This document shows, in pieces, positions 1-64,000 of a stretch of DNA of 64,000 nt. Both the position numbers and the translations under genes were made by a program. This DNA is from Kordiimonas laminariae. Its GTDB lineage: Bacteria; Pseudomonadota; Alphaproteobacteria; Sphingomonadales; Kordiimonadaceae. How positions within the stretch are numbered: the first letter of the stretch is position 1; each line of letters opens with the position of its first letter. The DNA is taken from contig NZ_JAKQZA010000004.1 of the NCBI RefSeq assembly GCF_023008165.1, positions 124,001 to 188,000 on the forward strand. The letters run 5' to 3'. Below the pieces are notes generated by a model, which searched no databases, was not told the origin of the DNA, and worked only from the letters and a program-made list of their open reading frames with translations.

Positions 1-854
1 TTTTCAGTTTTGGTTGGCTGATCGGGATAAAGTGGGTCGGTGCCTGCCTTACCTACTACTTCAAAGATTCTGTCTTCAGTAACACCAGAGGTATCTAGTA
101 CTCGGCGTGCTGAATTCGCGCGGTCTGCGCTTAATTCCCAGTTTGTGGCGCCATCGGAGCCTTGATAACGACCGCCGTCAGTATGACCTTGGACAGTCAG
201 GCGATTTGGCAGGTTTTGTACTGATTTTCCAATTTCAGTAATCAGGGTTCGGGCATATTCATAGAGATCATCAGAACCAGGGCGAAACATTGCGCGTTGA
301 TCTTTATCTATGAGCTGAATTTTAAGGCCGTCTTCCGTGATTTCCATAATCAACTGATCTTGCATCTCAGACAAGGTAGGAGATTGTTGAATAGCAAGTC
401 GAAGCTGTTCCTGTGCTTGCTCGAAGGACATATCTTCACGCTCTTTAATGCGTTCAGCCAGTTCTTCTATCCGTTCCTGTTCGGCTTGCTCAGCTGTCTT
501 TCCATCTTGCCCCTGATCACGGTTTTCGTCTGTCGGGCCGCTTTGCGGTGGACCTGGGATGCTGATTGCCACGATTGGAGATGGGTTACTGCCTCTTGCG
601 TCTTCAGAAGGCGGGTTAATCTGATCTGTGCCGGAACTGCCAACCACAGCTGCTGTTGTTGGAGAGAAATAATCAGCAAGGCCTGCAAGCGTTTCTGGTG
701 GAGCAACATTCAGTAACCATAAAAGCATGAAGAAGGCCATCATCGCGGTGGTGAAGTCAGCGTAAGCCACTTTCCACGCGCCACCATGGGAGGCATCACC
801 TTCGATAATGATGATATCTTCGGTACTCAGTTGTTTTTCATCAACATCGGCCAC
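1..854 (-). CDS. motB: Flagellar motor protein MotB (C-terminus cut by window edge)
   Basis: Stator protein of the flagellar motor that anchors MotA/B to peptidoglycan. The readable 284 residues start at a GTG (854) preceded by a GGAG ribosome site; no ATG is suitably placed. They hold a short cytoplasmic N-terminus, one membrane segment at about residues 32-50 (starting near VAYADFTTAMMAFFMLLWLL), a Q/E-rich linker, and an OmpA-like peptidoglycan-binding domain with VQGHTDGG and the downstream NWELSADRA motif. The MotB plug/TM signature with Asp in AYADF supports MotB over a generic OmpA protein. The reading frame continues past base 1, so the extreme C-terminus is missing. An acidic, glutamine-rich linker of about 100 residues separates the TM and OmpA parts. 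Confidence 0.9.
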   Translation of the reverse strand, partial: MADVDEKQLSTEDIIIIEGDASHGGAWKVAYADFTTAMMAFFMLLWLLNVAPPETLAGLADYFSPTTAAVVGSSGTDQINPPSEDARGSNPSPIVAISIPGPPQSGPTDENRDQGQDGKTAEQAEQERIEELAERIKEREDMSFEQAQEQLRLAIQQSPTLSEMQDQLIMEITEDGLKIQLIDKDQRAMFRPGSDDLYEYARTLITEIGKSVQNLPNRLTVQGHTDGGRYQGSDGATNWELSADRANSARRVLDTSGVTEDRIFEVVGKAGTDPLYPDQPTKTE

Positions 855-931
855 GTGCCAATCTCCGAAACTCTTGCTCTGAAAGTAATGGAACAATAGT
901 CCTTAAAATATTGTAAATTCAAGCCTTATAA

Positions 932-3397
932 TCAGTTTGCGGATTCGAGTGTAAGTACGTCCTTAGCGCTTTCAGGCACTCTTTTCCCCGCTTGTTGTTT
1001 AAAGCCACTTGTTGGAATTTCGAAATATTCTACATCCCGCCAAAGAGGGAATAAATCCCGGTAATGGTTGGAAAACGGGTTACCTGATTGCCCTGTTGGC
1101 TGCACGAAAAGGCTTCTGTCTGGTGCGTTCATGTCAAAAATACCTCGGTAACTTGCACCGAAACTTGATTGGTTCAAGCTCGCGGGATTGTTACTGATAC
1201 CTGATACATTCACTGTGTAGCGACCGCCTCCGATTGGTGAAGCAACTTCAAACATGCTGCGTAATTGTGGTACGTTACTAAGCGGGCGGTGGGTTTGGTG
1301 CAATACATGCTCTTTGCCCCATGTCCAATTTACTGGGTCTACGCCGTGACGTTCGCTTAACTCTTTTATCGTTGTTTCCATTGCTCGGTTTGCCATCACT
1401 TTGCAAGTTTCAGTGATATCAGCTGTATTAATATCGTCGCACCAGGCAAGGGAGACATCCCGGCTAGATACCGGGATATCAAAATATGCACGGTTTAAAT
1501 CGGATGCTGTTTTGCCGGAGCCCCAGAAGAGAGAGCTTTTTACGAGAACTGGACGCTGTGCAGAGTAAGGAGCATACAGTTCACCCAAATCATCAGACAT
1601 TAAAAGTCTTTGATAGTTGCGGAACCAGCTTTCGAAAATCAGAGGTCCAGCCTCAGATGTCAGCATGTTACCATCCCATTCTGCTAGAATGTTTTTAACA
1701 TCACTTTCATCATCAAGAAGAACCAACAAATGCGGCAATATATCACGCGCCATATCTGATACGATATCACTATGGAGCCTCTTGAAAGAGGCCGCGTCGT
1801 GTTGATCAGTCTGAGATAGCTGATCTCTGATCCGGTTGCCTCGATAAGGCAAAGACCAATCCCGCGTGATGAAGTATGGATAATCCTTATCCACGATTTT
1901 TTCATTCGCGGTAGCAATCAAACCGCTTTCAGGGTTGTACCTTGTAGGAAGTTCATCAAACGGCAAGTAGCCTTGCCAGTCATAAAGAGGGTTCCAGCCC
2001 GGTGAAGGCAGGCGCCCATTGATTTGATTTTCAGGGTGACGAACAGGAACGAGCGCAGGCGCATAATACCCAATGTTACCTTCAATATCCGCATAGATCA
2101 TATTCTGTTCAGGGCCAAAATAATATTTCCCTGCAGCTTTAAACTCTTCAAAGTTTTCGGCGGTAGAAAGTTTTTCAAGTGCAACCACAGCTGTATCGGT
2201 TTCCTGAAGGGCTGTCCATTGAAGGGCAAGTACATAATCGCCATCAATGAAATCTTTGTCGTTTGGACGAATATCAGAAATAACCGGACCGTGGCGTGTT
2301 TCCCGTACTTCAAGGATAACGTCTTCAGTACCTTTTACCTTGATGATTTCCTGCCTCTTGACGAATTCTGCTGGACCAGTTGGTGTAAGGTAATTGCCAT
2401 TCTCAAGCAATTTTTCGATAAACAGGTCCTGACTATCAGGGTAGGTGTTGGTAAAACCCCAAGAAATGGTATCGTTGCGGCCCAGCACTACATAAGGGGA
2501 GCCTGGAAAGCCTACACCAACGACATTTTTACCTGTTGTGGTGTTATGTGTGCGCATCAAATACCAAATAGACGGTGTGGTTAAACCGAGGTGCGGATCA
2601 TTCGCCAGGAGTGGTTTGCCGGATTTGGTTTTGCTGCCATCTACAACCCAGTTGTTAGAGCCGTAACCTGCAGGCTTCTCAGCACCAATTACCTCAGCAA
2701 TACCAAAGTGGCCTGCATCTGCAATTGCTTGTGTGATTTGCGGCAGAGGAAGCTCTTCCGGATCTCCAGGGTATGTTGGATAGATAGACAAAACCTGTTC
2801 AGGACTTAGCTTGGTAAGCATGCGAGCTCGGGCGATTTCGTGGCGCATGTTGCCTGAAAGATCAAGCCACATCAGTTTTTGCCAGATAATTGAATCGATA
2901 GGATGCCATGGCTCTGGTGTTACACCTGTAAGCAGAAATTCAGGAGGAAGGGCGCCGCTGTGTTGCTTTAGAAATGCGTTTACACCAGCGGCATAAGCCT
3001 CGAGGTGTTTCTTAGTATCAGCAGGAAGCGCTTCCCAAGCTGATGTAGCCCTTTCTGTAAAGCCGAGTGTGCGGAAGAATTTATCAAGAGGGAGAGCTTC
3101 TTTACCAAGAATTTCAGCAACGCGGCCGTGTGCTATTCTGCGGTTCATTTCCATTTGCCACAAACGGTCCTGAGCATGAACAAAACCAACGGCGAAGTTT
3201 ATATCGTCGATAGATGATCCTAGAATATGAGGGACACCATGTTCATCTCTCGCAATCGTGACATCTTCTGAAATACCTGCAATGCGGATAGTGCCGTTAG
3301 TTTGCGGCAGGCTGCTTGTTAGCCATACATAGCCAAAAAGGCCTGCAGTGATCAGTAAGCCAATAATTGTAATTAGAATAAACTTTAACTTGCTCAT
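932..3397 (-). CDS. Penicillin acylase family protein (Ntn hydrolase)
   Basis: An 821-residue amide hydrolase of the penicillin/acyl-homoserine-lactone acylase family. These proteins are exported and self-cleave into alpha and beta subunits. Visible features are an N-terminal hydrophobic segment (residues 5-28), the alpha-subunit signature GFVHAQDRLWQMEMNRR, and the autoprocessing site GYG-SNNW, which makes Ser247 the expected N-terminal nucleophile of the beta chain, followed by LANDPHLGL. The length is normal for the family. The start at 3397 is chosen because a very strong GGGGGAGGAAAC ribosome site precedes it; a frame extension to 3511 lacks one. Substrate cannot be read from sequence: beta-lactam, AHL or other N-acyl compounds are all possible. 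It is divergent from the dehydrogenase at 3523. Confidence 0.9.
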   Translation of the reverse strand: MSKLKFILITIIGLLITAGLFGYVWLTSSLPQTNGTIRIAGISEDVTIARDEHGVPHILGSSIDDINFAVGFVHAQDRLWQMEMNRRIAHGRVAEILGKEALPLDKFFRTLGFTERATSAWEALPADTKKHLEAYAAGVNAFLKQHSGALPPEFLLTGVTPEPWHPIDSIIWQKLMWLDLSGNMRHEIARARMLTKLSPEQVLSIYPTYPGDPEELPLPQITQAIADAGHFGIAEVIGAEKPAGYGSNNWVVDGSKTKSGKPLLANDPHLGLTTPSIWYLMRTHNTTTGKNVVGVGFPGSPYVVLGRNDTISWGFTNTYPDSQDLFIEKLLENGNYLTPTGPAEFVKRQEIIKVKGTEDVILEVRETRHGPVISDIRPNDKDFIDGDYVLALQWTALQETDTAVVALEKLSTAENFEEFKAAGKYYFGPEQNMIYADIEGNIGYYAPALVPVRHPENQINGRLPSPGWNPLYDWQGYLPFDELPTRYNPESGLIATANEKIVDKDYPYFITRDWSLPYRGNRIRDQLSQTDQHDAASFKRLHSDIVSDMARDILPHLLVLLDDESDVKNILAEWDGNMLTSEAGPLIFESWFRNYQRLLMSDDLGELYAPYSAQRPVLVKSSLFWGSGKTASDLNRAYFDIPVSSRDVSLAWCDDINTADITETCKVMANRAMETTIKELSERHGVDPVNWTWGKEHVLHQTHRPLSNVPQLRSMFEVASPIGGGRYTVNVSGISNNPASLNQSSFGASYRGIFDMNAPDRSLFVQPTGQSGNPFSNHYRDLFPLWRDVEYFEIPTSGFKQQAGKRVPESAKDVLTLESAN

Positions 3398-3522
3398 GTT
3401 TCCTCCCCCGAACCATGAATAGAATGCTGGACAGCTAAAAGAACTGCCCCTATGCACAAAAGTAGATTTATCGCAGTTAAAGTGAATTAGACTGAAGAGT
3501 CTAGTCATCAAGGGGAATTAGT

Positions 3523-4407
3523 ATGGCAAAAGTTGCATTTCTTGGACTTGGAGTGATGGGATATCCGATGGCTGGGCATTTAGCGGCAGTTGGGCATGAT
3601 GTAACTGTTTATAATAGAACTGCATCTAAAGCTGAAGCCTGGGTTGAAGAATATTCCGATAAATGCACTGGGGAATTTTATGCTGCTCCAACGCCAGCAG
3701 GGGCTGCCGCTGATGCTGATTTTGTGTTTGCCTGCGTAGGTGCGGATAAAGATGTTGAGCAAATCTGTGTGGGTGAGGAGGGCGCTTTTGCTGCAATGAA
3801 AAAAGACGCCGTGTTTATTGACCATACTACAGCTTCAGCAGCTTGTGCACGTGAGATGGCGGATAAGGCTAATGAATACGGCCTGTCGTTTGTAGATGGT
3901 CCTGTTTCTGGTGGTGAAGCTGGTGCGGTTAACGGCGTGCTTACTGTTATGTGCGGTGGTGATCGGGCAGCCTTTGATGCAGCGGAGCCTATAATGCAGG
4001 CTTATGCAAAATCTATTAAACTACTGGGTGAAGCGGGTGCTGGCCAGCTTACAAAGATGGCCAATCAGATTTGTATTGCAGGTACCGTACAAGGGCTTGC
4101 AGAAGCACTCCACTTTTCCATGGAAGCTGGACTTGATGCCAAGGGTGTAGTGGAAGTTATCAGCAAAGGTGCTGCTCAAAGCTGGCAGATGGATAACCGC
4201 GCCAACACGATGATTGACGGCGAATTTGATTTTGGCTTTGCCGTGGACTGGATGCGTAAAGATCTTTCTATTGTACTGGATGAAGCGCGCCGCTCAGGGC
4301 TTTCATTGCCATTAACGGCACTTGTTGACCAGTTTTATGCAGATGTCCAAAAGATGGGGGGGAATAGAAACGATACATCCAGCCTTATCCGCCGTTTCCG
4401 CAGTTAG
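3523..4407 (+). CDS. NAD(P)-dependent beta-hydroxyacid dehydrogenase (3-hydroxyisobutyrate dehydrogenase family)
   Basis: A 294-residue cytosolic oxidoreductase. The Rossmann signature GLGVMG is at residues 8-13, the family substrate-loop motif DGPVSGGEAGA near 125-135, and the catalytic lysine is Lys178 in QLTKMANQ, so all hallmark elements are intact. Members oxidise 3-hydroxyisobutyrate or reduce glyoxylate, tartronate semialdehyde or succinic semialdehyde; the sequence alone does not decide which. The ribosome site AGGGGA lies 7 bases before ATG. No valine-catabolism genes are adjacent, so an mmsB assignment would be a guess. A hairpin terminator follows at 4434. Confidence 0.88.
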   Translation: MAKVAFLGLGVMGYPMAGHLAAVGHDVTVYNRTASKAEAWVEEYSDKCTGEFYAAPTPAGAAADADFVFACVGADKDVEQICVGEEGAFAAMKKDAVFIDHTTASAACAREMADKANEYGLSFVDGPVSGGEAGAVNGVLTVMCGGDRAAFDAAEPIMQAYAKSIKLLGEAGAGQLTKMANQICIAGTVQGLAEALHFSMEAGLDAKGVVEVISKGAAQSWQMDNRANTMIDGEFDFGFAVDWMRKDLSIVLDEARRSGLSLPLTALVDQFYADVQKMGGNRNDTSSLIRRFRS

Positions 4408-4433
4408 GTAAAACGTGATTTGAAACTCTACAT

Positions 4434-4473
4434 ACCCCCAGCTAAATACACATAGCACTTGCTGGGGGTTTTT
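4434..4473 (+). terminator. Hairpin terminator overlapping the nrtS ribosome site
   Basis: Arms ACCCCCAGC (4434-4442) and GCTGGGGGT (4461-4469) pair perfectly over 9 bp around an 18-base loop, followed by a T run that touches the ATG at 4474. The same GGGGG run is the only ribosome binding site for the next gene, so the hairpin would both end the dehydrogenase transcript and hide that site in read-through RNA. Confidence 0.7.
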
Positions 4474-4698
4474 ATGTTTTGGCAATTCGTATTTGAAAAG
4501 AAGACAGTTAAGCGCGCTTTGAAAGTAGCGCTTGTTGTCGGTACCATTCTCGTAACCATTAATCAGTGGCAAGCCCTTACGGGTGATGTTCCGCTTGATA
4601 TTATCAAGGTTATCTTAACCTATATCGTGCCTTATTGTGTCTCCAGCTATTCAACTGCAACTGCGCTGCAGGAACAGCAAAACTCATCCGGGGAATAA
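4474..4698 (+). CDS. nrtS: NrtS-like small nitrate/nitrite transporter
   Basis: A 74-residue membrane protein with two hydrophobic segments (about residues 16-33 and 44-64). The pattern KRALKVALVVGTILVTINQ followed by IIKVILTYIVPYCVSSYS matches the small NrtS family, described as a nitrate/nitrite transporter. I chose ATG 4474 over an upstream TTG (4459) because GGGGG lies 5 bases before it; the TTG has no ribosome site. It is followed after 27 bases by a soluble chemoreceptor. The assignment is by pattern memory, with function inferred from the family name. Confidence 0.7.
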   Translation: MFWQFVFEKKTVKRALKVALVVGTILVTINQWQALTGDVPLDIIKVILTYIVPYCVSSYSTATALQEQQNSSGE

Positions 4699-4725
4699 AG
4701 AATAGTGGCACGAGGGGGCCGAGTT

Positions 4726-5538
4726 ATGACAGAGACAAATCAAAACCTGAAAAATGCAGCAGAAACCGTGGGAGTTATCAAGGCTAATGCAGAGGCTGTA
4801 AATGCCGCATCTAAAGCCAGAGTTACGTTTATTGAAGAACTGGTATCCCAATCAGAGCGTATAACTGCAAGTGTTGCAGGTATTGAAGGTAATGCTAGAG
4901 AAAACTATGACGTTCTTGAAGGAACATCCAGTGAAGTTCGTAATATCGTCGATGATGTGCAGCTAGTTATTAATGCTCTTAAATCCAGTTTAGATAACGC
5001 CCAACGAATGGCTTCGGCTCTTCAAGCCTTTGAGCAGCGGTTTGAGCGGGTAGGGCTGATTTCAGATGAAATCACAGCCATCGCCAAGCAAACGAATATG
5101 CTGGCTCTAAACGCGATGATTGAAGCAAAACGGGCTGGTGAAATGGGGTTAGGCTTTGCGGTTGTTGCTCAGGAAGTTAGGGACCTGGCTAGCAGTACAA
5201 GCCAATCTGCCAATGAAATTAGCGAGCTATCGAACGAGCTTACAGGTGGCATTGATGCGATGGTTGCAGATTGCAGCAGTCTGCAAACCAGCATGTCTGA
5301 TAGCGTTGCGACGGGAGATAATAACCTCTCACAAATTGCAATGATTGGTGAATGTATTGATCGTGCGGTGAGCCAGTCTTCCCAAACTGCTGAAGAAGCA
5401 TCCAGCCAAAGCAGCGAGTTTGCTTCACTGGTTGGGCATTTAGGGCAGCTTAAAGCAGATACAGAGGCTGCAATTGCAGGTTCGGCAAAAAATATCAGGT
5501 TAGCTGAAGGTGTTTTGAAAGCGCTGCAAAATGATTAA
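4726..5538 (+). CDS. Soluble methyl-accepting chemotaxis signalling protein
   Basis: A 270-residue chemoreceptor-type protein without any membrane segment or recognisable sensor domain. The MCP signalling hairpin tip lies at about residues 113-157: [21 protein letters not shown] then [13 protein letters not shown]. This is close to the consensus, but Met, Met and Lys replace the usual Leu, Thr and Ala. The rest is predicted coiled coil. ATG 4726 is preferred over GTG 4705 because GAGGGGG sits 7 bases upstream. It probably shares a transcript with nrtS, which suggests that it reports on intracellular nitrate or energy state, but that link is inference from position only. Confidence 0.82.
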
Positions 5539-5540
5539 TT

Positions 5541-5559
5541 GATCGCAATGCGGTCTTTT
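5541..5559 (+). terminator. Short weak terminator after the soluble chemoreceptor
   Basis: GATCGC and GCGGTC pair over 6 bp (one G-U) around AAT, followed by TTTTAT. The stem is short, so efficiency is doubtful. Confidence 0.4.
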
Positions 5560-5697
5560 ATAAAACTTTAGTATATTACTTCTGTGTAACTTGATGGCCG
5601 ATATAAATAGTTATTTAGGCCACCGTTCTCCATATGTGAAATGAAATTTTCTTCGAATACCAAAGTTAATAGTAATGTTTCATTTTCTGTTAGTTCA

Positions 5698-5738
5698 CAC
5701 CTATTAGCATATTACACTAATAGGTGCAATTAATTGCA
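5698..5738. promoter_or_regulatory. Two palindromes upstream of the GG-leader peptide gene
   Basis: Within the AT-rich 383-base gap before the peptide gene are an inverted repeat CACCTATTAG (5698-5707)/CTAATAGGTG (5717-5726) with perfect 10-base arms and a 9-base spacer, and, overlapping its end, a perfect 14-base palindrome TGCAATTAATTGCA (5725-5738). Both look like operator sites for dimeric regulators. The first could also fold in RNA, but no T run follows. Confidence 0.5.
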
Positions 5739-5813
5739 TTTTTCGCTTGTATTGTAATTCCTTATAGATTGTAATTTATTCGTTATAGTTGATTTTCTTA
5801 AAGATGGATAGCT

Positions 5814-5921
5814 ATGACAATGGCGATTTCAAATGTGTACTTATGCACAGTGAGGCGCTTGCTCGTGGGGATATCCCCATCACTTATTAGGAAATTCTAT
5901 TTCCGCATGATGGAGGCATGA
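5814..5921 (+). CDS. Possible 35-residue upstream ORF coupled to the GG-leader peptide
   Basis: An open frame of 35 codons whose TGA (5919-5921) directly abuts the ATG of the peptide gene at 5922. It begins at ATG 5814 with GGA five bases upstream, a weak ribosome site. The product would be a basic, hydrophobic peptide (ends IRKFYFRMMEA) with no family I recognise. The abutting stop and start suggest translational coupling, but the peptide gene has its own strong GGAGG inside this frame, so the ORF may be fortuitous. Confidence 0.25.
   Translation: MTMAISNVYLCTVRRLLVGISPSLIRKFYFRMMEA
5866..5879. promoter_or_regulatory. Perfect 14-bp palindrome before the peptide gene
   Basis: TGGGGATATCCCCA is a perfect palindrome 43 bases before the peptide start. 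It may be an operator for a dimeric regulator; no regulator of known specificity is nearby to test this. Confidence 0.4.
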
Positions 5922-6152
5922 ATGATTATTCAAGAATTGAAATACGATGAAACTAATCTGGTTGCAGGTGGTTGCCCACTAGACCTTCGGGATAGTGGCA
6001 TTTCCGCAGAAGATGCGGCGGAAATTTGTCGTGAACTAGAGAGAACGCAGCCGCGTAGCCCTGGTGGGGGGAGTGTAGAAGGAACGTCTGGAACGAAGGT
6101 TTACACCGCTACACGTATTCCTCGAGGAGAGCCTGATCCAGAAATTCCATAA
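5922..6152 (+). CDS. Double-glycine-leader peptide precursor (bacteriocin/RiPP-like)
   Basis: A 76-residue protein with an N-terminus (IQELKYDETNLVAGG) that follows the double-glycine leader pattern (E-L, acidic E at -8 region, V-x-G-G) used by C39-peptidase ABC exporters. Cleavage after Gly17 would release a 59-residue peptide beginning CPLD, with two cysteines (Cys18 and one near residue 36), a GGG stretch and a proline-rich acidic tail. A strong GGAGG lies 5 bases upstream and a clear terminator follows, so this is a monocistronic gene. No exporter, modification enzyme or immunity gene is recognisable nearby. I do not recognise a family for the mature part; antimicrobial or signalling roles are inference. 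Confidence 0.6.
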   Translation: MIIQELKYDETNLVAGGCPLDLRDSGISAEDAAEICRELERTQPRSPGGGSVEGTSGTKVYTATRIPRGEPDPEIP

Positions 6153-6175
6153 AACAGCTATTTGGTAATGAATTG

Positions 6176-6210
6176 AGGTCGGAGTAGATTTTATGCTCTG
6201 ACCTTTTTTT
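6176..6210 (+). terminator. Rho-independent terminator of the GG-leader peptide gene
   Basis: AGGTCGGAG (6176-6184) pairs with CTCTGACCT (6196-6204) over 9 bp with one G-U, followed by seven or more T. Confidence 0.85.
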
Positions 6211-6370
6211 GCACATGCCCCAAAATACAGAGAGGCATGTGTAAATTGTTTGACTTTTTGCCCAATCAACTATATGCACGCTCGATCAATGAATGGGGAA
6301 GCCAATTGGTGGCACGCCCCGCGCAGACAACATGGTCTGTGGCGCTTAATAATGAAGGAAGCGATTCGAT

Positions 6371-6982
6371 ATGACTAAACGTATTCAAGCGAAATACAAA
6401 ATTGACCGCCGTATGGGCGAAAACATCTGGGGCCGCGCTAAGTCTCCAGTAAACACTCGTGAATATGGCCCAGGTCAACACGGTCAGCGCCGTAAGGGTA
6501 AACTTTCTGACTTCGGTATCCAGCTACGTGCTAAACAGAAGCTAAAAGGTTACTACGGTAACATTCAGGAAAAACAGTTCCGTCGCTACTATGATGAAGC
6601 TGTACGTCGCAAAGGCGATACAGGTGAGAACCTGGTTGGTATTCTAGAATGCCGTCTAGACGCTCTTGTATACCGCGCGAAGTTTGTTCCGACAGTGTTC
6701 GCTGCTCGTCAATTCGTAAACCACGGCCACGTTCTTGTTAACGGTCAGCGTTGTAACATCCCATCACGCATGGTTAAGCCTGGTGATGTAATTGAGATCC
6801 GCGAAAAAGCGCGCCAGATCCCAATGGTTATCGAAGCTGCTGGTAGCCCAGAGCGTGAAATTCCTGAGTATGTAACAGTTGAAGGTGCTAAAGCTACTTT
6901 CGTACGCGTTCCTACTCTTGATGAAGTTCCATACCCAGTAATCATGGAACCGAACCTAGTGGTGGAATTCTACTCTCGTTAA
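6371..6982 (+). CDS. rpsD: 30S ribosomal protein S4
   Basis: The 203-residue primary 16S rRNA-binding protein that nucleates assembly of the small subunit 5' domain. It is full length: the N-terminal S4 domain ([25 protein letters not shown]) and the S4 RNA-binding fold ([31 protein letters not shown], shown here only as its span around residues 95-125) are present. AAGGAAG lies 9 bases before ATG. Codon use is visibly more biased (CGT, CTT, GGT) than in neighbours, as expected for a highly expressed gene. It is monocistronic, away from the alpha operon, which is the usual alphaproteobacterial arrangement. Confidence 0.98.
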
Positions 6983-7009
6983 TTTTAACGAGATACGGAC
7001 AGTTTCCAG

Positions 7010-7044
7010 AAAGGCCGTGGGCATTTTGCCTGCGGCCTTTTTTT
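7010..7044 (+). terminator. Rho-independent terminator of rpsD
   Basis: AAGGCCG (7011-7017) and CGGCCTT (7033-7039) form a 7-bp GC-rich stem followed by a T run. Confidence 0.88.
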
Positions 7045-7107
7045 ATGGAGTCTACTTCTATGCAAAATGTGAATAATAAAAACTGATCAATGATGTTTTA
7101 CTCTTAT

Positions 7108-7126
7108 GGTTAAGCCAGGCTTAACC
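7108..7126. promoter_or_regulatory. 19-bp perfect palindrome upstream of chemoreceptor gene
   Basis: GGTTAAGCC-A-GGCTTAACC has perfect 9-base arms around one base. It lies in the otherwise AT-rich, gene-free stretch 7045-7410 that precedes the membrane chemoreceptor. It is followed by no T run, so an operator is more likely than a terminator. Nothing else was recognised in this 366-base gap. Confidence 0.45.
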
Positions 7127-7410
7127 TTCACCCAAGAGTTTCTTTTTAAATATTCTACGCTGTGATTAGCCTGAAAAAATATCAAATAACATAAGTTTAT
7201 GGTTAATGAATTATTAAAACTCTAATGATTTCAATGATTTAACCTATTATTAAAATTTTATCTATTATCCTCGGTGTAGGAGCGGTGCACAAAAGTGCAG
7301 GCCAAATTACATTTAGGGTATTTGTGAGAGGTTACCCTGTTGGGGCAGTAGATTTGGACGAGCCTAAAAGTGAATAAAGCGTGTAGGGCGCTTTTGCGAA
7401 GGGTGAATCT

Positions 7411-9660
7411 ATGTTAAATCTAAAGCAGCTGAACATCTCTGTTCGGCTACCGTTAGTCATCTCTATTATTGTGATCATCACAAGTGGTGTAGTTTCCTTC
7501 TCTGCTTTCTTAAGTGCAGGGAACGAAGTTGAGGCACAGGTGCAGGACCGACTGGAAGCGGTACTTGTTTCAAGAAAATCAGAACTTGGTACATACTTGG
7601 CTTCTATTCAGGAAGACCTGAAGCTTGTTGCAGAGAACAGTAATACACTCAATGCACTCAAGGCTTTCTCTGATGGTTGGGCGCAGTTTGATGGTGCAGC
7701 AGAAGAAGAACTCCAGCGCTTATATATTCAGGATAATAAGCACCCGACTGGTGAAAAAGACAAACTGTATGATGCGCTTGATGGGTCAGCATATAGTGAA
7801 GCGCATGCAAAACATCATCCCTGGTTCCATGCTCTACAGCAGAGCAGGGGATATTATGATGTTTTCCTGATTAACCCAGAGGGCGATCTCGTTTATTCGG
7901 TTTTCAAGGAACTGGACTATGCAACAAATCTGGTATCCGGAAAATGGCGGGCATCCGATTTAGGCAACGTTTTTAGAGATGCGGCAAACATGAGCCGGGC
8001 ACAGGATGTTTTTTATGATTTCCGTCCGTATGCTCCTAGCCACGGTGCTGCAGCAAGTTTCATTGCGCGTCCTATCTTTGATGATGGTGGCGTACTGGCT
8101 GGTGTACTGGTTTTCCAAATGCCGATTGAGCGTATCGATGGGATCATGCAGAAAAGCGAAGGTATGGGAGAAAGCGGTGAGACCTATATCGTCGGCACCG
8201 ATAATCTTATGCGTTCGAATTCTCGGTTTTCTGAAGAATCTACGATTCTCGACCCGGAAAAGCGTGTTGTTGGGGCAACGGTTTCCGGCGCTTTAGCTGG
8301 AAGAGCTGGCCTTGAAGTTGTTGAGGATTACCGAGGCATTGATGTTGTCTCAGCCTATACTCCGATTGAATTCCTTGGAACCAAATGGGCGTTGCTCGCT
8401 GAAATTGATGTAGCAGAAATGCGGCAACCGGTGAACAGTCTTGCCTGGATGATGTTAGGGCTTGCCGTTTTCATTTCAGTTTTAATGGCGGTGGTAAGCA
8501 CCTATTTTGCCAGAGGTATCACAAAACCCATCAATGAAATGGTTGGCGCGATGGGTAGCTTGGCTGACGGGGACAATACGATTGAAGTCCCTCGTCAGGA
8601 GCTGACTGATGAAATAGGCCATATGGCTAAAGCTGTTAACGTGTTCAAGCAGAACTCTATAGAACGCCATCGTCTTGAAGCTGAAAGCAAGGCTGCTGAA
8701 GAGGCAAGAGTTCAAGAAGAACATGAACGGCAGGAACGAGAAGCTAAAAGACGTGAAGAAGAACTCGAGCGGCAGCGCGAGGAAGCTGAAGAACGCGAAA
8801 AACGCATCATTGAGATGACAGAGTTGATCTCTAACTTTGATGTAACAACGGGAGAGCTTCTTAAAACGGCGTCATCGGCTGCAACTCAGCTTGAAAGTAC
8901 GGCTCAGTCCATGAGTGGTACAGCAGGGCAAACCAATGAACAGTCTGCAACTGTCGCGTCAGCGGCTGAAGAAGCCACGGTTAACGTACAAACCGTGGCC
9001 AGCGCTACAGAGGAATTGAGCGTTTCTATCGCTGAAATCGGTGAGCAAATCAAACGCTCGAATGAAGCGAATAGTGCGGCAGCAGGTAAGGCAGATGAAG
9101 CTGGTACGGTAATGCAGCAATTAAGTGATGCATCCCAGTCGATTACTGACGTAGTGAAGCTCATCAACGACATTGCAGAGCAAACGAACTTGTTGGCGCT
9201 GAACGCCACCATCGAGGCTGCCCGGGCGGGGGATGCTGGTAAAGGATTTGCTGTTGTGGCAAGCGAAGTGAAATCGCTTGCGGGTCAAACAGCACAGGCA
9301 ACTGAGCAAATTGAAGAGCAAATTCAATCTGTTCAGGAAAAAACGACCATCGCAGCAGGATCAATGAGCCAGATTCAGGACGCTGTAACCATGACAAGTG
9401 AGCTCGCCTCGGCTGTCTCTTCCTCTGTTGAAGAGCAAGGGATTGCTACCGAGGAAATCGCCCGCAACGTACAGGAGGCTGCAGCGGGCACCAATGAAGT
9501 GAACATAAACATTTCACAAGTTGCGCAGGGAGCTGCCGACACTCAGGCAGCGTCTTCTAAGGTGCTGAGTGCATCACAGGAAGTCGCGCGGGTGTCGACA
9601 CATTTACAAACATCTGTAGAGCAGTTCCTGAAGGACGTAAGGCGTGTAATGGAACAGTAA
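7411..9660 (+). CDS. Membrane methyl-accepting chemotaxis protein with periplasmic Cache-type sensor
   Basis: A 749-residue chemoreceptor. TM1 is at about 13-35, a roughly 300-residue periplasmic sensor with a Cache-like PAS fold ([31 protein letters not shown]) follows, TM2 is at 344-366, HAMP at 367-420, then a highly charged E/R-rich coiled coil (about 425-465) and the MCP signalling domain with hairpin tip at 588-625 ([34 protein letters not shown]). It signals through CheA/CheW to the flagellar motor. The start has GAAGGGTGA upstream. A TorF-type porin follows after 28 bases and probably shares the transcript. Ligand unknown. Confidence 0.92.
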
Positions 9661-9688
9661 TTTCCCTAGTTAAAACAGGAATATACTT

Positions 9689-10408
9689 ATGAAACTTCAT
9701 CAGAATACTAACCGTAATGCTGTATCTAGTAAAACAACCTTAGGTCTTTTCGCGTTCGCTCTAGGTGTATTTTCAGCGCCAGCTTTGGCGCAAAACTCAG
9801 GGAATGATTTTTCATTTTCCGGAAGTGCTACCTTTGTGAGCGATTACAGGTTCCGTGGTCTTTCTCTGTCAGACAAAGATTTTGCAATTCAGGGTGGATT
9901 GAACCTTAACCATAAAAGCGGCTTTTACGTAAGCACATGGGCTTCTTCCATTCAGGAGTTCGCGGGGTCAGAAACCGAACTCGATCTCTATGGTGGATAT
10001 AGCGGGTCAATCGGCAACCTTTCCACAAATGTTGGTATAATTGCTTATATTTATCCGGGGTCTGATAACACCACATATTATGAGGTTTATGGGTCTGTAA
10101 GCGGTACCATGAAGAATATTTCATGGACACTGGGTTCGGCATATGCGTGGGATCAGAATAATATCGGCGGGCAGGATAACATCTATGTTTACCTGAGTGG
10201 TAGTAGGCCATTTGGCAATAGCGGGTTCTCAGTAAATGGGTATATAGGCTATGAAGACGGCGCGTTTGGTACCGATAAATGGGATTGGAACGCGGGGCTT
10301 TCCTATAGCTTCCAGCGGTATACCCTCGGGGTTTCCTATGTGGACACCAATACCGGAAGTGGTACGGGGTCGGCAGGTGTAATTGCCTCTATATCAGCAA
10401 GCTTTTAA
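9689..10408 (+). CDS. TorF family putative porin
   Basis: A 239-residue outer-membrane beta-barrel protein. A signal peptide ends at about residue 34 (APALAQ), and the TorF-family signature follows: FVSDYRFRGLSLSD, AIQGGLNLNHKSGFYVSTWASS and TELDLYGGY. Alternating aromatic/polar strands and a terminal Phe, the BAM recognition residue, support an outer-membrane barrel. It is preceded by AGGA 8 bases before ATG and lies 28 bases after a chemoreceptor, so the two may be co-expressed, perhaps linking solute uptake to sensing (inference). A terminator follows. Confidence 0.85.
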   Translation: MKLHQNTNRNAVSSKTTLGLFAFALGVFSAPALAQNSGNDFSFSGSATFVSDYRFRGLSLSDKDFAIQGGLNLNHKSGFYVSTWASSIQEFAGSETELDLYGGYSGSIGNLSTNVGIIAYIYPGSDNTTYYEVYGSVSGTMKNISWTLGSAYAWDQNNIGGQDNIYVYLSGSRPFGNSGFSVNGYIGYEDGAFGTDKWDWNAGLSYSFQRYTLGVSYVDTNTGSGTGSAGVIASISASF

Positions 10409-10436
10409 AGCAATAACTTTGCTGAATATTATTGAA

Positions 10437-10475
10437 GCTAACACGGCAAACAAAATTGGGCTGTGTTAGCTTTTT
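10437..10475 (+). terminator. Rho-independent terminator after the porin
   Basis: GCTAACAC (10437-10444) pairs with GTGTTAGC (10463-10470), followed by TTTTT. Confidence 0.85.
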
Positions 10476-10758
10476 ATATGCATATGATTGATATGAATGG
10501 GAATGCAGAGGGTTAACTAATAGCTGTGCTTAGTTCCGAAAGTTCGTAGTGAGTGATCATGTGTTCGATGCTCATAGAGCTTACCACTAAATCTGACAAA
10601 ATGCCGCCCAGCCGTATCTATATAGAATTCGGCTTTATTTGTTTTAACGATATTGCAGGAGTGGATTAATCAGTTGCATTGAAGGCCAAGACTATTTAGG
10701 CAATTTTAATATATTCTACATAGGGTTGGTTGGGATTTTTTATTAGGTGTTGAAGTAT
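10476..10758. other. Intergenic stretch without recognised features
   Basis: About 280 bases of AT-rich sequence between the porin terminator and the methyltransferase gene. It must carry the promoter of the latter, but I see no hexamer pair that I would defend. Confidence 0.5.
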
Positions 10759-11919
10759 ATGATGAAATTTGAAAAGTGTGTTGTCTGCGGGGAGGCGGAT
10801 TTTGAGGTTCTGAAATCTGTGGAATGGCAGATTACAGGGCAGGGAACTTTTAAGTTAAATTTCTCTATTTGTCGGACTTGCGGGCAGGTTGCCCAGAATC
10901 CATTTCCAACTATGGAACAGGTTGAAACGTTCTATTCGGAGAATATCAACTACCACTTGCCGAATTTTGTTGCCGAATTACCAGAAGAACCTTTTTCCAC
11001 CAGATTGAGAATTCGGGATGCGTTGAGGAGGTTCAAACCTGAAAAGGGTAAGGTGTTAGAGATTGGTTGTGGATCAGGTGAAAATTTATTTTACCTCCAA
11101 AAGGATGGCTGGGATTCATATGGCTGTGAACCATCACCACATTGTAGCGAAAAGGCGATTGAACGTTTAGGGAAAGAGAAAGTTTCCGTAGGTTTCTCCC
11201 ATGATATAGATATCCCTGAAGTTTCTTATGATGCGGTGTTTATCTCCCATGTTATCGAGCATGTGAGAGACCCAAAAGGCATAATGCGACAAGCGATGAA
11301 CGCTGCGAAAGATGATGGCGTTATCATTTTTGAAGTACCATGTACGCGGCAGCCGCACCGGTTGATGCCGGGCTGGTTAAGCCTTGAACATATTCTCTAT
11401 TTCTCAGCAGGTACCATTAGTAGACTGGCAGAAGAATGCGGCCTTGAAATTGTTGAAACCATTCTGGATGATGAATATCACCTTTACCCGGCCGTATGTA
11501 TTATCTGTAAAAAAGCATCGGCAAAAGTTGTTCATAATCATTTCAATGAGTATGAGCTGAATAAGCATATCGTGAATGAATTCCTTAAAGCGGATAAAGC
11601 TCATTGGGATGGTGTAGCGAAAAAACTTGAAGGTATTTCAGAAGCTTATATCTATGCAGCTGGTAACCACACCTCCCAGCTTCTTTTCGAAACCGGGTTT
11701 GCAGATAAGGCAAATATCATCAATATTGTTGATAGCAGCCCAATCAAGGAAGGGATGTCCCTTGGGAAGCATAAGGTAATCAGCCGTCAACGTTTTCAGG
11801 AGCAGTATAAAGGTGAAAAGGTTGTTGTCGTTTCCTATTTCTCAGAAGCGGAAATCGCAAAATCCCTTGCCGAGCTTGGTGTGAAAGAAGAAAATATCGT
11901 TCGGCTTTATACAGGCTAA
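10759..11919 (+). CDS. Class I SAM methyltransferase, sugar C-methyltransferase type
   Basis: A 386-residue protein in three parts: an N-terminal zinc-binding module (CVVC at residues 7-10 and CRTC at 38-41), a central Rossmann methyltransferase with the SAM loop VLEIGCGSGENL at about 99-110 and HVIEHVRDP, and a C-terminal domain of about 150 residues (AAGNHTSQLLF, NIVDSSPIKEGM). This order is typical of the NDP-sugar C-methyltransferase group. The start is uncertain: ATG 10759 or 10762, or GTG 10747, none with a strong ribosome site. No other sugar genes are adjacent, so a substrate cannot be named. Confidence 0.82.
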   Translation: MMKFEKCVVCGEADFEVLKSVEWQITGQGTFKLNFSICRTCGQVAQNPFPTMEQVETFYSENINYHLPNFVAELPEEPFSTRLRIRDALRRFKPEKGKVLEIGCGSGENLFYLQKDGWDSYGCEPSPHCSEKAIERLGKEKVSVGFSHDIDIPEVSYDAVFISHVIEHVRDPKGIMRQAMNAAKDDGVIIFEVPCTRQPHRLMPGWLSLEHILYFSAGTISRLAEECGLEIVETILDDEYHLYPAVCIICKKASAKVVHNHFNEYELNKHIVNEFLKADKAHWDGVAKKLEGISEAYIYAAGNHTSQLLFETGFADKANIINIVDSSPIKEGMSLGKHKVISRQRFQEQYKGEKVVVVSYFSEAEIAKSLAELGVKEENIVRLYTG

Positions 11920-11971
11920 TATAGATTGAATGAACCCGGTGTTGTCGTTGTCGCTGCACCGGCAAATATAA

Positions 11972-12051
11972 GGGCACGGTTTTGGGCATACGCTGTATTA
12001 TGCCACTAAAAATGCAGAAAAAGGGCCAACCCTGTGCCCAAAACTGTGCCC
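11972..12051. repeat. Long inverted repeat between methyltransferase and thiC
   Basis: Left arm GGGCACGGTTTTGGGCA (11972-11988) and right arm TGCCCAAAACTGTGCCC (12035-12051) are complementary over 17 bases with a single G-U/mismatch and a 46-base spacer. No T run follows. It could be a terminator, a structured RNA or the remnant of an element end. The bases from 12052 to the riboswitch show nothing else recognisable. Confidence 0.6.
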
Positions 12052-12183
12052 CTCTCTATGCCCCCGTTGGGTATCTTCCATAATGCCGTTTCTGCTCAAT
12101 CTGGTATTTTCCTGAAAAGTGAACCGAAACTGCTTGCGTGCGGGCGCGCCCCCGCGTAAACCTGTTCCACACACAACGTGTTC

Positions 12184-14149
<1,966 letters not shown>

Positions 14150-14193
14150 CTAGCACACGCATAAAAGCGATATACCCACGAAAGCGGGAAGCT

Positions 14194-14223
14194 AGAAGCC
14201 GAGGTGATTTCACCTCGGCTTCT
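14194..14223 (+). terminator. Hairpin after thiC
   Basis: AGAAGCCGAGGTGA (14194-14207) and TCACCTCGGCTTCT (14210-14223) are perfectly complementary over 14 bases. The stem is very stable, but the T tract is poor (TGTATT). Confidence 0.7.
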
Positions 14224-14390
14224 TGTATTAATATAATCGCGTCGATGATATCGAGTTTTTGGTTAAGATTTCAGGATATTCTATGTCTCTAACCTAATAC
14301 AGATGCTGATACCTTTCAGGGAGCATGAGTGCCAAGTAATAGGTGGTCCTAGGTTTTTTAATATAGGCCTACCATTTTGATTGTTGACCA

Positions 14391-15365
14391 TTATTCAATG
14401 ATTTTGTTCATGTCATCGAAAAGATATGGAGCAATGGAGATATTCTTTTGTTTTTGGGCTGCACCTTTGAAATGATCAATACCATCACACATTTCCATTA
14501 AACCTTGTACTCGTCCGATTTGATGAATAAGCATATTTCGTCCGTCATCATTTAACCATTGATGAAACCTAGCTCTTCTTCTTCCATCATCAGCAATGTT
14601 CAGGTTGTCTAGCTCTTTTTTTACGTAACCATTTTCAATAGGATCATAGACAAACTTATTTATAAACTTTCCATAATACTGAGGCCTTTTCCCATGACTT
14701 GTCTCGTTCCCATATAGTCGATCTAATTCCACAAAAAATGTATCTGGAAATGTTTTGAGCCATTTTTGGAGGCCTTGAGCAATGTATTTTGAAAGTAAAA
14801 GCCTCAACGCATCGTGCGAACGATCTCTTTGGTATCCAGTTGCTTCGTCCACCAATGCTATGATGCCGACTTTAGCGAACGCTTCCATGAGGATTTCAGC
14901 TTGAATGGCTAAGTGTTCCTGCGATGGATGTAATTTCCCGCTCCGCCTAGCAGATAATATCACACCACAGATTTCGGGTAGAAGCTCTGCTTTAATACCA
15001 TTTGCAGGAGTAGCACCTAGATTAGTTCGGTATAAAACAGGTTGTCTGAGTGCTATATCTAATTCTTCAGAAATAAATTCGGAATAGTTCTTTGCGGATA
15101 GAAATGAAGGAAGATTAGAGTCATCACTATTTTCTTTGATACGCTTCCAGTGTGAGCCGCCTCGTTTACTTCCGAATGCTCTATGTACAGCACGCTCCGA
15201 TAAAACTCTGACTCCGCCATCTAATACTGCGCAATCTAACTCAATATTTGCGATTGGTAATTGACCACTGTAAACTGCGTCAAGAACTTCCTGTTTGGCT
15301 GATGGTGGCATGGTTACTACTCCTCTTAGGTCCGTTGATGTTTTTTTCGGATCAATTGGTTTCAT
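14391..15365 (-). CDS. P63C domain-containing protein
   Basis: A 324-residue soluble protein with a central and C-terminal P63C-type region: ALVDEATGYQRDR, the YIAQGLQKWLKTFPDTFF segment and ELDRLYGNET. This family has no settled biochemical function and is common near phage and mobile DNA. ATG 15365 is preferred to 15371 because AGGA is 7 bases upstream. The gene is more AT-rich and has more mixed codon use than its neighbours, and about 240-300 gene-free bases flank it on each side, which fits acquisition by transfer. No integrase or attachment repeat was found. Confidence 0.75.
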   Translation of the reverse strand: MKPIDPKKTSTDLRGVVTMPPSAKQEVLDAVYSGQLPIANIELDCAVLDGGVRVLSERAVHRAFGSKRGGSHWKRIKENSDDSNLPSFLSAKNYSEFISEELDIALRQPVLYRTNLGATPANGIKAELLPEICGVILSARRSGKLHPSQEHLAIQAEILMEAFAKVGIIALVDEATGYQRDRSHDALRLLLSKYIAQGLQKWLKTFPDTFFVELDRLYGNETSHGKRPQYYGKFINKFVYDPIENGYVKKELDNLNIADDGRRRARFHQWLNDDGRNMLIHQIGRVQGLMEMCDGIDHFKGAAQKQKNISIAPYLFDDMNKIIE

Positions 15366-15679
15366 ATCCATTTCCTAACTTTGGCAATTAAAGTATCGAC
15401 TTTCAAGCCATCAAGCCGCCACTATGTTGGCTAGGCTGTTACTACAGAATAGAAGACGTGATTTCCTATCAATTCCAAGTAAGTCTGTTAGTAATTTCCC
15501 AACCGATTTCTTCTAACTAGTGTGTGTCTTATTTAAAGCTATAAGTGTATTATGTAATTTTAAATACAAATACAAGATGGTTTTGGATAAGCCTGCGGTT
15601 GTTTTTGTTTATTAGCAATTAGCGTTTTGATTACACAAATAGCTTGGAGTCATCGAGTTAGGTGAGAGGGGTGGCTTGC
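15366..15679. other. AT-rich intergenic stretch beside the P63C gene
   Basis: About 310 bases of AT-rich DNA with no ORF of note, tRNA-like fold or repeat that I can support. It contains the promoter region of the P63C gene. Confidence 0.5.
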
Positions 15680-16297
15680 TCAATGATTATTGTTAGCTAT
15701 GCCGGAGCGCTTCTCTCGCTGGAGCATAAACCATTCTACAATCAATAGATTTGGTACCCAGCTTATCCAGGCCAGCACTGGGTAAAACTCGCTGAATTTC
15801 ATGCCGGCGGCGAAGGCCAGCCCCAGATAAATGCGGAGGGTTACACCAGAGAGGGTGAGCGCATAGCTGCGGATCATCCAGCGGCGGTGCTCTGCCACAT
15901 TCTTGGCGCGAATGCTGGTATAGGCCATGCTCACGGACCAGAACCAGATGATCGCCATCAAGGCAAAGCCCACTTTAGCAACCAGCCCGCCATAGGCATT
16001 TAGGGCGAGCGCGAAGCCCGCAACTGCGCTTAGGAGCACAGAAAGTACATACGCTCGGCCCATCCAGCGGTGTAGGTTGATGCGTTTGGCGCGGAAGCCT
16101 TCAAGGAACTGAAATGGCCCGATTGCCATGGCAAGAAAGCCAAAGAATAGATGCCCATAAGCTGCCACGGGGGTGGTTTCAAACATGTTTGATGCAAAAT
16201 TAGAGCGCAGGTCTGGCACCGCTACATTCGTGAGCGCATAGCCCGCTACACCGAGCGCAAGCACGGTCATGGTAAGCCACAGAATTTTCCGGGTCAT
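15680..16297 (-). CDS. DUF2306 family membrane protein
   Basis: A 205-residue integral membrane protein with about five to six hydrophobic segments. Conserved DUF2306 features are GHLFFGFLAMAIGPFQF, the NLHRWMGRAYV histidine motif and EHRRWMIRSYALT. The paired histidines resemble those of heme-binding or cytochrome-type membrane proteins, but the family function is unknown. ATG 16297 is used because AGGAGG lies 9 bases upstream; the longer frame to 16369 has no such site. It is the last gene of a leftward run that includes the membrane genes at 16423 and 16839, though a 125-base gap suggests its own promoter. Confidence 0.8.
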   Translation of the reverse strand: MTRKILWLTMTVLALGVAGYALTNVAVPDLRSNFASNMFETTPVAAYGHLFFGFLAMAIGPFQFLEGFRAKRINLHRWMGRAYVLSVLLSAVAGFALALNAYGGLVAKVGFALMAIIWFWSVSMAYTSIRAKNVAEHRRWMIRSYALTLSGVTLRIYLGLAFAAGMKFSEFYPVLAWISWVPNLLIVEWFMLQREKRSGIANNNH

Positions 16298-16422
16298 GGG
16301 TTGGTTCCTCCTCAAGCTGTCGTTATCGCTTTGCATATGTGTGGCGGTGTTTTTACCGCTCTTATGCATGTTACGCTAACTGAGCTGTTGTGGATTTGCA
16401 ACCATTCGCTCTAAACCAAAGG

Positions 16423-16839
16423 TTAAGCCTGTTTTGGTTTGAGCATATAGCGGCTGACCTTCCAGTAGCTGATACCGCAGATAAGCCCGGTGATTATATA
16501 AGGTAATGCCGTGCCGAAGGGGAAAAAGATACCAAAGCTGATGCCGATAAGACCGCCGAAAATTGTGGTGGTGATGGGGCTTTCATTGAGAACTTCCCGA
16601 ACCAGCAGCCAGAGCCCCAATATAAACGGGGTAAACAGGAGGCCAATAAATGAGGTTACGAGGAAGAGGTCGGTGAACTTATCAAGCACCGTAGAAAAGA
16701 ATGTGGGGCCAATACGGTCAAACTCATAATCGGCGACATGATATATACAGAAGCCCACCATGCCCACAAGCCATGACAGGCAGATGGCCACATATGTTTT
16801 GAAAGCGCCCAGATGCTGTTTTTGCGTGTCCTCTGTCAC
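16423..16839 (-). CDS. Small membrane protein of unknown function
   Basis: A 138-residue protein with about four hydrophobic segments (around residues 14-34, 55-82, 90-108 and 108-128) and short polar ends. I do not recognise the family. It begins with GTG 16839, and the stop of the preceding SemiSWEET gene overlaps this start by one base (TAGTG), which indicates translational coupling. The tight overlap suggests that the two products act together or are needed in similar amounts. Confidence 0.7.
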   Translation of the reverse strand: MTEDTQKQHLGAFKTYVAICLSWLVGMVGFCIYHVADYEFDRIGPTFFSTVLDKFTDLFLVTSFIGLLFTPFILGLWLLVREVLNESPITTTIFGGLIGISFGIFFPFGTALPYIITGLICGISYWKVSRYMLKPKQA

Positions 16840-17111
16840 TAGCCTTCACCCCGCCGTGTGTTGTTTATTTTTTTAACGAGTATGCTGCTGGCAAGGATAA
16901 GGGTGAAGCTGTTGGCAGCAATCAGCGGATAGCTCATCAGCATAAAGCCATATGTAAGCCAAAGTGCTACACCAAGTGTGAACAGGCTATACATGCCAAG
17001 AGATATACTTTTTGTATCATTGGTGCGCCATACCATCAGCGCTTGCGGCAAAAAGGCAAAGCTGGTGAGAAAGGCGGCGACATAGCCGATAAGCTCAATA
17101 GATAGTGGCAT
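16839..17111 (-). CDS. SemiSWEET family sugar transporter
   Basis: A 90-residue, three-TM protein of the bacterial SemiSWEET (MtN3/PQ-loop) family, which form homodimers that move small sugars down gradients. The PQ motif region LPQALMVWRTNDTKSISLGM, the TLGVALWLTYGF segment and the third helix AANSFTLILASSILVKK match the family closely, and the length is typical. Its last base overlaps the start codon of the next membrane gene. It is divergent from the RebB cluster, with about 210 bases between. Confidence 0.9.
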   Translation of the reverse strand: MPLSIELIGYVAAFLTSFAFLPQALMVWRTNDTKSISLGMYSLFTLGVALWLTYGFMLMSYPLIAANSFTLILASSILVKKINNTRRGEG

Positions 17112-17324
17112 GGTGATTAGGCCCCGAACGCGGTGTAACTGTTACTGTGCCTTTCATAGCAGATTTCCCGCCACCTACAAGCATGTTGCTGGTTCCCTCT
17201 GTATACATTCTAAAATAGAATAACACCCGTATATGCTTTTTTTCTTTGGGCTTTTGCGAAGCTCCTGTACCCTCTGGTGTGTGTTGTTGAGAGTACTCTT
17301 AATGATTTTTTTGGGGAATTTATT

Positions 17325-17531
17325 ATGGCAGTGCCAACACCAGTGAATGGTCAGATTACAGATGCGGTAACTCAGGCTAATATTACAGTTCTTGCGCAGG
17401 CTCCGGCGATGGCGATGGGTTCGCTTTATCAGGCTCAGGCGAATGCGCTTTCCATTTTATTTGCAAATTCTGTGGATGCACAGGCCAAGCTCGCGGATAG
17501 TTTTGAAGCTATTACAGACGAACGTACATAA
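17325..17531 (+). CDS. rebB: RebB family R-body protein, copy 1
   Basis: A 68-residue protein matching the RebB (R-body) family: VNGQITDAVTQANITVLAQ, then PAMAMGSLYQAQANALS and LFANSVDAQ. R-bodies are long coiled protein ribbons that unroll on a trigger, best known from Caedibacter, where they help deliver toxin to Paramecium. Related genes are found in many free-living proteobacteria with unknown purpose. The start is ATG 17325 with GGGGAA upstream; an in-frame extension to 17277 starts poorly. It is the first of three ordered genes (35-base gap to the next). Family is confident; actual R-body formation is inference. Confidence 0.88.
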   Translation: MAVPTPVNGQITDAVTQANITVLAQAPAMAMGSLYQAQANALSILFANSVDAQAKLADSFEAITDERT

Positions 17532-17566
17532 TTTCCGGCGTTAACAACAGCGCATAAGGATTTTTT

Positions 17567-17830
17567 ATGGCGGATAGTTCAGGCAGTTTGAACAGGCAAA
17601 TCACAGAAGCAGTGGATTATGCGAACCAGCGGGTGCTGGGTGAAAGCGGGCGCGTGGCCTCTGGTGTGCTTCAGCAATCTGCGGTGACATCACTTTCGGT
17701 GTTGTTTGCAAGCAGCGTGCAGGCAAACCAGAGGCTCCACTTGCTGGCAGACCAGATTACCGCCGAGAGTGCAGCGCGCATGCGGATTGGTGCTGTCGCT
17801 TCTTCAGGTAAGGCGAAAGGCAAAGCATGA
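17567..17830 (+). CDS. RebB family R-body protein, copy 2
   Basis: An 87-residue paralogue of copy 1. It aligns along LNRQITEAVDYANQRVLGES, VASGVLQQSAVTSLSVLFAS and SVQANQRL, then adds a basic tail ending GKAKGKA. The start has AAGGA upstream. The last codons overlap the third gene by 4 bases (ATGA), so translation is coupled. In known clusters several small Reb proteins of slightly different sequence are needed to assemble the ribbon, which fits paralogues in one operon. Confidence 0.85.
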   Translation: MADSSGSLNRQITEAVDYANQRVLGESGRVASGVLQQSAVTSLSVLFASSVQANQRLHLLADQITAESAARMRIGAVASSGKAKGKA

Positions 17831-18492
17831 CACAGGAAAATGATGCAGACCTTGTTGAAGAAAGCATAAACGCAGATGCTCCTGCTACGCCTGAGGCAGA
17901 GGCGCCTTCTGGCGATGATAATGTGGTTGATATCGCTGAAAATATTTCGGCGGACGCGAATGATCGAGAGGAGACATTCGCGGACCATGCCGAAGTGGGA
18001 GAAGACCACGAGCTTGCAGAAGAGGCCTTACGGGCTGCAGAGCATGCCACAGCAAGTTCAGAGGATAATGTAGCTACCATGGCTGCAAGCCCTGAAGAGG
18101 CGCAGGCCCAGTTTGCTGAACTGGCGGGTAGCATTGCGACGGGCGAAGGGGCCGCTGATTTAGCGCTTTCGAGCCTCTGTCAGTCATACGCGCATGCGCT
18201 CTCTCTCGCTTTTCATGATGCAGTGCTTAACCAACAGCGGCGGTCAGCCTTAGGGCAGGCCGCAGTTGCGCGGGCAGCGGAAACCATTCAGGACGCAAAG
18301 CCTGAAGACTTTGAAACCCAACTCTCCCAACTGGTGAAAGGGCTTGATGCGCTTGGTGTTTCCGCCTCCCGTGAAATGGAAACATTTATGGGGCTTTCAA
18401 AGCAGTTCAGCATTGCGACAGAGCAGTTGATGCAAGTGCGACAGATGACAGAAGCGTCGACAAACACGTCAGACGCAGTGGCCGCTGAATAG
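17827..18492 (+). CDS. Extended Reb-like protein with acidic N-terminal region
   Basis: A 221-residue protein. Residues 110-146 repeat the Reb core pattern seen in the two preceding genes (LALSSLCQSYAHALSLAFHD, AVLNQQRRS). It is preceded by an about 100-residue very acidic, Ala/Glu/Asp-rich, probably disordered segment and followed by an about 70-residue helical region (FETQLSQLVKGLDAL, FMGLSKQFSIATEQLMQ). It overlaps copy 2 by 4 bases. I read it as an R-body accessory or scaffold subunit; this is inference from the shared core and the operon. No signal peptide or TM segment is seen. Confidence 0.65.
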   Translation: MTQENDADLVEESINADAPATPEAEAPSGDDNVVDIAENISADANDREETFADHAEVGEDHELAEEALRAAEHATASSEDNVATMAASPEEAQAQFAELAGSIATGEGAADLALSSLCQSYAHALSLAFHDAVLNQQRRSALGQAAVARAAETIQDAKPEDFETQLSQLVKGLDALGVSASREMETFMGLSKQFSIATEQLMQVRQMTEASTNTSDAVAAE

Positions 18493-18621
18493 GCCCGATA
18501 CTAATTTCATTAGCCAAGACAACATCAGAGCGGAGAATATTCGCTCTGAATTTCTACATCTCCCTTTAAGTTTGGATTCTCGTACCCATATCAAATTCCT
18601 GAGGATTTGAGGGAGAGTTTT

Positions 18622-19092
18622 ATGCCGCACGGAAACACGCCTGCGTATCATCTGGCACAGCTGAATATCGCCACCATTAAATATCCGAAAGAAAGCGAAG
18701 AAATGAAGGACTTCATGGATGCGCTCGACGGCATTAACCTGCTTGCGGAATGTTCTCCGGGTTTTGTATGGCGGTTGAAGGACGATACAGGCAATGCCAC
18801 TGATTACACTATGTTTGATGACAAAACACTGGTGAATATGAGCGTGTGGCAGGATGTGGCGAGCCTTCATAAGTATGTTTATAAATCTGGGCACACGCAC
18901 TATATCGGACGGCGAAAAGAATGGTTTGAAATGCCGGCTGAGGCGCACATGGTGCTTTGGTGGGTGCCTGCGGGGCATCAGCCAACAGTTGAGGAAGCTA
19001 CGGAACGTTTGCTTCACCTCCGTAATCACGGCCCAAGCGCACAGGCCTTTACGTTCAAACAAGCTTATGATGCTAAGGGCATAGAGCTTTAA
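18622..19092 (+). CDS. DUF3291 domain-containing protein
   Basis: A 156-residue soluble protein of the DUF3291 family (ferredoxin-like dimeric alpha/beta-barrel monooxygenase-related fold by family description). Characteristic stretches are HLAQLNIATIKYP, ECSPGFVWRLKDD, LVNMSVWQDVASLHKYVY, RRKEWFEM and VLWWVPAGHQPTVEEA. No enzymatic role is established. ATG 18622 is chosen because GGGAGAG lies 4-5 bases upstream; TTG 18607 is less likely. It follows the Reb cluster after 129 bases and need not share its transcript. Confidence 0.85.
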   Translation: MPHGNTPAYHLAQLNIATIKYPKESEEMKDFMDALDGINLLAECSPGFVWRLKDDTGNATDYTMFDDKTLVNMSVWQDVASLHKYVYKSGHTHYIGRRKEWFEMPAEAHMVLWWVPAGHQPTVEEATERLLHLRNHGPSAQAFTFKQAYDAKGIEL

Positions 19093-19292
19093 TTTCCGGC
19101 GTGATACCTGAGCGGTTGTTTGTCACGTCTGGGCGCTCATTTGTCAAAAACAGGTCAAATTCTGGAAAACTTTGGTTTAATATCAATCACAAGTTTTTGA
19201 TGCTCTGACTGCTTTTGTCACCTTGGCACAAAATGGCTTGGGCCCTAAGGTCAGTCGGGAATGTTAACGCATAACAAGTGGGGAACTGATCC

Positions 19293-20186
19293 ATGAAGAA
19301 ACTACTGACAGCGGTTGCTGGTGCCGCGCTGCTTGCAACAAGCTCTTTAGCGCTTGTGCCGAGTACAACAGCAGATATGCAGGCTGGCCACGTTGAAAGC
19401 GCCAAGCTTGATAAAATTCTTGCAGCACAGCCAGAGGCAACAAAGGCGCGCTATCCTTTCCGTCATCCTAAAGAAACACTTGAGTTTTTGGGTATCGCAC
19501 CTGGCATGACAGTGGTTGATGCTCTGCCGGGCGGATATTACGGCAACATCCTCGTGCCTTACCTGGGCGATGAAGGTGCCCTTTACGGTGTTCAGTATTC
19601 CCTGAAGCACCGCGGTACTGATTGGGCAACACGCGAAGATAAAGATCAACGCCTTGCAAACCATAAAGCATGGCCAGAGCGCTTTGCGAAGAATGTCGCT
19701 GAATGGACAGGTGACAGCAAAATCAAAACAGGTGCTTTCCTGTTTGGCGATGTACCAGCAGACCTTGAAGGCAAGGTTGATGCATTCCTTCTATTCCGGG
19801 CGATGCACCACCTGAACAAGCATGAAGACACAACAGGTACTCGCACAGATGCGATTGCTGATATCTATAAAGTGCTTAAGCCGGGCGGTATTGTTGGTAT
19901 CGTTCAACACCGTGCACCGGAAGATGCAGATAATGATTGGGCAAAAGGTTTCAACGGTTATGTGAAGCAGTCCACAATCATTGATGCAATGAAAGCAGGT
20001 GGTTTTGAACTTGTTGATGTTTCAGAAGTGAATGCAAACCGCAAAGATCAGCCTGTAGAAGGTGATTTTGTATGGCGTTTGCCTCCGGTGCTTGCCGGTT
20101 CACGTGATGATGCTGAAAAGCGTGCTAAAATGCAGGCGATCGGTGAAAGTGACCGTATGACACTGAAGTTCCGTAAGCCAAAATAA
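19293..20186 (+). CDS. Exported COG4798-type methyltransferase-like protein, copy 1
   Basis: A 297-residue protein with a clear signal peptide (MKKLLTAVAGAALLATSSLA) and a class I SAM methyltransferase-like fold: FRHPKETLEFLGIAPGMTVVDALPGGYYG, here given as residues about 57-85, plus the later LKPGGIVGIVQH strand. It belongs with the predicted methyltransferase group COG4798. Its export is puzzling because SAM is cytosolic. The motif-I position reads DALPGG rather than the usual E/D-x-G-x-G-x-G, so catalysis is uncertain. It is first of three tandem paralogues. The start has a weak GGGGAA site. Confidence 0.82.
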   Translation: MKKLLTAVAGAALLATSSLALVPSTTADMQAGHVESAKLDKILAAQPEATKARYPFRHPKETLEFLGIAPGMTVVDALPGGYYGNILVPYLGDEGALYGVQYSLKHRGTDWATREDKDQRLANHKAWPERFAKNVAEWTGDSKIKTGAFLFGDVPADLEGKVDAFLLFRAMHHLNKHEDTTGTRTDAIADIYKVLKPGGIVGIVQHRAPEDADNDWAKGFNGYVKQSTIIDAMKAGGFELVDVSEVNANRKDQPVEGDFVWRLPPVLAGSRDDAEKRAKMQAIGESDRMTLKFRKPK

Positions 20187-20211
20187 GCGCTTAGCGAATT
20201 GTGAATTAAGG

Positions 20212-20240
20212 AGGCGGGGGCATACACTCTCGCCTTTTTT
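20212..20240 (+). terminator. Terminator between methyltransferase copies 1 and 2
   Basis: AGGCGGGGG (20212-20220) pairs with CTCTCGCCT (20227-20235) over 9 bp including two G-U pairs, followed by six T. Confidence 0.8.
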
Positions 20241-20290
20241 ATTTTGTATCGGTGGTTGTCCGTGTACACTCGGCAAAAATCAGGCGAGAG
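20227..20290 (+). promoter_or_regulatory. Alternative RNA pairing: terminator arm with ribosome site of copy 2
   Basis: CTCTCGCCT (20227-20235), the 3' arm of the terminator above, is also perfectly complementary over 9 bases to AGGCGAGAG (20282-20290), which contains the ribosome binding site of the next gene. The two pairings are mutually exclusive, as in attenuators. The all-Watson-Crick second pairing would hide the ribosome site. Confidence 0.45.
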
Positions 20291-20300
20291 GGAATATATA

Positions 20301-21059
20301 ATGAAACTGAATTCTATTTCGAAATTGGCTCTGGCAAGTGTCGTTTTTTCAACAGTTGCTTTTGGTGGTGTTATTGCTGATGACCACATTAAAGCAGCAG
20401 TAGCCCATAAAGACCGGCCTGCAGATGATGTTACCCGGGACCAGTTCAGGAAACCAGCTGAGGTACTTGAATTTATTGGTATCGCCCCTGGCATGAAAGT
20501 TGTCGATGTAAATTCCGGTGCTGGATACTACACAGAAATTCTCGCGCGTGCTGTGGGAATGGAAGGAACCGTTATTGCACATAACGGCCCGGTTTACTGG
20601 GATTTCGTGAAAAACAGCATTGGTGAGCGGTATGAAGGTCGCCTCGGAAATGTTAGAAATATCTATACAGGTTCTGAAAATGTTGCAGCTGCTGAGGGGA
20701 CAGTGGATGTAGCGATGGCTGTGCTGTCTTATCATGATTATTTCTTCAAACATAAAGCCCGTAAGGGTGATGAGAACATCCCTGAAATACTGGCGTCTAT
20801 CCGTAAGGTACTAAAGGATGACGGTGTGTTTGTAGTGGTTGATCATGTGGCACCAGCAGGAAGCGGTACAGAAGCAGGTAATACTCTTCACCGTATTGAT
20901 CCAGAACTTGTGAAAGAACAAGTATTAGCGGCTGGTTTTAAGCTGGTGGAAACAAGCGATATTCTGGCGAATTCTGAAGACCCTCATACGATCTCTCCAT
21001 TTGCTGAGGGCATTCGCGGTAAAACGGATCGTTTCATTTTCAAATTCATGAAAAAATAA
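20301..21059 (+). CDS. Exported COG4798-type methyltransferase-like protein, copy 2
   Basis: A 252-residue paralogue of the upstream gene, with a signal peptide ending near residue 28 and the core FRKPAEVLEFIGIAPGMKVV and DVNSGAGYYTEILARAVG. Here the SAM loop is closer to the class I consensus (NSGAGY). Strand motif VLKDDGVFVVVDH follows, and the C-terminus ends with the shared TDRFIFKF pattern. The start at 20301 is fixed by GAGAGGG upstream; an in-frame extension to 20244 lacks one. Its ribosome site can pair with the preceding terminator arm, so expression may be gated by RNA structure. Confidence 0.82.
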   Translation: MKLNSISKLALASVVFSTVAFGGVIADDHIKAAVAHKDRPADDVTRDQFRKPAEVLEFIGIAPGMKVVDVNSGAGYYTEILARAVGMEGTVIAHNGPVYWDFVKNSIGERYEGRLGNVRNIYTGSENVAAAEGTVDVAMAVLSYHDYFFKHKARKGDENIPEILASIRKVLKDDGVFVVVDHVAPAGSGTEAGNTLHRIDPELVKEQVLAAGFKLVETSDILANSEDPHTISPFAEGIRGKTDRFIFKFMKK

Positions 21060-21099
21060 CGCTAACACCATCGTTACTGGGATGTGTGTGAAAATGCTG

Positions 21100-21133
21100 T
21101 ACCTTCCTGTCGAAATGACGGGAGGGTATTTTT
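21100..21133 (+). terminator. Hairpin terminator overlapping the ribosome site of copy 3
   Basis: TACCTTCCTGTC (21100-21111) pairs with GACGGGAGGGTA (21117-21128) over 12 bp with two G-U pairs and a 5-base loop, followed by TTTTT that runs directly into the ATG at 21134. GGGAGGG in the 3' arm is the ribosome site of the next gene. Confidence 0.8.
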
Positions 21134-21916
21134 ATGTCTGATACTGATCAAGAGAAGCGCAGTTTTTTTAAAGGCTTTGGTGGTTTTGCTCTGTTGATAA
21201 TCGCTATTGGTTCGGCGACAGCTATATTTTCTGAGCGTGATAAAGATTATTCGGAAGCAGGCCCACAAAGCTTGATGGCACTGGTGACAAGTGAAGATCG
21301 CCCTGAAAACCATAAGGCCCGAGATCAGTATCGTCATCCGCTTGAAACGCTTACTTTCTTTGATGTACAGCCTGAAATGAAAGTCGTGGAAATATTCCCG
21401 GGCGGTCCGGGTGGTTTCTACCGCCGGATTATTGAACCTTATATTGAAGGCGCAGGAAAGGGCGGTGCCTATTACCCTGTGAATGGTGGTATTGGCTGGC
21501 CATCCGAGCAGGTAGAAGATCTACCGTATGGTGAAATAGATATGGCGCTTGTGTTCCGTGCCCATGGTTTCTTGATTTATGGTGATCCAGCACAGGATCA
21601 TGTGAATGATCTTTTCAAAATGCTGAAACCCGGTGGTTATCTTGGAATTGTGGATCACGCAGGTGATGAAAATATCCCGCAGGACCCGGAAGCTGAAAGC
21701 GGTTATGTTAATGCCAGTTATTTCCGTGCAATGGCAGAGAAGGCGGGTTTTGAATTCGTAAAAGAAAGCGATGTAAACAGAAACCCTAAGGATACCAAAG
21801 ACCATCCGGATGGGCTTTATTCACTTCCTCCAAGCCTCAGAAGCGGTGATGAAGATAAATATCGCGCGATCGGTGAAAGTGACCGCTTTACGCACCTATA
21901 CCGCAAGCCGGGCTAA
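21134..21916 (+). CDS. Membrane-anchored COG4798-type methyltransferase-like protein, copy 3
   Basis: A 260-residue third paralogue. Instead of a cleavable signal it has a polar N-terminus and one hydrophobic anchor (residues about 14-31), so the domain would again lie outside the cytoplasm. The core is YRHPLETLTFFDVQPEMKVV, EIFPGGPGGFYRRII and MLKPGGYLGIVDHAGDE, with the shared IGESDRFTHLYRKPG ending. Its ribosome site lies inside a terminator-like hairpin. Its stop codon overlaps, on the opposite strand, the stop of the response regulator (CTAA). Confidence 0.8.
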   Translation: MSDTDQEKRSFFKGFGGFALLIIAIGSATAIFSERDKDYSEAGPQSLMALVTSEDRPENHKARDQYRHPLETLTFFDVQPEMKVVEIFPGGPGGFYRRIIEPYIEGAGKGGAYYPVNGGIGWPSEQVEDLPYGEIDMALVFRAHGFLIYGDPAQDHVNDLFKMLKPGGYLGIVDHAGDENIPQDPEAESGYVNASYFRAMAEKAGFEFVKESDVNRNPKDTKDHPDGLYSLPPSLRSGDEDKYRAIGESDRFTHLYRKPG

Positions 21917-22560
21917 ACCAGTTTATTCCGCCAAGCGTAGATGGCCGCCTGTGTGCGGTCAGAGAGATAGAGTTTACTAAGGATCGAGCTGACGTGGGTT
22001 TTCACGGTCTTTTCGCCAATAGAGAGCTCTTCTGCTATCTCGGCATTAGAGAAGCCTTTTGCGATGGTCTGCAATACTTCGAATTCTCTTTTAGTGAGCT
22101 GCTCATGGGGCGGCTCATCTTCTTTGGTGCTAGCAATCTGTTGCATTAGGGATTTAGCCAAACGTGGGCTGAGAGTTGTTTCGCCGCGGTGGCTGCTTTT
22201 GATGGTTTTTACCAGTTCTTCCGGTGGAACATCTTTGAGAAGATAGGATGTGATCCCCGCGTTAGTTGCTTCTACAAGAAACTCATCACCCTCATGGCTC
22301 GTTAGCATGATGATATTGGTTTGAGGGCAGGTTGCTTTGATTTTCTGTGCTACTTGAACACCCGAGATATCAGGCAGAAATAAATCCATTAAAATAATAT
22401 CGGGGGTATGCCGGGCGCAAAACTCAAGGGTTTCTGCACCGCTACCAGCTTCCCCGATGACGGAAAACTCAGGAATGGTTTTTAAAAGAGAAACCAGCCC
22501 GCGCCGTACGATAGCGTGATCATCAACAATCAGAATGGAAATCTGGTTAGCGGGTTCCAT
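21913..22560 (-). CDS. NarL/FixJ family response regulator
   Basis: A 215-residue DNA-binding response regulator. The receiver domain has Asp59 in IILMDLFLPDI as phosphoacceptor with acidic DD near the N-terminus and a conserved Lys in YLLKDVPPEE. The C-terminal LuxR-type HTH is LTKREFEVLQTIAKGFSNAE through KTVKTHVSSILSKL. ATG 22560 (GGA upstream) is preferred to GTG 22587. It overlaps the 3' end of the histidine kinase by 14 bases, so the two form a coupled pair. Targets are not readable from sequence. Confidence 0.9.
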   Translation of the reverse strand: MEPANQISILIVDDHAIVRRGLVSLLKTIPEFSVIGEAGSGAETLEFCARHTPDIILMDLFLPDISGVQVAQKIKATCPQTNIIMLTSHEGDEFLVEATNAGITSYLLKDVPPEELVKTIKSSHRGETTLSPRLAKSLMQQIASTKEDEPPHEQLTKREFEVLQTIAKGFSNAEIAEELSIGEKTVKTHVSSILSKLYLSDRTQAAIYAWRNKLV

Positions 22561-23980
22561 AGGTTTGTCCGTTATTTGCTGTCGCACGCCAGCTTATTTC
22601 AATACAGGTGCCTTTTCCGGTGCCCGTGATGATGGAAACTTCTGCACCAATTTTGCTGGCACGCTCTTTCAGATTGGTTAAACCAAACTGGTTTGGTTTT
22701 ATATTGGTTTCATCAAAGCCTTTGCCGTTATCGCAAATGCTGAGCACCCAGCGGTTACCTTTAAGAGCTAAAGTGATTTCAGTATCGGTTGCTGAGGCAT
22801 GTTTCCATATATTGTTCAGGCTTTCCTGCACAATACGCTTAATATGGTGCGCTTCATTTTCCGATACTTTTACAGTGGTTGCCTGAAGCCTGATGGCTAG
22901 GTCTTTCTCTTCACGGAATTTAGCAGTTATGGATTCCAGAGTTTCCACCAAGTTGCTTGTCGCGCTTGCATCAGTTTTTAAATTGTTGAGGAGAGTGACA
23001 ATTTCCTTGTTGATTTCCTCAACGGTTTTACTGGCTTCTGCGATCTGAGCTGAAACTTCGTTCGGCAAGTTCTGATTTGCTTTCAGAGCACCGAGCTGCA
23101 TTGAGAGGCCAAATACATTCTGCTTTACAGTATCGTGTAATTCGCTTGCGAAAAAATCACGCTCATTACGTGCTGAGATCAACTGCCTTAACTGGACAAT
23201 TTCCTGAAGTTCTTCTGCCATTTCGTTCAGCCGTTTCATATGGTCTGTAATTTCATCAGACCCTTTTTCCTGAATGCGTTTGGAGAAGTCACCCGCTGAC
23301 CAGCGGTCTGTTACTTTTACAATTTCACTGAGGCGAGAGGAATACCCAGAAGCTGTAAGTAGGGCACTTATCACACCTGCGAAAATAGCAGAAAACAAAA
23401 GTTCCCAAAGGTAATAGGGAAAAGTAAGGCCGCATTGAAGAGCTCTTAAAAACTCAAAAGGAGCATATATCTGATATTGGGCAGAGCCAATTTCTTCACC
23501 TTGTTCAGTGATAACTGGAAGCGTGAAAGAGCGGTAATAAATATGATTTTTTTTATTAAGTTCTTCAACTTCTCTCGGCCAGAAAGCGGTTGTGCTTTTA
23601 TCCTGAATATAATTGGTGACGGTAAGTTTTGTATAAACTCTTCCACTGCGGGCTTTGTTAAAATAGAAGCCTAGTGGATCTTTGCTCCAAGGCACGCGGG
23701 TATGGTAATGATCAAAAGTGCCGGCTGCGGTATTGATTGCTTCTTCTGATAATGGCTTACCGGTTTCCATTGCATGAGCAAGGTGAGGCAGGGCTTCTTC
23801 ATTCACCCATTTTTGCAAGTGGTGATGCTGAAGCGCTGTATGGTGATCATGATAATTGGTAACCATAAAGGTACCAAGATTAATCACAAAGAAGACAAAG
23901 ACGAATGCGAGAACGCTGTTACGCGCCATACGCCACCAAAGCTTTGATCTGGCTTTATTAATGTTCTGTATCCTAAACAT
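22547..23980 (-). CDS. NarX-like sensor histidine kinase (HisKA_3)
   Basis: A 477-residue membrane kinase: TM1 at about 22-42, an about 140-residue periplasmic region, TM2 near 190-212, HAMP (SRLSEIVKVTDRWSAGDFS), then the HisKA_3 dimerisation domain with phospho-His282 in SELHDTVKQN, and an HATPase domain with QESLNNIWKHA and DNGKGFDE. This architecture matches NarX/DegS-type kinases that partner LuxR-type regulators. The signal is unknown. The start is uncertain between ATG 23980 and GTG 23989; GGGGG lies very close to the ATG. Confidence 0.88.
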   Translation of the reverse strand: MFRIQNINKARSKLWWRMARNSVLAFVFVFFVINLGTFMVTNYHDHHTALQHHHLQKWVNEEALPHLAHAMETGKPLSEEAINTAAGTFDHYHTRVPWSKDPLGFYFNKARSGRVYTKLTVTNYIQDKSTTAFWPREVEELNKKNHIYYRSFTLPVITEQGEEIGSAQYQIYAPFEFLRALQCGLTFPYYLWELLFSAIFAGVISALLTASGYSSRLSEIVKVTDRWSAGDFSKRIQEKGSDEITDHMKRLNEMAEELQEIVQLRQLISARNERDFFASELHDTVKQNVFGLSMQLGALKANQNLPNEVSAQIAEASKTVEEINKEIVTLLNNLKTDASATSNLVETLESITAKFREEKDLAIRLQATTVKVSENEAHHIKRIVQESLNNIWKHASATDTEITLALKGNRWVLSICDNGKGFDETNIKPNQFGLTNLKERASKIGAEVSIITGTGKGTCIEISWRATANNGQTYGTR

Positions 23981-24116
23981 AGCCCCCACTGCCGTTTATT
24001 ATTTTTTATGTCTATAGCGCTTTTGGCGGAGCTTGGCCTCGGTCTTAAGGCGGAGGTGTGGTGCGTCCTGTGCCCGATGTGCTACCCGAGCATACTGAAT
24101 ATAGTGGGGGCAACCA

Positions 24117-24158
24117 ATGAAAACTATCTGCTAGTCGGGTCTCGTTTCCCGATTTAGT
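24117..24158 (+). CDS. Possible 13-residue micro-ORF (leader peptide or microprotein)
   Basis: ATG 24117 is preceded by GGGGG with ideal 6-base spacing and is followed by 13 codons (MKNYLLVGSRFPI) and TAG. It lies on the strand opposite the flanking kinase and membrane genes, and ends 25 bases before a strong terminator. A 5-bp hairpin TCGGG/CCCGA (24136-24153) falls within it. No downstream gene exists before the terminator, so this would be either a free microprotein or the coding part of a small RNA. Confidence 0.4.
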
Positions 24159-24182
24159 TTTCTTGGAAAATATACTGTTTCA

Positions 24183-24213
24183 CCGCCTGATCATCGCTCA
24201 GGCGGTTTTTTTT
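24183..24213 (+). terminator. Strong intrinsic terminator, + strand
   Basis: CCGCCTGA (24183-24190), a 7-base loop, TCAGGCGG (24198-24205), then eight T. The leftward gene ends inside the T run; read on the minus strand the hairpin lacks a T run. Confidence 0.85.
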
Positions 24214-24778
24214 ATGGGGTTGTTTCATCTGATACGCTGAGAAATATGTTTTCTAGTCTGTTCACAATAGAGAATATACCAAACGGCAAATAAAACAGGC
24301 ACAGGAACGTAACAAACTTTGATTTTTTTATATTTAGTATGGTTTGTTCCGCATCCACTAACCGGCTTGCAATACATCCGAAATAGGCAAAAAGCGACCA
24401 ACTACCAAAGATTATGACGATAGTTTCCAAAAGGTTATGTTCAACAGAAAAAGTCGTCGACGGGGCCAGTATACGCACAGCGAGTATAACCGCGTAAGCC
24501 GCGAAAGTAATGAATGTCCACAGATGGAAATAAGAAAACTTCTTCAGTGGTTTGTTTTGTATCGTGGATAGTTCACGAATGAATAAGTAGGGCCAGATAA
24601 TATAAATGGATAATATCACGGCAGTAGGAAGGAACTTTAAAGCCGGAGGAAAGTCGGTAAGGTTCACAACGAAGCTTCCGATAATTGAGCCCCAATATAA
24701 TACTACTATCTCACTGGAACTCATCCAGTAACCACTTTGCGGTTCTGGATCGATTTTTATTTTGACCTGTCTACTCAT
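24212..24778 (-). CDS. Membrane protein of unknown function
   Basis: A 188-residue protein with four or five hydrophobic segments (about residues 25-40, 48-68, 84-106, 117-137 and 152-172) and a polar N-terminus. I do not recognise a family. Its ATG directly follows the stop codon of the aldo/keto reductase gene, so it is translated from the same message. Codon use is more AT-rich than that of the reductase. Any link to the reductase function is unknown. Confidence 0.65.
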   Translation of the reverse strand: MSRQVKIKIDPEPQSGYWMSSSEIVVLYWGSIIGSFVVNLTDFPPALKFLPTAVILSIYIIWPYLFIRELSTIQNKPLKKFSYFHLWTFITFAAYAVILAVRILAPSTTFSVEHNLLETIVIIFGSWSLFAYFGCIASRLVDAEQTILNIKKSKFVTFLCLFYLPFGIFSIVNRLENIFLSVSDETTP

Positions 24779-25837
24779 CTACGGGCACGGCATCGGGTAT
24801 TTGGTCTCAATGGCGTCGATTTCTTTCATTAGCTCTTTTGGGAGCACCATATCATGGGTATCAAGCGCCGTTTTGAGCTGCTCAAGACTTGTTGCACCAA
24901 CGATGTTGGATGTAAGGAACGTTTGCATGTTCACAAAGGCATTTGCCATTTGTGCTGGATCAATACCGTGTTTGCGGGCGAGAGCCACATATTCTTCCAT
25001 CGCGGCAGTACCTGCTTCATTCAGGTAACGGCCAAAAGTACCACCCCAGCGGGTTAGGCGAGCGCCTTCCGGGCGAGCGCCGTCACAGTATTTCCCAGTA
25101 AGGAAACCTGACGCCAGTGGTGAGTATGCAAGCAGGCCGCACGCTTCGCGTTCTGAAACCTCTGCAAGGCCTACTTCGTATGAACGGTTCAAAAGGTTAT
25201 AAGGGTTTTGCACGCTCGCGACACGTGGCAAGCCTTTGGTATCGGCGAGATTAAGCGCATGCATAGTGCCCCATGCAGTTTCATTGGAAAGGCCAACAGC
25301 ACGGATTTTTCCTGCATCAACCAGTGTTTTCATTGCTGACAGCGTTTCTTCAAGCGGAACGCTATCATCCGTTTTTGGTTGTCGGTAACGCAGTTTGCCA
25401 AAGAAATTGGTTGGTCGGCTTGGCCAGTGAATTTGGTATAGATCAATATAATCAGTACCAAGGCGTTTGAGGCTGGCATCACAGGCTTCGATCACTGCAT
25501 CATAAGACAGATCATTTCTGCCGTTTCTGTGCAAGTGAGGGCGCATGTATTTGAGGTTTTCACCTGGTCCTGCAACTTTGCTGGCAATCACCACCTTGTC
25601 ACGTTTGCCGGTTTTTTTGAGCCAAGAGCCAATCACACGCTCCGTGGCACCGTAAGTTTCTTCGCGTGCAGGCACTGAATATAATTCAGCCGTATCAAGG
25701 AAATTAACGCCATAATCAAGCGCCATATCTATTTGGGCGTGGCCTTCTGCTTCTGTGTTCTGTTCGCCCCATGTCATGGTGCCAAGGCAGATTTTGCTTA
25801 CACTGATACCAGTGCGGCCAAGTTTACGCATTTCCAT
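24779..25837 (-). CDS. tas: Aldo/keto reductase, Tas type
   Basis: A 352-residue NADPH-dependent oxidoreductase that closely follows E. coli Tas in pattern: GLGTMTWGEQN-like start (CLGTMTWGEQNTEAEGHAQ), TAELYSVP, ASKVAGPG, YQIHWPSRPTNFFGKL and LASVQNPYNLLNRS-type segment. The AKR catalytic residues Asp, Tyr (FLDTAELY), Lys (ASK) and His (QIHWP) are all present. E. coli Tas was linked to tyrosine prototrophy under stress; a real substrate is not known. It precedes, without a gap, a membrane gene. Confidence 0.9.
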   Translation of the reverse strand: MEMRKLGRTGISVSKICLGTMTWGEQNTEAEGHAQIDMALDYGVNFLDTAELYSVPAREETYGATERVIGSWLKKTGKRDKVVIASKVAGPGENLKYMRPHLHRNGRNDLSYDAVIEACDASLKRLGTDYIDLYQIHWPSRPTNFFGKLRYRQPKTDDSVPLEETLSAMKTLVDAGKIRAVGLSNETAWGTMHALNLADTKGLPRVASVQNPYNLLNRSYEVGLAEVSEREACGLLAYSPLASGFLTGKYCDGARPEGARLTRWGGTFGRYLNEAGTAAMEEYVALARKHGIDPAQMANAFVNMQTFLTSNIVGATSLEQLKTALDTHDMVLPKELMKEIDAIETKYPMPCP

Positions 25838-25885
25838 AAGAACACGCCCCTATAGGATGTTTGAAAAAATAGTGCTGTTAGAAGC

Positions 25886-26218
25886 TTATGCTTCGATCAG
25901 GTTGTTGTCTTTCAGCAGCTGCTGCAGCTCACCTGATTCAAACATTTCTTTCACAATATCACAGCCGCCAACGAACTCGCCTTTTACATAGAGCTGCGGG
26001 ATTGTAGGCCAATCTGAATAGGCTTTGATACCTTCACGGATTTCCATGTCTGAAAGCACGTTGAAGCTTTGGAACTTCACACCAAGGTGCATAAGAACCT
26101 GGCTTACTACAGAAGAGAAACCACACTGCGGGAAGGTTGGATCACCCTTCATAAACAGAAATACATCATTTTCTGATACGAGGCTTTTGATTTGATCAAA
26201 CGCTGGGTTATCACTCAT
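25886..26218 (-). CDS. grxD: Monothiol glutaredoxin, Grx4 family
   Basis: A 110-residue cytosolic protein with the monothiol active site CGFS (Cys32), the KGDPTFPQ motif before it, WPTIPQLY and the glutathione-binding GGCDI. Such glutaredoxins bind and hand over [2Fe-2S] clusters, usually with a BolA partner, and the bolA gene lies 123 bases upstream on the same strand. In many alphaproteobacteria bolA-grxD follow purL directly; here purL is 30 kb away. Confidence 0.95.
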
Positions 26219-26341
26219 TACTTTATTCCTTAAATTTTGCCGGATTTTAGCTGTAAGATAAGGGCTTGATGCCTCTTTTCCAAGGGGAGAAAGCTAAAAT
26301 CATACTATTTTGGTTAAATTTCTAAAAACAGGGTTTAAAGC

Positions 26342-26575
26342 CTATTCAGGTACAGTTGTCTGAAGGGCAAGGGCGTGGAGTTCACCACCCATGCGGCCTT
26401 TCAGGCTTTTATAAACCATCTGGTGTTGCTGTACGCGGGATTTGCCGCGGAAACCTTCATACTCTACAAAAGCTGCATAGTGGTCGCCATCACCGCGCAG
26501 GTCTTCGATGCGCACTTTCGCGCCCGGCATATCTTCTTTGATAAGAGCGATAATATCGTCTGACAGCATTGCCAT
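26342..26575 (-). CDS. bolA: BolA family protein
   Basis: A 77-residue BolA-like protein (IbaG/BolA2 type) that forms [2Fe-2S]-bridged complexes with monothiol glutaredoxins. The conserved RVQQHQMVYKSLKGRMG helix, with the invariant His in the class II FxGxSRvxxHR-like motif (FRGKSRVQQHQ), and HALALQT at the end are present. It is the first gene of a bolA-grxD pair on the minus strand. Confidence 0.92.
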   Translation of the reverse strand: MAMLSDDIIALIKEDMPGAKVRIEDLRGDGDHYAAFVEYEGFRGKSRVQQHQMVYKSLKGRMGGELHALALQTTVPE

Positions 26576-26746
26576 AATAAAAATACCTCTAACTTCCTAA
26601 GTTTGGAATCAGTATAGCAGGGCAGAAATGGCTTCGTCACCTATTAAGCGAAGAGAAAGCGCTAACTTAACGAAAATAATTGTTAAATCCGGTGTTAATC
26701 ATATTTTCATCTGCTATGGTTCCCCTGAGTTTTCGGAGCGATTGGT

Positions 26747-27955
26747 ATGAAATGCCTTTTGGTTACAACACATTACAAGCCACTCATTGGGGGCGCTCTA
26801 ACAGTTTATGATGCACTTGCCAGCCATGCTGGCGGGGCCATAGAAGTGCTCACAGCCCACACTGATTATGTGAATGGCTCTGAGGTGGATGGCTGGAGAG
26901 CATTTGATGAAGCTGCACCATATAAAATTCACCGTATTAAAGAATTAAGGCCTATCAGAGACAGGGAACCGTCACTCCGGAACCGGGTTTTAGGCAAAGT
27001 AGGTGCATGGCAGCTTAACCGGCTTGTCCTTGAAAAGACATTGGAACTGATTGACGAGTGTGGTTTCGATACGCTCTGTATTGGTGCTCTTGATACGCTT
27101 GGCTGGTTAGCTGCTGCGGTTCAAAAGCAGCGACATGTGAAGACAGCTATTTTCGTTCACGGCGAGGAAGTGTCTCAGAGTGCATATTCCAATCGTGCTA
27201 CGGAACGGAGGCGTGCAGCACTCCAGAGTGCTGATCTGGTTTTTGCTGTGAGCAGTTTTACAGCTGGTATCCTTAAAGATGAATATGGTGTGCCGGAGAA
27301 ACGTATCCGCCTTCAGCAAAACGGTGTTGATCTAAAGGTGTTTAACGGACGGGATACGAGTGCGGAACGCAAGGAGAAGAAACTCGATAAGGCACCGCTT
27401 GTTTTTTCTTGCGGTTGGCTTGTAGCCCGTAAGGGATTTGACAAGCTCCTAGAGGCTTGGTCTTTGGTTCTGGAAAAAATACCAGACGCAAAGCTGAAAG
27501 TAGCTGGGGGTGGTGTTCTTGAAGAAACACTTAAAAGGCAGATCAGAGAACAGCGTATCGCGAATAGTGTAGAGCTACTTGGTTGGGTGAATACAGATAC
27601 ATTAACTAGCTGGTATGGAATGGCAGATGTATTCATTATGGCAAACAGAACAATGCCGGACGGCGATACAGAAGGTTTTGGTTTGGTGTTCCTTGAGGCA
27701 GCTGCCATGGGGACGCCAAGTATCGGAGGACGAGCTGGGGGAGCGGTGGATGCTATAAAACACGGTGATACTGGCTTGCTGATTGAAGCAGAAAACCCGA
27801 CTAATATAGCGGAAGCCTTAATACAAATGCTGAGTGATGATGATAGGCGCGCTAAGTTGGCCAGTCAGGCGCAGGCATATGCAAGAACGCAAGGTTGGGA
27901 TCAAAAGACTAAAACCTTCCTGTTAGAACTTGAACGACTTTCTTTAGGTAGCTGA
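26747..27955 (+). CDS. Glycosyltransferase family 4 protein
   Basis: A 402-residue GT-B fold retaining glycosyltransferase. The N-terminal glycine loop GGALTVYDAL, the C-terminal donor-site region SCGWLVARKGFDKLLEA and EGFGLVFLEAAAMGTPSIG (E-x7-E motif) are clear. It works at the cytoplasmic face and adds a sugar to a lipid-linked glycan. It ends 2 bases before the start of a flippase gene, so the pair likely forms a small polysaccharide operon. The sugar cannot be named. Confidence 0.9.
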   Translation: MKCLLVTTHYKPLIGGALTVYDALASHAGGAIEVLTAHTDYVNGSEVDGWRAFDEAAPYKIHRIKELRPIRDREPSLRNRVLGKVGAWQLNRLVLEKTLELIDECGFDTLCIGALDTLGWLAAAVQKQRHVKTAIFVHGEEVSQSAYSNRATERRRAALQSADLVFAVSSFTAGILKDEYGVPEKRIRLQQNGVDLKVFNGRDTSAERKEKKLDKAPLVFSCGWLVARKGFDKLLEAWSLVLEKIPDAKLKVAGGGVLEETLKRQIREQRIANSVELLGWVNTDTLTSWYGMADVFIMANRTMPDGDTEGFGLVFLEAAAMGTPSIGGRAGGAVDAIKHGDTGLLIEAENPTNIAEALIQMLSDDDRRAKLASQAQAYARTQGWDQKTKTFLLELERLSLGS

Positions 27956-27957
27956 AA

Positions 27958-29433
27958 ATGGCTGAAAAAGAACAATCTATAGGAGACAAAGTCGCGCGAG
28001 GTGCCATTTGGACCGTAAGCATGCGACTGATTGTAAGGCTTCTTGGGTTAGTAAACGTTGCTGTTTATGCGCGCGTACTCACCAAAGCGGAAGTGGGGCT
28101 TGTAGTTCTTCTGATTTCACTTACAGCAATTTTGCAGCTTCTTCTTGATACGATTGTGCGCATATCACTGGTGCGTATCCAGAAATTAAGAAATGAACAT
28201 TATGGTGCGGCATTTAAGCTAAGGTTTTGGTGTGGAATACTGGCCGGCGGATTGATTGCAGCCCTCGCAGAACCTACAGCTTCATTCTATGGAGAGGAAG
28301 TTCTTGGGGCAGGGCTTTACATTTTAGGTTTTGCTCTAGCGCTAGAAGGGATTGCTACATCTTGGGTGATTTCATTCCAGCGAGAGCTTCAATATCAAAA
28401 AGACTTCATTTTCGAGACAATTGTCGGTGTTGGTCGTATTTTGATTACAATAGCTCTTGTTTTGTGGCTCAGGAGTTTGTGGGCAATTGTGTGGGGTATT
28501 CTCGCTGCCGCCGTGATCCGGGTGGTGCTTAGTCATATTATGTGTTGGGGGAGGTCTCTTAAATCAGATAGAGCCGCTCTTGGGGACGTTTGGGATATTT
28601 CTAAATGGGCGGGTGTTGAAGCTCTGGCTACTTTCTCCGAAGAACGAATTGATCGAATTTCTCTCGCTAAAATTGGTACAGCTGGTCAGCTGGCTGTGTT
28701 TTCACAGGCTTTAGATTTAGTTCTTTTGCCGATTGGAAACCTTATCATGCCTATTGGGCGTGCTTTCCTGCCAGGCCTTCATAAGCTTAGAGAACAAAGT
28801 AAAGAGCTGATCGCTGAAATTTATGCGAAAGCGGTAGGCGCGATGATTGCCCTGTGCTTCCCTGTCGCGTTTGGTCTTGCGCTTGTGGCTGAACCGCTTG
28901 CTTTGACTTTGTTTGGTGACAATTGGCCGGAATTAATTTTTGCACTTCAACTAGCTGCCCCGTTTGCTCTTGGTGAGGGCATATATGCCAGTTCGAAACA
29001 AATCTACATGGCTGAAGGATATCTAAGGCAGCTTTCTATTCTGCAGTGGGTAAGGGTCGTTTTCTTTATTCCAATGGTGCTCGGTGGTTATTTCTTGTTT
29101 GGTCTATATGGTGCTATTGCGGCCAAATCTTTTACATCGCTGATGCTTTTAATTCCTGTTTTGTGGTTTCTTGCAAAACATGTTGAGGTGCGCTGGAGAA
29201 TAGCGTTGATGCAGGTGTTGCGTTCGCTTTTAGCATGCATCGTTATGTCAATTGTATATCTTGCTATGGCACATATGCTCTTCCCTTCTTTACCAGAGTC
29301 ATGGCTTCAACTTATCGTTGGTGTTGTTGTTGGCGGGGGCAGCTACGGTGTTGCTCTGTACATAATTTGGTTTGCTGCACGTAAGCCAGAAGGGCTGGAG
29401 CATAAAGTGTTTGCTATGTTGAAGTTAGCATAA
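27958..29433 (+). CDS. Lipopolysaccharide/polysaccharide flippase (Wzx/MOP superfamily)
   Basis: A 491-residue integral membrane protein with about 12-14 hydrophobic segments and the N-terminal Polysacc_synt pattern (KVARGAIWTVSMRLIVRLLG, AVYARVLTKAEVGLV). Members flip lipid-linked sugar repeats across the inner membrane. It is co-transcribed with the upstream glycosyltransferase (2-base gap). No polymerase (wzy) or polysaccharide export gene is adjacent, so the locus is incomplete or its partners lie elsewhere. Confidence 0.88.
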   Translation: MAEKEQSIGDKVARGAIWTVSMRLIVRLLGLVNVAVYARVLTKAEVGLVVLLISLTAILQLLLDTIVRISLVRIQKLRNEHYGAAFKLRFWCGILAGGLIAALAEPTASFYGEEVLGAGLYILGFALALEGIATSWVISFQRELQYQKDFIFETIVGVGRILITIALVLWLRSLWAIVWGILAAAVIRVVLSHIMCWGRSLKSDRAALGDVWDISKWAGVEALATFSEERIDRISLAKIGTAGQLAVFSQALDLVLLPIGNLIMPIGRAFLPGLHKLREQSKELIAEIYAKAVGAMIALCFPVAFGLALVAEPLALTLFGDNWPELIFALQLAAPFALGEGIYASSKQIYMAEGYLRQLSILQWVRVVFFIPMVLGGYFLFGLYGAIAAKSFTSLMLLIPVLWFLAKHVEVRWRIALMQVLRSLLACIVMSIVYLAMAHMLFPSLPESWLQLIVGVVVGGGSYGVALYIIWFAARKPEGLEHKVFAMLKLA

Positions 29434-29480
29434 TAGGCACTTTTAAAGCGTTATTATTTGTTGAAGTGGAGAGGTGAGGT

Positions 29481-30542
29481 ATGTCAGCGTTAGAAGCAAT
29501 TTATCAGGAATTTGGAGCTGATGTAGCACCTTTTATGCATAGGCTTCGCGATGAGGTGCAAGATACGAAGCCTTATAAAGGGTTGCGTATAGCTCATGAT
29601 ATTCCGCTTACACGTACGACACTTATCAAGGTGGATAGCCTGTTAAAAGGCGGTGCTGACCTCCTGGTTTCAAACTTTAGCTTTTGCACACCTGACGCTT
29701 ATGCGCTCAAGGTGCTTGAAGAAAACAATATTCCATACAAGCCTGTTCATGAAATAAGTGGCGAATTTGATGTGTTGATGGATTGTGGGGCTGAACTTCT
29801 TGAAAACTGTACGGCCAAACTAGGCGCGGTAGAACTTACTCGTACAGGTGCCGTAGCTTACCAAAATGCTCATACGCCTTACCCTGTTATCTCTGTGGAT
29901 GATACACGTCTGAAGCAGCTTGAAACCTGCCTGGGAACAGGAGAGGGGGTGCACCGGGCGATTGTGAACCTTGCAGGGCGTGATTTGACGGATGCAAAGG
30001 TCGTGATCTTCGGATTTGGTAAGGTTGGCCGCGGGATTGCGCATTATTTTAAAACCATCACTGATGATATCACTATTGCTGAGATGGATGAAAAGCGCCT
30101 GAAGGTGGCTACAGATCGTGATCTAAAGGTTGTAAGCGCTGATCGGGCCGATGAAGTGGAGGCATTAGCGCGTTCTGCTGATGTAATTATTACAGCCACA
30201 GGCCTGAAAGACATTATTAGTAGAAGCTATGATACTTCGGCATTCTTGAATGGCCCACTGCTTGCCAACGCTGGCGCCGAGGACGAGTTCGGCTATGACT
30301 TTAAAGATAGTGATATTCTGGGTGCTAAAGTACCAGTGAATTTTACCGAAAATGAACCAACCTTGATGAAGTTTCTGGACCCGATTTTCTATGCTCATAC
30401 TGTGGCGCTAAATGATCTTTTAGAAGGACGTGCCCCGGGCTTTCATGCACTTAATAGGGTAACGGATAATGCTGTGATGGCGGATTGGTGCCGTTTTCAT
30501 AACCGTACCGAAGAAGAACTTGAGGCGATCTTCGGCCCATAA
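29481..30542 (+). CDS. S-adenosylhomocysteinase-like NAD-binding protein (shortened)
   Basis: A 353-residue protein with an AdoHcyase-type NAD domain: KVVIFGFGKVGRGIAHYF with GxGxxG at residues 178-183, preceded by PYPVISVDDTRLKQLE, which aligns with the SAHH PAINVNDSVTKSKFDN region. It is about 80 residues shorter than true SAHH; the N-terminal catalytic part is poorly conserved and the Asp of the K...D catalytic pair appears as Glu or Thr. It may be a SAHH homologue with a changed or lost reaction. GAGAGGTGAGG gives a good ribosome site. It follows the flippase by 48 bases. Confidence 0.75.
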   Translation: MSALEAIYQEFGADVAPFMHRLRDEVQDTKPYKGLRIAHDIPLTRTTLIKVDSLLKGGADLLVSNFSFCTPDAYALKVLEENNIPYKPVHEISGEFDVLMDCGAELLENCTAKLGAVELTRTGAVAYQNAHTPYPVISVDDTRLKQLETCLGTGEGVHRAIVNLAGRDLTDAKVVIFGFGKVGRGIAHYFKTITDDITIAEMDEKRLKVATDRDLKVVSADRADEVEALARSADVIITATGLKDIISRSYDTSAFLNGPLLANAGAEDEFGYDFKDSDILGAKVPVNFTENEPTLMKFLDPIFYAHTVALNDLLEGRAPGFHALNRVTDNAVMADWCRFHNRTEEELEAIFGP

Positions 30543-30558
30543 CTTGCCAAGTGAAGTA

Positions 30559-30589
30559 CTCCCTCTAGTTTACGAATAAATAGAGGGAG
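30559..30589 (+). promoter_or_regulatory. Hairpin whose 3' arm contains the DUF1330 ribosome site
   Basis: CTCCCTCTA (30559-30567) and TAGAGGGAG (30581-30589) are perfect 9-base arms around a 13-base loop. GAGGGAG is the ribosome site for the gene starting at 30596. There is no T run, so translational hiding is more likely than termination. Confidence 0.55.
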
Positions 30590-30595
30590 AACCCA

Positions 30596-31009
30596 ATGAA
30601 ACATGTCGATCCGGAACGCGAAGCTTTCGATGCCTTTAAAGCTTTACCACGTGACGTACCTGTTAATATGCTCAACCTTATCAAGCTTAAAGAGATAGCT
30701 AAATATGAGGATGGTACCGAGTGTTCAGGCGTTGAAGCTTACGCGGCCTATGGCCGTGATAGTGGTCCGATCTTCAGGCGTGTAGGGGGTACAATTATTT
30801 GGCGTGGTGAGCCTAAAGTTATGTTGATTGGGCCATCGAATGAGGCATGGGATATAGCTTTTGTTGCACGTTATCCAACGGCAAGTGCCTTCCTTGAAAT
30901 GGTAACAGACCCTGACTACCGCATTGCGGTGAAACACAGGCAAGCTGCTGTAGCAGACAGCCGATTGCTTCGCACCCATGAAGTGGAAGGCGAAGACGTT
31001 TTTGGTTAG
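30596..31009 (+). CDS. DUF1330 domain-containing protein
   Basis: A 137-residue soluble protein of the DUF1330 family (dimeric alpha/beta-barrel fold): VNMLNLIKLKE, YAAYGRDSGPIFRRVGG, and FVARYPTASAFLEMVTDPDYR. The family lacks an assigned reaction. The start has GAGGGAG 6 bases upstream, but this lies in the arm of a perfect hairpin. Found between the SAHH-like gene and a convergent HTH gene. Confidence 0.85.
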   Translation: MKHVDPEREAFDAFKALPRDVPVNMLNLIKLKEIAKYEDGTECSGVEAYAAYGRDSGPIFRRVGGTIIWRGEPKVMLIGPSNEAWDIAFVARYPTASAFLEMVTDPDYRIAVKHRQAAVADSRLLRTHEVEGEDVFG

Positions 31010-31029
31010 TGCCTGAATGCTAAATGAAG

Positions 31030-31072
31030 TTATGGATTATGTGGCACACTTATTCTTCTTCATAATCCATAA
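31030..31072. repeat. Perfect 11-bp inverted repeat across the HTH gene end
   Basis: TTATGGATTAT (31030-31040) and ATAATCCATAA (31062-31072) are perfectly complementary with a 21-base spacer. The right arm lies within the last codons of the HTH gene. It may serve as a terminator structure between convergent genes, though neither side has a T run. Confidence 0.5.
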
Positions 31073-31256
31073 TATCTCCTGGCTTACACTTTAAATATTC
31101 ACATATTTTTTCAAGGGTAGAAAAGCGCATTCCCTTGATCTTACCGGTTTTTAATATCGATAGATTTTGTTCGGACATACCGATGTAGGCGGCGAGTTCT
31201 TTGGATTTCACATTACGCTGCGCCATCACGACATTTAAGGTCACTTTGATGGGCAT
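31050..31256 (-). CDS. Helix-turn-helix (XRE-like, YozG type) transcriptional regulator
   Basis: A 68-residue single-domain DNA-binding protein: MAQRNVKSKELAAYIGMSEQ is the first HTH half and LSILKTGKIKGMRFSTLEK the recognition part, ending with an acidic tail. It is the small Cro/C1-type regulator usually found with DUF2975 membrane proteins, and here the DUF2975 stop overlaps its ATG by one base (TAATG). The pair probably forms a regulator/membrane-sensor unit, but the signal is unknown. Confidence 0.9.
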   Translation of the reverse strand: MPIKVTLNVVMAQRNVKSKELAAYIGMSEQNLSILKTGKIKGMRFSTLEKICEYLKCKPGDIMDYEEE

Positions 31257-31750
31257 TAGTAAAACTCCTTATTTTCTGCCTCAATATCTCTCGCCTCATT
31301 CAGCAGCGTAGCAACAAGCGTAAATGCCAAGCTGATCAAAAGTAAAAGGCCATGATTTTCCAGTAGCTGAACGAATGCACCAACAAGTGATTGGTTGCTG
31401 ATTACAGGTTCTACAAGCCAGGAAATTACTACGCCAATTACGAAGAGAAGTGATGCTTTGCGCAAGCTGCCACTAACGGCTTTTGTGAAACGCCCGCCCA
31501 GCATCAAATGCTTACCGAACAGGGATAATTGAACAAGTCCCCAAGCGACGATTGCATTAGGCAGGAAGCTTAAAATGGCTTTCCACCAAGTTATCTCGGC
31601 AGGAGATCTGAAAACCACTGGCCCTAGATCTATGGTTTCAGCGCCTATCGTAACTGCTGCGAGTGTAAGCGAAGGCTGGAGAAGAACAAACATAGCCCCG
31701 AATATTGATAACAGTCTTAGAAGCCTTGCTATCACAGAAAAGTGACTCAT
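31256..31750 (-). CDS. DUF2975 family membrane protein
   Basis: A 164-residue protein with about four membrane segments (residues 12-32, 58-78, 98-116 and 132-150), matching the DUF2975 pattern (GLVQLSLFGKHLMLGGRFT, where the LF-x-x-x-x-x-G-x-x-F motif is typical). The function is unknown. It overlaps the HTH regulator start by one base, so both are made from one message. Confidence 0.82.
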   Translation of the reverse strand: MSHFSVIARLLRLLSIFGAMFVLLQPSLTLAAVTIGAETIDLGPVVFRSPAEITWWKAILSFLPNAIVAWGLVQLSLFGKHLMLGGRFTKAVSGSLRKASLLFVIGVVISWLVEPVISNQSLVGAFVQLLENHGLLLLISLAFTLVATLLNEARDIEAENKEFY

Positions 31751-31842
31751 GATTAATGCCCTTTATACAAAAATTCATGTTTTATATTAATTTATAATTA
31801 TTAAGCATGAAGTAATCTGTATAATAACTGCGAGGATAAAAA

Positions 31843-33102
31843 ATGCAATGCTATCGGAGTAATAAGATTATTAAGGTGCCATTTTTACTGGGCCTTATGG
31901 TGATTTTCACTGGCTGTTCGGATTTGGATAATCTGGATATTGAAATCACACCCCAACCACTTGCGGCACCAATTGTGTTGAAAATGGAGGAAGATCCAAG
32001 ATTTCCAGTGGTCACAGCATCAGTAAATGGGAAGCCCGGTTTTCGGTTTGTGCTTGATACAGGCTCAACACTCACGGGACTGTTTATGCATGAAAAGGCG
32101 CAATCCTTAGGTATCAAGGGTGTTGAAAGCGTTTTTGCTCCAAATGGTTCAGGAGAGGGAGAGAAACCAAAAACCAAAAAGGTGAAGGATGTAACCATTG
32201 GTTTTGGGGAACTGAAATTTGAAGGAATGACAGTTTTAGCTTTTCCTGCAAGCGTTTCGGAAGGTCTCGCGCTAGGGCGACAATATCCTATCGATGGGGT
32301 TATTGGCTATGATCTGTTTTCTCGCTATATGGTTACGTTTGATGCGCAGGCAAAAACTGTAACACTGTCAGACCCGGAAACTTATAAGCCTGATGACGCT
32401 TTTGATGTTTTTTCTCTTTCAGTGAATGGTGCGACCGCACTCTCAGGCGGGCGAACATCATTTGTTGATATGCCGTTAGCGCAGGAGGACGATGTTTTCT
32501 TTGATGCCAATTTGCATCTTGATACGGGATCGTCTTTTTTTCTTTCTCTTATTCCCGGGAGTAATCCAGCCATTAAGGCCATAAAAAATGGTTGGATAAG
32601 TAGTTCCCGTGGTATTCAGGGGAAAGCGAAGGTGGCGTGGCGTGCTTCAACGGATGCCATTCTATTAGGTCAACGGCTAGAGAATATTCGCACAGTTTAC
32701 GCGCCAAAAGGCAGCTCCACCAAAGGCAGGCATGGCAGAATAGGGCATGGTTTCCTAAAACGCTTTAGATACACCGTAGATTATTCTGGTGAGAAACTTA
32801 TCATTGAGGCGCTTGAGGATAGTTTTAAACCATATGCAACAGGCTATACCGGGATATCAGCCTATCCACATGAACAGGGGATGCATGTAACAAGCATCAA
32901 ACCGAATTCACCTGCTGAGAAAGCTGAGGTTCAGGCTGGTGTCTATACTCATGTAAACGGGCATAATGTAGCGGGCTTTTCGAAACATGAAATTGATAAG
33001 CTGTTGAATGTGGAGGCCAGCGCAATACTGGAGATTTGTAGTGCTGACCTCTGCTATAAATTACAAGCCGCGAATGTGATGAACCCTCCTATAATTTACT
33101 AA
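31843..33102 (+). CDS. Retropepsin-like aspartic protease lipoprotein with PDZ domain
   Basis: A 419-residue lipoprotein with a lipobox ending at Cys25 (VIFTGC). Two aspartyl-protease-type motifs are visible: FVLDTGSTLTG (Asp72) and HLDTGSSFF (Asp227), so a single chain carries both half-sites, as in fused retropepsins. A PDZ domain at about 335-400 (MHVTSIKPNSPAEKAEVQAG) ends the protein. It is probably anchored facing the periplasm and acts in protein processing. AGGA precedes ATG. Substrate unknown. A terminator follows at 33116. Confidence 0.82.
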   Translation: MQCYRSNKIIKVPFLLGLMVIFTGCSDLDNLDIEITPQPLAAPIVLKMEEDPRFPVVTASVNGKPGFRFVLDTGSTLTGLFMHEKAQSLGIKGVESVFAPNGSGEGEKPKTKKVKDVTIGFGELKFEGMTVLAFPASVSEGLALGRQYPIDGVIGYDLFSRYMVTFDAQAKTVTLSDPETYKPDDAFDVFSLSVNGATALSGGRTSFVDMPLAQEDDVFFDANLHLDTGSSFFLSLIPGSNPAIKAIKNGWISSSRGIQGKAKVAWRASTDAILLGQRLENIRTVYAPKGSSTKGRHGRIGHGFLKRFRYTVDYSGEKLIIEALEDSFKPYATGYTGISAYPHEQGMHVTSIKPNSPAEKAEVQAGVYTHVNGHNVAGFSKHEIDKLLNVEASAILEICSADLCYKLQAANVMNPPIIY

Positions 33103-33115
33103 GGGGTAAGGGTAT

Positions 33116-33146
33116 TAGCGTGATGCTGTGTCACGCTATTCTTTTA
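33116..33146 (+). terminator. Terminator after the retropepsin lipoprotein
   Basis: TAGCGTGA (33116-33123) pairs with TCACGCTA (33131-33138), followed by TTCTTTT. Confidence 0.7.
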
Positions 33147-33150
33147 GGTA

Positions 33151-33708
33151 TCAGTTATCTGTTTTTTGCTCTTGTAGATAAACGAGGCAACCTTGCCTGG
33201 CTTCTCTAGAGGTGTTTAGAAAGTCTGTATAATCGGCCGCTGAGATGTGTGTTGGATATAGTCCGGCTTTGCTTTCATTTTTATAATAAGCGAGGCACGT
33301 GGCATATCTGTTCCACGAATGAAGGCGATTGTCTGTAAGACCAACTACCTCAATAGGGATATCAAACTTAGGATAGTTTAATTTTTCTATTTCTCGGTTT
33401 TCCCAATAAAAAAGAGCATTCCTATCAAGCAATTTCTGTTGAGCTTCAATTTCCGACTGAGTTTTATCTAAGCGCTGCTGGGTCGAAGTAATAGATATCT
33501 GTGAATTTTTGATTTCGGTCTGCTTTTGACTGTTCTCCATCTGCTGCCATAAGGCTATGGAACCGGCTATCAGCGCTATAACAGAGCTTGCAGTTTTCAA
33601 AAAATCATTCACGCGGCTGGCCGCTGAGCGAGGTTTGTCGCGGTCTTTTAAGTCTCTTTCTTTCTCGTCAATTTCCAGCTTAAGTAGCTTTTCTTCCAGT
33701 TCGTCCAT
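33151..33708 (-). CDS. Coiled-coil membrane-anchored protein of unknown function
   Basis: A 185-residue protein: a charged N-terminal helix (MDELEEKLLKLEIDEKERDL), one membrane segment at about residues 34-55 (TASSVIALIAGSIALWQQ), a Q/S-rich coiled coil to about 100, and a C-terminal domain with several Tyr and Cys. I do not recognise a family. ATG 33708 is used because GGGGGAAA precedes it; an upstream frame to 33792 starts less well. It stands alone, convergent with the retropepsin gene. Confidence 0.65.
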   Translation of the reverse strand: MDELEEKLLKLEIDEKERDLKDRDKPRSAASRVNDFLKTASSVIALIAGSIALWQQMENSQKQTEIKNSQISITSTQQRLDKTQSEIEAQQKLLDRNALFYWENREIEKLNYPKFDIPIEVVGLTDNRLHSWNRYATCLAYYKNESKAGLYPTHISAADYTDFLNTSREARQGCLVYLQEQKTDN

Positions 33709-33955
33709 GGTTTCCCCCTTTGAGTAATACTCGAAACAATGGATATGAAGTGGTAGCGTGATTTCTCTTTTATGGCGAGTCTTTAGCCCCATTTAAAAAG
33801 AAAGAAGTATCAGGTACCAGACTTTTTCAGTCTTTAAAGGCTTTCATATGTTGTTTTCCTGAACTACTGATCCCATCCCAGTGGGCTTTTGACCCCACCT
33901 TAAAGGTAACCGTGCCGCAATTGTATTTTCCCTGTGGCATATCTTGGGCCTCAGT

Positions 33956-34405
33956 TCATTTGGAGGCTTTAACAAGCTTTTTGCAGAGAGAAATAAGAGT
34001 CACTGCTTCACTGTCTGTAAGGCCAGTTTCCGAAAACACCTTATCAGTTACATAGCAACTGCCCTCAAGAGAGCTTAATCCAGCATCAGTTATCTCAACA
34101 ATTTTTTGCCGTTCGTTACCTTTCGGAATGGTACGTGAAATCAAGCCTTTATCATCCAGACGGCGTAGAAGTGGGGTCATGGTTGCTTTGCCTACGCCAA
34201 TTTTTGTAGCCAGTTCCGTGATTGTGATGCCGTCTTCTTCAGCGAGCGCCATTAGAGTGATATATTGGGTGTACGTCAGACCATGTTCATTTAAAAGCGG
34301 CCGATACAGTTGATCAATAGCGTTCGAGGCTGAATGCACAGCAAAACAAAGCTGCTTATCCAGCGTTAGATCATCAGGGATATTGGGCTGTGGGTGCCTG
34401 CTCAC
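33956..34405 (-). CDS. MarR/OhrR family transcriptional regulator
   Basis: A 149-residue winged-helix regulator: YTQYITLMALAEEDGITITE, then LATKIGVGKATMTPLLRRLD and DKGLISRTIPKGNERQKIVE make up the HTH and wing. Residue Cys near position 24 (KQLCFAVHSASNA) aligns with the peroxide-sensing Cys of OhrR-type members (LCFALYSA pattern). GTG 34405 (GGACG upstream) is preferred to TTG 34468. It is divergent from a catalase-family gene with inverted repeats between, so it likely represses that gene until it meets peroxide. Confidence 0.85.
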   Translation of the reverse strand: MSRHPQPNIPDDLTLDKQLCFAVHSASNAIDQLYRPLLNEHGLTYTQYITLMALAEEDGITITELATKIGVGKATMTPLLRRLDDKGLISRTIPKGNERQKIVEITDAGLSSLEGSCYVTDKVFSETGLTDSEAVTLISLCKKLVKASK

Positions 34406-34457
34406 AGTACGTCCTTTGTATAAACTCAACCTTCCATTTTTAATTAGCATTTGATTA

Positions 34458-34490
34458 TTGATATTCAAAATGTTTATATACGAATAGTAT
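34458..34490. promoter_or_regulatory. Candidate MarR/OhrR operators in the divergent region
   Basis: Two small inverted repeats lie between the MarR and catalase genes: TTGA-TAT-TCAA (34458-34468) and ATAC-GAATA-GTAT (34478-34490). MarR proteins often bind such sites over divergent promoters. Arms are short, so the call is tentative. Confidence 0.4.
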
Positions 34491-34518
34491 GTACACGAAT
34501 TAAATGGAATAACTGATC

Positions 34519-35472
34519 ATGTTAAAAGGAAGTACGATGGCACTTTCAGTGGCGCTGGCATCTATGCCTATTGCAGCAGATGAGCGTGCAGCTGCGCAGA
34601 AAAATCTTGAAGCGTTTGAGCAGTTGTTCGGCGTAACAAAAGGTATGCGCCGTAATCATACCAAGGGTTTTTGCTTTACGGGTGAGTTCATTCCCCAAGG
34701 AAGTGCTATCCAGGAACATAGCAACAGTCCCATTTTTAGGGAGAAATCTACTGTCAGGGGACGCCTTTCCCATAAAGGCGGTAAGCCAAATCCTGCGGAT
34801 GATACGCCCGGCCATTATGGTTTAGCTTTTGAAATTACAGCGCCGAATGATGAAAAGCATATCATGAATATGAATACCGAGCATTTCTTCCCTGTTTCAA
34901 CGACAGAAGCGTTTATTGAATTATTGAGAGCTAAAGCGGCGGGAGCAGAAGCCACGGCAGCATTTGCGGCAAAGCACCCTGAGCTTAAATTCTATAATGC
35001 TTACCATGCTGAAATAACGAAAAACCTGAAACCCTATGAAGGCGCTGTGTATAACAGCATTAACACATTCCATCTGGTGGCTGAGGATGGCCGCAGGTCC
35101 GCAGTTCGTTGGTCATTTGTACCGTCAGGCGAGCAGGGGCTTGTTATTGAGCCTACAGAAAGCTTCTTTTTCGAAAATATACAGGCCAATCTGAAAAAAG
35201 GGAAAGTGGTTTGGGATATGTTGATTTCCTTTGCAAGCGAAGGGGATGATATCCTTAACCCAGCTATTAAATGGTCTGATGACAACACCAAGATACTTGC
35301 TGCAAAGCTGAAGGTCACCAATGTAATGCAGGAAGAAGATGGTACGTGTGACCGTATGAACTTTGACCCAACGCTGGTGACTGAGGGCTTTGATGCTTCT
35401 GAGGATCCTATGCTTCGTGTAAGGTCTGCTATTTATGCTGTTGGCGCAGAGCGGCGGCTTTCAGAAAAATAG
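34519..35472 (+). CDS. Catalase-family peroxidase (SrpA-like), exported
   Basis: A 317-residue heme protein of the small catalase-related peroxidase group. A short hydrophobic N-terminus (MALSVALASMPIAA) suggests export. The distal His region is HTKGFCFTGEF, the NMNTEHFFPV segment holds the conserved Asn region, and the C-terminal RVRSAIYAVGAERRL fits the proximal heme-Tyr motif R-x-x-x-Y. Such enzymes remove hydrogen or organic peroxides. It is divergent from an OhrR-like regulator. Confidence 0.82.
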   Translation: MLKGSTMALSVALASMPIAADERAAAQKNLEAFEQLFGVTKGMRRNHTKGFCFTGEFIPQGSAIQEHSNSPIFREKSTVRGRLSHKGGKPNPADDTPGHYGLAFEITAPNDEKHIMNMNTEHFFPVSTTEAFIELLRAKAAGAEATAAFAAKHPELKFYNAYHAEITKNLKPYEGAVYNSINTFHLVAEDGRRSAVRWSFVPSGEQGLVIEPTESFFFENIQANLKKGKVVWDMLISFASEGDDILNPAIKWSDDNTKILAAKLKVTNVMQEEDGTCDRMNFDPTLVTEGFDASEDPMLRVRSAIYAVGAERRLSEK

Positions 35473-35490
35473 TATGATTGGGTAATAAGT

Positions 35491-35527
35491 TGCTCACTAC
35501 GCCTCTGCATGGAAGACGCAGTGAGCA
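35491..35527. terminator. Possible hairpin between catalase and DJ-1 genes
   Basis: TGCTCACT (35491-35498) and AGTGAGCA (35520-35527) pair perfectly over 8 bp between convergent genes, without a T run on either side. Confidence 0.35.
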
Positions 35528-35554
35528 TGCACTTGTCTGAGTTAAAGGAAGAGT

Positions 35555-36658
35555 TTACTCAAACAAGACGCGGAGAGATTGTAGTTCCTGACTTTCAGGA
35601 TACATGGCGGTGGCGCGGTTGAATTCAGCGTGTGCTTTATTTGTGTAACCTTGTTCATTGAGGGCCTCGATTAAGCCATAGGAATACATGGGATGACTGA
35701 AGTGCCTGCTAACGGTCTGCATGATTTCAAGCTCAAGTTTCTTGGCTTCATCACTTTCCGCTAGTTTGTAACTGTAGAAACCATACAGCGCTAAATAGTT
35801 AAGATCATAAAGCTCTGGGGATTTCTTCAAGGCAACATCAATAAGGTATGGGCCAGATATGCGTGCTTCCTGTACCAGTTTCATGGTTGCTTCATCCTTG
35901 AAAAGCTGGCGTTCTTTCGGTGTGATACCAAGCTGTACAAGCAAAGCTTCTGCAGCGTTTGCAACTGCCATTGGGTTTTGGGCGGTGATGAGCGAACCAT
36001 CTACCGCCACATAGGGCAGCATAGGTGCGTTTTTCATATAAATGGCGCCGCGTTCCTTGAGCTTGTCTTCAAGCAGGAAAGGAAGCTGATCAATAACGTC
36101 TCCACCAAATGCCTGTTCTTCAAGGTTGGTAAAACTGTTTACGCGCTTGCCCGAAATAAGATAGCTGCCATCAGCAGCTTTTGCATTCACAAGGGCTGCA
36201 GGCCCGTGGCATACAGCAGTGATAGGTTTGTTGGCTGCTGCGAATTCGTTGATCAGAAATGTTGTTGGTTCATGGACTGGTAGATCAAACATGGCGCCGT
36301 CACCGCCAACGATAAGAATACCATCATAACCTTCGCTCGTTACAGTATCGCTGGCGAGAGTTGCTCTAAGCTGTTTCAGGGCTGGGGTTTCGTTTTTGAA
36401 TTTTTGGATGTACGGCAGGTCATCCTTTTTATTATGCATGAGAACAGGGCCGCCTTTTGGGCTGATAATATCTATCTTTACGCCATTTTCATAAAGAACC
36501 AGATAGGCTTGCGCGAGTTCTTCCAAATCATAGCTCAGGTTTTCACGGCCTTCTTCGCCGTAGCTTGAAACAAGTATCGCGACACGTTTCTCTTGCGCTG
36601 AAGCTGAGTTAGCGAATGCCGTACAAAGCAATATAAACAGGGATAACATATACCGCAT
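35555..36658 (-). CDS. Exported DJ-1/PfpI (Hsp31-like) protein with C-terminal TPR-like region
   Basis: A 367-residue protein with a signal peptide (cleavage near ANSASA-Q), a DJ-1/PfpI domain at about 25-245 with nucleophile elbow AVCHGPAAL (Cys150-His151) and the acidic YDGILIVGGDGAMFD strand, and an about 110-residue helical end with TPR-like repeats (YGFYSYKLAES, AHAEFNRATAMYPES). DJ-1 proteins of this type act as glyoxalase III or chaperone/deglycase; export and the helical tail are unusual. Start has AGGAGG upstream. Confidence 0.82.
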   Translation of the reverse strand: MRYMLSLFILLCTAFANSASAQEKRVAILVSSYGEEGRENLSYDLEELAQAYLVLYENGVKIDIISPKGGPVLMHNKKDDLPYIQKFKNETPALKQLRATLASDTVTSEGYDGILIVGGDGAMFDLPVHEPTTFLINEFAAANKPITAVCHGPAALVNAKAADGSYLISGKRVNSFTNLEEQAFGGDVIDQLPFLLEDKLKERGAIYMKNAPMLPYVAVDGSLITAQNPMAVANAAEALLVQLGITPKERQLFKDEATMKLVQEARISGPYLIDVALKKSPELYDLNYLALYGFYSYKLAESDEAKKLELEIMQTVSRHFSHPMYSYGLIEALNEQGYTNKAHAEFNRATAMYPESQELQSLRVLFE

Positions 36659-36721
36659 GGGTTCCTCCTTTTCTGTCGTTCTGAAGACGGTAGAGGAGGG
36701 TGTGTCGAGCTTATGTGAAGG

Positions 36722-37966
36722 TCAGGGTGTTTTATATGTGAGATGTACTGAGAACATATTGTTTTCTGTAGAAACAGATACTGTCCAGCCAAACAAGGTG
36801 CAGATGCGCTCAACTAGATAAAGCCCAAGTCCGAGCCCGCTACTATCATTTCCTTTGCTGCGGTCGTGAAGAGGGTTTTCTACCGGATATATTGTAGTTG
36901 GATTTTCAAAGATAATTTCATCACCATCTGTGCGGATTGTAAGCTGTTTTTCTGCGCTGTGAGCCAGCGCGTTTGAAAGCAGGTTATTGATAAGCAGGGA
37001 AAGGAGCTGTTCGTTAGCTGTCACTGTCAGGGTATCCGGCACTTCAATATGCAGTTGAAATGCTTCTGTGTTGGCAATTTCGCTGTTTTTGAGAATAGCG
37101 TTCTCTAGTGCATGAAGGAACGTTATGGTCTCAAGCTGTTGAGTTTCCTCTCTGGCCAGCGCAAGCAGAGTATCAATTGTTTGCTCTAAATCTTTTACAG
37201 CGTTAGTAAACTGGGCATGCTGCTTCGCAGACAGAGGTGTATTTGTTTCAATCTGAGCCGCGAGGTTTTTAAGGATCGTAGTCGGTGTTCTAAGTTCGTG
37301 ACTTGCATCGCGGGTGAAATCAGTCTCGCGTTTTAAAACAGTTTGAATATGCAGCATGCTGCGTTCAATTTCACTGGCGAGATAGCCAATTTCATTATCA
37401 GGAAATGGTTTTGCAAAACCCGGTTTAAATGTTTTTAAATTAAGGGTTTCCACTTTTTCCTTAAGTTCGATAAGCGGTTTGGAAGCAGCACTTGCAACGG
37501 GCCATGCGAATGCGATAGCAAGCGCTGAAAAAATAGCTAACACAAGAATAAGCGATAAGGAAATGTAGGGTAGATATTCTCCACCCACCTCAAAAGCACT
37601 AACATCAGCAACAAGGATATAGGTATCTTGTCCTAGTGTTAGTGGGCTTAGATGCAAGGTGTTGCCTGCATAGGTGAATTCTATTTTGTCAGGATCTTTA
37701 AGATGCTCTTTATAGATTGGTTCGGGGAGTTTGTTCCAGCCTTCATAGAGCATTAAAAATTGCGATCTGGGTGCATTTATTAAGCCGGTTTTGGCGAACT
37801 GCTGTTCAATGTATTGAGCTTCATCTGATACGATACGGTTGAAAACATTATCTTCGACCACCCATGAATATGTGAGTAACAGCATACTGTATACAAGGCA
37901 GGTAAACAGTGTGAAGCTGGCAAATAGAAGATAGATACGCCTTTGGATACTATGCTTTTTTACCAT
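36722..37966 (-). CDS. Sensor histidine kinase (HisKA, QseC-like)
   Basis: A 414-residue kinase: TM1 about 10-32, an about 100-residue periplasmic loop, TM2 about 132-155, HAMP, HisKA with His223 in DASHELRTP, and HATPase with NALAHSAEKQ-type N box and GLGLGLYLVERI G box. ATG 37966 is used since the response-regulator frame ends at 37950, giving a 17-base overlap; the longer frame to 38119 would overlap it fully. It forms a two-component pair with the regulator upstream. Signal unknown. Confidence 0.88.
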   Translation of the reverse strand: MVKKHSIQRRIYLLFASFTLFTCLVYSMLLLTYSWVVEDNVFNRIVSDEAQYIEQQFAKTGLINAPRSQFLMLYEGWNKLPEPIYKEHLKDPDKIEFTYAGNTLHLSPLTLGQDTYILVADVSAFEVGGEYLPYISLSLILVLAIFSALAIAFAWPVASAASKPLIELKEKVETLNLKTFKPGFAKPFPDNEIGYLASEIERSMLHIQTVLKRETDFTRDASHELRTPTTILKNLAAQIETNTPLSAKQHAQFTNAVKDLEQTIDTLLALAREETQQLETITFLHALENAILKNSEIANTEAFQLHIEVPDTLTVTANEQLLSLLINNLLSNALAHSAEKQLTIRTDGDEIIFENPTTIYPVENPLHDRSKGNDSSGLGLGLYLVERICTLFGWTVSVSTENNMFSVHLTYKTP

Positions 37967-38645
37967 CAGCCGCTTCCAGTTTGAAACCAACCCCGTGAAT
38001 GGTTTTAATAAGGGCAGTATCATATGCCTTATCAACGGATTTGCGAAGGGTATAGATATGAGAGCGTAGAACGTCGCTATCAGGGAAATCGTCACCCCAT
38101 ACCTTGCTGACAAGTTCATTCCGGCTCACTGCATTGGGGTATGCTTCTGCAAGTTGCCATAAGATTTCATAATCTGTAGCGCTAAGTTCAATGATATTTC
38201 CAGCACGGGTTACAGAGCGTTTGCCCGGATTAATCACTAGGTCACCAATCGTGATGAGGGATGATTTATGCAGTTGGTGTCGCCGGGAAAGGGCTTCGCA
38301 GCGCATGGCAACTTCTGCAAGCTCGAAAGGCTTGGTTAGGTAATCATCAGCGCCGGCTGCAAAGCCGTTACCCTTGTCAGACAGGCTATCGCGCGCCGTT
38401 AACATAAGAACAGGCATATTGATGCGAGATTGCTGCTTGAGCTGACTGCAAAGATCAATACCGTCTATATCAGGCAACATTAGATCAAGTACGACCACAT
38501 CAAAATCATGAGCTTCTGCAAGGGTGAGCGCCCGGTGCCCATTTTCCGCATAATCAACTATGTGCCCTTGATCGCTGAGATAGTCATAAAGCTGCTCAGC
38601 AATAGCAGAGTTGTCTTCAACGATTAGGATACGTAGATGGCTCAC
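37950..38645 (-). CDS. OmpR/PhoB family response regulator
   Basis: A 231-residue regulator with a receiver domain (acidic EDN near residue 10, Asp54 in VVLDLMLPDIDG, Lys in DDYLTKPFE) and a winged-helix C-terminal DNA-binding domain (SATDYEILWQLAEAYPNAVS, VLRSHIYTLRKSVDKAY, IKTIHGVGFKLE). It overlaps the kinase start by 17 bases. It follows the S41 peptidase lipoprotein gene by 36 bases, so this peptidase could belong to the same operon. Confidence 0.92.
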   Translation of the reverse strand: MSHLRILIVEDNSAIAEQLYDYLSDQGHIVDYAENGHRALTLAEAHDFDVVVLDLMLPDIDGIDLCSQLKQQSRINMPVLMLTARDSLSDKGNGFAAGADDYLTKPFELAEVAMRCEALSRRHQLHKSSLITIGDLVINPGKRSVTRAGNIIELSATDYEILWQLAEAYPNAVSRNELVSKVWGDDFPDSDVLRSHIYTLRKSVDKAYDTALIKTIHGVGFKLEAADGKKA

Positions 38646-38681
38646 GAGCGTTCCCTTATTGGAATGATCATCATAGTTAGA

Positions 38682-40088
38682 TCATTTGCTTCTTATAAGT
38701 TCAAGGGCTTGATTTAACTCTACATCTTCGCCTGCTTGGAGGCTTGCCTGTGTTGCATGTACTTCATAATCAGGCTTGATACCGCCGGGCGTGTTGGCCC
38801 CGCTTGGACGCACGAGCATGCGTGTAGTTATATAGGCACGCAATTGGGAATGAGGCAGGTTGAAGAGATTACCTTGGGCGGTTTGGTTTGCATTACCGCC
38901 AGTTTCTTGCCCGATTAGCGTCGCAAAGCCAAAATCTTTCATGGTAGACGCGAACACAATACCTGATGAATAGGTAATAGGGCTGATCAGCACATATTTC
39001 TCGCCTTTGAAGCGCTTACCCTCAGGCATTGGATCAATCCAGTCGTCCCAATCAGTATCAATAAGATCGCCGACATTGCCTTTATAATTGAACCAGCCAC
39101 GGTTATCGGAATTTAATTTTTCCCGAACTTTAGAAACCATGCGAAACGGTTTATTCGCCAGATAACGAGAGAGATAAAGGGCGGTATCAGTATTACCACC
39201 AGTATTTGCTCGAACGTCGACAACAAGAGATGTTGCCCCAGTGTTTTTAAAGCTTTCAAATGCTTCATCAATGAATTCTTCAAACCAGTCTGGGTCAATA
39301 TCAAAATGGCCAACATGAAGGTAAGCTGTTTTGGTACCTAGATTTTTATAGTAGAAATCACGGCTTTCTTCTTCCGTTTCACCGATCTCCTGCCATGGCT
39401 GATTTTTTGATATGGGCATTGAATAAGTGTCGCCTCTATCTGTTTCCAGATTTAGGGTAAAATCGTTCATCACGTCGTGAACTGCCCATATATAAATGGG
39501 GAAGCGCGCTGCAACAAACTGCTTCCGCAGATATTCAGTTTCTCCGCCAACATACCGCTGCATGCTATCAATTAAGGTTTCTGCTGATATGCCGTTAATT
39601 GCTGTAATGCGGCTGCCAGCAGTAATATTCTCTCCGGAGGGTGTTTCGTAATTGTTCTTGATCAGTAATTGATTTTCCTGATCAATATGAACACGGAAAG
39701 GGAAGGGCTTGCTGCCTGTTTCCTGTAACTGCTCATATTCCTGATAAGGCCAGATAAGCATGGAATGCCCATCACCAAAAGTATGTGTGAGTTGTCCAAC
39801 AGTTCTAAAAAATTCAAGGCGCGTTAAAGGCTTTGTAATATTGGTTTTCAAAGAACTACTTAATGCTTCCAGGGCTGGAATATCAGCGTAGCCTATTAGA
39901 TCAGGGTGCCTTTCAAGCGCACCAAAATAAAAGGCATCAATATCTTCTCTAAGATCAGCAGGTGCTATTTTCTTTTCTATAAGGGCCGGATCGTCAAGTG
40001 GGGGGAATATCTCTAAATGTGGTTCCGAGCAGCCCGTTAAAAAGCATGCCGATATCATCAATGAAAAGGCTGTGCGCCGCATTGCCAA
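38682..40088 (-). CDS. S41 family peptidase lipoprotein
   Basis: A 468-residue exported protein with a lipobox ending at Cys20 (FLTGC). The C-terminal S41 (Tsp-like) core has VVDVRANTGGNTDTA, the nucleophile segment ITYSSGIVFAS and the TLIGQETGGN region. A helical N-terminal cap and a degenerate PDZ-like stretch (ITAGSRITAINGISAETLI) come first. It probably faces the periplasm and cleaves C-terminal tails or peptides. It lies 36 bases before the response regulator gene. Confidence 0.85.
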   Translation of the reverse strand: MAMRRTAFSLMISACFLTGCSEPHLEIFPPLDDPALIEKKIAPADLREDIDAFYFGALERHPDLIGYADIPALEALSSSLKTNITKPLTRLEFFRTVGQLTHTFGDGHSMLIWPYQEYEQLQETGSKPFPFRVHIDQENQLLIKNNYETPSGENITAGSRITAINGISAETLIDSMQRYVGGETEYLRKQFVAARFPIYIWAVHDVMNDFTLNLETDRGDTYSMPISKNQPWQEIGETEEESRDFYYKNLGTKTAYLHVGHFDIDPDWFEEFIDEAFESFKNTGATSLVVDVRANTGGNTDTALYLSRYLANKPFRMVSKVREKLNSDNRGWFNYKGNVGDLIDTDWDDWIDPMPEGKRFKGEKYVLISPITYSSGIVFASTMKDFGFATLIGQETGGNANQTAQGNLFNLPHSQLRAYITTRMLVRPSGANTPGGIKPDYEVHATQASLQAGEDVELNQALELIRSK

Positions 40089-40252
40089 GTCTCCTGTCGT
40101 GGAATTCTCGATGATGCTAGCCGCTGGGGTGTGAAGCTTTTGTCAAGAATGATCACAGCGGAACACAAATGATTTATTCTTATAAAACAATGATAAAGCC
40201 CGTTGAACTTTCCTTAAGTAATCACAAAGTATGGTTGCGTACGAAACTAATT

Positions 40253-40274
40253 TTGCAGAAATTGAAGCCTGCAA
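40253..40274. promoter_or_regulatory. Small inverted repeat upstream of gdhA
   Basis: TTGCAG (40253-40258) and CTGCAA (40269-40274) are perfect 6-base arms with a 10-base spacer, 66 bases before the gdhA start. It could be an operator. Confidence 0.3.
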
Positions 40275-40340
40275 TTGAACAAAGCTATTACCCAAAATTG
40301 GCGTTGGGGGTTATAGGCAGCTAAAGAAAGCGATACCAAT

Positions 40341-41684
40341 ATGTATGACGATTTAACCATCGAAAATTTCATGAGCGGGTTGGTCAAGCGTAATCCTAAC
40401 GAGCCTGAATTTCACCAGGCAGTTAAGGAAGTTGCTGAATCTGTTATTCCCTTTATCAACGCTAATCCAAAATATAAGGATGCCCATATCCTTGAGCGCA
40501 TGACAGAGCCAGATAAAGTGATTTCTTTCCGTGTGGTTTGGGAAGATGATGAAGGCAATGTTCGCATTAACCGTGGGTATCGGGTGCAGTTCAATAACTC
40601 AATTGGGCCCTATAAAGGCGGCCTTCGTTTCTCTCCAACAGTGAACTTGAGCGTACTTAAGTTCCTTGGATTTGAGCAGACGTTTAAAAATAGTCTGACA
40701 ACACTTCCAATTGGCGCAGGTAAAGGTGGTTCTGATTTTAACCCTAAGGGTAAATCAGACAGCGAGATTATGCGTTTCTGCCAATCTTTCATGACACAGC
40801 TTTACCAGCATATTGGTGCCAATACAGATGTGCCGGCAGGAGATATCGGGGTAGGTGCTCGTGAGATCAGTTATATGTTTGGCCAGTACAAGCGCCTTAC
40901 ACACCAGTTTGAAAGCGTACTAACAGGTAAGGCTTTGGAATTCGGTGGTAGTTTGATCCGCACCGAAGCGACAGGGTACGGCAATGCTTACTTTATGGAA
41001 GCAATGCTGAAGCAACACGGCGGGTCTATTAGCGGCAAGAAATGTCTGGTTTCAGGTTCCGGTAACGTGGCCATTTTCTGCGCAGAGAAAATCATGCAAT
41101 TAGGCGGCGCGGTTCTTACACTTTCAGATTCTGGCGGTAGTATCTATTTTGAGGATGGCCTGACGCAAGATCTGCTAGAGATCATCAAAGATCGGAAGAT
41201 CAATAAGCGTCAGCGTCTGTCTGAAATTGCGGTGGAACTTGGTGCACAGTTCCTTGAAAAGCAAAAGCCTTGGGGTGTGGCAGCTGATCTTGCCTTCCCG
41301 TGTGCTACTCAGAATGAGCTTGATGAAACAGATGCGAAATCACTTGCTGCAAATAACTGTATTGCGGTTTCTGAAGGTGCGAATATGCCGTGTACGCCAG
41401 AGGCAGTACATTTGTTTGCTGAAAACAACATTCTTTATGCACCGGGTAAAGCTTCAAATGCAGGCGGTGTGGCTGTTTCAGCGCTTGAAATGTCTCAGAA
41501 CAGCATGCGCCTTGCATGGTCGAGCGAAGAGCTTGAGAATAAGCTTCTGGGCATCATGAATGATATCCACGGCCAGTGCGTGAAGCACGGTGAACGTGAC
41601 GGTAAGATTGATTACGTTCAAGGTGCTAATATCGCGGGCTTTATTAAAGTGGCAGATGCCATGCTTGCATACGGTATTGTATAG
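40341..41684 (+). CDS. gdhA: NADP-specific glutamate dehydrogenase
   Basis: A 447-residue hexameric enzyme that makes glutamate from 2-oxoglutarate and ammonium. The family features KGGLRFSPTVN, GAGKGGSDFNPKGKSD (with the catalytic Lys) and the Rossmann region VSGSGNVAIFCAEK are intact; total length matches the NADP type (about 447). It is followed by a strong terminator, then a PLP decarboxylase of glutamate-decarboxylase type. The ribosome site is weak (AAGAAAG). Confidence 0.96.
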   Translation: MYDDLTIENFMSGLVKRNPNEPEFHQAVKEVAESVIPFINANPKYKDAHILERMTEPDKVISFRVVWEDDEGNVRINRGYRVQFNNSIGPYKGGLRFSPTVNLSVLKFLGFEQTFKNSLTTLPIGAGKGGSDFNPKGKSDSEIMRFCQSFMTQLYQHIGANTDVPAGDIGVGAREISYMFGQYKRLTHQFESVLTGKALEFGGSLIRTEATGYGNAYFMEAMLKQHGGSISGKKCLVSGSGNVAIFCAEKIMQLGGAVLTLSDSGGSIYFEDGLTQDLLEIIKDRKINKRQRLSEIAVELGAQFLEKQKPWGVAADLAFPCATQNELDETDAKSLAANNCIAVSEGANMPCTPEAVHLFAENNILYAPGKASNAGGVAVSALEMSQNSMRLAWSSEELENKLLGIMNDIHGQCVKHGERDGKIDYVQGANIAGFIKVADAMLAYGIV

Positions 41685-41711
41685 CTTTTAAAAATATAAC
41701 CTATGAATAAG

Positions 41712-41733
41712 CGGCCCTAAGGGGCCGTTTTTT
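41712..41733 (+). terminator. Rho-independent terminator of gdhA
   Basis: CGGCCC (41712-41717), short loop, GGGCCG (41722-41727), then six T. Confidence 0.88.
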
Positions 41734-41923
41734 ATAAAATTATAAGTTTGCGCTTTTGATTGAAAATATGTTCTAAGTGTCAGCGGTTTTGCAGCGATAA
41801 CATAGTGTTTAATTTATATATTGGCCCATATTAGGTATCACTTAACGAATTATTCGTATGGATTAGCTTCATCATTGCTGAATAACGAGCAATGACAAAT
41901 GTAAAAATTAGTGTGTGAGTATA

Positions 41924-43309
41924 ATGGAACAAACTCTAGAGATTTTTAACAGGTTAGTGGGCGAACTGTTGGCCGATGAAGCCAAGAACCCAATGGCAGA
42001 ACATATTCCGTCAGCTTTGTTATATGAACATCTCGATCTTAAATTACAGAAAGAAGGGATCAGTTCTGCGGAACTTGAAAAATCTCTGAAAGAGCTTGTT
42101 TTTGCAACACCTCGTACAGCTACGAACGCCTTTTTTAATCAGCTTTTTGGTGGGCGTCAGGATAAAGCAATCCTTGGGGATTTGCTCTCTGTTATCCTCA
42201 ATAATAGTATGTACACCTATAAGGCGGCGGGCCCACAGATTGGCGTAGAGAAAACCATCGTGCGGGAAATGTGCAAGATGGTTGGCTGGGGCGATGCATC
42301 AGACGGTACGCTGGCTCCTGGTGGTTCTATGACCAACTTTATGGGCATGGTGATGGCGCGTGATGCTTTCAGTGAAAAAATCCGCTACGAAGGCATGCAA
42401 CAGAAGCTGACAGTTTATACCTCTGCGGACAGCCACTATAGCATCCCTAAAAATGCAGCTTTCTCTGGTATTGGCCGCAAAAATGTTCGTGCAATTGAGA
42501 CCGATGATAAAGGGCGGATGGATATGGCCGATCTCCGGAAAGCTATTCGGGATGATATTGAAGCGGGTTGCCAGCCGGTGTTGATCAACTGTACGGCAGG
42601 AACAACAGTTCTTGGTTCATATGATAATCTGGTTGAAGCTGGGGAAATTGCAAAAGAGTTTGATATTTGGCTGCATGTTGACGGCGCCTATGGTGGTGCT
42701 GTTCTGTTCAGCGATAAATACAGGCACTTGATTGAAGGCATTGAAGGTGTTGATTCATTCTCAGTGAATGCGCACAAAATGTTGGGTACGCCGCTCAGTT
42801 GTTCGCTGATTTTGGTGAAGGATAAGAAGCATTTGTATGATTCCTTCTCTAACGACGCATCATATCTTTACCAAACCGATCATGATGAATTTAATCTGGG
42901 CAAAAAATCTATCCAGTGTGGACGCCGGAATGATGCGCTGAAGTTCTGGGTGCTTTGGAAGAGCGTTGGTACAAACGGTTTGGCACAAATCGTTGATAAG
43001 CAATTTGAACTGGCAGAGGCCGCAAAACATTATATCGGTGAAAACCCAGATTACGTTGATTACAGCGTGGATGATACGGTTTCTGTATGCTTCAATTATA
43101 AAGGCATACCAGCAGAAGATATCTGTACGCTACTGTATGAAAAATCTGAATTATCAGTCGGTTATGGTTCTTCTGACGGTAACACTTTCATTCGTCTTGT
43201 TACTATCAACGCAAACAATGAAAAAGAAGATATCCTGAACTTCTTTAAAACGATTGAAGCATTTGTTGAAAAGCACAGCCTCGCGCCCAAGCAAGCTGTA
43301 AACTACTAA
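41924..43309 (+). CDS. Group II pyridoxal-dependent decarboxylase (glutamate/cysteine-sulfinate/aspartate decarboxylase type)
   Basis: A 461-residue PLP enzyme. The internal-aldimine Lys285 lies in SVNAHKMLG, with HVDGAYGG (PLP-binding Asp253) before it, and GTLAPGGSMTNFMGM is the phosphate loop. The sequence resembles the animal-type GAD/CSAD group and bacterial PanP rather than E. coli GadB. Probable reactions are glutamate to GABA, cysteine sulfinate to hypotaurine or aspartate to beta-alanine; position next to gdhA favours glutamate but is weak evidence. ATG 41924 or GTG 41915; no strong ribosome site. Confidence 0.85.
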   Translation: MEQTLEIFNRLVGELLADEAKNPMAEHIPSALLYEHLDLKLQKEGISSAELEKSLKELVFATPRTATNAFFNQLFGGRQDKAILGDLLSVILNNSMYTYKAAGPQIGVEKTIVREMCKMVGWGDASDGTLAPGGSMTNFMGMVMARDAFSEKIRYEGMQQKLTVYTSADSHYSIPKNAAFSGIGRKNVRAIETDDKGRMDMADLRKAIRDDIEAGCQPVLINCTAGTTVLGSYDNLVEAGEIAKEFDIWLHVDGAYGGAVLFSDKYRHLIEGIEGVDSFSVNAHKMLGTPLSCSLILVKDKKHLYDSFSNDASYLYQTDHDEFNLGKKSIQCGRRNDALKFWVLWKSVGTNGLAQIVDKQFELAEAAKHYIGENPDYVDYSVDDTVSVCFNYKGIPAEDICTLLYEKSELSVGYGSSDGNTFIRLVTINANNEKEDILNFFKTIEAFVEKHSLAPKQAVNY

Positions 43310-43318
43310 GAATTATAG

Positions 43319-43335
43319 GCGGCCCTGAAGGCCGC
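43319..43335. terminator. Hairpin between convergent decarboxylase and membrane genes
   Basis: GCGGCC (43319-43324) and GGCCGC (43330-43335) pair around a 5-base loop. No long T run. Confidence 0.5.
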
Positions 43336-43908
43336 TTATCCAAGCTCTTTTGCGAGTGTCTGCAACGAGGCAAGGCTGCGCCGCGCACGGTCAATTAAAA
43401 TGCCTAATGCGATGATAAAACCACTGACATATACGAGGGCGAACACATAGAGGCTTATGGAAGCTTCGTATTCTTCCAGGGTTGGTGTGCCCAGTACGAA
43501 TTGGTTAAACATTAACCCAGCCACAAACAGGACAGCAGCAGCACATACGAAAATTCCGCTCCAGGCCCACCGGTACCTGCGTTCTGCAATAGTTAATGCC
43601 CTTACGAGTTCTGTTTTAACAGCCCCTGTAGCCACACTGTGTTCACCAAGTCTGGCCCATAAGCTGAAGCCTAGCGCGGTAAGTGAAAAAGCAGTTACGC
43701 TCAGGCCCACAAAAAGGCTGCCTTTGATGGCTAAATAGAGGCCAAAGCCAATACCTGCCAATGAGATCATGGTTTCAAGCGCGAATACCCAATATTGGGC
43801 CCACAGGGAAAGTTTAACATCTTTATCAGTTATGGTTTCGTCTGAGGTTTCGTTCGTTTGCCATAACTGAGCAATATCATCAAAATTGTTGGTATCATTT
43901 TCAGTCAT
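43336..43908 (-). CDS. Membrane protein paired with ECF sigma factor (possible anti-sigma factor)
   Basis: A 190-residue protein with a polar N-terminus containing DDIAQLWQTNE, then four hydrophobic segments (about 42-62, 65-84, 110-130 and 150-170) and a basic helical end. It overlaps the ECF sigma gene by 8 bases, an arrangement typical of anti-sigma partners. The N-terminal region lacks a visible HxxxCxxC zinc motif. The anti-sigma role is inference from position. Confidence 0.7.
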   Translation of the reverse strand: MTENDTNNFDDIAQLWQTNETSDETITDKDVKLSLWAQYWVFALETMISLAGIGFGLYLAIKGSLFVGLSVTAFSLTALGFSLWARLGEHSVATGAVKTELVRALTIAERRYRWAWSGIFVCAAAVLFVAGLMFNQFVLGTPTLEEYEASISLYVFALVYVSGFIIALGILIDRARRSLASLQTLAKELG

Positions 43909-44434
43909 TTGCGAGTGCCTTTAGATCATGGCGCAACATTTGTTTCGCGCGAGTTAATCTGATGGATACTGTATTGGCGTTTTCGCCAAGTACGTCAGCT
44001 ATCTCTCTCGGGGCAAAACCTTCGAGGGTGAGAGTGATAACCTGCCTTAGATTGATTGGGAGCTGATGAACGGCTGCCATAAGCAAGGTTAGCCTGTTTC
44101 CTGCCACAGCTTCTTCAAGCGGGCTGGGTTGGTCGGAAGGAAAACCGGGATCAATCTCCACGCTCGTAGGGCTGGAGGCTTCCTTAGCTACATAGCTAAG
44201 GCCCCGATTATGAGCGATGCGAGCCAAAAAGGTACTTAGCTTGGAATCTGATCTGAATTTAGGAAGAGCACGCCAAACGGCTGTCAGTACTTCCTGATGT
44301 AATTCCTGCTGCAAATCCGGATTACGTTCATAGCTACAGGAAATTCGCCACAAAAGGCCCCCATGCTCTTGAACTACCTCTTCAAATTTAACCGCTTCTT
44401 TCACGTTTTCAGCCCTGTGACCTTGTTCCGACAC
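43901..44434 (-). CDS. RNA polymerase sigma factor, ECF (sigma-70 family)
   Basis: A 177-residue sigma factor with region 2 (LQQELHQEVLTAVWRALPKF, FLARIAHNRGLSYV) and region 4 (LPINLRQVITLTLEGFAPRE, IADVLGENANTVSIRLTRAK), and no regions 1 or 3. The start is GTG 44434, with no obvious ribosome site; a later start is possible. It overlaps an adjacent membrane gene, likely its regulator. A 14-base inverted repeat (CTTTCA-AA-TGAAAG, 44462-44475) lies just upstream and may belong to its control. Confidence 0.9.
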   Translation of the reverse strand: MSEQGHRAENVKEAVKFEEVVQEHGGLLWRISCSYERNPDLQQELHQEVLTAVWRALPKFRSDSKLSTFLARIAHNRGLSYVAKEASSPTSVEIDPGFPSDQPSPLEEAVAGNRLTLLMAAVHQLPINLRQVITLTLEGFAPREIADVLGENANTVSIRLTRAKQMLRHDLKALAND

Positions 44435-44524
44435 ATTATTAGTCTGCGGAAGAAAAAAATCCTTTCAAATGAAAGAAACTTTTTTTCGGGCTGACTGTTT
44501 TGGGCAGACACGAAGGAGTTAGTC

Positions 44525-45960
44525 ATGAAGTATAAAGCTATAATTTTTACCGTGAAAATATGCGTATGCCTATTATCTTTTGCAGTGCGATCAACCGCCA
44601 TGGATGAACCTGCTCGGAAAGCGAAAGACGATGTGCTTGTTATCACCAATGCGCACGTCATCGTTGGGGATGCCAGCGATGTGAAGCAAAATCAGGCTGT
44701 TACCATTAGTGCAGGGCGTATACTTAAAATTCAGAGCATGCGGAATTTTATCAGAACGAATACAGAGGCAAAAATTCTTGATGCGCAGGGTGGGTATCTT
44801 ATCCCGGGGTTGATTGACACCCATGTTCATACAGCTGTGGGGCCTGTTGCGTTAAAGATAGAAGAGGGCATTCCGGTACCGTCCCAGGCACCGTCTCATG
44901 CGATTGCAGATCATACGATGGCTTCGCTCTTGAAATACGGTGTGACGGCTGCTCGCGATCCTGGTGGTAAAACTGAAATTACAGTGGCTACAAAGCTTAA
45001 GCAGCAAGCTGGAGAAATTTCTGGACCAATGTTGCAGGTTGCTGGTGAGGTAATTGACACAACGGTTTTCGAAAATCTGACAACTGCAGTTAAAGACATC
45101 CAGACCATAAAGGATGAAGTTAACCGCCAAGCAGACGCGGGTGTTGATTGGATTAAGCTATATAACACACTGCCCGAAGAGATGCTTCGCGCAGGTATTG
45201 AAGCAGCCCATGCTCGAAACCTGAAGGTAACTGGTCATTTGCAGGCGACAACATGGACAGATGCTGCGGAACTTGGCATCGATTCTATCGTTCATATCAT
45301 TCCTGCCTCAGCTGAGCTTCTTCCTGCGGCTAAGCGCGATGAGTATCATGATGCATCAATGAAAACCACGTCGATCCTGAAATGGTTTGAGCTTGCCGAT
45401 TTTAATTCGCCAGCCATCAAGCAAATGATTGATACCTTGAAACAGAACAACGTTTCTATCGATCTTACGCTCGTGTTTTTCCATGCGATGACATACGGAG
45501 ATGATGATCGCTACATCAAAAACCCGGCACTTTCAGATGCTGGAACAGAGCTGGTGGATAACTGGACCAATTTTTTAATGCAAACCTTGGCTGGACCTCA
45601 GAGGATTTTGACCATGCACAGAGCGTTTGGCCGCGGGTGCAAGAGTTTACAAAGCTGCTTTTTGATAGTGGTGTAACACTAACCGCGGGAACAGACGCGA
45701 ATAACCCTTGGGTTGTCCCTGGGGAGAGCTTGCATACAGAGCTTCAGTTGATGGTAGATGCAGGGATAAAACCGCGTGATGCTATTACAATTGCCACCAA
45801 AAATGGCGCAGACCTGCTTGGCTTGAGTGATCAAATTGGCACCATTGAGGCAGGTAAAAGAGCTGATTTGGTGCTTTTGAAAGATAATCCATACGCAGAT
45901 ATCAGGGCGACGAGGGACATTTTGTGGGTGATGCAAAATGGTCACCTGACAGGTCAATAA
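44525..45960 (+). pseudogene. Exported amidohydrolase interrupted by a frameshift
   Basis: A metal-dependent amidohydrolase (imidazolonepropionase-like) with a signal peptide, GLIDTHVHTA metal motif, and HIIPA and DANNPW later motifs. The first frame runs 44525-45676, but its last 30 codons are out of register; the true continuation (GWTSEDFDHAQSVWP, then TAGTDANNPW and GKRADLVLLKDNPYADI) is in the next frame to 45960. Adding one T to the run of six T at 45571-45576 joins them into one 478-residue protein. It is therefore a one-base deletion, a sequence error, or slippage at the T run. Confidence 0.8.
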
Positions 45961-46075
45961 TCGAGCCAAAAACTATCAGGAAATTCGAACGTTAACTTAA
46001 CCGCCCATAGAAGCAGATTTGCTCGAAAGAGTGTTTGCCATGGGCATTGTGAACCCAAAAAAGAAGAGACGAATT

Positions 46076-46318
46076 ATGCTTAAGAAGAAGATTATCCTTA
46101 TCGCGGCAGCTGTTGTAACAGGTATCATGTGGTGCGCTATGATTGCCGGGTTACTATTAGATGTAGATAATCAAACATTCATATATCTGGTTACCGCGAC
46201 AGCAATTGTAACGGAAATTGGCTTTTGGGTGGCAGCATCTGTTTTCGGTGTTGCAGTGTTTCAGGCACGCCGGAAAGTATTGGCAGCATTTATGAGGCCT
46301 TTTCGTTCGGCGCAGTAA
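46076..46318 (+). CDS. Small two-TM membrane protein of unknown function
   Basis: An 80-residue protein with a basic start (MLKKKIIL), two hydrophobic segments (about 5-28 and 35-62) and a basic C-terminal end. I do not recognise a family. ATG 46076 has only a weak GAGA site; a longer TTG frame to 46019 is possible. A hairpin follows at 46359. Confidence 0.5.
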   Translation: MLKKKIILIAAAVVTGIMWCAMIAGLLLDVDNQTFIYLVTATAIVTEIGFWVAASVFGVAVFQARRKVLAAFMRPFRSAQ

Positions 46319-46358
46319 TGCTATCTGACTATTGAAGCACAAAAGCTTAAAGCCTTCT

Positions 46359-46399
46359 AACGTCCGCTGGAATAGTATTTCCTGCGGGCGTTTGTGTTT
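46359..46399 (+). terminator. Terminator after the small membrane gene
   Basis: AACGTCCGC (46359-46367) pairs with GCGGGCGTT (46384-46392) over 9 bp with one G-U, followed by TGTGTTT. Confidence 0.65.
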
Positions 46400-46418
46400 A
46401 CGAAACGAATATTTTTAC

Positions 46419-46463
46419 TTGACTCATCGGTAAGCCATTGCTTACCGTAAGTCATGGCTTACC
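46419..46463 (+). promoter_or_regulatory. ArsR promoter with tandem operators over the start codon
   Basis: A -35-like TTGACT (46419-46424) precedes two 18-base sites in direct repeat: GGTAAGCCATTGCTTACC (46429-46446), a 7-base inverted repeat, and CGTAAGTCATGGCTTACC (46446-46463), which contains the ATG of the ArsR gene (46454). A -10 17 bases downstream of TTGACT (TTACCG, poor) would put the transcript start at or near the ATG, so the mRNA may be leaderless; no ribosome site precedes the ATG. Confidence 0.6.
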
Positions 46464-46765
46464 AAGAGATATTCACAGCACTGGCTGACCCAACCCGTCG
46501 GCATATTTTTGAAACACTTCGCAGTGAACCAAAAACTGTCAGTGAGCTGGCTAAATTACAGCCAGTAAGCAGGCCTGCGGTTTCCCAGCATTTAAAGGTG
46601 CTTCAACAAGCAAATCTAGTGGATGTGGAAGCCAGAGGTACAAAACGTCTTTATTCCATTAACTGGGCAGGGCTAAGGGAGCTGAGAGAGTATCTAGATA
46701 GCTTCTGGAATGATGCCTTAAGCGCCTATCAGGCCGAAATAGAACGCCGGATGAAAACCAATTAG
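46454..46765 (+). CDS. ArsR-family transcriptional repressor
   Basis: A 103-residue winged-helix regulator: ALADPTRRHIFETLRSEPKT, then VSELAKLQPVSRPAVSQHLK and VLQQANLVDVEARGTKRLYS. No metal-binding Cys pair is present, which fits the SRPBCC-linked subgroup of ArsR. It starts at ATG 46454, within a second copy of its own putative operator, and has no ribosome site. It is followed after 9 bases by an SRPBCC gene with which it forms a common ArsR-AHSA1 pair. Confidence 0.93.
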   Translation: MAYQEIFTALADPTRRHIFETLRSEPKTVSELAKLQPVSRPAVSQHLKVLQQANLVDVEARGTKRLYSINWAGLRELREYLDSFWNDALSAYQAEIERRMKTN

Positions 46766-46774
46766 GAGACTTTT

Positions 46775-47245
46775 ATGTTCGATCCTATCGTTAAGCGTAT
46801 TGAAGTTCCGTGTAGCCAAGAAAAAGCATTTAATATTTTTGTAGGTGAAATGATAACCTGGTGGCCTGTTGACCGCTTCACCACCTCTGCCATGAGTGGT
46901 AAAAAGGTAGAGGATATCCGAGTGGAAGCAAAGGAAGGTGGTACAATCACCGAGGTGAGTTCAGACGGAAGTGAAACTCATTGGGGCCGTATTAAAACCT
47001 ATGATCCGTTTGGTTATGTCGCTATGGATTTTCATATCCCAAGTCCCAATGGTATGCGCGATGAAGCAAGCCTGGTGGAGGTAACCTTCACAGTTCTTGA
47101 TGCTCAGCGTACTATGGTGGAGCTTAAGCAGAGCAATTGGGAAGCGTTTGGTGATAAAGAGCGTGCCGAAGGCATCTGGGGTGGTTACAATTTTGGTTGG
47201 GGCCTTATCTTCGAGCAAGGTTATAAAACTGCATGTGAGAGCTGA
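46775..47245 (+). CDS. SRPBCC (AHSA1-like) domain protein
   Basis: A 156-residue START-like protein (VKRIEVPCSQEKAFNIFVGE, MITWWPVDRF, and KTYDPFGYVAMDFH, with a C-terminal helix GYNFGWGLIFEQGYKT). The pocket suggests binding of a small hydrophobic ligand; no enzyme activity is implied. GGAG precedes the ATG. It is coupled to the ArsR gene in front, so it should be expressed when the repressor leaves its operator. Confidence 0.88.
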   Translation: MFDPIVKRIEVPCSQEKAFNIFVGEMITWWPVDRFTTSAMSGKKVEDIRVEAKEGGTITEVSSDGSETHWGRIKTYDPFGYVAMDFHIPSPNGMRDEASLVEVTFTVLDAQRTMVELKQSNWEAFGDKERAEGIWGGYNFGWGLIFEQGYKTACES

Positions 47246-47504
47246 TCAGTTTCCATCTTTATGGTGAGCGCAGATAAGTTCAAGTTCTGTGCTTAGTAAA
47301 GGTTCACCAGTCAGTGTGCAGGTGTCGGCGCTTTGTTTTCACCGTGCCTGCATTTAATGCCTTAGCGAAACTTCCTATGGTTTTATTGCCCGCTAAGTGG
47401 GAATGCTCAATTACCCGTGAAGAGATTATATTTCTCCTTAATAAATATTGATACGATATAACGTATTGTGTATTAAAGAAGCTTATTTAAAAGGGGGATA
47501 GTAT

Positions 47505-48779
47505 ATGCGGTATGTTCTAGGCGGCCTTGTTGCAGCCATTAGTGCTTTTGTAATTATGGCGTTCATTGTTGCAAATGCAGTTTTTGGCTGGACACGAACG
47601 GCTATTGCGCCAAGCGGTGATGCGCATGCATTTGTTAGCGCAGCTTCTGAATATATGAACACGGAGAACCGGGGCAATGCTGTCATGATGCTTCTGGAAG
47701 ACGGAGCAATAGTCGGTGAATATTCCGTGGCAAAGGGCGAAAAGGTTGACCGTCATACTCATTTTCAGCTCGCATCGCTCAGTAAGTGGGTTTCCGCTTG
47801 GGGGGTGATGACGTTGGTGGAGGCAGGGAAGCTTGATCTAGATGCTCCTGTGGCACGGTATTTGAGCCGATGGTCCTTGCCTTCGAGTGATTTTGATCAT
47901 GATAAAGTCACTATTCGTCGCCTGTTGAGCCACACGGCAGGTTTAACCGACGGACTGGGGTATTCTGGCTTCAGTGCAGATGAAGCTATACAGTCACTTG
48001 AGGAGTCTTTGACGCAGGCAAGGGATAAACCAGACTATACGGACGGCAGGGTGCGCGTAGGTATTGAGCCTGGGACCATGTATAATTACTCAGGAGGTGG
48101 TTTCACGCTGCTACAGCTCGTAATTGAGGAGGTGAGTGGGCAATCCTTCAACAGTTATATGCGGGAGAAAGTACTTATTCCCTTGGGGATGGAGCACTCA
48201 ACATATGTGTTGAGTGAGGATAATGATAATCTCGCGCAGTTCTTTGATGAAAATGGCCAGATTGCCCCTCATTATCGTTATACTGCTTTGGCAGCTGCCT
48301 CGTTATATGCCCCAGCATTGGATATTGCCCGCTTTCTTCAGGCACATGCAGTAGGTCCTAACGGGGAACCTGTGGGCCGAAACATACTATCGCCAGAAAC
48401 GCTGGAAATAATGCGAATGCCTATGGGGTACAGCCTTGGGTTTGAGGTATATGGTGTCGGAGTTGGGCTGTACGGAACAGATAAGGCAGGTGAATATGTT
48501 ATTGGCCACGATGGCAGCAATCGTCCAGCAATTGGCACGACAGCCAGAATAAATCCATCGACGGGAGATGGGATTATCATACTGGCGACGGGACATAGGA
48601 ATTTAGCCACAAAAATAGCCGGTGAATGGGGTGTTTGGAAAACCGGAAAACCAGATATTGGTCTTATTTTTAATGAGATACTTGGGACTATAAAGTTAGC
48701 ACTTGTTATTGGGCTTATCGTCTTTATCTCTATATTAATCTTGTGGTTAAGACGGCCTGTAAAGAAAGTTTCTAGTTGA
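47505..48779 (+). CDS. Serine hydrolase (class C beta-lactamase family), membrane-anchored
   Basis: A 424-residue protein with an N-terminal membrane segment (residues 4-27), the beta-lactamase-family SxxK motif Ser91-Leu-Ser-Lys94, a YNYSGGG segment at about 193-199 in place of YxN (Asn is replaced by Gly), a GHDGSN motif, and a second membrane helix near the C-terminus (about 398-417). The family includes D-aminopeptidases and esterases; the changed YxN motif makes true lactamase activity unlikely. A strong AAGGGGG site lies upstream. Confidence 0.85.
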   Translation: MRYVLGGLVAAISAFVIMAFIVANAVFGWTRTAIAPSGDAHAFVSAASEYMNTENRGNAVMMLLEDGAIVGEYSVAKGEKVDRHTHFQLASLSKWVSAWGVMTLVEAGKLDLDAPVARYLSRWSLPSSDFDHDKVTIRRLLSHTAGLTDGLGYSGFSADEAIQSLEESLTQARDKPDYTDGRVRVGIEPGTMYNYSGGGFTLLQLVIEEVSGQSFNSYMREKVLIPLGMEHSTYVLSEDNDNLAQFFDENGQIAPHYRYTALAAASLYAPALDIARFLQAHAVGPNGEPVGRNILSPETLEIMRMPMGYSLGFEVYGVGVGLYGTDKAGEYVIGHDGSNRPAIGTTARINPSTGDGIIILATGHRNLATKIAGEWGVWKTGKPDIGLIFNEILGTIKLALVIGLIVFISILILWLRRPVKKVSS

Positions 48780-48867
48780 AATGATGATATTGCCAAGGCT
48801 TGAGCGTGGTGGCGAGTAAGCCTTGGTGTTCCGCAAGCAATATCAAACAAAAAGTAAGTCGGTTTAG

Positions 48868-49350
48868 CTATAGCTTCTTTAATAGGGCGCCAAGTTGTTG
48901 TTTTTCTTCTACTGTAAGCGAAGATAATTCGCTATGCGCCAGATTAAACCGGTCTACAGCAACTGTTTCGGCCAGTGTAACACCATCAGCGGTCAGACAC
49001 GCTAAGTGTACTCTTTTATCTGCTGTGTCCTGAATACGAGCAATTAAACCTTTTCGCTCTAACCTATCTAGTGCAGTTGTCATCGCGCCCGATGTTAATA
49101 TCACCGAACGGCAAAGCTCAGTGGGTGTTAAGCGGTAAGGCTCGCCGCTCCGCCTGAGTGTAGCGATGATATCGAAATCCGTATATTTCAGGTCGTACTT
49201 TTTAAGGGTTCGATTGGCATCGGCTTCAAAGCGGTTCCCAAGATGAAGAATTCTTCCAACCACTTGCATCGCAGATGTATCCAGCTCAGGGCATTCAGTT
49301 TTCCACTGGCTACATAGTTCATCAATCGCATCGTTAGTCGGCTTGGTCAT
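48868..49350 (-). CDS. MarR family transcriptional regulator
   Basis: A 160-residue winged-helix regulator with YTDFDIIATLRRSGEPYRLT, LCRSVILTSGAMTTALDRLE and RKGLIARIQDTADKRVHLAC. It is divergent from the serine hydrolase at 49473 and the region between holds palindromic sites, so it may control both itself and that gene. Confidence 0.9.
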   Translation of the reverse strand: MTKPTNDAIDELCSQWKTECPELDTSAMQVVGRILHLGNRFEADANRTLKKYDLKYTDFDIIATLRRSGEPYRLTPTELCRSVILTSGAMTTALDRLERKGLIARIQDTADKRVHLACLTADGVTLAETVAVDRFNLAHSELSSLTVEEKQQLGALLKKL

Positions 49351-49394
49351 ACTACATACTTTGTTCGTTATTCATCATTTGGTTGTAATTTATC

Positions 49395-49425
49395 TTGACA
49401 TCAAAGTAAATACCTTTACGTAAAG
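49395..49425. promoter_or_regulatory. Candidate MarR operator and promoter in the divergent region
   Basis: TTGACA (49395-49400) is a good -35 and its overlap with the dyad TTGA-CA-TCAA (49395-49404), plus the perfect 12-base palindrome CTTTACGTAAAG (49414-49425), marks probable MarR binding sites over the promoter of the serine hydrolase gene. Confidence 0.5.
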
Positions 49426-49472
49426 ATATGTGCGTTAGACACAATAAATAATAATATTTGCGAGGATTTATA

Positions 49473-50900
49473 ATGATACAAAGCGCTTACGTTGGCGTTC
49501 AAAGGTCTTTGGCTTTTGCCGCTGTACTCTTTATGGCTACACTCTCAACGGTTTTACATGCTGAAGATGATGTAACACACAACCTTTCCGAATTAATGGA
49601 AGCGAGCCATGAACGCGGGCTCTATAATGGTAATATTCTGATCACTAAGGGTGATGAGATACTGTTTGAAAAATCTTATGGGTATTTTAGTGGCGATAAA
49701 ACCCGAGTGCTGGATAGCCAGTCCGTTTTCAGCATAGGCTCAATAGCGAAAGAATTTAACGCCGTAGCTATCATGATGCTGGTTGAAGAGGGTAAAATCA
49801 GCCTCGAGGGCCCGGTATCAAAATATTTCCCGGATCTGCCTGCGTGGGCAAACACTGTAAAAGTGAAGCACCTTCTTAACTACACAAGCGGACTACCGCG
49901 TGTGAAATGGGGCGAGATTAAAAACCACAACGATGCTTTTGATGATCTAAAAGAGCTTGAAAAGCTGCCGTTCACACCGGGTGAGGGCTATCTCTATACT
50001 AATAACAATGTATTCCTTCAGCGGATGATCATTGAAAAGGTCACAGGGCAATCGTTTACGGCCTTTGCAACAGACAATATTCTTAAACCACTGGGCATGA
50101 CAGGCGCACTCGTTGATCCCGCTCCTGGTGAAGGGCCTGTTACGGCTTCATTCAGTAGCGAATTTGTAAATGATGCACACTCGCATCCACCAATCGAAGG
50201 CTGGGTGTTTGTAACCGCTGAAGATATGGTGAAATGGTTTAAGGCACTGCATTCCCAACAGTTGATAACTAAAGAGTCTATGAAGACTGTGTTTGCGTCT
50301 TTTTCACCGCAACAACTTGGCGCAATGGGGGAAGGTAGATACAGCCCCAATGGTGACGTTAACTATCACAGGCATCACGGTTCTCATTCGAACTATGAAG
50401 CGCTTGTTACCTACAGAAAAACAGATGATATCTCTATTGTTTTACTGACAAACAGCAAAAGCCGAAAGATCGGTGATATTACAATCGCTGTTGAAAATAT
50501 TCTGGATGGGAAAGCTTATCGTTCCCCTAAAAAATCATTCAGTACAGTAATTGTGGGTGAATGTGGGAAAGGCGCGGCAGCATGCCTTGCGGCATACGAG
50601 AAGTTGAAAGTAAGCGATCCTGATCTCTATGATTTTGATAATGAATTTGCACTCAACAACGTTGGTTACCATTTCCTTGGCAATGGGGATACCGAAGGTG
50701 CAATCCTCATTTTTGAAAAGCTGGTGAGCGAATTCCCGAAAGCCGCCAATCCCTATGATAGTTTGGGCGAAGCCTATGTCAAAGCAAAGCAGTTTGATCT
50801 GGCGCTTAAGAGCTATCAGCGTGCTTTTGAACTAAACCCTGAAAACACTCATGCAGAAGCCATGATTGAGAAAATCAAAGGCTGGATACAGGGCAACTAG
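49473..50900 (+). CDS. Exported serine hydrolase (beta-lactamase family) with TPR region
   Basis: A 475-residue protein: signal peptide to about residue 30 (TVLHA), beta-lactamase-family domain with SxxK Ser90-Ile-Ala-Lys93, YLYTNNN as the YxN motif (Tyr-Thr-Asn), and HHGSH as the third motif, then C-terminal TPR-like repeats (NNVGYHFLGNGDTEGAI, YDSLGEAYVKAKQFDLALKS). All catalytic motifs look complete. ATG 49473 has GAGGA upstream. It is followed by a related lipoprotein gene after a UUCG hairpin. Confidence 0.88.
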   Translation: MIQSAYVGVQRSLAFAAVLFMATLSTVLHAEDDVTHNLSELMEASHERGLYNGNILITKGDEILFEKSYGYFSGDKTRVLDSQSVFSIGSIAKEFNAVAIMMLVEEGKISLEGPVSKYFPDLPAWANTVKVKHLLNYTSGLPRVKWGEIKNHNDAFDDLKELEKLPFTPGEGYLYTNNNVFLQRMIIEKVTGQSFTAFATDNILKPLGMTGALVDPAPGEGPVTASFSSEFVNDAHSHPPIEGWVFVTAEDMVKWFKALHSQQLITKESMKTVFASFSPQQLGAMGEGRYSPNGDVNYHRHHGSHSNYEALVTYRKTDDISIVLLTNSKSRKIGDITIAVENILDGKAYRSPKKSFSTVIVGECGKGAAACLAAYEKLKVSDPDLYDFDNEFALNNVGYHFLGNGDTEGAILIFEKLVSEFPKAANPYDSLGEAYVKAKQFDLALKSYQRAFELNPENTHAEAMIEKIKGWIQGN

Positions 50901-50908
50901 AGATAGCT

Positions 50909-50926
50909 GTGCACTTTCGAGTGCAC
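50909..50926 (+). other. UUCG-loop hairpin between the two serine hydrolase genes
   Basis: GTGCACT (50909-50915), TTCG, AGTGCAC (50920-50926): a perfect 7-bp stem with the very stable UUCG tetraloop. No T run follows, so it may protect or process mRNA rather than end it. Confidence 0.6.
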
Positions 50927-50966
50927 TTACCAACAAAGCTACTTCTAACTATAAAGCGATACGAAG

Positions 50967-52007
50967 ATGAAATACCTATTTTCTGTTTTGTTACTGCTTA
51001 CGTCGGTAACGCTATCAGGCTGTCAAAGCCACACTTCCATAGCTTCCTATATGGATGAACTCGCCGCCCAAGGTGAGTTTAACGGCAATATTCTCGTCGT
51101 TAAAAATGGTGAAACGCTTTACGAAAATTCTTTCGGTTTTGCAGATGCTTCTAAAACAGCACAGCTCACCAAAGAACACCGTTTCGGTTTAGGGTCGATA
51201 TACAAAGAGTTTCCTGCGGTTGCCATCATGCAGCTAGAGGAAAAGGGGCTGTTGAGTGTAGATGATAAGATCGATACTTACCTGAAAGGCCTTCCAGGCT
51301 GGGCATCAAAAATCTCAATCAAAAACTTGCTGCAATATACAAGTGGTCTGCCGAAAGTAGCATGGGAAAAGTATCTAGAAAGAGGTGAGATAATAACGGA
51401 TGCAAAAATTCAACAGGACCTCTTCAATGTTGAAGAATTAAACTTTGTGCCTGGCGAAGATTATTTATACACTAATTATAGCCCTATGCTGCTGGCTCAA
51501 ATTGTTGAAGTAATTACAGGCCAAACATTCAACGATTATGTATTCCAAAATCTGTTTCTTCCGTATTCCATAAACAATACTACAACACATACGGTAATAC
51601 CGTTTGTAGATAAGCATTTAATGGCTATTCCGTTTGATAAGGCCTTCAAGGAAGATGCTTGGAAGCTGGAAATTTCAAGGGCATTGTTTTATTTCACTGC
51701 GCGTGATCTGTATCAGTGGGTAGATCAGCTTCACGCCAATAAAATCATCAATGCAGAATCCTTTAAGCTGCTATCTGAAGAAGCGGATTTCTTCGGTAAT
51801 ATTCAGGCTCCGCTGGGGTCGGTTGAGTGGAGTGATGAGAATGTTGTTGAACATACACATCACGGCGAAAACGGCAATTTTGAAAGCGTCATGCGAAGAT
51901 ATTACAGCGGTGATGATGAGCTTACTATCATCGTGTTTTCTAATCAGAAACGACAAAATATGTTTGAAATTTCAGATGAAATTAAAAGCATTCTGAAGTT
52001 CGATTAA
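50967..52007 (+). CDS. Serine hydrolase lipoprotein (beta-lactamase family)
   Basis: A 346-residue protein with a lipobox ending at Cys19 (VTLSGC). The beta-lactamase-family SxxK is Ser77-Ile-Tyr-Lys80, the YxN motif is YLYTNY (Tyr-Thr-Asn), and HHGENGN serves as the third motif. It shares many stretches with the preceding gene (FNGNILVVKNGETLYE, FVPGEDYLYTN) and is clearly a paralogue without the TPR tail. Expected location is the periplasmic face of a membrane. Confidence 0.85.
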   Translation: MKYLFSVLLLLTSVTLSGCQSHTSIASYMDELAAQGEFNGNILVVKNGETLYENSFGFADASKTAQLTKEHRFGLGSIYKEFPAVAIMQLEEKGLLSVDDKIDTYLKGLPGWASKISIKNLLQYTSGLPKVAWEKYLERGEIITDAKIQQDLFNVEELNFVPGEDYLYTNYSPMLLAQIVEVITGQTFNDYVFQNLFLPYSINNTTTHTVIPFVDKHLMAIPFDKAFKEDAWKLEISRALFYFTARDLYQWVDQLHANKIINAESFKLLSEEADFFGNIQAPLGSVEWSDENVVEHTHHGENGNFESVMRRYYSGDDELTIIVFSNQKRQNMFEISDEIKSILKFD

Positions 52008-52126
52008 CTGCTGAAGCCGTTCTATTTGGCTGGTGAGCCTTAGGGCTCATCACATCTTGTGCTCTCGCTTTTACTGTGATTAAACTTTTGTTGGGTACGA
52101 GGTAATACTTCAACAGGGGAAGCTCT

Positions 52127-52576
52127 ATGCAGATAAATCTGGAAAAGAACGATATTTTATTACTGATCGCGGCAGCGCTTACAGTTGTCGGGGCGTTTGG
52201 GCCGATGATCAATTTGGCTGGAATTGATACGGTTTCCTATGCCGATGCTGCCAGTCCTGAAGTATATGCCCTTGTGGTATTGGCGCTGGCTGCGCCGCTT
52301 ATCGGTTTGTTCAAAGACCGCAAGTTTTCACTGTTTGCTGCTATCGGCGCCTGGCTTGTGCTCTTGTGGCCCGTGCTCAAGAATATTGGTTCAGGTGGTG
52401 AAGATGATGGCGGCCTTCTTGGCAAGATTACTGATGCAGCCGCAGATCCACTTCAGAAAGTAACAGAGCAGATTTTCAGCAATGTACTGGATTTTGAATG
52501 GGGTGGGTACGCTTTCCTCATTGGCATGATCCTATTGCTGGTTGGTAGTGTCAGGGGATTTATGGGCACTAAATAG
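52127..52576 (+). CDS. Membrane protein of unknown function
   Basis: A 149-residue protein with about four membrane segments (residues 10-32, 43-62, 67-87 and 124-145) and a glycine/aspartate-rich polar loop (GSGGEDDGGLLGK). I do not recognise a family. AGGGGAAG before ATG is a strong ribosome site. A terminator follows at 52585. Confidence 0.65.
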   Translation: MQINLEKNDILLLIAAALTVVGAFGPMINLAGIDTVSYADAASPEVYALVVLALAAPLIGLFKDRKFSLFAAIGAWLVLLWPVLKNIGSGGEDDGGLLGKITDAAADPLQKVTEQIFSNVLDFEWGGYAFLIGMILLLVGSVRGFMGTK

Positions 52577-52584
52577 ACCATTAT

Positions 52585-52607
52585 ACACCCGGTTTAGCCG
52601 GGTGTTT
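52585..52607 (+). terminator. Terminator after the small membrane gene
   Basis: ACACCCGG (52585-52592) pairs with CCGGGTGT (52598-52605), followed by TTT. Bidirectional use with the convergent gene at 52622 is possible. Confidence 0.7.
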
Positions 52608-52621
52608 AATGGTGGGGCCGC

Positions 52622-53158
52622 TTAAAGCAAGCTCACTAAGGCGTCTTTCAGTTTTGTGGCTAAAGCTTCATTTGAAAGTGCGCCGGTTTCCATATCAAAA
52701 TTCTCATAGAAACTAGGGATAGACAGGCTGGCTTTCACATCACCTGCAAAATGAGGTGCGGATGTCTCTGCTGCTGCAAGCACATTACGTGCGCCGCCCG
52801 CACCGGGCGATGTGGCCAACAGCACCATCGGCTTACCCTGAAATACCTTTGGGTCAATCCTTGAAACCCAGTCAAACAGGTTTTTATAAGCTGCTGTATA
52901 GGAACCATTATGTTCCGCGAAAGAAATGATCACTGCATCCGCGGCGCCGATTTTATCGAAAAAGGCCTGAGCTAGTTCTGGTTTCCCTAGTTGATTTTCG
53001 CGGTCGATGCTGAAAAGCGGTAGTTCATAATCATTAATATCCAGAATTTCTGTTGTGATATCAGGCTGAGCGCTGGCTAGCATTTCTGCTGCATGTGTTA
53101 CCAGTTGTTTGTTAATGGATTGGCTGCTGTTTGTTGCTGCAAATGCTAGAATATTCAT
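52622..53158 (-). CDS. NADPH-dependent FMN reductase family protein
   Basis: A 178-residue flavodoxin-fold enzyme: the phosphate-binding start ATNSSQSINKQLV, the SFAEHNGSYTAAYKNLFDW active-site stretch and LLATSPGAGGARN loop fit the NADPH-dependent FMN reductase/quinone reductase family. It follows the glyoxalase-like gene by 21 bases on the same strand. Divergent LysR suggests induction by electrophiles or quinones. Confidence 0.88.
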   Translation of the reverse strand: MNILAFAATNSSQSINKQLVTHAAEMLASAQPDITTEILDINDYELPLFSIDRENQLGKPELAQAFFDKIGAADAVIISFAEHNGSYTAAYKNLFDWVSRIDPKVFQGKPMVLLATSPGAGGARNVLAAAETSAPHFAGDVKASLSIPSFYENFDMETGALSNEALATKLKDALVSLL

Positions 53159-53179
53159 GGGATATCTCCTGTCGCGGTA

Positions 53180-53593
53180 TTACTGTTTAAGGCTTTCAAG
53201 GCCTGTGTATTCAATGAACTCAATAACATTGTCATCAGGGTCCCTCACAAAGAAGGATAAGCCTGTTGAAACTCGGTGTGGCTCACCGCTAAGCGGAATA
53301 TCAAGGCTGGATAACTGGCTGAGCACAGCATCTGCATCTGTCACCTCAAGCGCAACATGGGTATAGCCTGTATATTTTTGTGGGCCTTCCATCAGGATAT
53401 TGTTCTTGCTGCCCTGATTGGCGTTCAGAATGAAATTGATATTAATGCCTGATGGATGCTCCATAATGGCTACTGGCTCTGGCCCGATTGGGCCTGCAAT
53501 AAATTCAAAGCCTAGTTTGCTGTAAAAGCTTCTCGCTTTTTCCAGATCACTAACCCTAAGGCCAATGTGGTTCACTCTGGTTAATTCTTTCAT
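53180..53593 (-). CDS. VOC family protein (glyoxalase/bleomycin-resistance fold)
   Basis: A 137-residue metalloenzyme-fold protein: the N-terminal VNHIGLRVSDLEKARSFYSK includes a metal His, HVALEVTD provides a second, and DPDDNVIEFIEY holds the Glu. The start at 53593 is set by GAGG 9 bases upstream; other ATGs lie 3 and 5 codons before. With the FMN reductase gene it forms a two-gene unit divergent from LysR. Confidence 0.88.
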   Translation of the reverse strand: MKELTRVNHIGLRVSDLEKARSFYSKLGFEFIAGPIGPEPVAIMEHPSGININFILNANQGSKNNILMEGPQKYTGYTHVALEVTDADAVLSQLSSLDIPLSGEPHRVSTGLSFFVRDPDDNVIEFIEYTGLESLKQ

Positions 53594-53661
53594 CTTACTC
53601 ATCCTCAATCTGCTGTTCGTGGCTGTTGATTAAGAATGTATGTGGTTTCGTTTTTGTTGTG

Positions 53662-53701
53662 TAGTTCGAATAATGAACTATATTGTTCTATAAATAGAAC
53701 A
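53662..53701. promoter_or_regulatory. Two inverted repeats, likely LysR sites, in the divergent region
   Basis: TAGTTC-N7-GAACTA (53662-53680, T-N11-A type core) and TGTTCTA-TAAA-TAGAACA (53684-53701) lie between the VOC/FMN-reductase operon and the LysR gene. The first has LysR-type T-N11-A form; the second, with the shared half GTTC/GAAC, may be a second binding site. Confidence 0.6.
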
Positions 53702-53721
53702 TTTGATGTGATGAAAGCTTG

Positions 53722-54612
53722 ATGATGAATTTAAATGATATGGTGCTGTTTGCGAAGGTGGCTGAATGCAAAGGTATTTCATCGGCGGCAAAGGTAATGA
53801 ATATTCCCAAATCAAGGGTAAGCCGTAGAATTGCGACCCTTGAAGAAGCCCTCGGCACTCGGCTTCTGGAACGCACAACCCGCGCCATTGAGCTAACAGA
53901 AATGGGCACCATCTTCCTTCCGCACTGTAAACGCATTGCTGAGGAAGCAGAAAGCGCGCTTGAATCCATCAATCGTTTGCAGGAAGCCCCAAGGGGTGTG
54001 CTTCGGGTAAGTGCCTCTGTCGGCACAGGGCAGTATCTTATCGCGCCTTATCTGGGTGAATTTATGGCTGAATACCCTGAAGTGAATGTTGAGCTTGATC
54101 TCACCAACAGGCGGGTGGATTTAATCACCGAAGGTTATGATCTGGTTATCAGGGTGGGAGAGCTTGAAGACAGCACGTTGATGAGCAAGAAGCTGGGGAA
54201 TGCCAGAGCAGTTATGTGTGCCTCGCCTGATTATTTGAAGGAGCACGGTAATCCTACCTCGATCCGCAAACTCGGTGAGCATAAGAAAATTGTTATGAGC
54301 AGCAGTAACAATACTACCGAATGGGTGCTGGAAAGCACCAGCGGTGAACTTCAGGCCATTGATGTAAAACCAGCAGGCAGTGTGAATGATTTCACGTCGC
54401 TCAGAAGCGTGGCAGAGCAGGGGGGCGGCATCGCCCTTATGCCTGAATATGTGATTGCAGATGCTCTTCAGGCCAAGCGCCTTGTGCGGGTTTTGCCGGA
54501 TTGGCGCAGCAAGCTGATTTCATATTATATCTTATACCCAAGCAGGAAGGGCCTAACCAAAAAAGCGGAGGCATGGATCAGCTTTTTTACCAAACGTATC
54601 AATGCTGCATGA
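53722..54612 (+). CDS. LysR family transcriptional regulator
   Basis: A 296-residue regulator with an N-terminal winged HTH (MVLFAKVAECKGISSAAKVM, PKSRVSRRIATLEEALGTRL) and a C-terminal periplasmic-binding-like effector domain (VDLITEGYDLVIRVGELEDS). It is divergent from the FMN reductase and VOC genes and probably controls them. The start may be 53722 or 53725. Confidence 0.92.
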   Translation: MMNLNDMVLFAKVAECKGISSAAKVMNIPKSRVSRRIATLEEALGTRLLERTTRAIELTEMGTIFLPHCKRIAEEAESALESINRLQEAPRGVLRVSASVGTGQYLIAPYLGEFMAEYPEVNVELDLTNRRVDLITEGYDLVIRVGELEDSTLMSKKLGNARAVMCASPDYLKEHGNPTSIRKLGEHKKIVMSSSNNTTEWVLESTSGELQAIDVKPAGSVNDFTSLRSVAEQGGGIALMPEYVIADALQAKRLVRVLPDWRSKLISYYILYPSRKGLTKKAEAWISFFTKRINAA

Positions 54613-54616
54613 TAAA

Positions 54617-54649
54617 AAGCCGTTCTCCGGCATTTGCGGAAAACGGCTT
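54617..54649. terminator. Terminator between LysR and a convergent lipoprotein gene
   Basis: AAGCCGTT (54617-54624) pairs with AACGGCTT (54642-54649), with TCCG/CGGA continuing inside the stem. Usable from both sides. Confidence 0.75.
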
Positions 54650-54675
54650 CATAGCTGATTTAGTATGCTTGTGGC

Positions 54676-55128
54676 TTATTTCGCCAGTGCCAGCACTTCT
54701 TCGAACGATAGGCCGCTCAGTTTGTCCTTGAGCTTATCGTAAACAACCTCTGTTGTGTCTTTGCCGGTCGCGAGGCCTGCAGCAGCGCCCGCAAGGCTGC
54801 CCACATCGCTCATTTCTGCTTTTGCAAGGGATTTAAGTGCATCAGTAAGCTGGGCTTGCTGCTCATCGGTGAGAGAAGCCTTCATATTCGCCACAGATGA
54901 TTTAAAGCTTTCTAGGCTGCTTGTATCAAGCTTCAGCGTTTCAGCAGCTTTCGCAGCCACATCCTTGGCTACTTCCTTCACTGTGTCCATCGCAGCAGAT
55001 TTTTCAGCAGGTGTTTCAGCAGCAGGCTTTTCTGCGGCTTTTTCTGCTGTGTTACTGTTTGAACTGTCACCACAGCCGGAAAGCATCAGGCCAATGGTTG
55101 TCGCGGATAGAATAAGAGCATGTTTCAT
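54676..55128 (-). CDS. Small lipoprotein, alanine-rich helical
   Basis: A 150-residue lipoprotein: the lipobox LMLSGC ends at about residue 19, followed by a low-complexity Ala/Lys/Glu/Pro stretch (NTAEKAAEKPAAETPAEKSA) and a helical domain (SLESFKSSVANMKASLTDEQQAQL...). The helical part resembles the DUF6694 lipoprotein family. Function unknown. The ATG at 55128 has GAGAGGGAAATG upstream. Confidence 0.7.
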   Translation of the reverse strand: MKHALILSATTIGLMLSGCGDSSNSNTAEKAAEKPAAETPAEKSAAMDTVKEVAKDVAAKAAETLKLDTSSLESFKSSVANMKASLTDEQQAQLTDALKSLAKAEMSDVGSLAGAAAGLATGKDTTEVVYDKLKDKLSGLSFEEVLALAK

Positions 55129-55276
55129 AACATTTCCCTCTCTGAATTGGTTGCTGGAACACACTATACCAAAAGTTTGATTTTTTTGTGGCGTTTATTG
55201 TTTTTAAATTTATGAGGGATTTATGCTATTATAGGTGATGTTTTGAATTTTCCATTTATTTCTCGGGGGGGTAAAA

Positions 55277-56362
55277 ATGGATTTAGGCTTAGCAGAAATC
55301 GCAGGCACTCTTATAATTGGTGGATATGCCGTACTAGGGCTGGCCATCACCTTTCACGTGTTGTTTGATACCCATTTATTGAGAGATGCTAGAACATTCA
55401 TAAATTCTGCATCGGCTAGAGGGAACAATGGTCAAAGTGGCACGTCTCCTATAAACAACGATGATAGTGATGTTGAGGAGCAAGCTCCATCGACAAAAAG
55501 TGAGGGACTCTCGCTTTTTGCCCCGGTAATCATTGGGTTTGTATTTGGGGCAGGCATTCTCGTAGAAAACATCACTAATATCAGTGAACAGGCTTTCTAT
55601 CAAAATGAAGAAAGTAGTGTTTTATACGGTCGCATTCTATTAACACCGGAATGGATTATAAGGGCGAGGTCCCTTACCTCGTTTGAGGAATTAGTTAATT
55701 CTAAAGAGCTACCTGCTTTGGAGAAGAGATCCGGCCAGTGGCCTAAATTTAAAGATGAAAAAATCTATCCGTTAGGCGAAATGCTATTAAAATCCAAAAA
55801 AGTTAAGAAACTTGCCGCTATTTGTTTTTCTGATGAAGAGATAGTTAAGCAATTAGTTGAAAAAATTAAAACCAACTCCGATGCTGCCAGCAGGTTTCAA
55901 ATAAATATTACTGATCGATATGTGGAACAAATGAAATTGGTAGAATGTGCGGAGCAATATTTTTACCATGCTAAAAATGTCCTTTTCATAGAGCCAACTT
56001 ACTTTTCGGAACTTAGTACTATAGAGAAGCGCGCCATATTTGGCCGTACAATGTTAATCACTTCACTTCTGCATTTGTCTTTGTTGCTAGTCCTATCCTT
56101 AATCAGGTTTTTAGGAGTGGTTCCGATTAGATGGGGTGGGCAAAAAGGCAACCTTGCTTACCATCCAGATGGCGCAAAGTTTTGGGCCTTTACTCTCTTT
56201 ATGTTAGCGGTGTTGGGAAAGTTTGCGCACGAACAGGAGAATGAAGCGCTCTCGAAAAGGGCGTATGGGTATTATGTTAGTCAGGAATTTGAAGATGATG
56301 CTGCTAAATGTGCTGAAAAGACTAGAACTTGCTTAAGTGCTAGTTTTTTAGGGGGACAATAG
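55277..56362 (+). CDS. Membrane protein of unknown function
   Basis: A 361-residue protein with an N-terminal membrane segment (about 8-28), a polar loop, a second segment (about 80-98), an about 160-residue soluble middle part and two C-terminal membrane segments (about 262-285, 305-323). I do not recognise a family. The gene is AT-rich with mixed codon use compared with the purine operon next to it, and stands alone between two terminators. Confidence 0.6.
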   Translation: MDLGLAEIAGTLIIGGYAVLGLAITFHVLFDTHLLRDARTFINSASARGNNGQSGTSPINNDDSDVEEQAPSTKSEGLSLFAPVIIGFVFGAGILVENITNISEQAFYQNEESSVLYGRILLTPEWIIRARSLTSFEELVNSKELPALEKRSGQWPKFKDEKIYPLGEMLLKSKKVKKLAAICFSDEEIVKQLVEKIKTNSDAASRFQINITDRYVEQMKLVECAEQYFYHAKNVLFIEPTYFSELSTIEKRAIFGRTMLITSLLHLSLLLVLSLIRFLGVVPIRWGGQKGNLAYHPDGAKFWAFTLFMLAVLGKFAHEQENEALSKRAYGYYVSQEFEDDAAKCAEKTRTCLSASFLGGQ

Positions 56363-56417
56363 CTAGTAAGTTAGCTGCTTTTAATGAGTTGATTTGGCCT
56401 GAGCTTTTAGGATGCAA

Positions 56418-56441
56418 AAAGGCGCTCGATTGAGCGCCTTT
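56418..56441. terminator. Bidirectional terminator between unknown membrane gene and purL
   Basis: AAAGGCGCTC (56418-56427) and GAGCGCCTTT (56432-56441) pair over 10 bp with a GATT loop; T runs occur on both strands. Confidence 0.88.
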
Positions 56442-56469
56442 CTTGTTTTTGATGCTTAGTGAAAGCTAC

Positions 56470-58674
56470 TTATTCAGCGGCTTTTGCCATATAGTTCGGT
56501 AGCCAACCTTCATGTGCTGCTGTCAGCTCACTCATCGCAATGCTTACGTCGCCGTTTACTGAAAGTGTATCACCGCCTGTTGTACCGATGACAGCTACAG
56601 GGATGCCAGCATCTTTGGCTTCCTTGCGGATGGTTTCAGCAGTATCAGCATCAGCGGCCACAAGGTAGCGGGCCTGACTTTCACTGAAGAGGCTTGTGTG
56701 AAGCTGTAGATCGCTTTCAAGCGTTACATCGGCACCCATGCCGCCAGAGATTGCCATATCAGCAAGCGCCGCGATAAGACCGCCGTCTGAAAGATCATGA
56801 CAGGTGCTTACCTGACCATTTTCAATCAGTGCACGTACGAAATCACCGTTTCTGCGTTCGATATCCAGATCAACGAATGGAGGCGCGCCTGCATCTTCAC
56901 CAAGGATTTGTTTCTGGTAAAGGCTTGCGCCGAGCTCATCTTTGGTTTCACCAATAAGAACAATAGCTTCACCCGCATTCTTAAACGCGATTGTTGCCAT
57001 TTTTTCATTGTCTTTCATCACGCCCACACCGCCGATCGCTGGGGTTGGCATAATGCCGGAACCGTTGGTTTCGTTATAAAGCGATACGTTACCGGATACG
57101 ATTGGGTAATCAAGCGCGCGGCAGGCTTCGCCCATGCCTTCAAGACAGCCGACAAACTGGCCCATAATCTCTGGGCGTTCTGGGTTACCGAAGTTGAGGC
57201 AGTTTGTGATCGCAAGCGGTGTTGCACCCACAGCGGTGATATTACGCCATGTCTCAGCAACAGCCTGACGGCCACCTTGCTGCGGGTCAGCATAACAGTA
57301 ACGCGGGGTAACATCGGTAGAGATCGCCAGCGCTTTCTCTGTGCCGTGCACGCGTACAACAGCTGCATCACCACCCGGGCGCTGGATAGTATCACCCATT
57401 ACCATATGGTCATACTGTTCCCAGATCCAGCGGCGGGAACAAAGGTTCGGGCCACCAATCAGATCAAGAACAGCTTTATTCAGGTCAGCGGGAGCTGCTA
57501 CATCCGCCGCATCACGCTTATCTGTATAAACATAGGGACGTTCATACTCTGGTGCATCTTCCACAAGACTGTTGATTGGCATATCACCAACAACTTCACC
57601 GCCGAACTTCAGTGTAAGCTTGCCTGTGTCGGTAATTTCACCGATTACAGCGAAATCAAGCTCCCACTTCTCGAAGATAGCTTTTGCCATTTCCTCGCGG
57701 CCCGGCTTCAAGACCATAAGCATGCGTTCCTGGCTTTCAGACAGGCACATTTCATATGGTGTCATGTTCGCTTCGCGCTGTGGTACGTTATCGAGGTTCA
57801 GTTCAAACCCAACACCGCCCTTGGATGCCATTTCAACGCTTGATGACGTGAGGCCAGCGGCACCCATATCCTGAATAGCGATGATTGCATCTGTTGCCAT
57901 CAGCTCAAGGCAGGCTTCGATAAGAAGTTTTTCAGTGAACGGATCACCCACCTGAACAGTTGGGCGCTTCTCTTCACTATCTTCCGTGAATTCAGCAGAC
58001 GCCATAGTCGCACCGTGGATACCGTCACGGCCAGTTTTAGACCCCACATAAACAACAGGGTTACCAACGCCTGCTGCTGCACAGTAAAAGATTTTATCTG
58101 TATCCGCGAGGCCCACTGTCATAGCGTTTACAAGGATATTACCGTTGTAAGAAGCATCAAAATTGGTTTCGCCGCCCACAGTTGGTACGCCCACACAGTT
58201 ACCGTAGCCGCCAATACCTTCAACAACGCCAGATACAAGGTGGCGTGTTTTCGGGTGATCAGGTTCACCAAAACGCAGCGCGTTCATATTGGCAACAGGG
58301 CGTGCACCCATGGTGAATACATCGCGGAGGATACCGCCAACACCTGTGGCTGCGCCTTGGTAGGGCTCAATATAAGATGGGTGGTTGTGGCTTTCCATTT
58401 TGAAAATAGCCGCCTGACCATCACCAATATCGATTACACCTGCGTTTTCACCCGGGCCCTGAATAACCCATGGGGCTTTCGTTGGCAGCTTTTTCAGATG
58501 AAAGCGTGATGATTTGTAAGAACAGTGCTCTGACCACATAACCGAATAGATACCAAGCTCGGTATAGTTCGGTTCGCGGCCCATCGCAGATACGATGCGT
58601 GCATATTCTTCTTCGTTCAGCCCGTGCTCTTTAACGATTTCAGGCGTGATTTTAATGTTATTCACATTTGTCAT
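56470..58674 (-). CDS. purL: Phosphoribosylformylglycinamidine synthase subunit PurL
   Basis: The 734-residue small-type PurL, an ATP-dependent enzyme that converts FGAR to FGAM in de novo purine synthesis with PurQ and PurS. It has both ATP-grasp-like repeats: [14 protein letters not shown] near the start, [20 protein letters not shown] in the middle and the second half [26 protein letters not shown]. It is the last gene of the purC-S-Q-L run and a strong terminator follows. The size is that of small PurL proteins, so PurQ and PurS are separate, as seen. Confidence 0.98.
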
Positions 58675-58685
58675 GTCACTAATCC

Positions 58686-59348
58686 TTACCCGAGACGGTT
58701 CATTACAGATTCAAACATCACACGACCGTCCGAGCCGCCAAGGGCTGGTTCGATCATCCGCTCAGGGTGCGGCATCATGCCAAGCACATTGCCTTTGGCG
58801 TTCATCACGCCCGCAATGCGGCGCTGGGCACCGTTGATGTCGTCTGCATAGCGGAATGCCACCTGGCCTTCGCCTTCAAGGCGGTCAAGTGTATCGGCGT
58901 CTGCGAAATAGTTACCGTCATGGTGAGCAACCGGGATCGTGATCTCTGCACCTTCATCATACCCGTTTGTGAAGAGGCTATCAGTGTTTTCCACCTTCAG
59001 CTTCACATCCTTACATACGAAATGCAGGTTTGCGTTGCGCATCAAGGCGCCCGGCAGCAGGCCAGTTTCCGTAAGGATCTGGAAACCGTTACACACACCA
59101 AAAGTTGGTACACCATCTTCCGCGCGTTTGATCACTTCTTTCATGATGTGTGAGCGTGCAGACATAGCGCCACAGCGCAGATAGTCGCCATAAGAAAAAC
59201 CGCCGGGTAGGGCAATGAAGTCGACCTTGTCGAAATCATAATCCTGATGCCAGACCATAAGTGGCTTTTGCCCTGTAATTTTCTCAAGGGCAACAGCCAT
59301 ATCCCGGTCACAGTTTGAACCCGGGAATACAATGACTGCGGATTTCAT
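58686..59348 (-). CDS. purQ: Phosphoribosylformylglycinamidine synthase subunit PurQ
   Basis: A 220-residue class I glutamine amidotransferase that supplies ammonia to PurL. The nucleophile is Cys86 in [10 protein letters not shown]; the start [12 protein letters not shown] and the late PHPERM with His and Glu complete the triad. It lies 11 bases upstream of purL. Confidence 0.97.
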
Positions 59349-59353
59349 ATGCG

Positions 59354-59593
59354 CTACTCCAGCTCGATGCTGTAGTTTTCAATCACAGTGTTCGCAAGCA
59401 GCTTGCGGCACATTGCGTCTACTTCTTCTTGAGCTTTGGCGCGATCAGTTGCCTGAAGGTCAAGCTCGATATATTTGCCTTGGCGTGCTGCATCAACACC
59501 ACCGAAGCCCATGTTACCGAGAGCGTGTTCAATCGCCTTACCTTGTGGGTCCAGAACACCGTTTTTAAGAGTTACAAAGATACGGGCTTTCAT
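59354..59593 (-). CDS. purS: Phosphoribosylformylglycinamidine synthase subunit PurS
   Basis: A 79-residue PurS that holds PurL and PurQ together. It shows the typical [20 protein letters not shown] start and the GKYIELDL segment. Spacing to purQ is 5 bases. Confidence 0.96.
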
Positions 59594-59598
59594 TGGCC

Positions 59599-60363
59599 TT
59601 AGCCTTCCTTCTTGTGATCAGCAATTTCTGTAACATCCGCGTTTGGTAGAATACCAAGGCGGCGGGCAACTTCCTGATAAGCTTCCATTTCACCACCGAG
59701 ATCGCGGCGGAAACGGTCTTTATCCAGTTTTTCACCAGTTTTCATGTCCCATAGGCGGCAACCATCGGGGCTGATTTCATCCGCCAGAACAGTGATAACG
59801 TCTTCACCGTCTTCAAGGCGACCGAACTCAAGCTTGAAATCAACAAGTGTGATGCCGATGGCAGAAAAAAGCCCTGAGAGGAAATCATTCACTCTAAGGG
59901 CATAATAAGACATTTCTTCCAGTTCGTGTTCCTCGGCCCAGCCAAAGGTAAGAACGTGTTCTTCGGCAATGAGCGGGTCTCCAAGTTCGTCGGATTTATA
60001 GCAGTATTCGACGATTGGATTCGGAAGTTTGGTGCCTTCCTCAATACCGAGCCGTTTGGACATGCTGCCAGCGGCGATATTGCGGACAATTATCTCAACC
60101 GGGATAATTTCCACCTTTTTTACCAGCTGCTCACGCATATTCAGGCGTTCGATAAAGTGAGTTGGGATGCCAATATCGCTGAGCGCTTTAAAGATGTGCT
60201 CTGATATAATGTTGTTCACCACGCCTTTGCCTGCAAGGGTTCCCTTTTTCTCGGCATTATACGCAGTGGCATCGTCTTTGAAGTATTGAACAATAGTTCC
60301 TGGCTCCGGCCCTTCAAACAGAATTTTGGCCTTGCCTTCATAAATTGTATTGCGGCGGGACAT
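59599..60363 (-). CDS. purC: Phosphoribosylaminoimidazole-succinocarboxamide synthase (SAICAR synthetase)
   Basis: A 254-residue enzyme that joins CAIR with aspartate. The start IYEGKAKIL, the [21 protein letters not shown] segment and [12 protein letters not shown] are family hallmarks. ATG 60363 follows AGAAAGAG; a longer in-frame extension to 60561 gives 66 untypical residues and is dismissed. It is the first of four purine genes; the divergent gene upstream is the DUF1476 gene. Confidence 0.97.
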
Positions 60364-60564
60364 GTGCTCTTTCTCGTCGCTAGGGTTTGTAGTGGTGCGC
60401 ACTACATAACCGAACATTGAGCCTGCGACAATCTTTCTGTAACATTTATTGTGAACATTTCGTAACATACGGAAATTACGCAAAGAAATTTCCTGTACCT
60501 GTTGAAAGACTATGCTAAATTTATTATGTCCAAAATAGGAATCGGACGAGAGGAAAAACAACTA

Positions 60565-60891
60565 ATGACAACGTTTGACAACCGCGAAAAAGCCTTCGAA
60601 GACAAATTTGCTCATGATGAAGGGATTGATTTCAAGGTACGTGCACGCCGTAACCGCCTGTTTGGCGAATGGTTGGCTACGGAACTTCTGGGCCTTTCTG
60701 GTGATGCGGTAGGGGAATATGCAGGTTCCGTTGTTACTGCCGATCTTGAAGAAGAAGGCGATGATGATGTGCTCCGTAAGGTTCATGCTGATCTGGAGGC
60801 GAAGAATGTTGATCTTTCTGATCACCGCCTTGAGAAGCGCCTTGAAGAGTTTATGGCAGTTGCCCGTGAGCAGATTGCAAGCGAAGCGTAA
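60565..60891 (+). CDS. DUF1476 protein, ATP synthase zeta-type inhibitory subunit
   Basis: A 108-residue helical protein (MTTFDNREKAFEDKFAHDEG, VRARRNRLFGEWLATELLGL, RLEKRLEEFMAVAREQIAS). In Paracoccus the DUF1476 protein is the zeta subunit that blocks reverse rotation of the F1-ATPase. Its N-terminal segment is the inhibitory part. ATG 60565 follows GAGAGGAA; an in-frame extension to 60502 is rejected. It is divergent from purC, a placing often seen in alphaproteobacteria. Confidence 0.9.
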   Translation: MTTFDNREKAFEDKFAHDEGIDFKVRARRNRLFGEWLATELLGLSGDAVGEYAGSVVTADLEEEGDDDVLRKVHADLEAKNVDLSDHRLEKRLEEFMAVAREQIASEA

Positions 60892-60921
60892 ATTAAATAC
60901 AGAGACAGTATTGTAAAATGT

Positions 60922-60948
60922 AAAGGGAAGCTTTTGCTTCCCTTTTTT
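60922..60948 (+). terminator. Terminator of the DUF1476 gene
   Basis: AAAGGGAAGC (60922-60931), TTTT, GCTTCCCTTT (60936-60945), then more T. Confidence 0.9.
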
Positions 60949-61012
60949 AATTGTACGTTAAGTTGTTTATAGTTAAATTCTTCTAACCATAAGGTTGTAT
61001 AAGGGTTGTTAA

Positions 61013-61771
61013 GTGTTGTCCGGGGTAAAGCTCATATTGATTATGCTGCTGACCATCTGTGTCGGAGCGGTAAAGGGCGAAGATGTATTGAAGGTTGGCT
61101 TGCTGACTGAAGACCGTCCTCCATTCTATATGGCTTCTAGTGAAAAAGGTTCTCTTGAAGGTATTTATATTGACCTGCTAAATGAAGCCTTTGCTGGTAC
61201 GAACGTTCGCCTTGAATTTCACCGTTTGCCGCAAACTCGTCTTCGTCTCATGATGGAAGAGGGAGGCCTGGATGTTGAGCCCGGGATCGATATGCGCTGG
61301 AGGCAGCGCCCTCAAGAAGTTCTTGGGTCTGTTTATAGTGAACCTTTCATGGAAGATGCAGAGGTCCTTCTATTTGCGAAAGATGCTTACCGGGAAGATT
61401 ATAATAAAATCTATATGCGTAAGTTGAGGTTTTGTGGTGTTCGAGGATATGAAATCCCTGATGCGTTGAAAGATTATCTTCCTAGTGAGTATGACAGCGC
61501 TAGCCAATTGTATGTTCTCAATGAAGTGCAGGCACTGCGGATGCTTGAGGTGTCGCGGTGTGACTATACATACATTTCAAAGCTACTATACCGATTTTTG
61601 AATATCTGGAATGCTTATGAAATAGAGGTACATCCGCATCCGCTTCAGCATTTCCAACTGCGTTTTCGGTTAAGCAGAAAGCATGAAAAATTGCTTGAGC
61701 GAGTTAACACGAATTTGGCACATATGCAGCAATCTGGTGAATTGCAGCGCATTATGAAGCGTTACGAGTAA
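61013..61771 (+). CDS. Periplasmic solute-binding protein (SBP_bac_3-like)
   Basis: A 252-residue exported protein with a short signal (LILIMLLTICVGAVKG) and a type II periplasmic-binding fold: VGLLTEDRPPFYMAS, LEGIYIDLLNEAF, LEFHRLPQTRLRLMMEEGGLDVE region (positions about 65-85), and ELQRIMKRYE at the end. The members without an ABC transporter beside them often act as sensors or partners of signalling systems. No permease or ATPase is adjacent. GTG start, AAGG upstream. Confidence 0.8.
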   Translation: MLSGVKLILIMLLTICVGAVKGEDVLKVGLLTEDRPPFYMASSEKGSLEGIYIDLLNEAFAGTNVRLEFHRLPQTRLRLMMEEGGLDVEPGIDMRWRQRPQEVLGSVYSEPFMEDAEVLLFAKDAYREDYNKIYMRKLRFCGVRGYEIPDALKDYLPSEYDSASQLYVLNEVQALRMLEVSRCDYTYISKLLYRFLNIWNAYEIEVHPHPLQHFQLRFRLSRKHEKLLERVNTNLAHMQQSGELQRIMKRYE

Positions 61772-61783
61772 TTTAATTCGGAA

Positions 61784-61803
61784 GCCTGTCCTATGAAACA
61801 GGC
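61784..61803 (+). terminator. Weak hairpin after the solute-binding gene
   Basis: GCCTGT (61784-61789) and ACAGGC (61798-61803) pair with an 8-base loop and no T run. Confidence 0.3.
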
Positions 61804-61826
61804 CTTAGTTGTTTAGAAAGCTGAAA

Positions 61827-62411
61827 CTAAACGGCTTTTCTTTGGTTTATCCTGTAACCGATAAAGCCAAGCGCCAGAAGAAGTATCAGGAGAGTTCCGG
61901 GTTCTGGAGTAGCAACAATATTTACAGTAGTTGTGTCGTTGCTTGTCAAATGTTGGCTTGAGCTAACATTAAGTATAGTACCGTTTGGCAGTGCAATTGT
62001 ACCAACGCCTGTTGTGTTTGAACGCAGGATGCGTACAGATAACTTAATTGTATAGACGCCGACTGTTGGAAACACAGTACCAAGGCCTGTTGGAACTGTA
62101 AGCTGAAGGCCGTCTGCTACAGCGCCGTCGAAATTACTGTTATTGAAATCTCTGAACCGGGCATAACGAACGCCGTTAATATCCCATCTTACGCGGAAAG
62201 CTGCATAACTGGCGAGGTCACAGAGTGAAAAACCATTCACAGTGGTCCCACAAGCATCGAGAAGTAAATTATTCCCGATAGTGGTTGGGGTATAAAGGCC
62301 AACATCAGTTGTGAGAATTGGGAATGTAGCTTGCGATGGTGCGCTGACAAGCAGAGAGCAACCTATTGCCGCTAAACATACTTTAACTGTTTTTATAAAA
62401 TTCTTCATCAT
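61827..62411 (-). CDS. PEP-CTERM sorting domain protein, copy 1
   Basis: A 194-residue exported protein with an N-terminal signal (ending near SAPSQA), a beta-rich middle part, and a C-terminal PEP-CTERM signal: TPEPGTLLILLLALGFIGYR followed by NQRK. The signal is cut by an exosortase and targets the protein to the cell surface or matrix. It is related to the next copy in the middle part (LDACGTTVNGFSLCDLAS versus VDACGSTLH). Function unknown; probably an extracellular-matrix protein. Confidence 0.85.
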   Translation of the reverse strand: MMKNFIKTVKVCLAAIGCSLLVSAPSQATFPILTTDVGLYTPTTIGNNLLLDACGTTVNGFSLCDLASYAAFRVRWDINGVRYARFRDFNNSNFDGAVADGLQLTVPTGLGTVFPTVGVYTIKLSVRILRSNTTGVGTIALPNGTILNVSSSQHLTSNDTTTVNIVATPEPGTLLILLLALGFIGYRINQRKAV

Positions 62412-62518
62412 TCATGCGCCTTTCAGGCGACCCCATATCTATATGGATTATATCCTGTTTCTTCTGAAAAATAAAGAAAATGCGGCTGTTTTGGTCAGCC
62501 TGACTTGAGGCCGTAAAT

Positions 62519-62550
62519 AAAAACAGCGCTCAAACCGGAGCGCTGTTTTT
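62519..62550. terminator. Bidirectional hairpin terminator between the PEP-CTERM genes
   Basis: AAAAACAGCGCTC (62519-62531) and GAGCGCTGTTTTT (62538-62550) pair perfectly over 13 bp. On the minus strand, it would end copy 2 transcripts. Confidence 0.9.
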
Positions 62551-62558
62551 AAATTTTA

Positions 62559-63233
62559 TTATACTAACGTTTTCCGTCTTCGCCTCATAGCTATAAGCAG
62601 CGCCGGAATAAGAATAAGGGCAGTCTCTGGTTCTGGAACTGGTGCGGTAACTGATAAGCTAGCCTGCGCAAAGCTTGTATTCCGGTATCCGTTGGTTGTG
62701 TATCCTGAAGTGGAACACCCAGTACCAGGGGGACCATAATGAACGCCGCCAATATTTACGCCTGGATCACACCATGCTCGCGCAACATTTCCATCAGGCA
62801 GCAGGACATCATTCCAAAACTCTGGAGTGTGAATCAGAAGGCCGATAGTATAGTTACCAACTTGAGAAATAAGAGTGCCAGCTCCTGTAGAAAATGTGGG
62901 TGTAAGGCCGTGTACAGCATTTGAGCCAGTATATTCAGCAAGTGTTGATGTCACGCCATTCTGGCTAATCGACCACGTGAATTCAAAATTCTCCAGAGCT
63001 GTATTGGACAGAGTACAAAAGCCATAAGAAGGCTGAGAATTTGGTGTGTGAGTGGCTCTGTGAAGAGTGGAGCCACAGGCATCAACTGTAAGATCTTCAC
63101 CAAGCGCAATGGGAGAGTAATTGTCTTGTTGCGCCAAAACATCGAAATAAAAATTGAAAGTTGCTTTGGCTTCTACTGAAATGCCGAGAGCAGAAACCAG
63201 CACACCGCAAGCTACTAAGGCTGTTTTTAACAT
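62559..63233 (-). CDS. PEP-CTERM sorting domain protein, copy 2
   Basis: A 224-residue paralogue of copy 1 with a signal peptide (ending SVEAKA), paired cysteines, and a C-terminal PEP-CTERM segment: PVPEPETALILIPALLIAMR followed by RRRK. The transmembrane part is short. It lies beside a terminator and upstream of copy 1 on the minus strand; each probably has its own promoter. Confidence 0.85.
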   Translation of the reverse strand: MLKTALVACGVLVSALGISVEAKATFNFYFDVLAQQDNYSPIALGEDLTVDACGSTLHRATHTPNSQPSYGFCTLSNTALENFEFTWSISQNGVTSTLAEYTGSNAVHGLTPTFSTGAGTLISQVGNYTIGLLIHTPEFWNDVLLPDGNVARAWCDPGVNIGGVHYGPPGTGCSTSGYTTNGYRNTSFAQASLSVTAPVPEPETALILIPALLIAMRRRRKTLV

Positions 63234-63568
63234 GATGACCCCATCAACTACTTAAATGACTAACGCGTATTTTAAGTTTAGTTATTCATACATATATTTA
63301 ATAAATATATAATGAGATAAAATTAAAAATGCAAATAATGAACTAGAGAACTTTATTTAAATGAAAATTCATTTCATAGACGGACTAGGAAGGTTGTATT
63401 GATATTTGCCCGGAAACCTTGGTGAAAGCTTTAAAGAGGCGTAAAATTAGAATAAATACCGCCCATATGTCCGTGTCAGCACTATCTTTGGCTTGAATTA
63501 TCTGTAAGATATTGTTTTAAATCTTAATTAAATATTGTTCACCCGAAATAAGTGTTGGTGGGGTTTCG
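63234..63568. other. AT-rich intergenic region with a short palindrome
   Basis: The 335-base divergent region between the PEP-CTERM gene and the lipoprotein gene is AT-rich. It contains AATGAA-AA-TTCATT (63360-63373), a 6-base-armed palindrome. I looked for a sigma-54 promoter here on both strands and did not find one. Confidence 0.5.
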
Positions 63569-64000
63569 ATGAAAAAACTTGGTATATTGGCAACGTGTTC
63601 CTTCATGGTTTTAGCCGCCTGTGGGTCTTCTGAAGAACAAGAACAACAGCAGCAAATAGACTTTTCTGCCTTTGACATCCCCACACTTGAAAAAATTGTT
63701 GCGGATGGAGAGCCTGTTCAGGCCATTCAAATTATTCGTGGTAAAGAGCAGCTTAATTTGGCGACGATTGAAGATTTCCTTCTATCAACAGAAATTTATA
63801 TCACGCTTCTGAACGGTGTAGCTGCTGAGGTGGAGCTTGGTAAAGCTGTGGAACTGGGCGCAGAGGGGGAGCAGGTTGATTTGTTTCGGGCACGCGTCCT
63901 TCTTTTACAGAAGAAGCTGGAAGAAGCGGAGGAGTTCTTAGCTGAAACAACGTTTACCAATGATTTAGCGTATGAAGCACTATTGCTGCGCGGGGATATT
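63569..64000 (+). CDS. TPR lipoprotein, PrsT-like (3' end beyond window)
   Basis: 144 codons of an open frame that runs past the window edge. It has a lipoprotein signal with lipobox MVLAAC near residue 18, a Q/E-rich linker (EEQEQQQQ) and helices of TPR type (ATIEDFLLSTEIYITLLNGV, ARVLLLQKKLEEAEEFLAET). Position next to two PEP-CTERM genes and the lipoprotein-TPR layout suggest the PEP-CTERM/EPS system lipoprotein PrsT. GGTGGGG lies before the ATG. The assignment needs the rest of the gene. Confidence 0.6.
   Translation, partial: MKKLGILATCSFMVLAACGSSEEQEQQQQIDFSAFDIPTLEKIVADGEPVQAIQIIRGKEQLNLATIEDFLLSTEIYITLLNGVAAEVELGKAVELGAEGEQVDLFRARVLLLQKKLEEAEEFLAETTFTNDLAYEALLLRGDI

What the first reader, a model, noticed from the sequence alone, without database searches (positions are those of the whole stretch)
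5922..6152. Orphan double-glycine-leader peptide with strong translation signals and its own terminator
The leader (IQELKYDETNLVAGG) fits secretion by a C39-peptidase ABC exporter, and the predicted 59-residue product starts with Cys and holds two cysteines. No exporter, modification or immunity gene is near. An unlinked exporter, or an unrecognised role such as signalling or contact inhibition, is implied.
Basis: partly seen in the sequence, partly recalled or inferred. Interest (0 to 1): 0.6.

Follow-up and report, generated by a model that had tools for sequence, protein, structure and literature searches.

The report
Unlinked double-glycine peptide with distant exporter
The small gene is real and encodes a peptide carrying the export tag of double-glycine (microcin/bacteriocin-like) peptides; the matching exporter, with sibling peptides, lies on another contig of the same genome, so this is a scattered member of a known kind of peptide-secretion system whose final function is unknown.

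Summary
ORF 5922-6152 (76 codons) has a GGAGG ribosome site, a leader ending in GG at residue 17, a 59-residue product with Cys 1 and 19, and a strong terminator at 6175-6205. The leader is far beyond chance: 26.2 bits against a model built without it, the only ORF at 8 bits or more in the window, and none at 16 or more in 2.56 Mb of random DNA.
The implied unlinked exporter exists. The genome (Kordiimonadaceae) has exactly one C39-peptidase ABC exporter, on another contig, with an HlyD adaptor and four double-glycine peptides whose leaders share I/F-x-E-L/I...V-x-G-G/A with this one. A leader HMM trained without the window peptide finds it (E=3e-4) plus a second unlinked precursor. Across 30 genomes of the family, such leaders occur in 10 of 14 with a C39 exporter and 0 of 16 without.
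In the sister species a 76-residue peptide with the same GG|CP junction sits inside the exporter operon.
Best reading: an unlinked, species-specific substrate of this exporter, secreted as an acidic, hydrophilic, probably unmodified peptide. Microcin membership is not shown: no immunity gene, activity untested. Signalling or antagonism cannot be decided here.

The parts
5922..6152 (+). double-glycine precursor peptide, 76 aa (leader 1-17, core 18-76)
   Evidence: ORF; leader PSSM 26.2 bits; leader HMM E=3e-4 in own genome; relative in sister species' exporter operon
5922..5972 (+). leader MIIQELKYDETNLVAGG, predicted C39 cleavage after GG
5973..6149 (+). 59-aa core, Cys at core positions 1 and 19, pI 4.6, GRAVY -0.77
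5912..5916 (+). Shine-Dalgarno GGAGG
   Evidence: sequence
6175..6205 (+). intrinsic terminator
5698..5726 (+). perfect 10-bp inverted repeat with 9-nt spacer, unique in the genome; candidate operator (inferred)
5866..5879 (+). 14-bp palindrome TGGGGATATCCCCA upstream of the gene; possible regulatory site (inferred)

Best explanation
The gene encodes an unlinked precursor of a small secreted peptide. The ribosome makes the 76-residue precursor. The C39-peptidase ABC exporter encoded at G000:C21 recognises the leader (I-x-E-L-x3-E-x3-V-x-G-G), cuts after GG and, with its HlyD adaptor and presumably a TolC-type outer-membrane channel, exports the 59-residue acidic core (two cysteines, possibly one disulfide). 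The same exporter serves four precursors beside it and at least one further unlinked precursor (C24:159010). Shown: the ORF, its translation signal and terminator, the leader match, the single exporter, its conserved peptidase residues and the exporter-leader co-occurrence. Inferred: cleavage and export in trans, disulfide formation, regulation. The most likely role is a bacteriocin- or microcin-like competition peptide or a related secreted effector, but this last step is not shown.
For: The window leader scores 26.2 bits with an independent PSSM and no random control reaches 16. A leader HMM made from 14 exporter-locus leaders finds the window peptide at E=3e-4 as the best non-training hit in its own genome, followed by a second unlinked precursor at E=0.0024 that is followed by an Rce1/CPBP gene. 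All six G000 precursors share I/F at -15, E-13, L/I-12 and V-4, and the window's unusual T at -7 recurs in the exporter-linked precursor L002:12424-12564. One C39 exporter in the genome, with HlyD adaptor, C39, TMD and ATPase domains; peptidase Cys, His and Asp align with solved PCAT peptidases such as 6mpz. Family-wide, leader hits occur in 10/14 genomes with C39 and 0/16 without, Fisher p=3e-5; without training genomes 4/8 vs 0/16, p=0.007. The sister species G016 has a 76-aa peptide MKIEEMKIDEMSKVVGGCPHGLVDG... between its HlyD and exporter genes, BLASTP E=6e-7 for the single comparison. The core shares an ED-A-rich stretch with exporter-linked peptides and, with the G000 exporter-linked peptide, the motif RIPR (shuffle p 0.0014 and 0.013, not corrected for about ten comparisons).
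Against: No transcription, proteomic or secretion data. No close homologue of the whole peptide in any collection searched, so selection on the core cannot be measured. The core-core match to the sister CP peptide is not significant on its own (p=0.59): the similarity there is leader plus the first core residues. No consensus promoter was found. No immunity gene. The TolC-type channel was not searched for. The assembly is in 27 contigs, so linkage distance to the exporter is not known exactly.
Confidence: 0.8

Rival explanations
1. More specific reading of the function: it is a class II microcin/bacteriocin, and the secreted core kills or inhibits related bacteria.
For: Leader type, C39 exporter and HlyD adaptor match the published microcin export machinery (PMC9746304). 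The exporter locus and the second orphan precursor are each followed by Rce1/CPBP-type genes, a type associated with bacteriocin immunity from general knowledge.
Against: No immunity-type gene is linked to this peptide. The core is acidic (charge -4.2) and hydrophilic (GRAVY -0.77) with only one short helix predicted at low confidence. No similarity to known bacteriocin families in Pfam, NCBIfam or PDB.
Confidence: 0.4
2. More specific reading of the function: it is a secreted signal peptide used for communication within the species.
For: Solo gene with its own terminator and palindromic elements upstream, no immunity gene, hydrophilic acidic core. Gram-negative double-glycine peptides have been proposed as pheromones (Michiels 2001 and Dirix 2004, cited by title in PMC9200625).
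Against: No receptor or regulator is linked to it; the core is long for a pheromone; such a role for Gram-negative double-glycine peptides is largely unproven (own knowledge).
Confidence: 0.3
3. It is a modified peptide (RiPP), with enzymes encoded elsewhere and the exporter acting as the terminal protease.
For: Core holds Ser, Thr and Cys; scattered precursors served by one modifying enzyme are known for prochlorosins (PMC10783134).
Against: No LanC-like protein in the genome. The only SPASM protein lies beside transketolase-like and methyltransferase-like genes and looks unrelated. No modification gene at the exporter locus. YcaO was not tested.
Confidence: 0.08
4. It is a silent relic of a precursor, left after its locus was reshuffled.
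For: Species-specific; the sister species has a YHS-domain ORF in the same slot; the sister exporter locus shows remnants of reshuffling, a truncated C39 gene start.
Against: Intact ORF, good ribosome site, leader intact at the key positions, strong terminator.
Confidence: 0.12
5. The ORF is a chance reading frame with no gene.
For: Small; no close homologue in any collection.
Against: Leader score without parallel in random sequence, positional match from the start codon to GG, RBS, terminator, independent HMM hit.
Confidence: 0.02

Closest known systems
Double-glycine leader peptides of Gram-negative bacteria exported by C39 ABC transporters (class II microcin-type export; survey in PMC9746304)
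   Same: Leader motif EL-x3-E-x3-V-x-G-G, C39 ABC exporter and HlyD adaptor in the genome, small cysteine-containing product.
   Different: Precursor on another contig from the exporter, no linked immunity gene, acidic hydrophilic core, alphaproteobacterial host.
Prochlorosins (scattered precursors of marine picocyanobacteria, PMC10783134)
   Same: Several precursor genes scattered through the genome and presumed to share one processing machinery.
   Different: Prochlorosins are lanthipeptides modified by LanM; no LanC-like enzyme here, and only about six precursors.
G016 exporter-linked CP peptide (L101:7959-8189)
   Same: 76 residues, related leader, same GG|CP junction and L-x-D after it, two cysteines, acidic core.
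   Different: Inside the exporter operon; rest of the core not significantly similar; second Cys at core position 16 rather than 19.

Membership tests
C39-exported double-glycine leader peptide | Short N-terminal leader with L-12, E-8, hydrophobic -4 and GG/GA at the cleavage site | tested here: met
   published motif quoted in PMC9200625; position -7 is T instead of I/L, as also in exporter-linked precursor L002:12424-12564
C39-exported double-glycine leader peptide | C39-peptidase ABC exporter with catalytic Cys/His/Asp in the same genome | tested here: met
C39-exported double-glycine leader peptide | Precursor actually cleaved after GG and exported | not testable with these tools
   needs protease assay or mass spectrometry
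class II microcin | HlyD-type membrane fusion protein in the genome | tested here: met
   L002:8591-9838, PF13437 over cut-off; TIGR01843 E=5e-40 but below its curated cut-off
class II microcin | Cognate immunity protein gene near the precursor | tested here: not met
   neighbours are MCP and rpsD; only a 35-codon upstream frame of unknown meaning
class II microcin | TolC outer-membrane channel | not tested
   not searched
class II microcin | Antibacterial activity of the core | not testable with these tools
   needs an assay
lanthipeptide | LanC-like cyclase in the genome | tested here: not met
   PF05147 no match

The most novel reading that the evidence does not exclude
An alphaproteobacterium runs a dispersed repertoire of fast-changing, unmodified double-glycine peptides through one exporter; the solo members without immunity genes, like this one, are secreted signals or effectors rather than bacteriocins.
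Probability: 0.25. Interest if true: 0.55.

Novelty: new member of a known kind. Interest (0 to 1): 0.37.

Why it matters
It shows that searching only beside exporters misses part of the precursor set: in this genome and its sister, leader-based search found two unlinked precursors each. The pair of species, with the peptide type inside the exporter operon in one and elsewhere in the other, gives a simple deletion and mass-spectrometry test of export in trans and of what solo double-glycine peptides do.

Tried and rejected
Homologues of the whole peptide: none in genome contigs, 20 genus genomes, phages, plasmids or viral contigs. A 301-genome order search with the sister CP peptide gave no convincing hit outside G016 (the others fall in long or broken frames); in G000 the sole hit was the window peptide, E=0.09. 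Pfam, NCBIfam, PHROGs and PDB: nothing for the peptide. Structure prediction: mean pLDDT 54, pTM 0.22, one helix at residues 29-42, too poor for a fold search. RiPP reading: no LanC-like gene; the SPASM protein looks unrelated. Search for the upstream inverted repeat elsewhere: unique in the genome, so no shared regulon seen. No Rfam RNA at the locus.

Full report
Observation. It lies between a gene with an MCP signalling domain (4705-5538) and rpsD (6371-6982). Nothing exporter-, modification- or immunity-like is adjacent.

Is the leader more than chance? I built a position matrix from 25 leaders of peptides near C39 exporters in relatives, leaving the window peptide out. The window peptide scores 26.2 bits, at the low end of the training range (23.0-37.4), with cleavage predicted after residue 17. 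It is the only ORF in the 64-kb window scoring 8 or more; 40 Markov copies of the window gave none at 16 or above.

Is there an exporter? Yes. PF03412 finds one C39 exporter in the genome, at G000:C21:491183, on a different contig from the window. The locus (L002) reads HlyD adaptor 8591-9838, double-glycine peptide 9928-10122, C39-ABC 10148-12367, three further double-glycine peptides 12424-12564, 12627-12815 and 12860-13009, and an Rce1/CPBP membrane protein. The peptidase residues Cys, His and Asp align with solved PCAT peptidases. Relatives with named records place the genome among Kordiimonas-type Kordiimonadaceae (the G018 contig length equals that of an uncultured Kordiimonas record).

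Do the leaders belong together? An HMM of 14 exporter-locus leaders, without the window peptide, was run on the genome. It found its four training members, then the window peptide (E=3e-4), then a second unlinked precursor at C24:159010, MSGQIQELTFDEIDSVTGA|RGKLC..., followed by an Rce1/CPBP gene and near a tRNA-Glu. All six G000 precursors share E at -13, L/I at -12 and V at -4; the window's T at -7 recurs in one exporter-linked precursor. Across 30 genomes of the family, leader hits occur in 10 of 14 genomes with a C39 exporter and in 0 of 16 without (p=3e-5). Leaving out the genomes that supplied training leaders it is 4 of 8 against 0 of 16 (p=0.007). These genomes are related, so the p-values are optimistic.

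What about the sister species? G016 has the same MCP and rpsD flanks (91-96% DNA identity) but a YHS-domain ORF in place of the peptide. In its exporter operon it carries a 76-residue peptide MKIEEMKIDEMSKVVGGCPHGLVDG... (L101:7959-8189), followed by a truncated C39 gene start and two peptides of the type that precedes the G000 exporter. The match to the window peptide (E=6e-7 as a single comparison) covers the leader and the first seven core residues; the rest of the core is not significantly similar. The window core shows a weak likeness to the other exporter-linked type: an E-D-A stretch followed by an acidic helix-like segment, and the C-terminal motif RIPR (p 0.0014 and 0.013, uncorrected). 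I take the leader link as firm and the core links as suggestive. G016 also has two unlinked precursors of its own (L182, L183).

Mechanism. The best-supported account is export in trans: the C21 exporter cuts the leader after GG and secretes the 59-residue acidic core. The exporter, the leader match and the co-occurrence are shown; cleavage, export and disulfide formation are inferred. Whether the product is an antagonist or a signal is open. Absence of an immunity gene and the acidic hydrophilic core argue mildly against a pore-forming bacteriocin. No LanC-like enzyme exists in the genome, and the one SPASM protein sits in an unrelated-looking neighbourhood, so an unmodified product is likely.

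Known context. Scattered precursors sharing one processing machinery are known, clearly for prochlorosins (PMC10783134), and the leader motif and export machinery match published descriptions (PMC9746304, PMC9200625). This is therefore a new member of a known kind. Calling it a class II microcin is not justified: no linked immunity gene was found and activity is untested.

Noticed in passing
window 5814-5921: In-frame 35-codon ORF (MTMAISNVYLCTVRRLLVGISPSLIRKFYFRMMEA) whose stop TGA directly precedes the peptide's ATG; could be a coupled upstream frame, a tiny partner protein or chance.
   Followed up: partly
window 5698-5726: Perfect 10-bp inverted repeat, unique in the genome even at 3 mismatches, in an AT-rich upstream region; also palindrome TGGGGATATCCCCA at 5866-5879.
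   Followed up: partly
L161:1492-2262 (G000:C24:159010): Second unlinked double-glycine precursor, followed by an Rce1/CPBP-type gene and near a tRNA-Glu.
   Followed up: partly
L101:8190-8358 (G016): Truncated start of a C39 exporter gene between peptide genes, a sign of recombination in the exporter operon.
   Followed up: partly
L018:753-1280 (G016): YHS-domain ORF occupies the slot between the MCP gene and rpsD in the sister species.
   Followed up: no
window 6244-6330: Upstream region of rpsD conserved with the sister species (87.5% over 88 nt), perhaps an rpsD leader; no Rfam match.
   Followed up: no
L182 and L183 (G016:C1:798859 and C1:3482577): Two further unlinked double-glycine precursors in the sister species.
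   Followed up: partly
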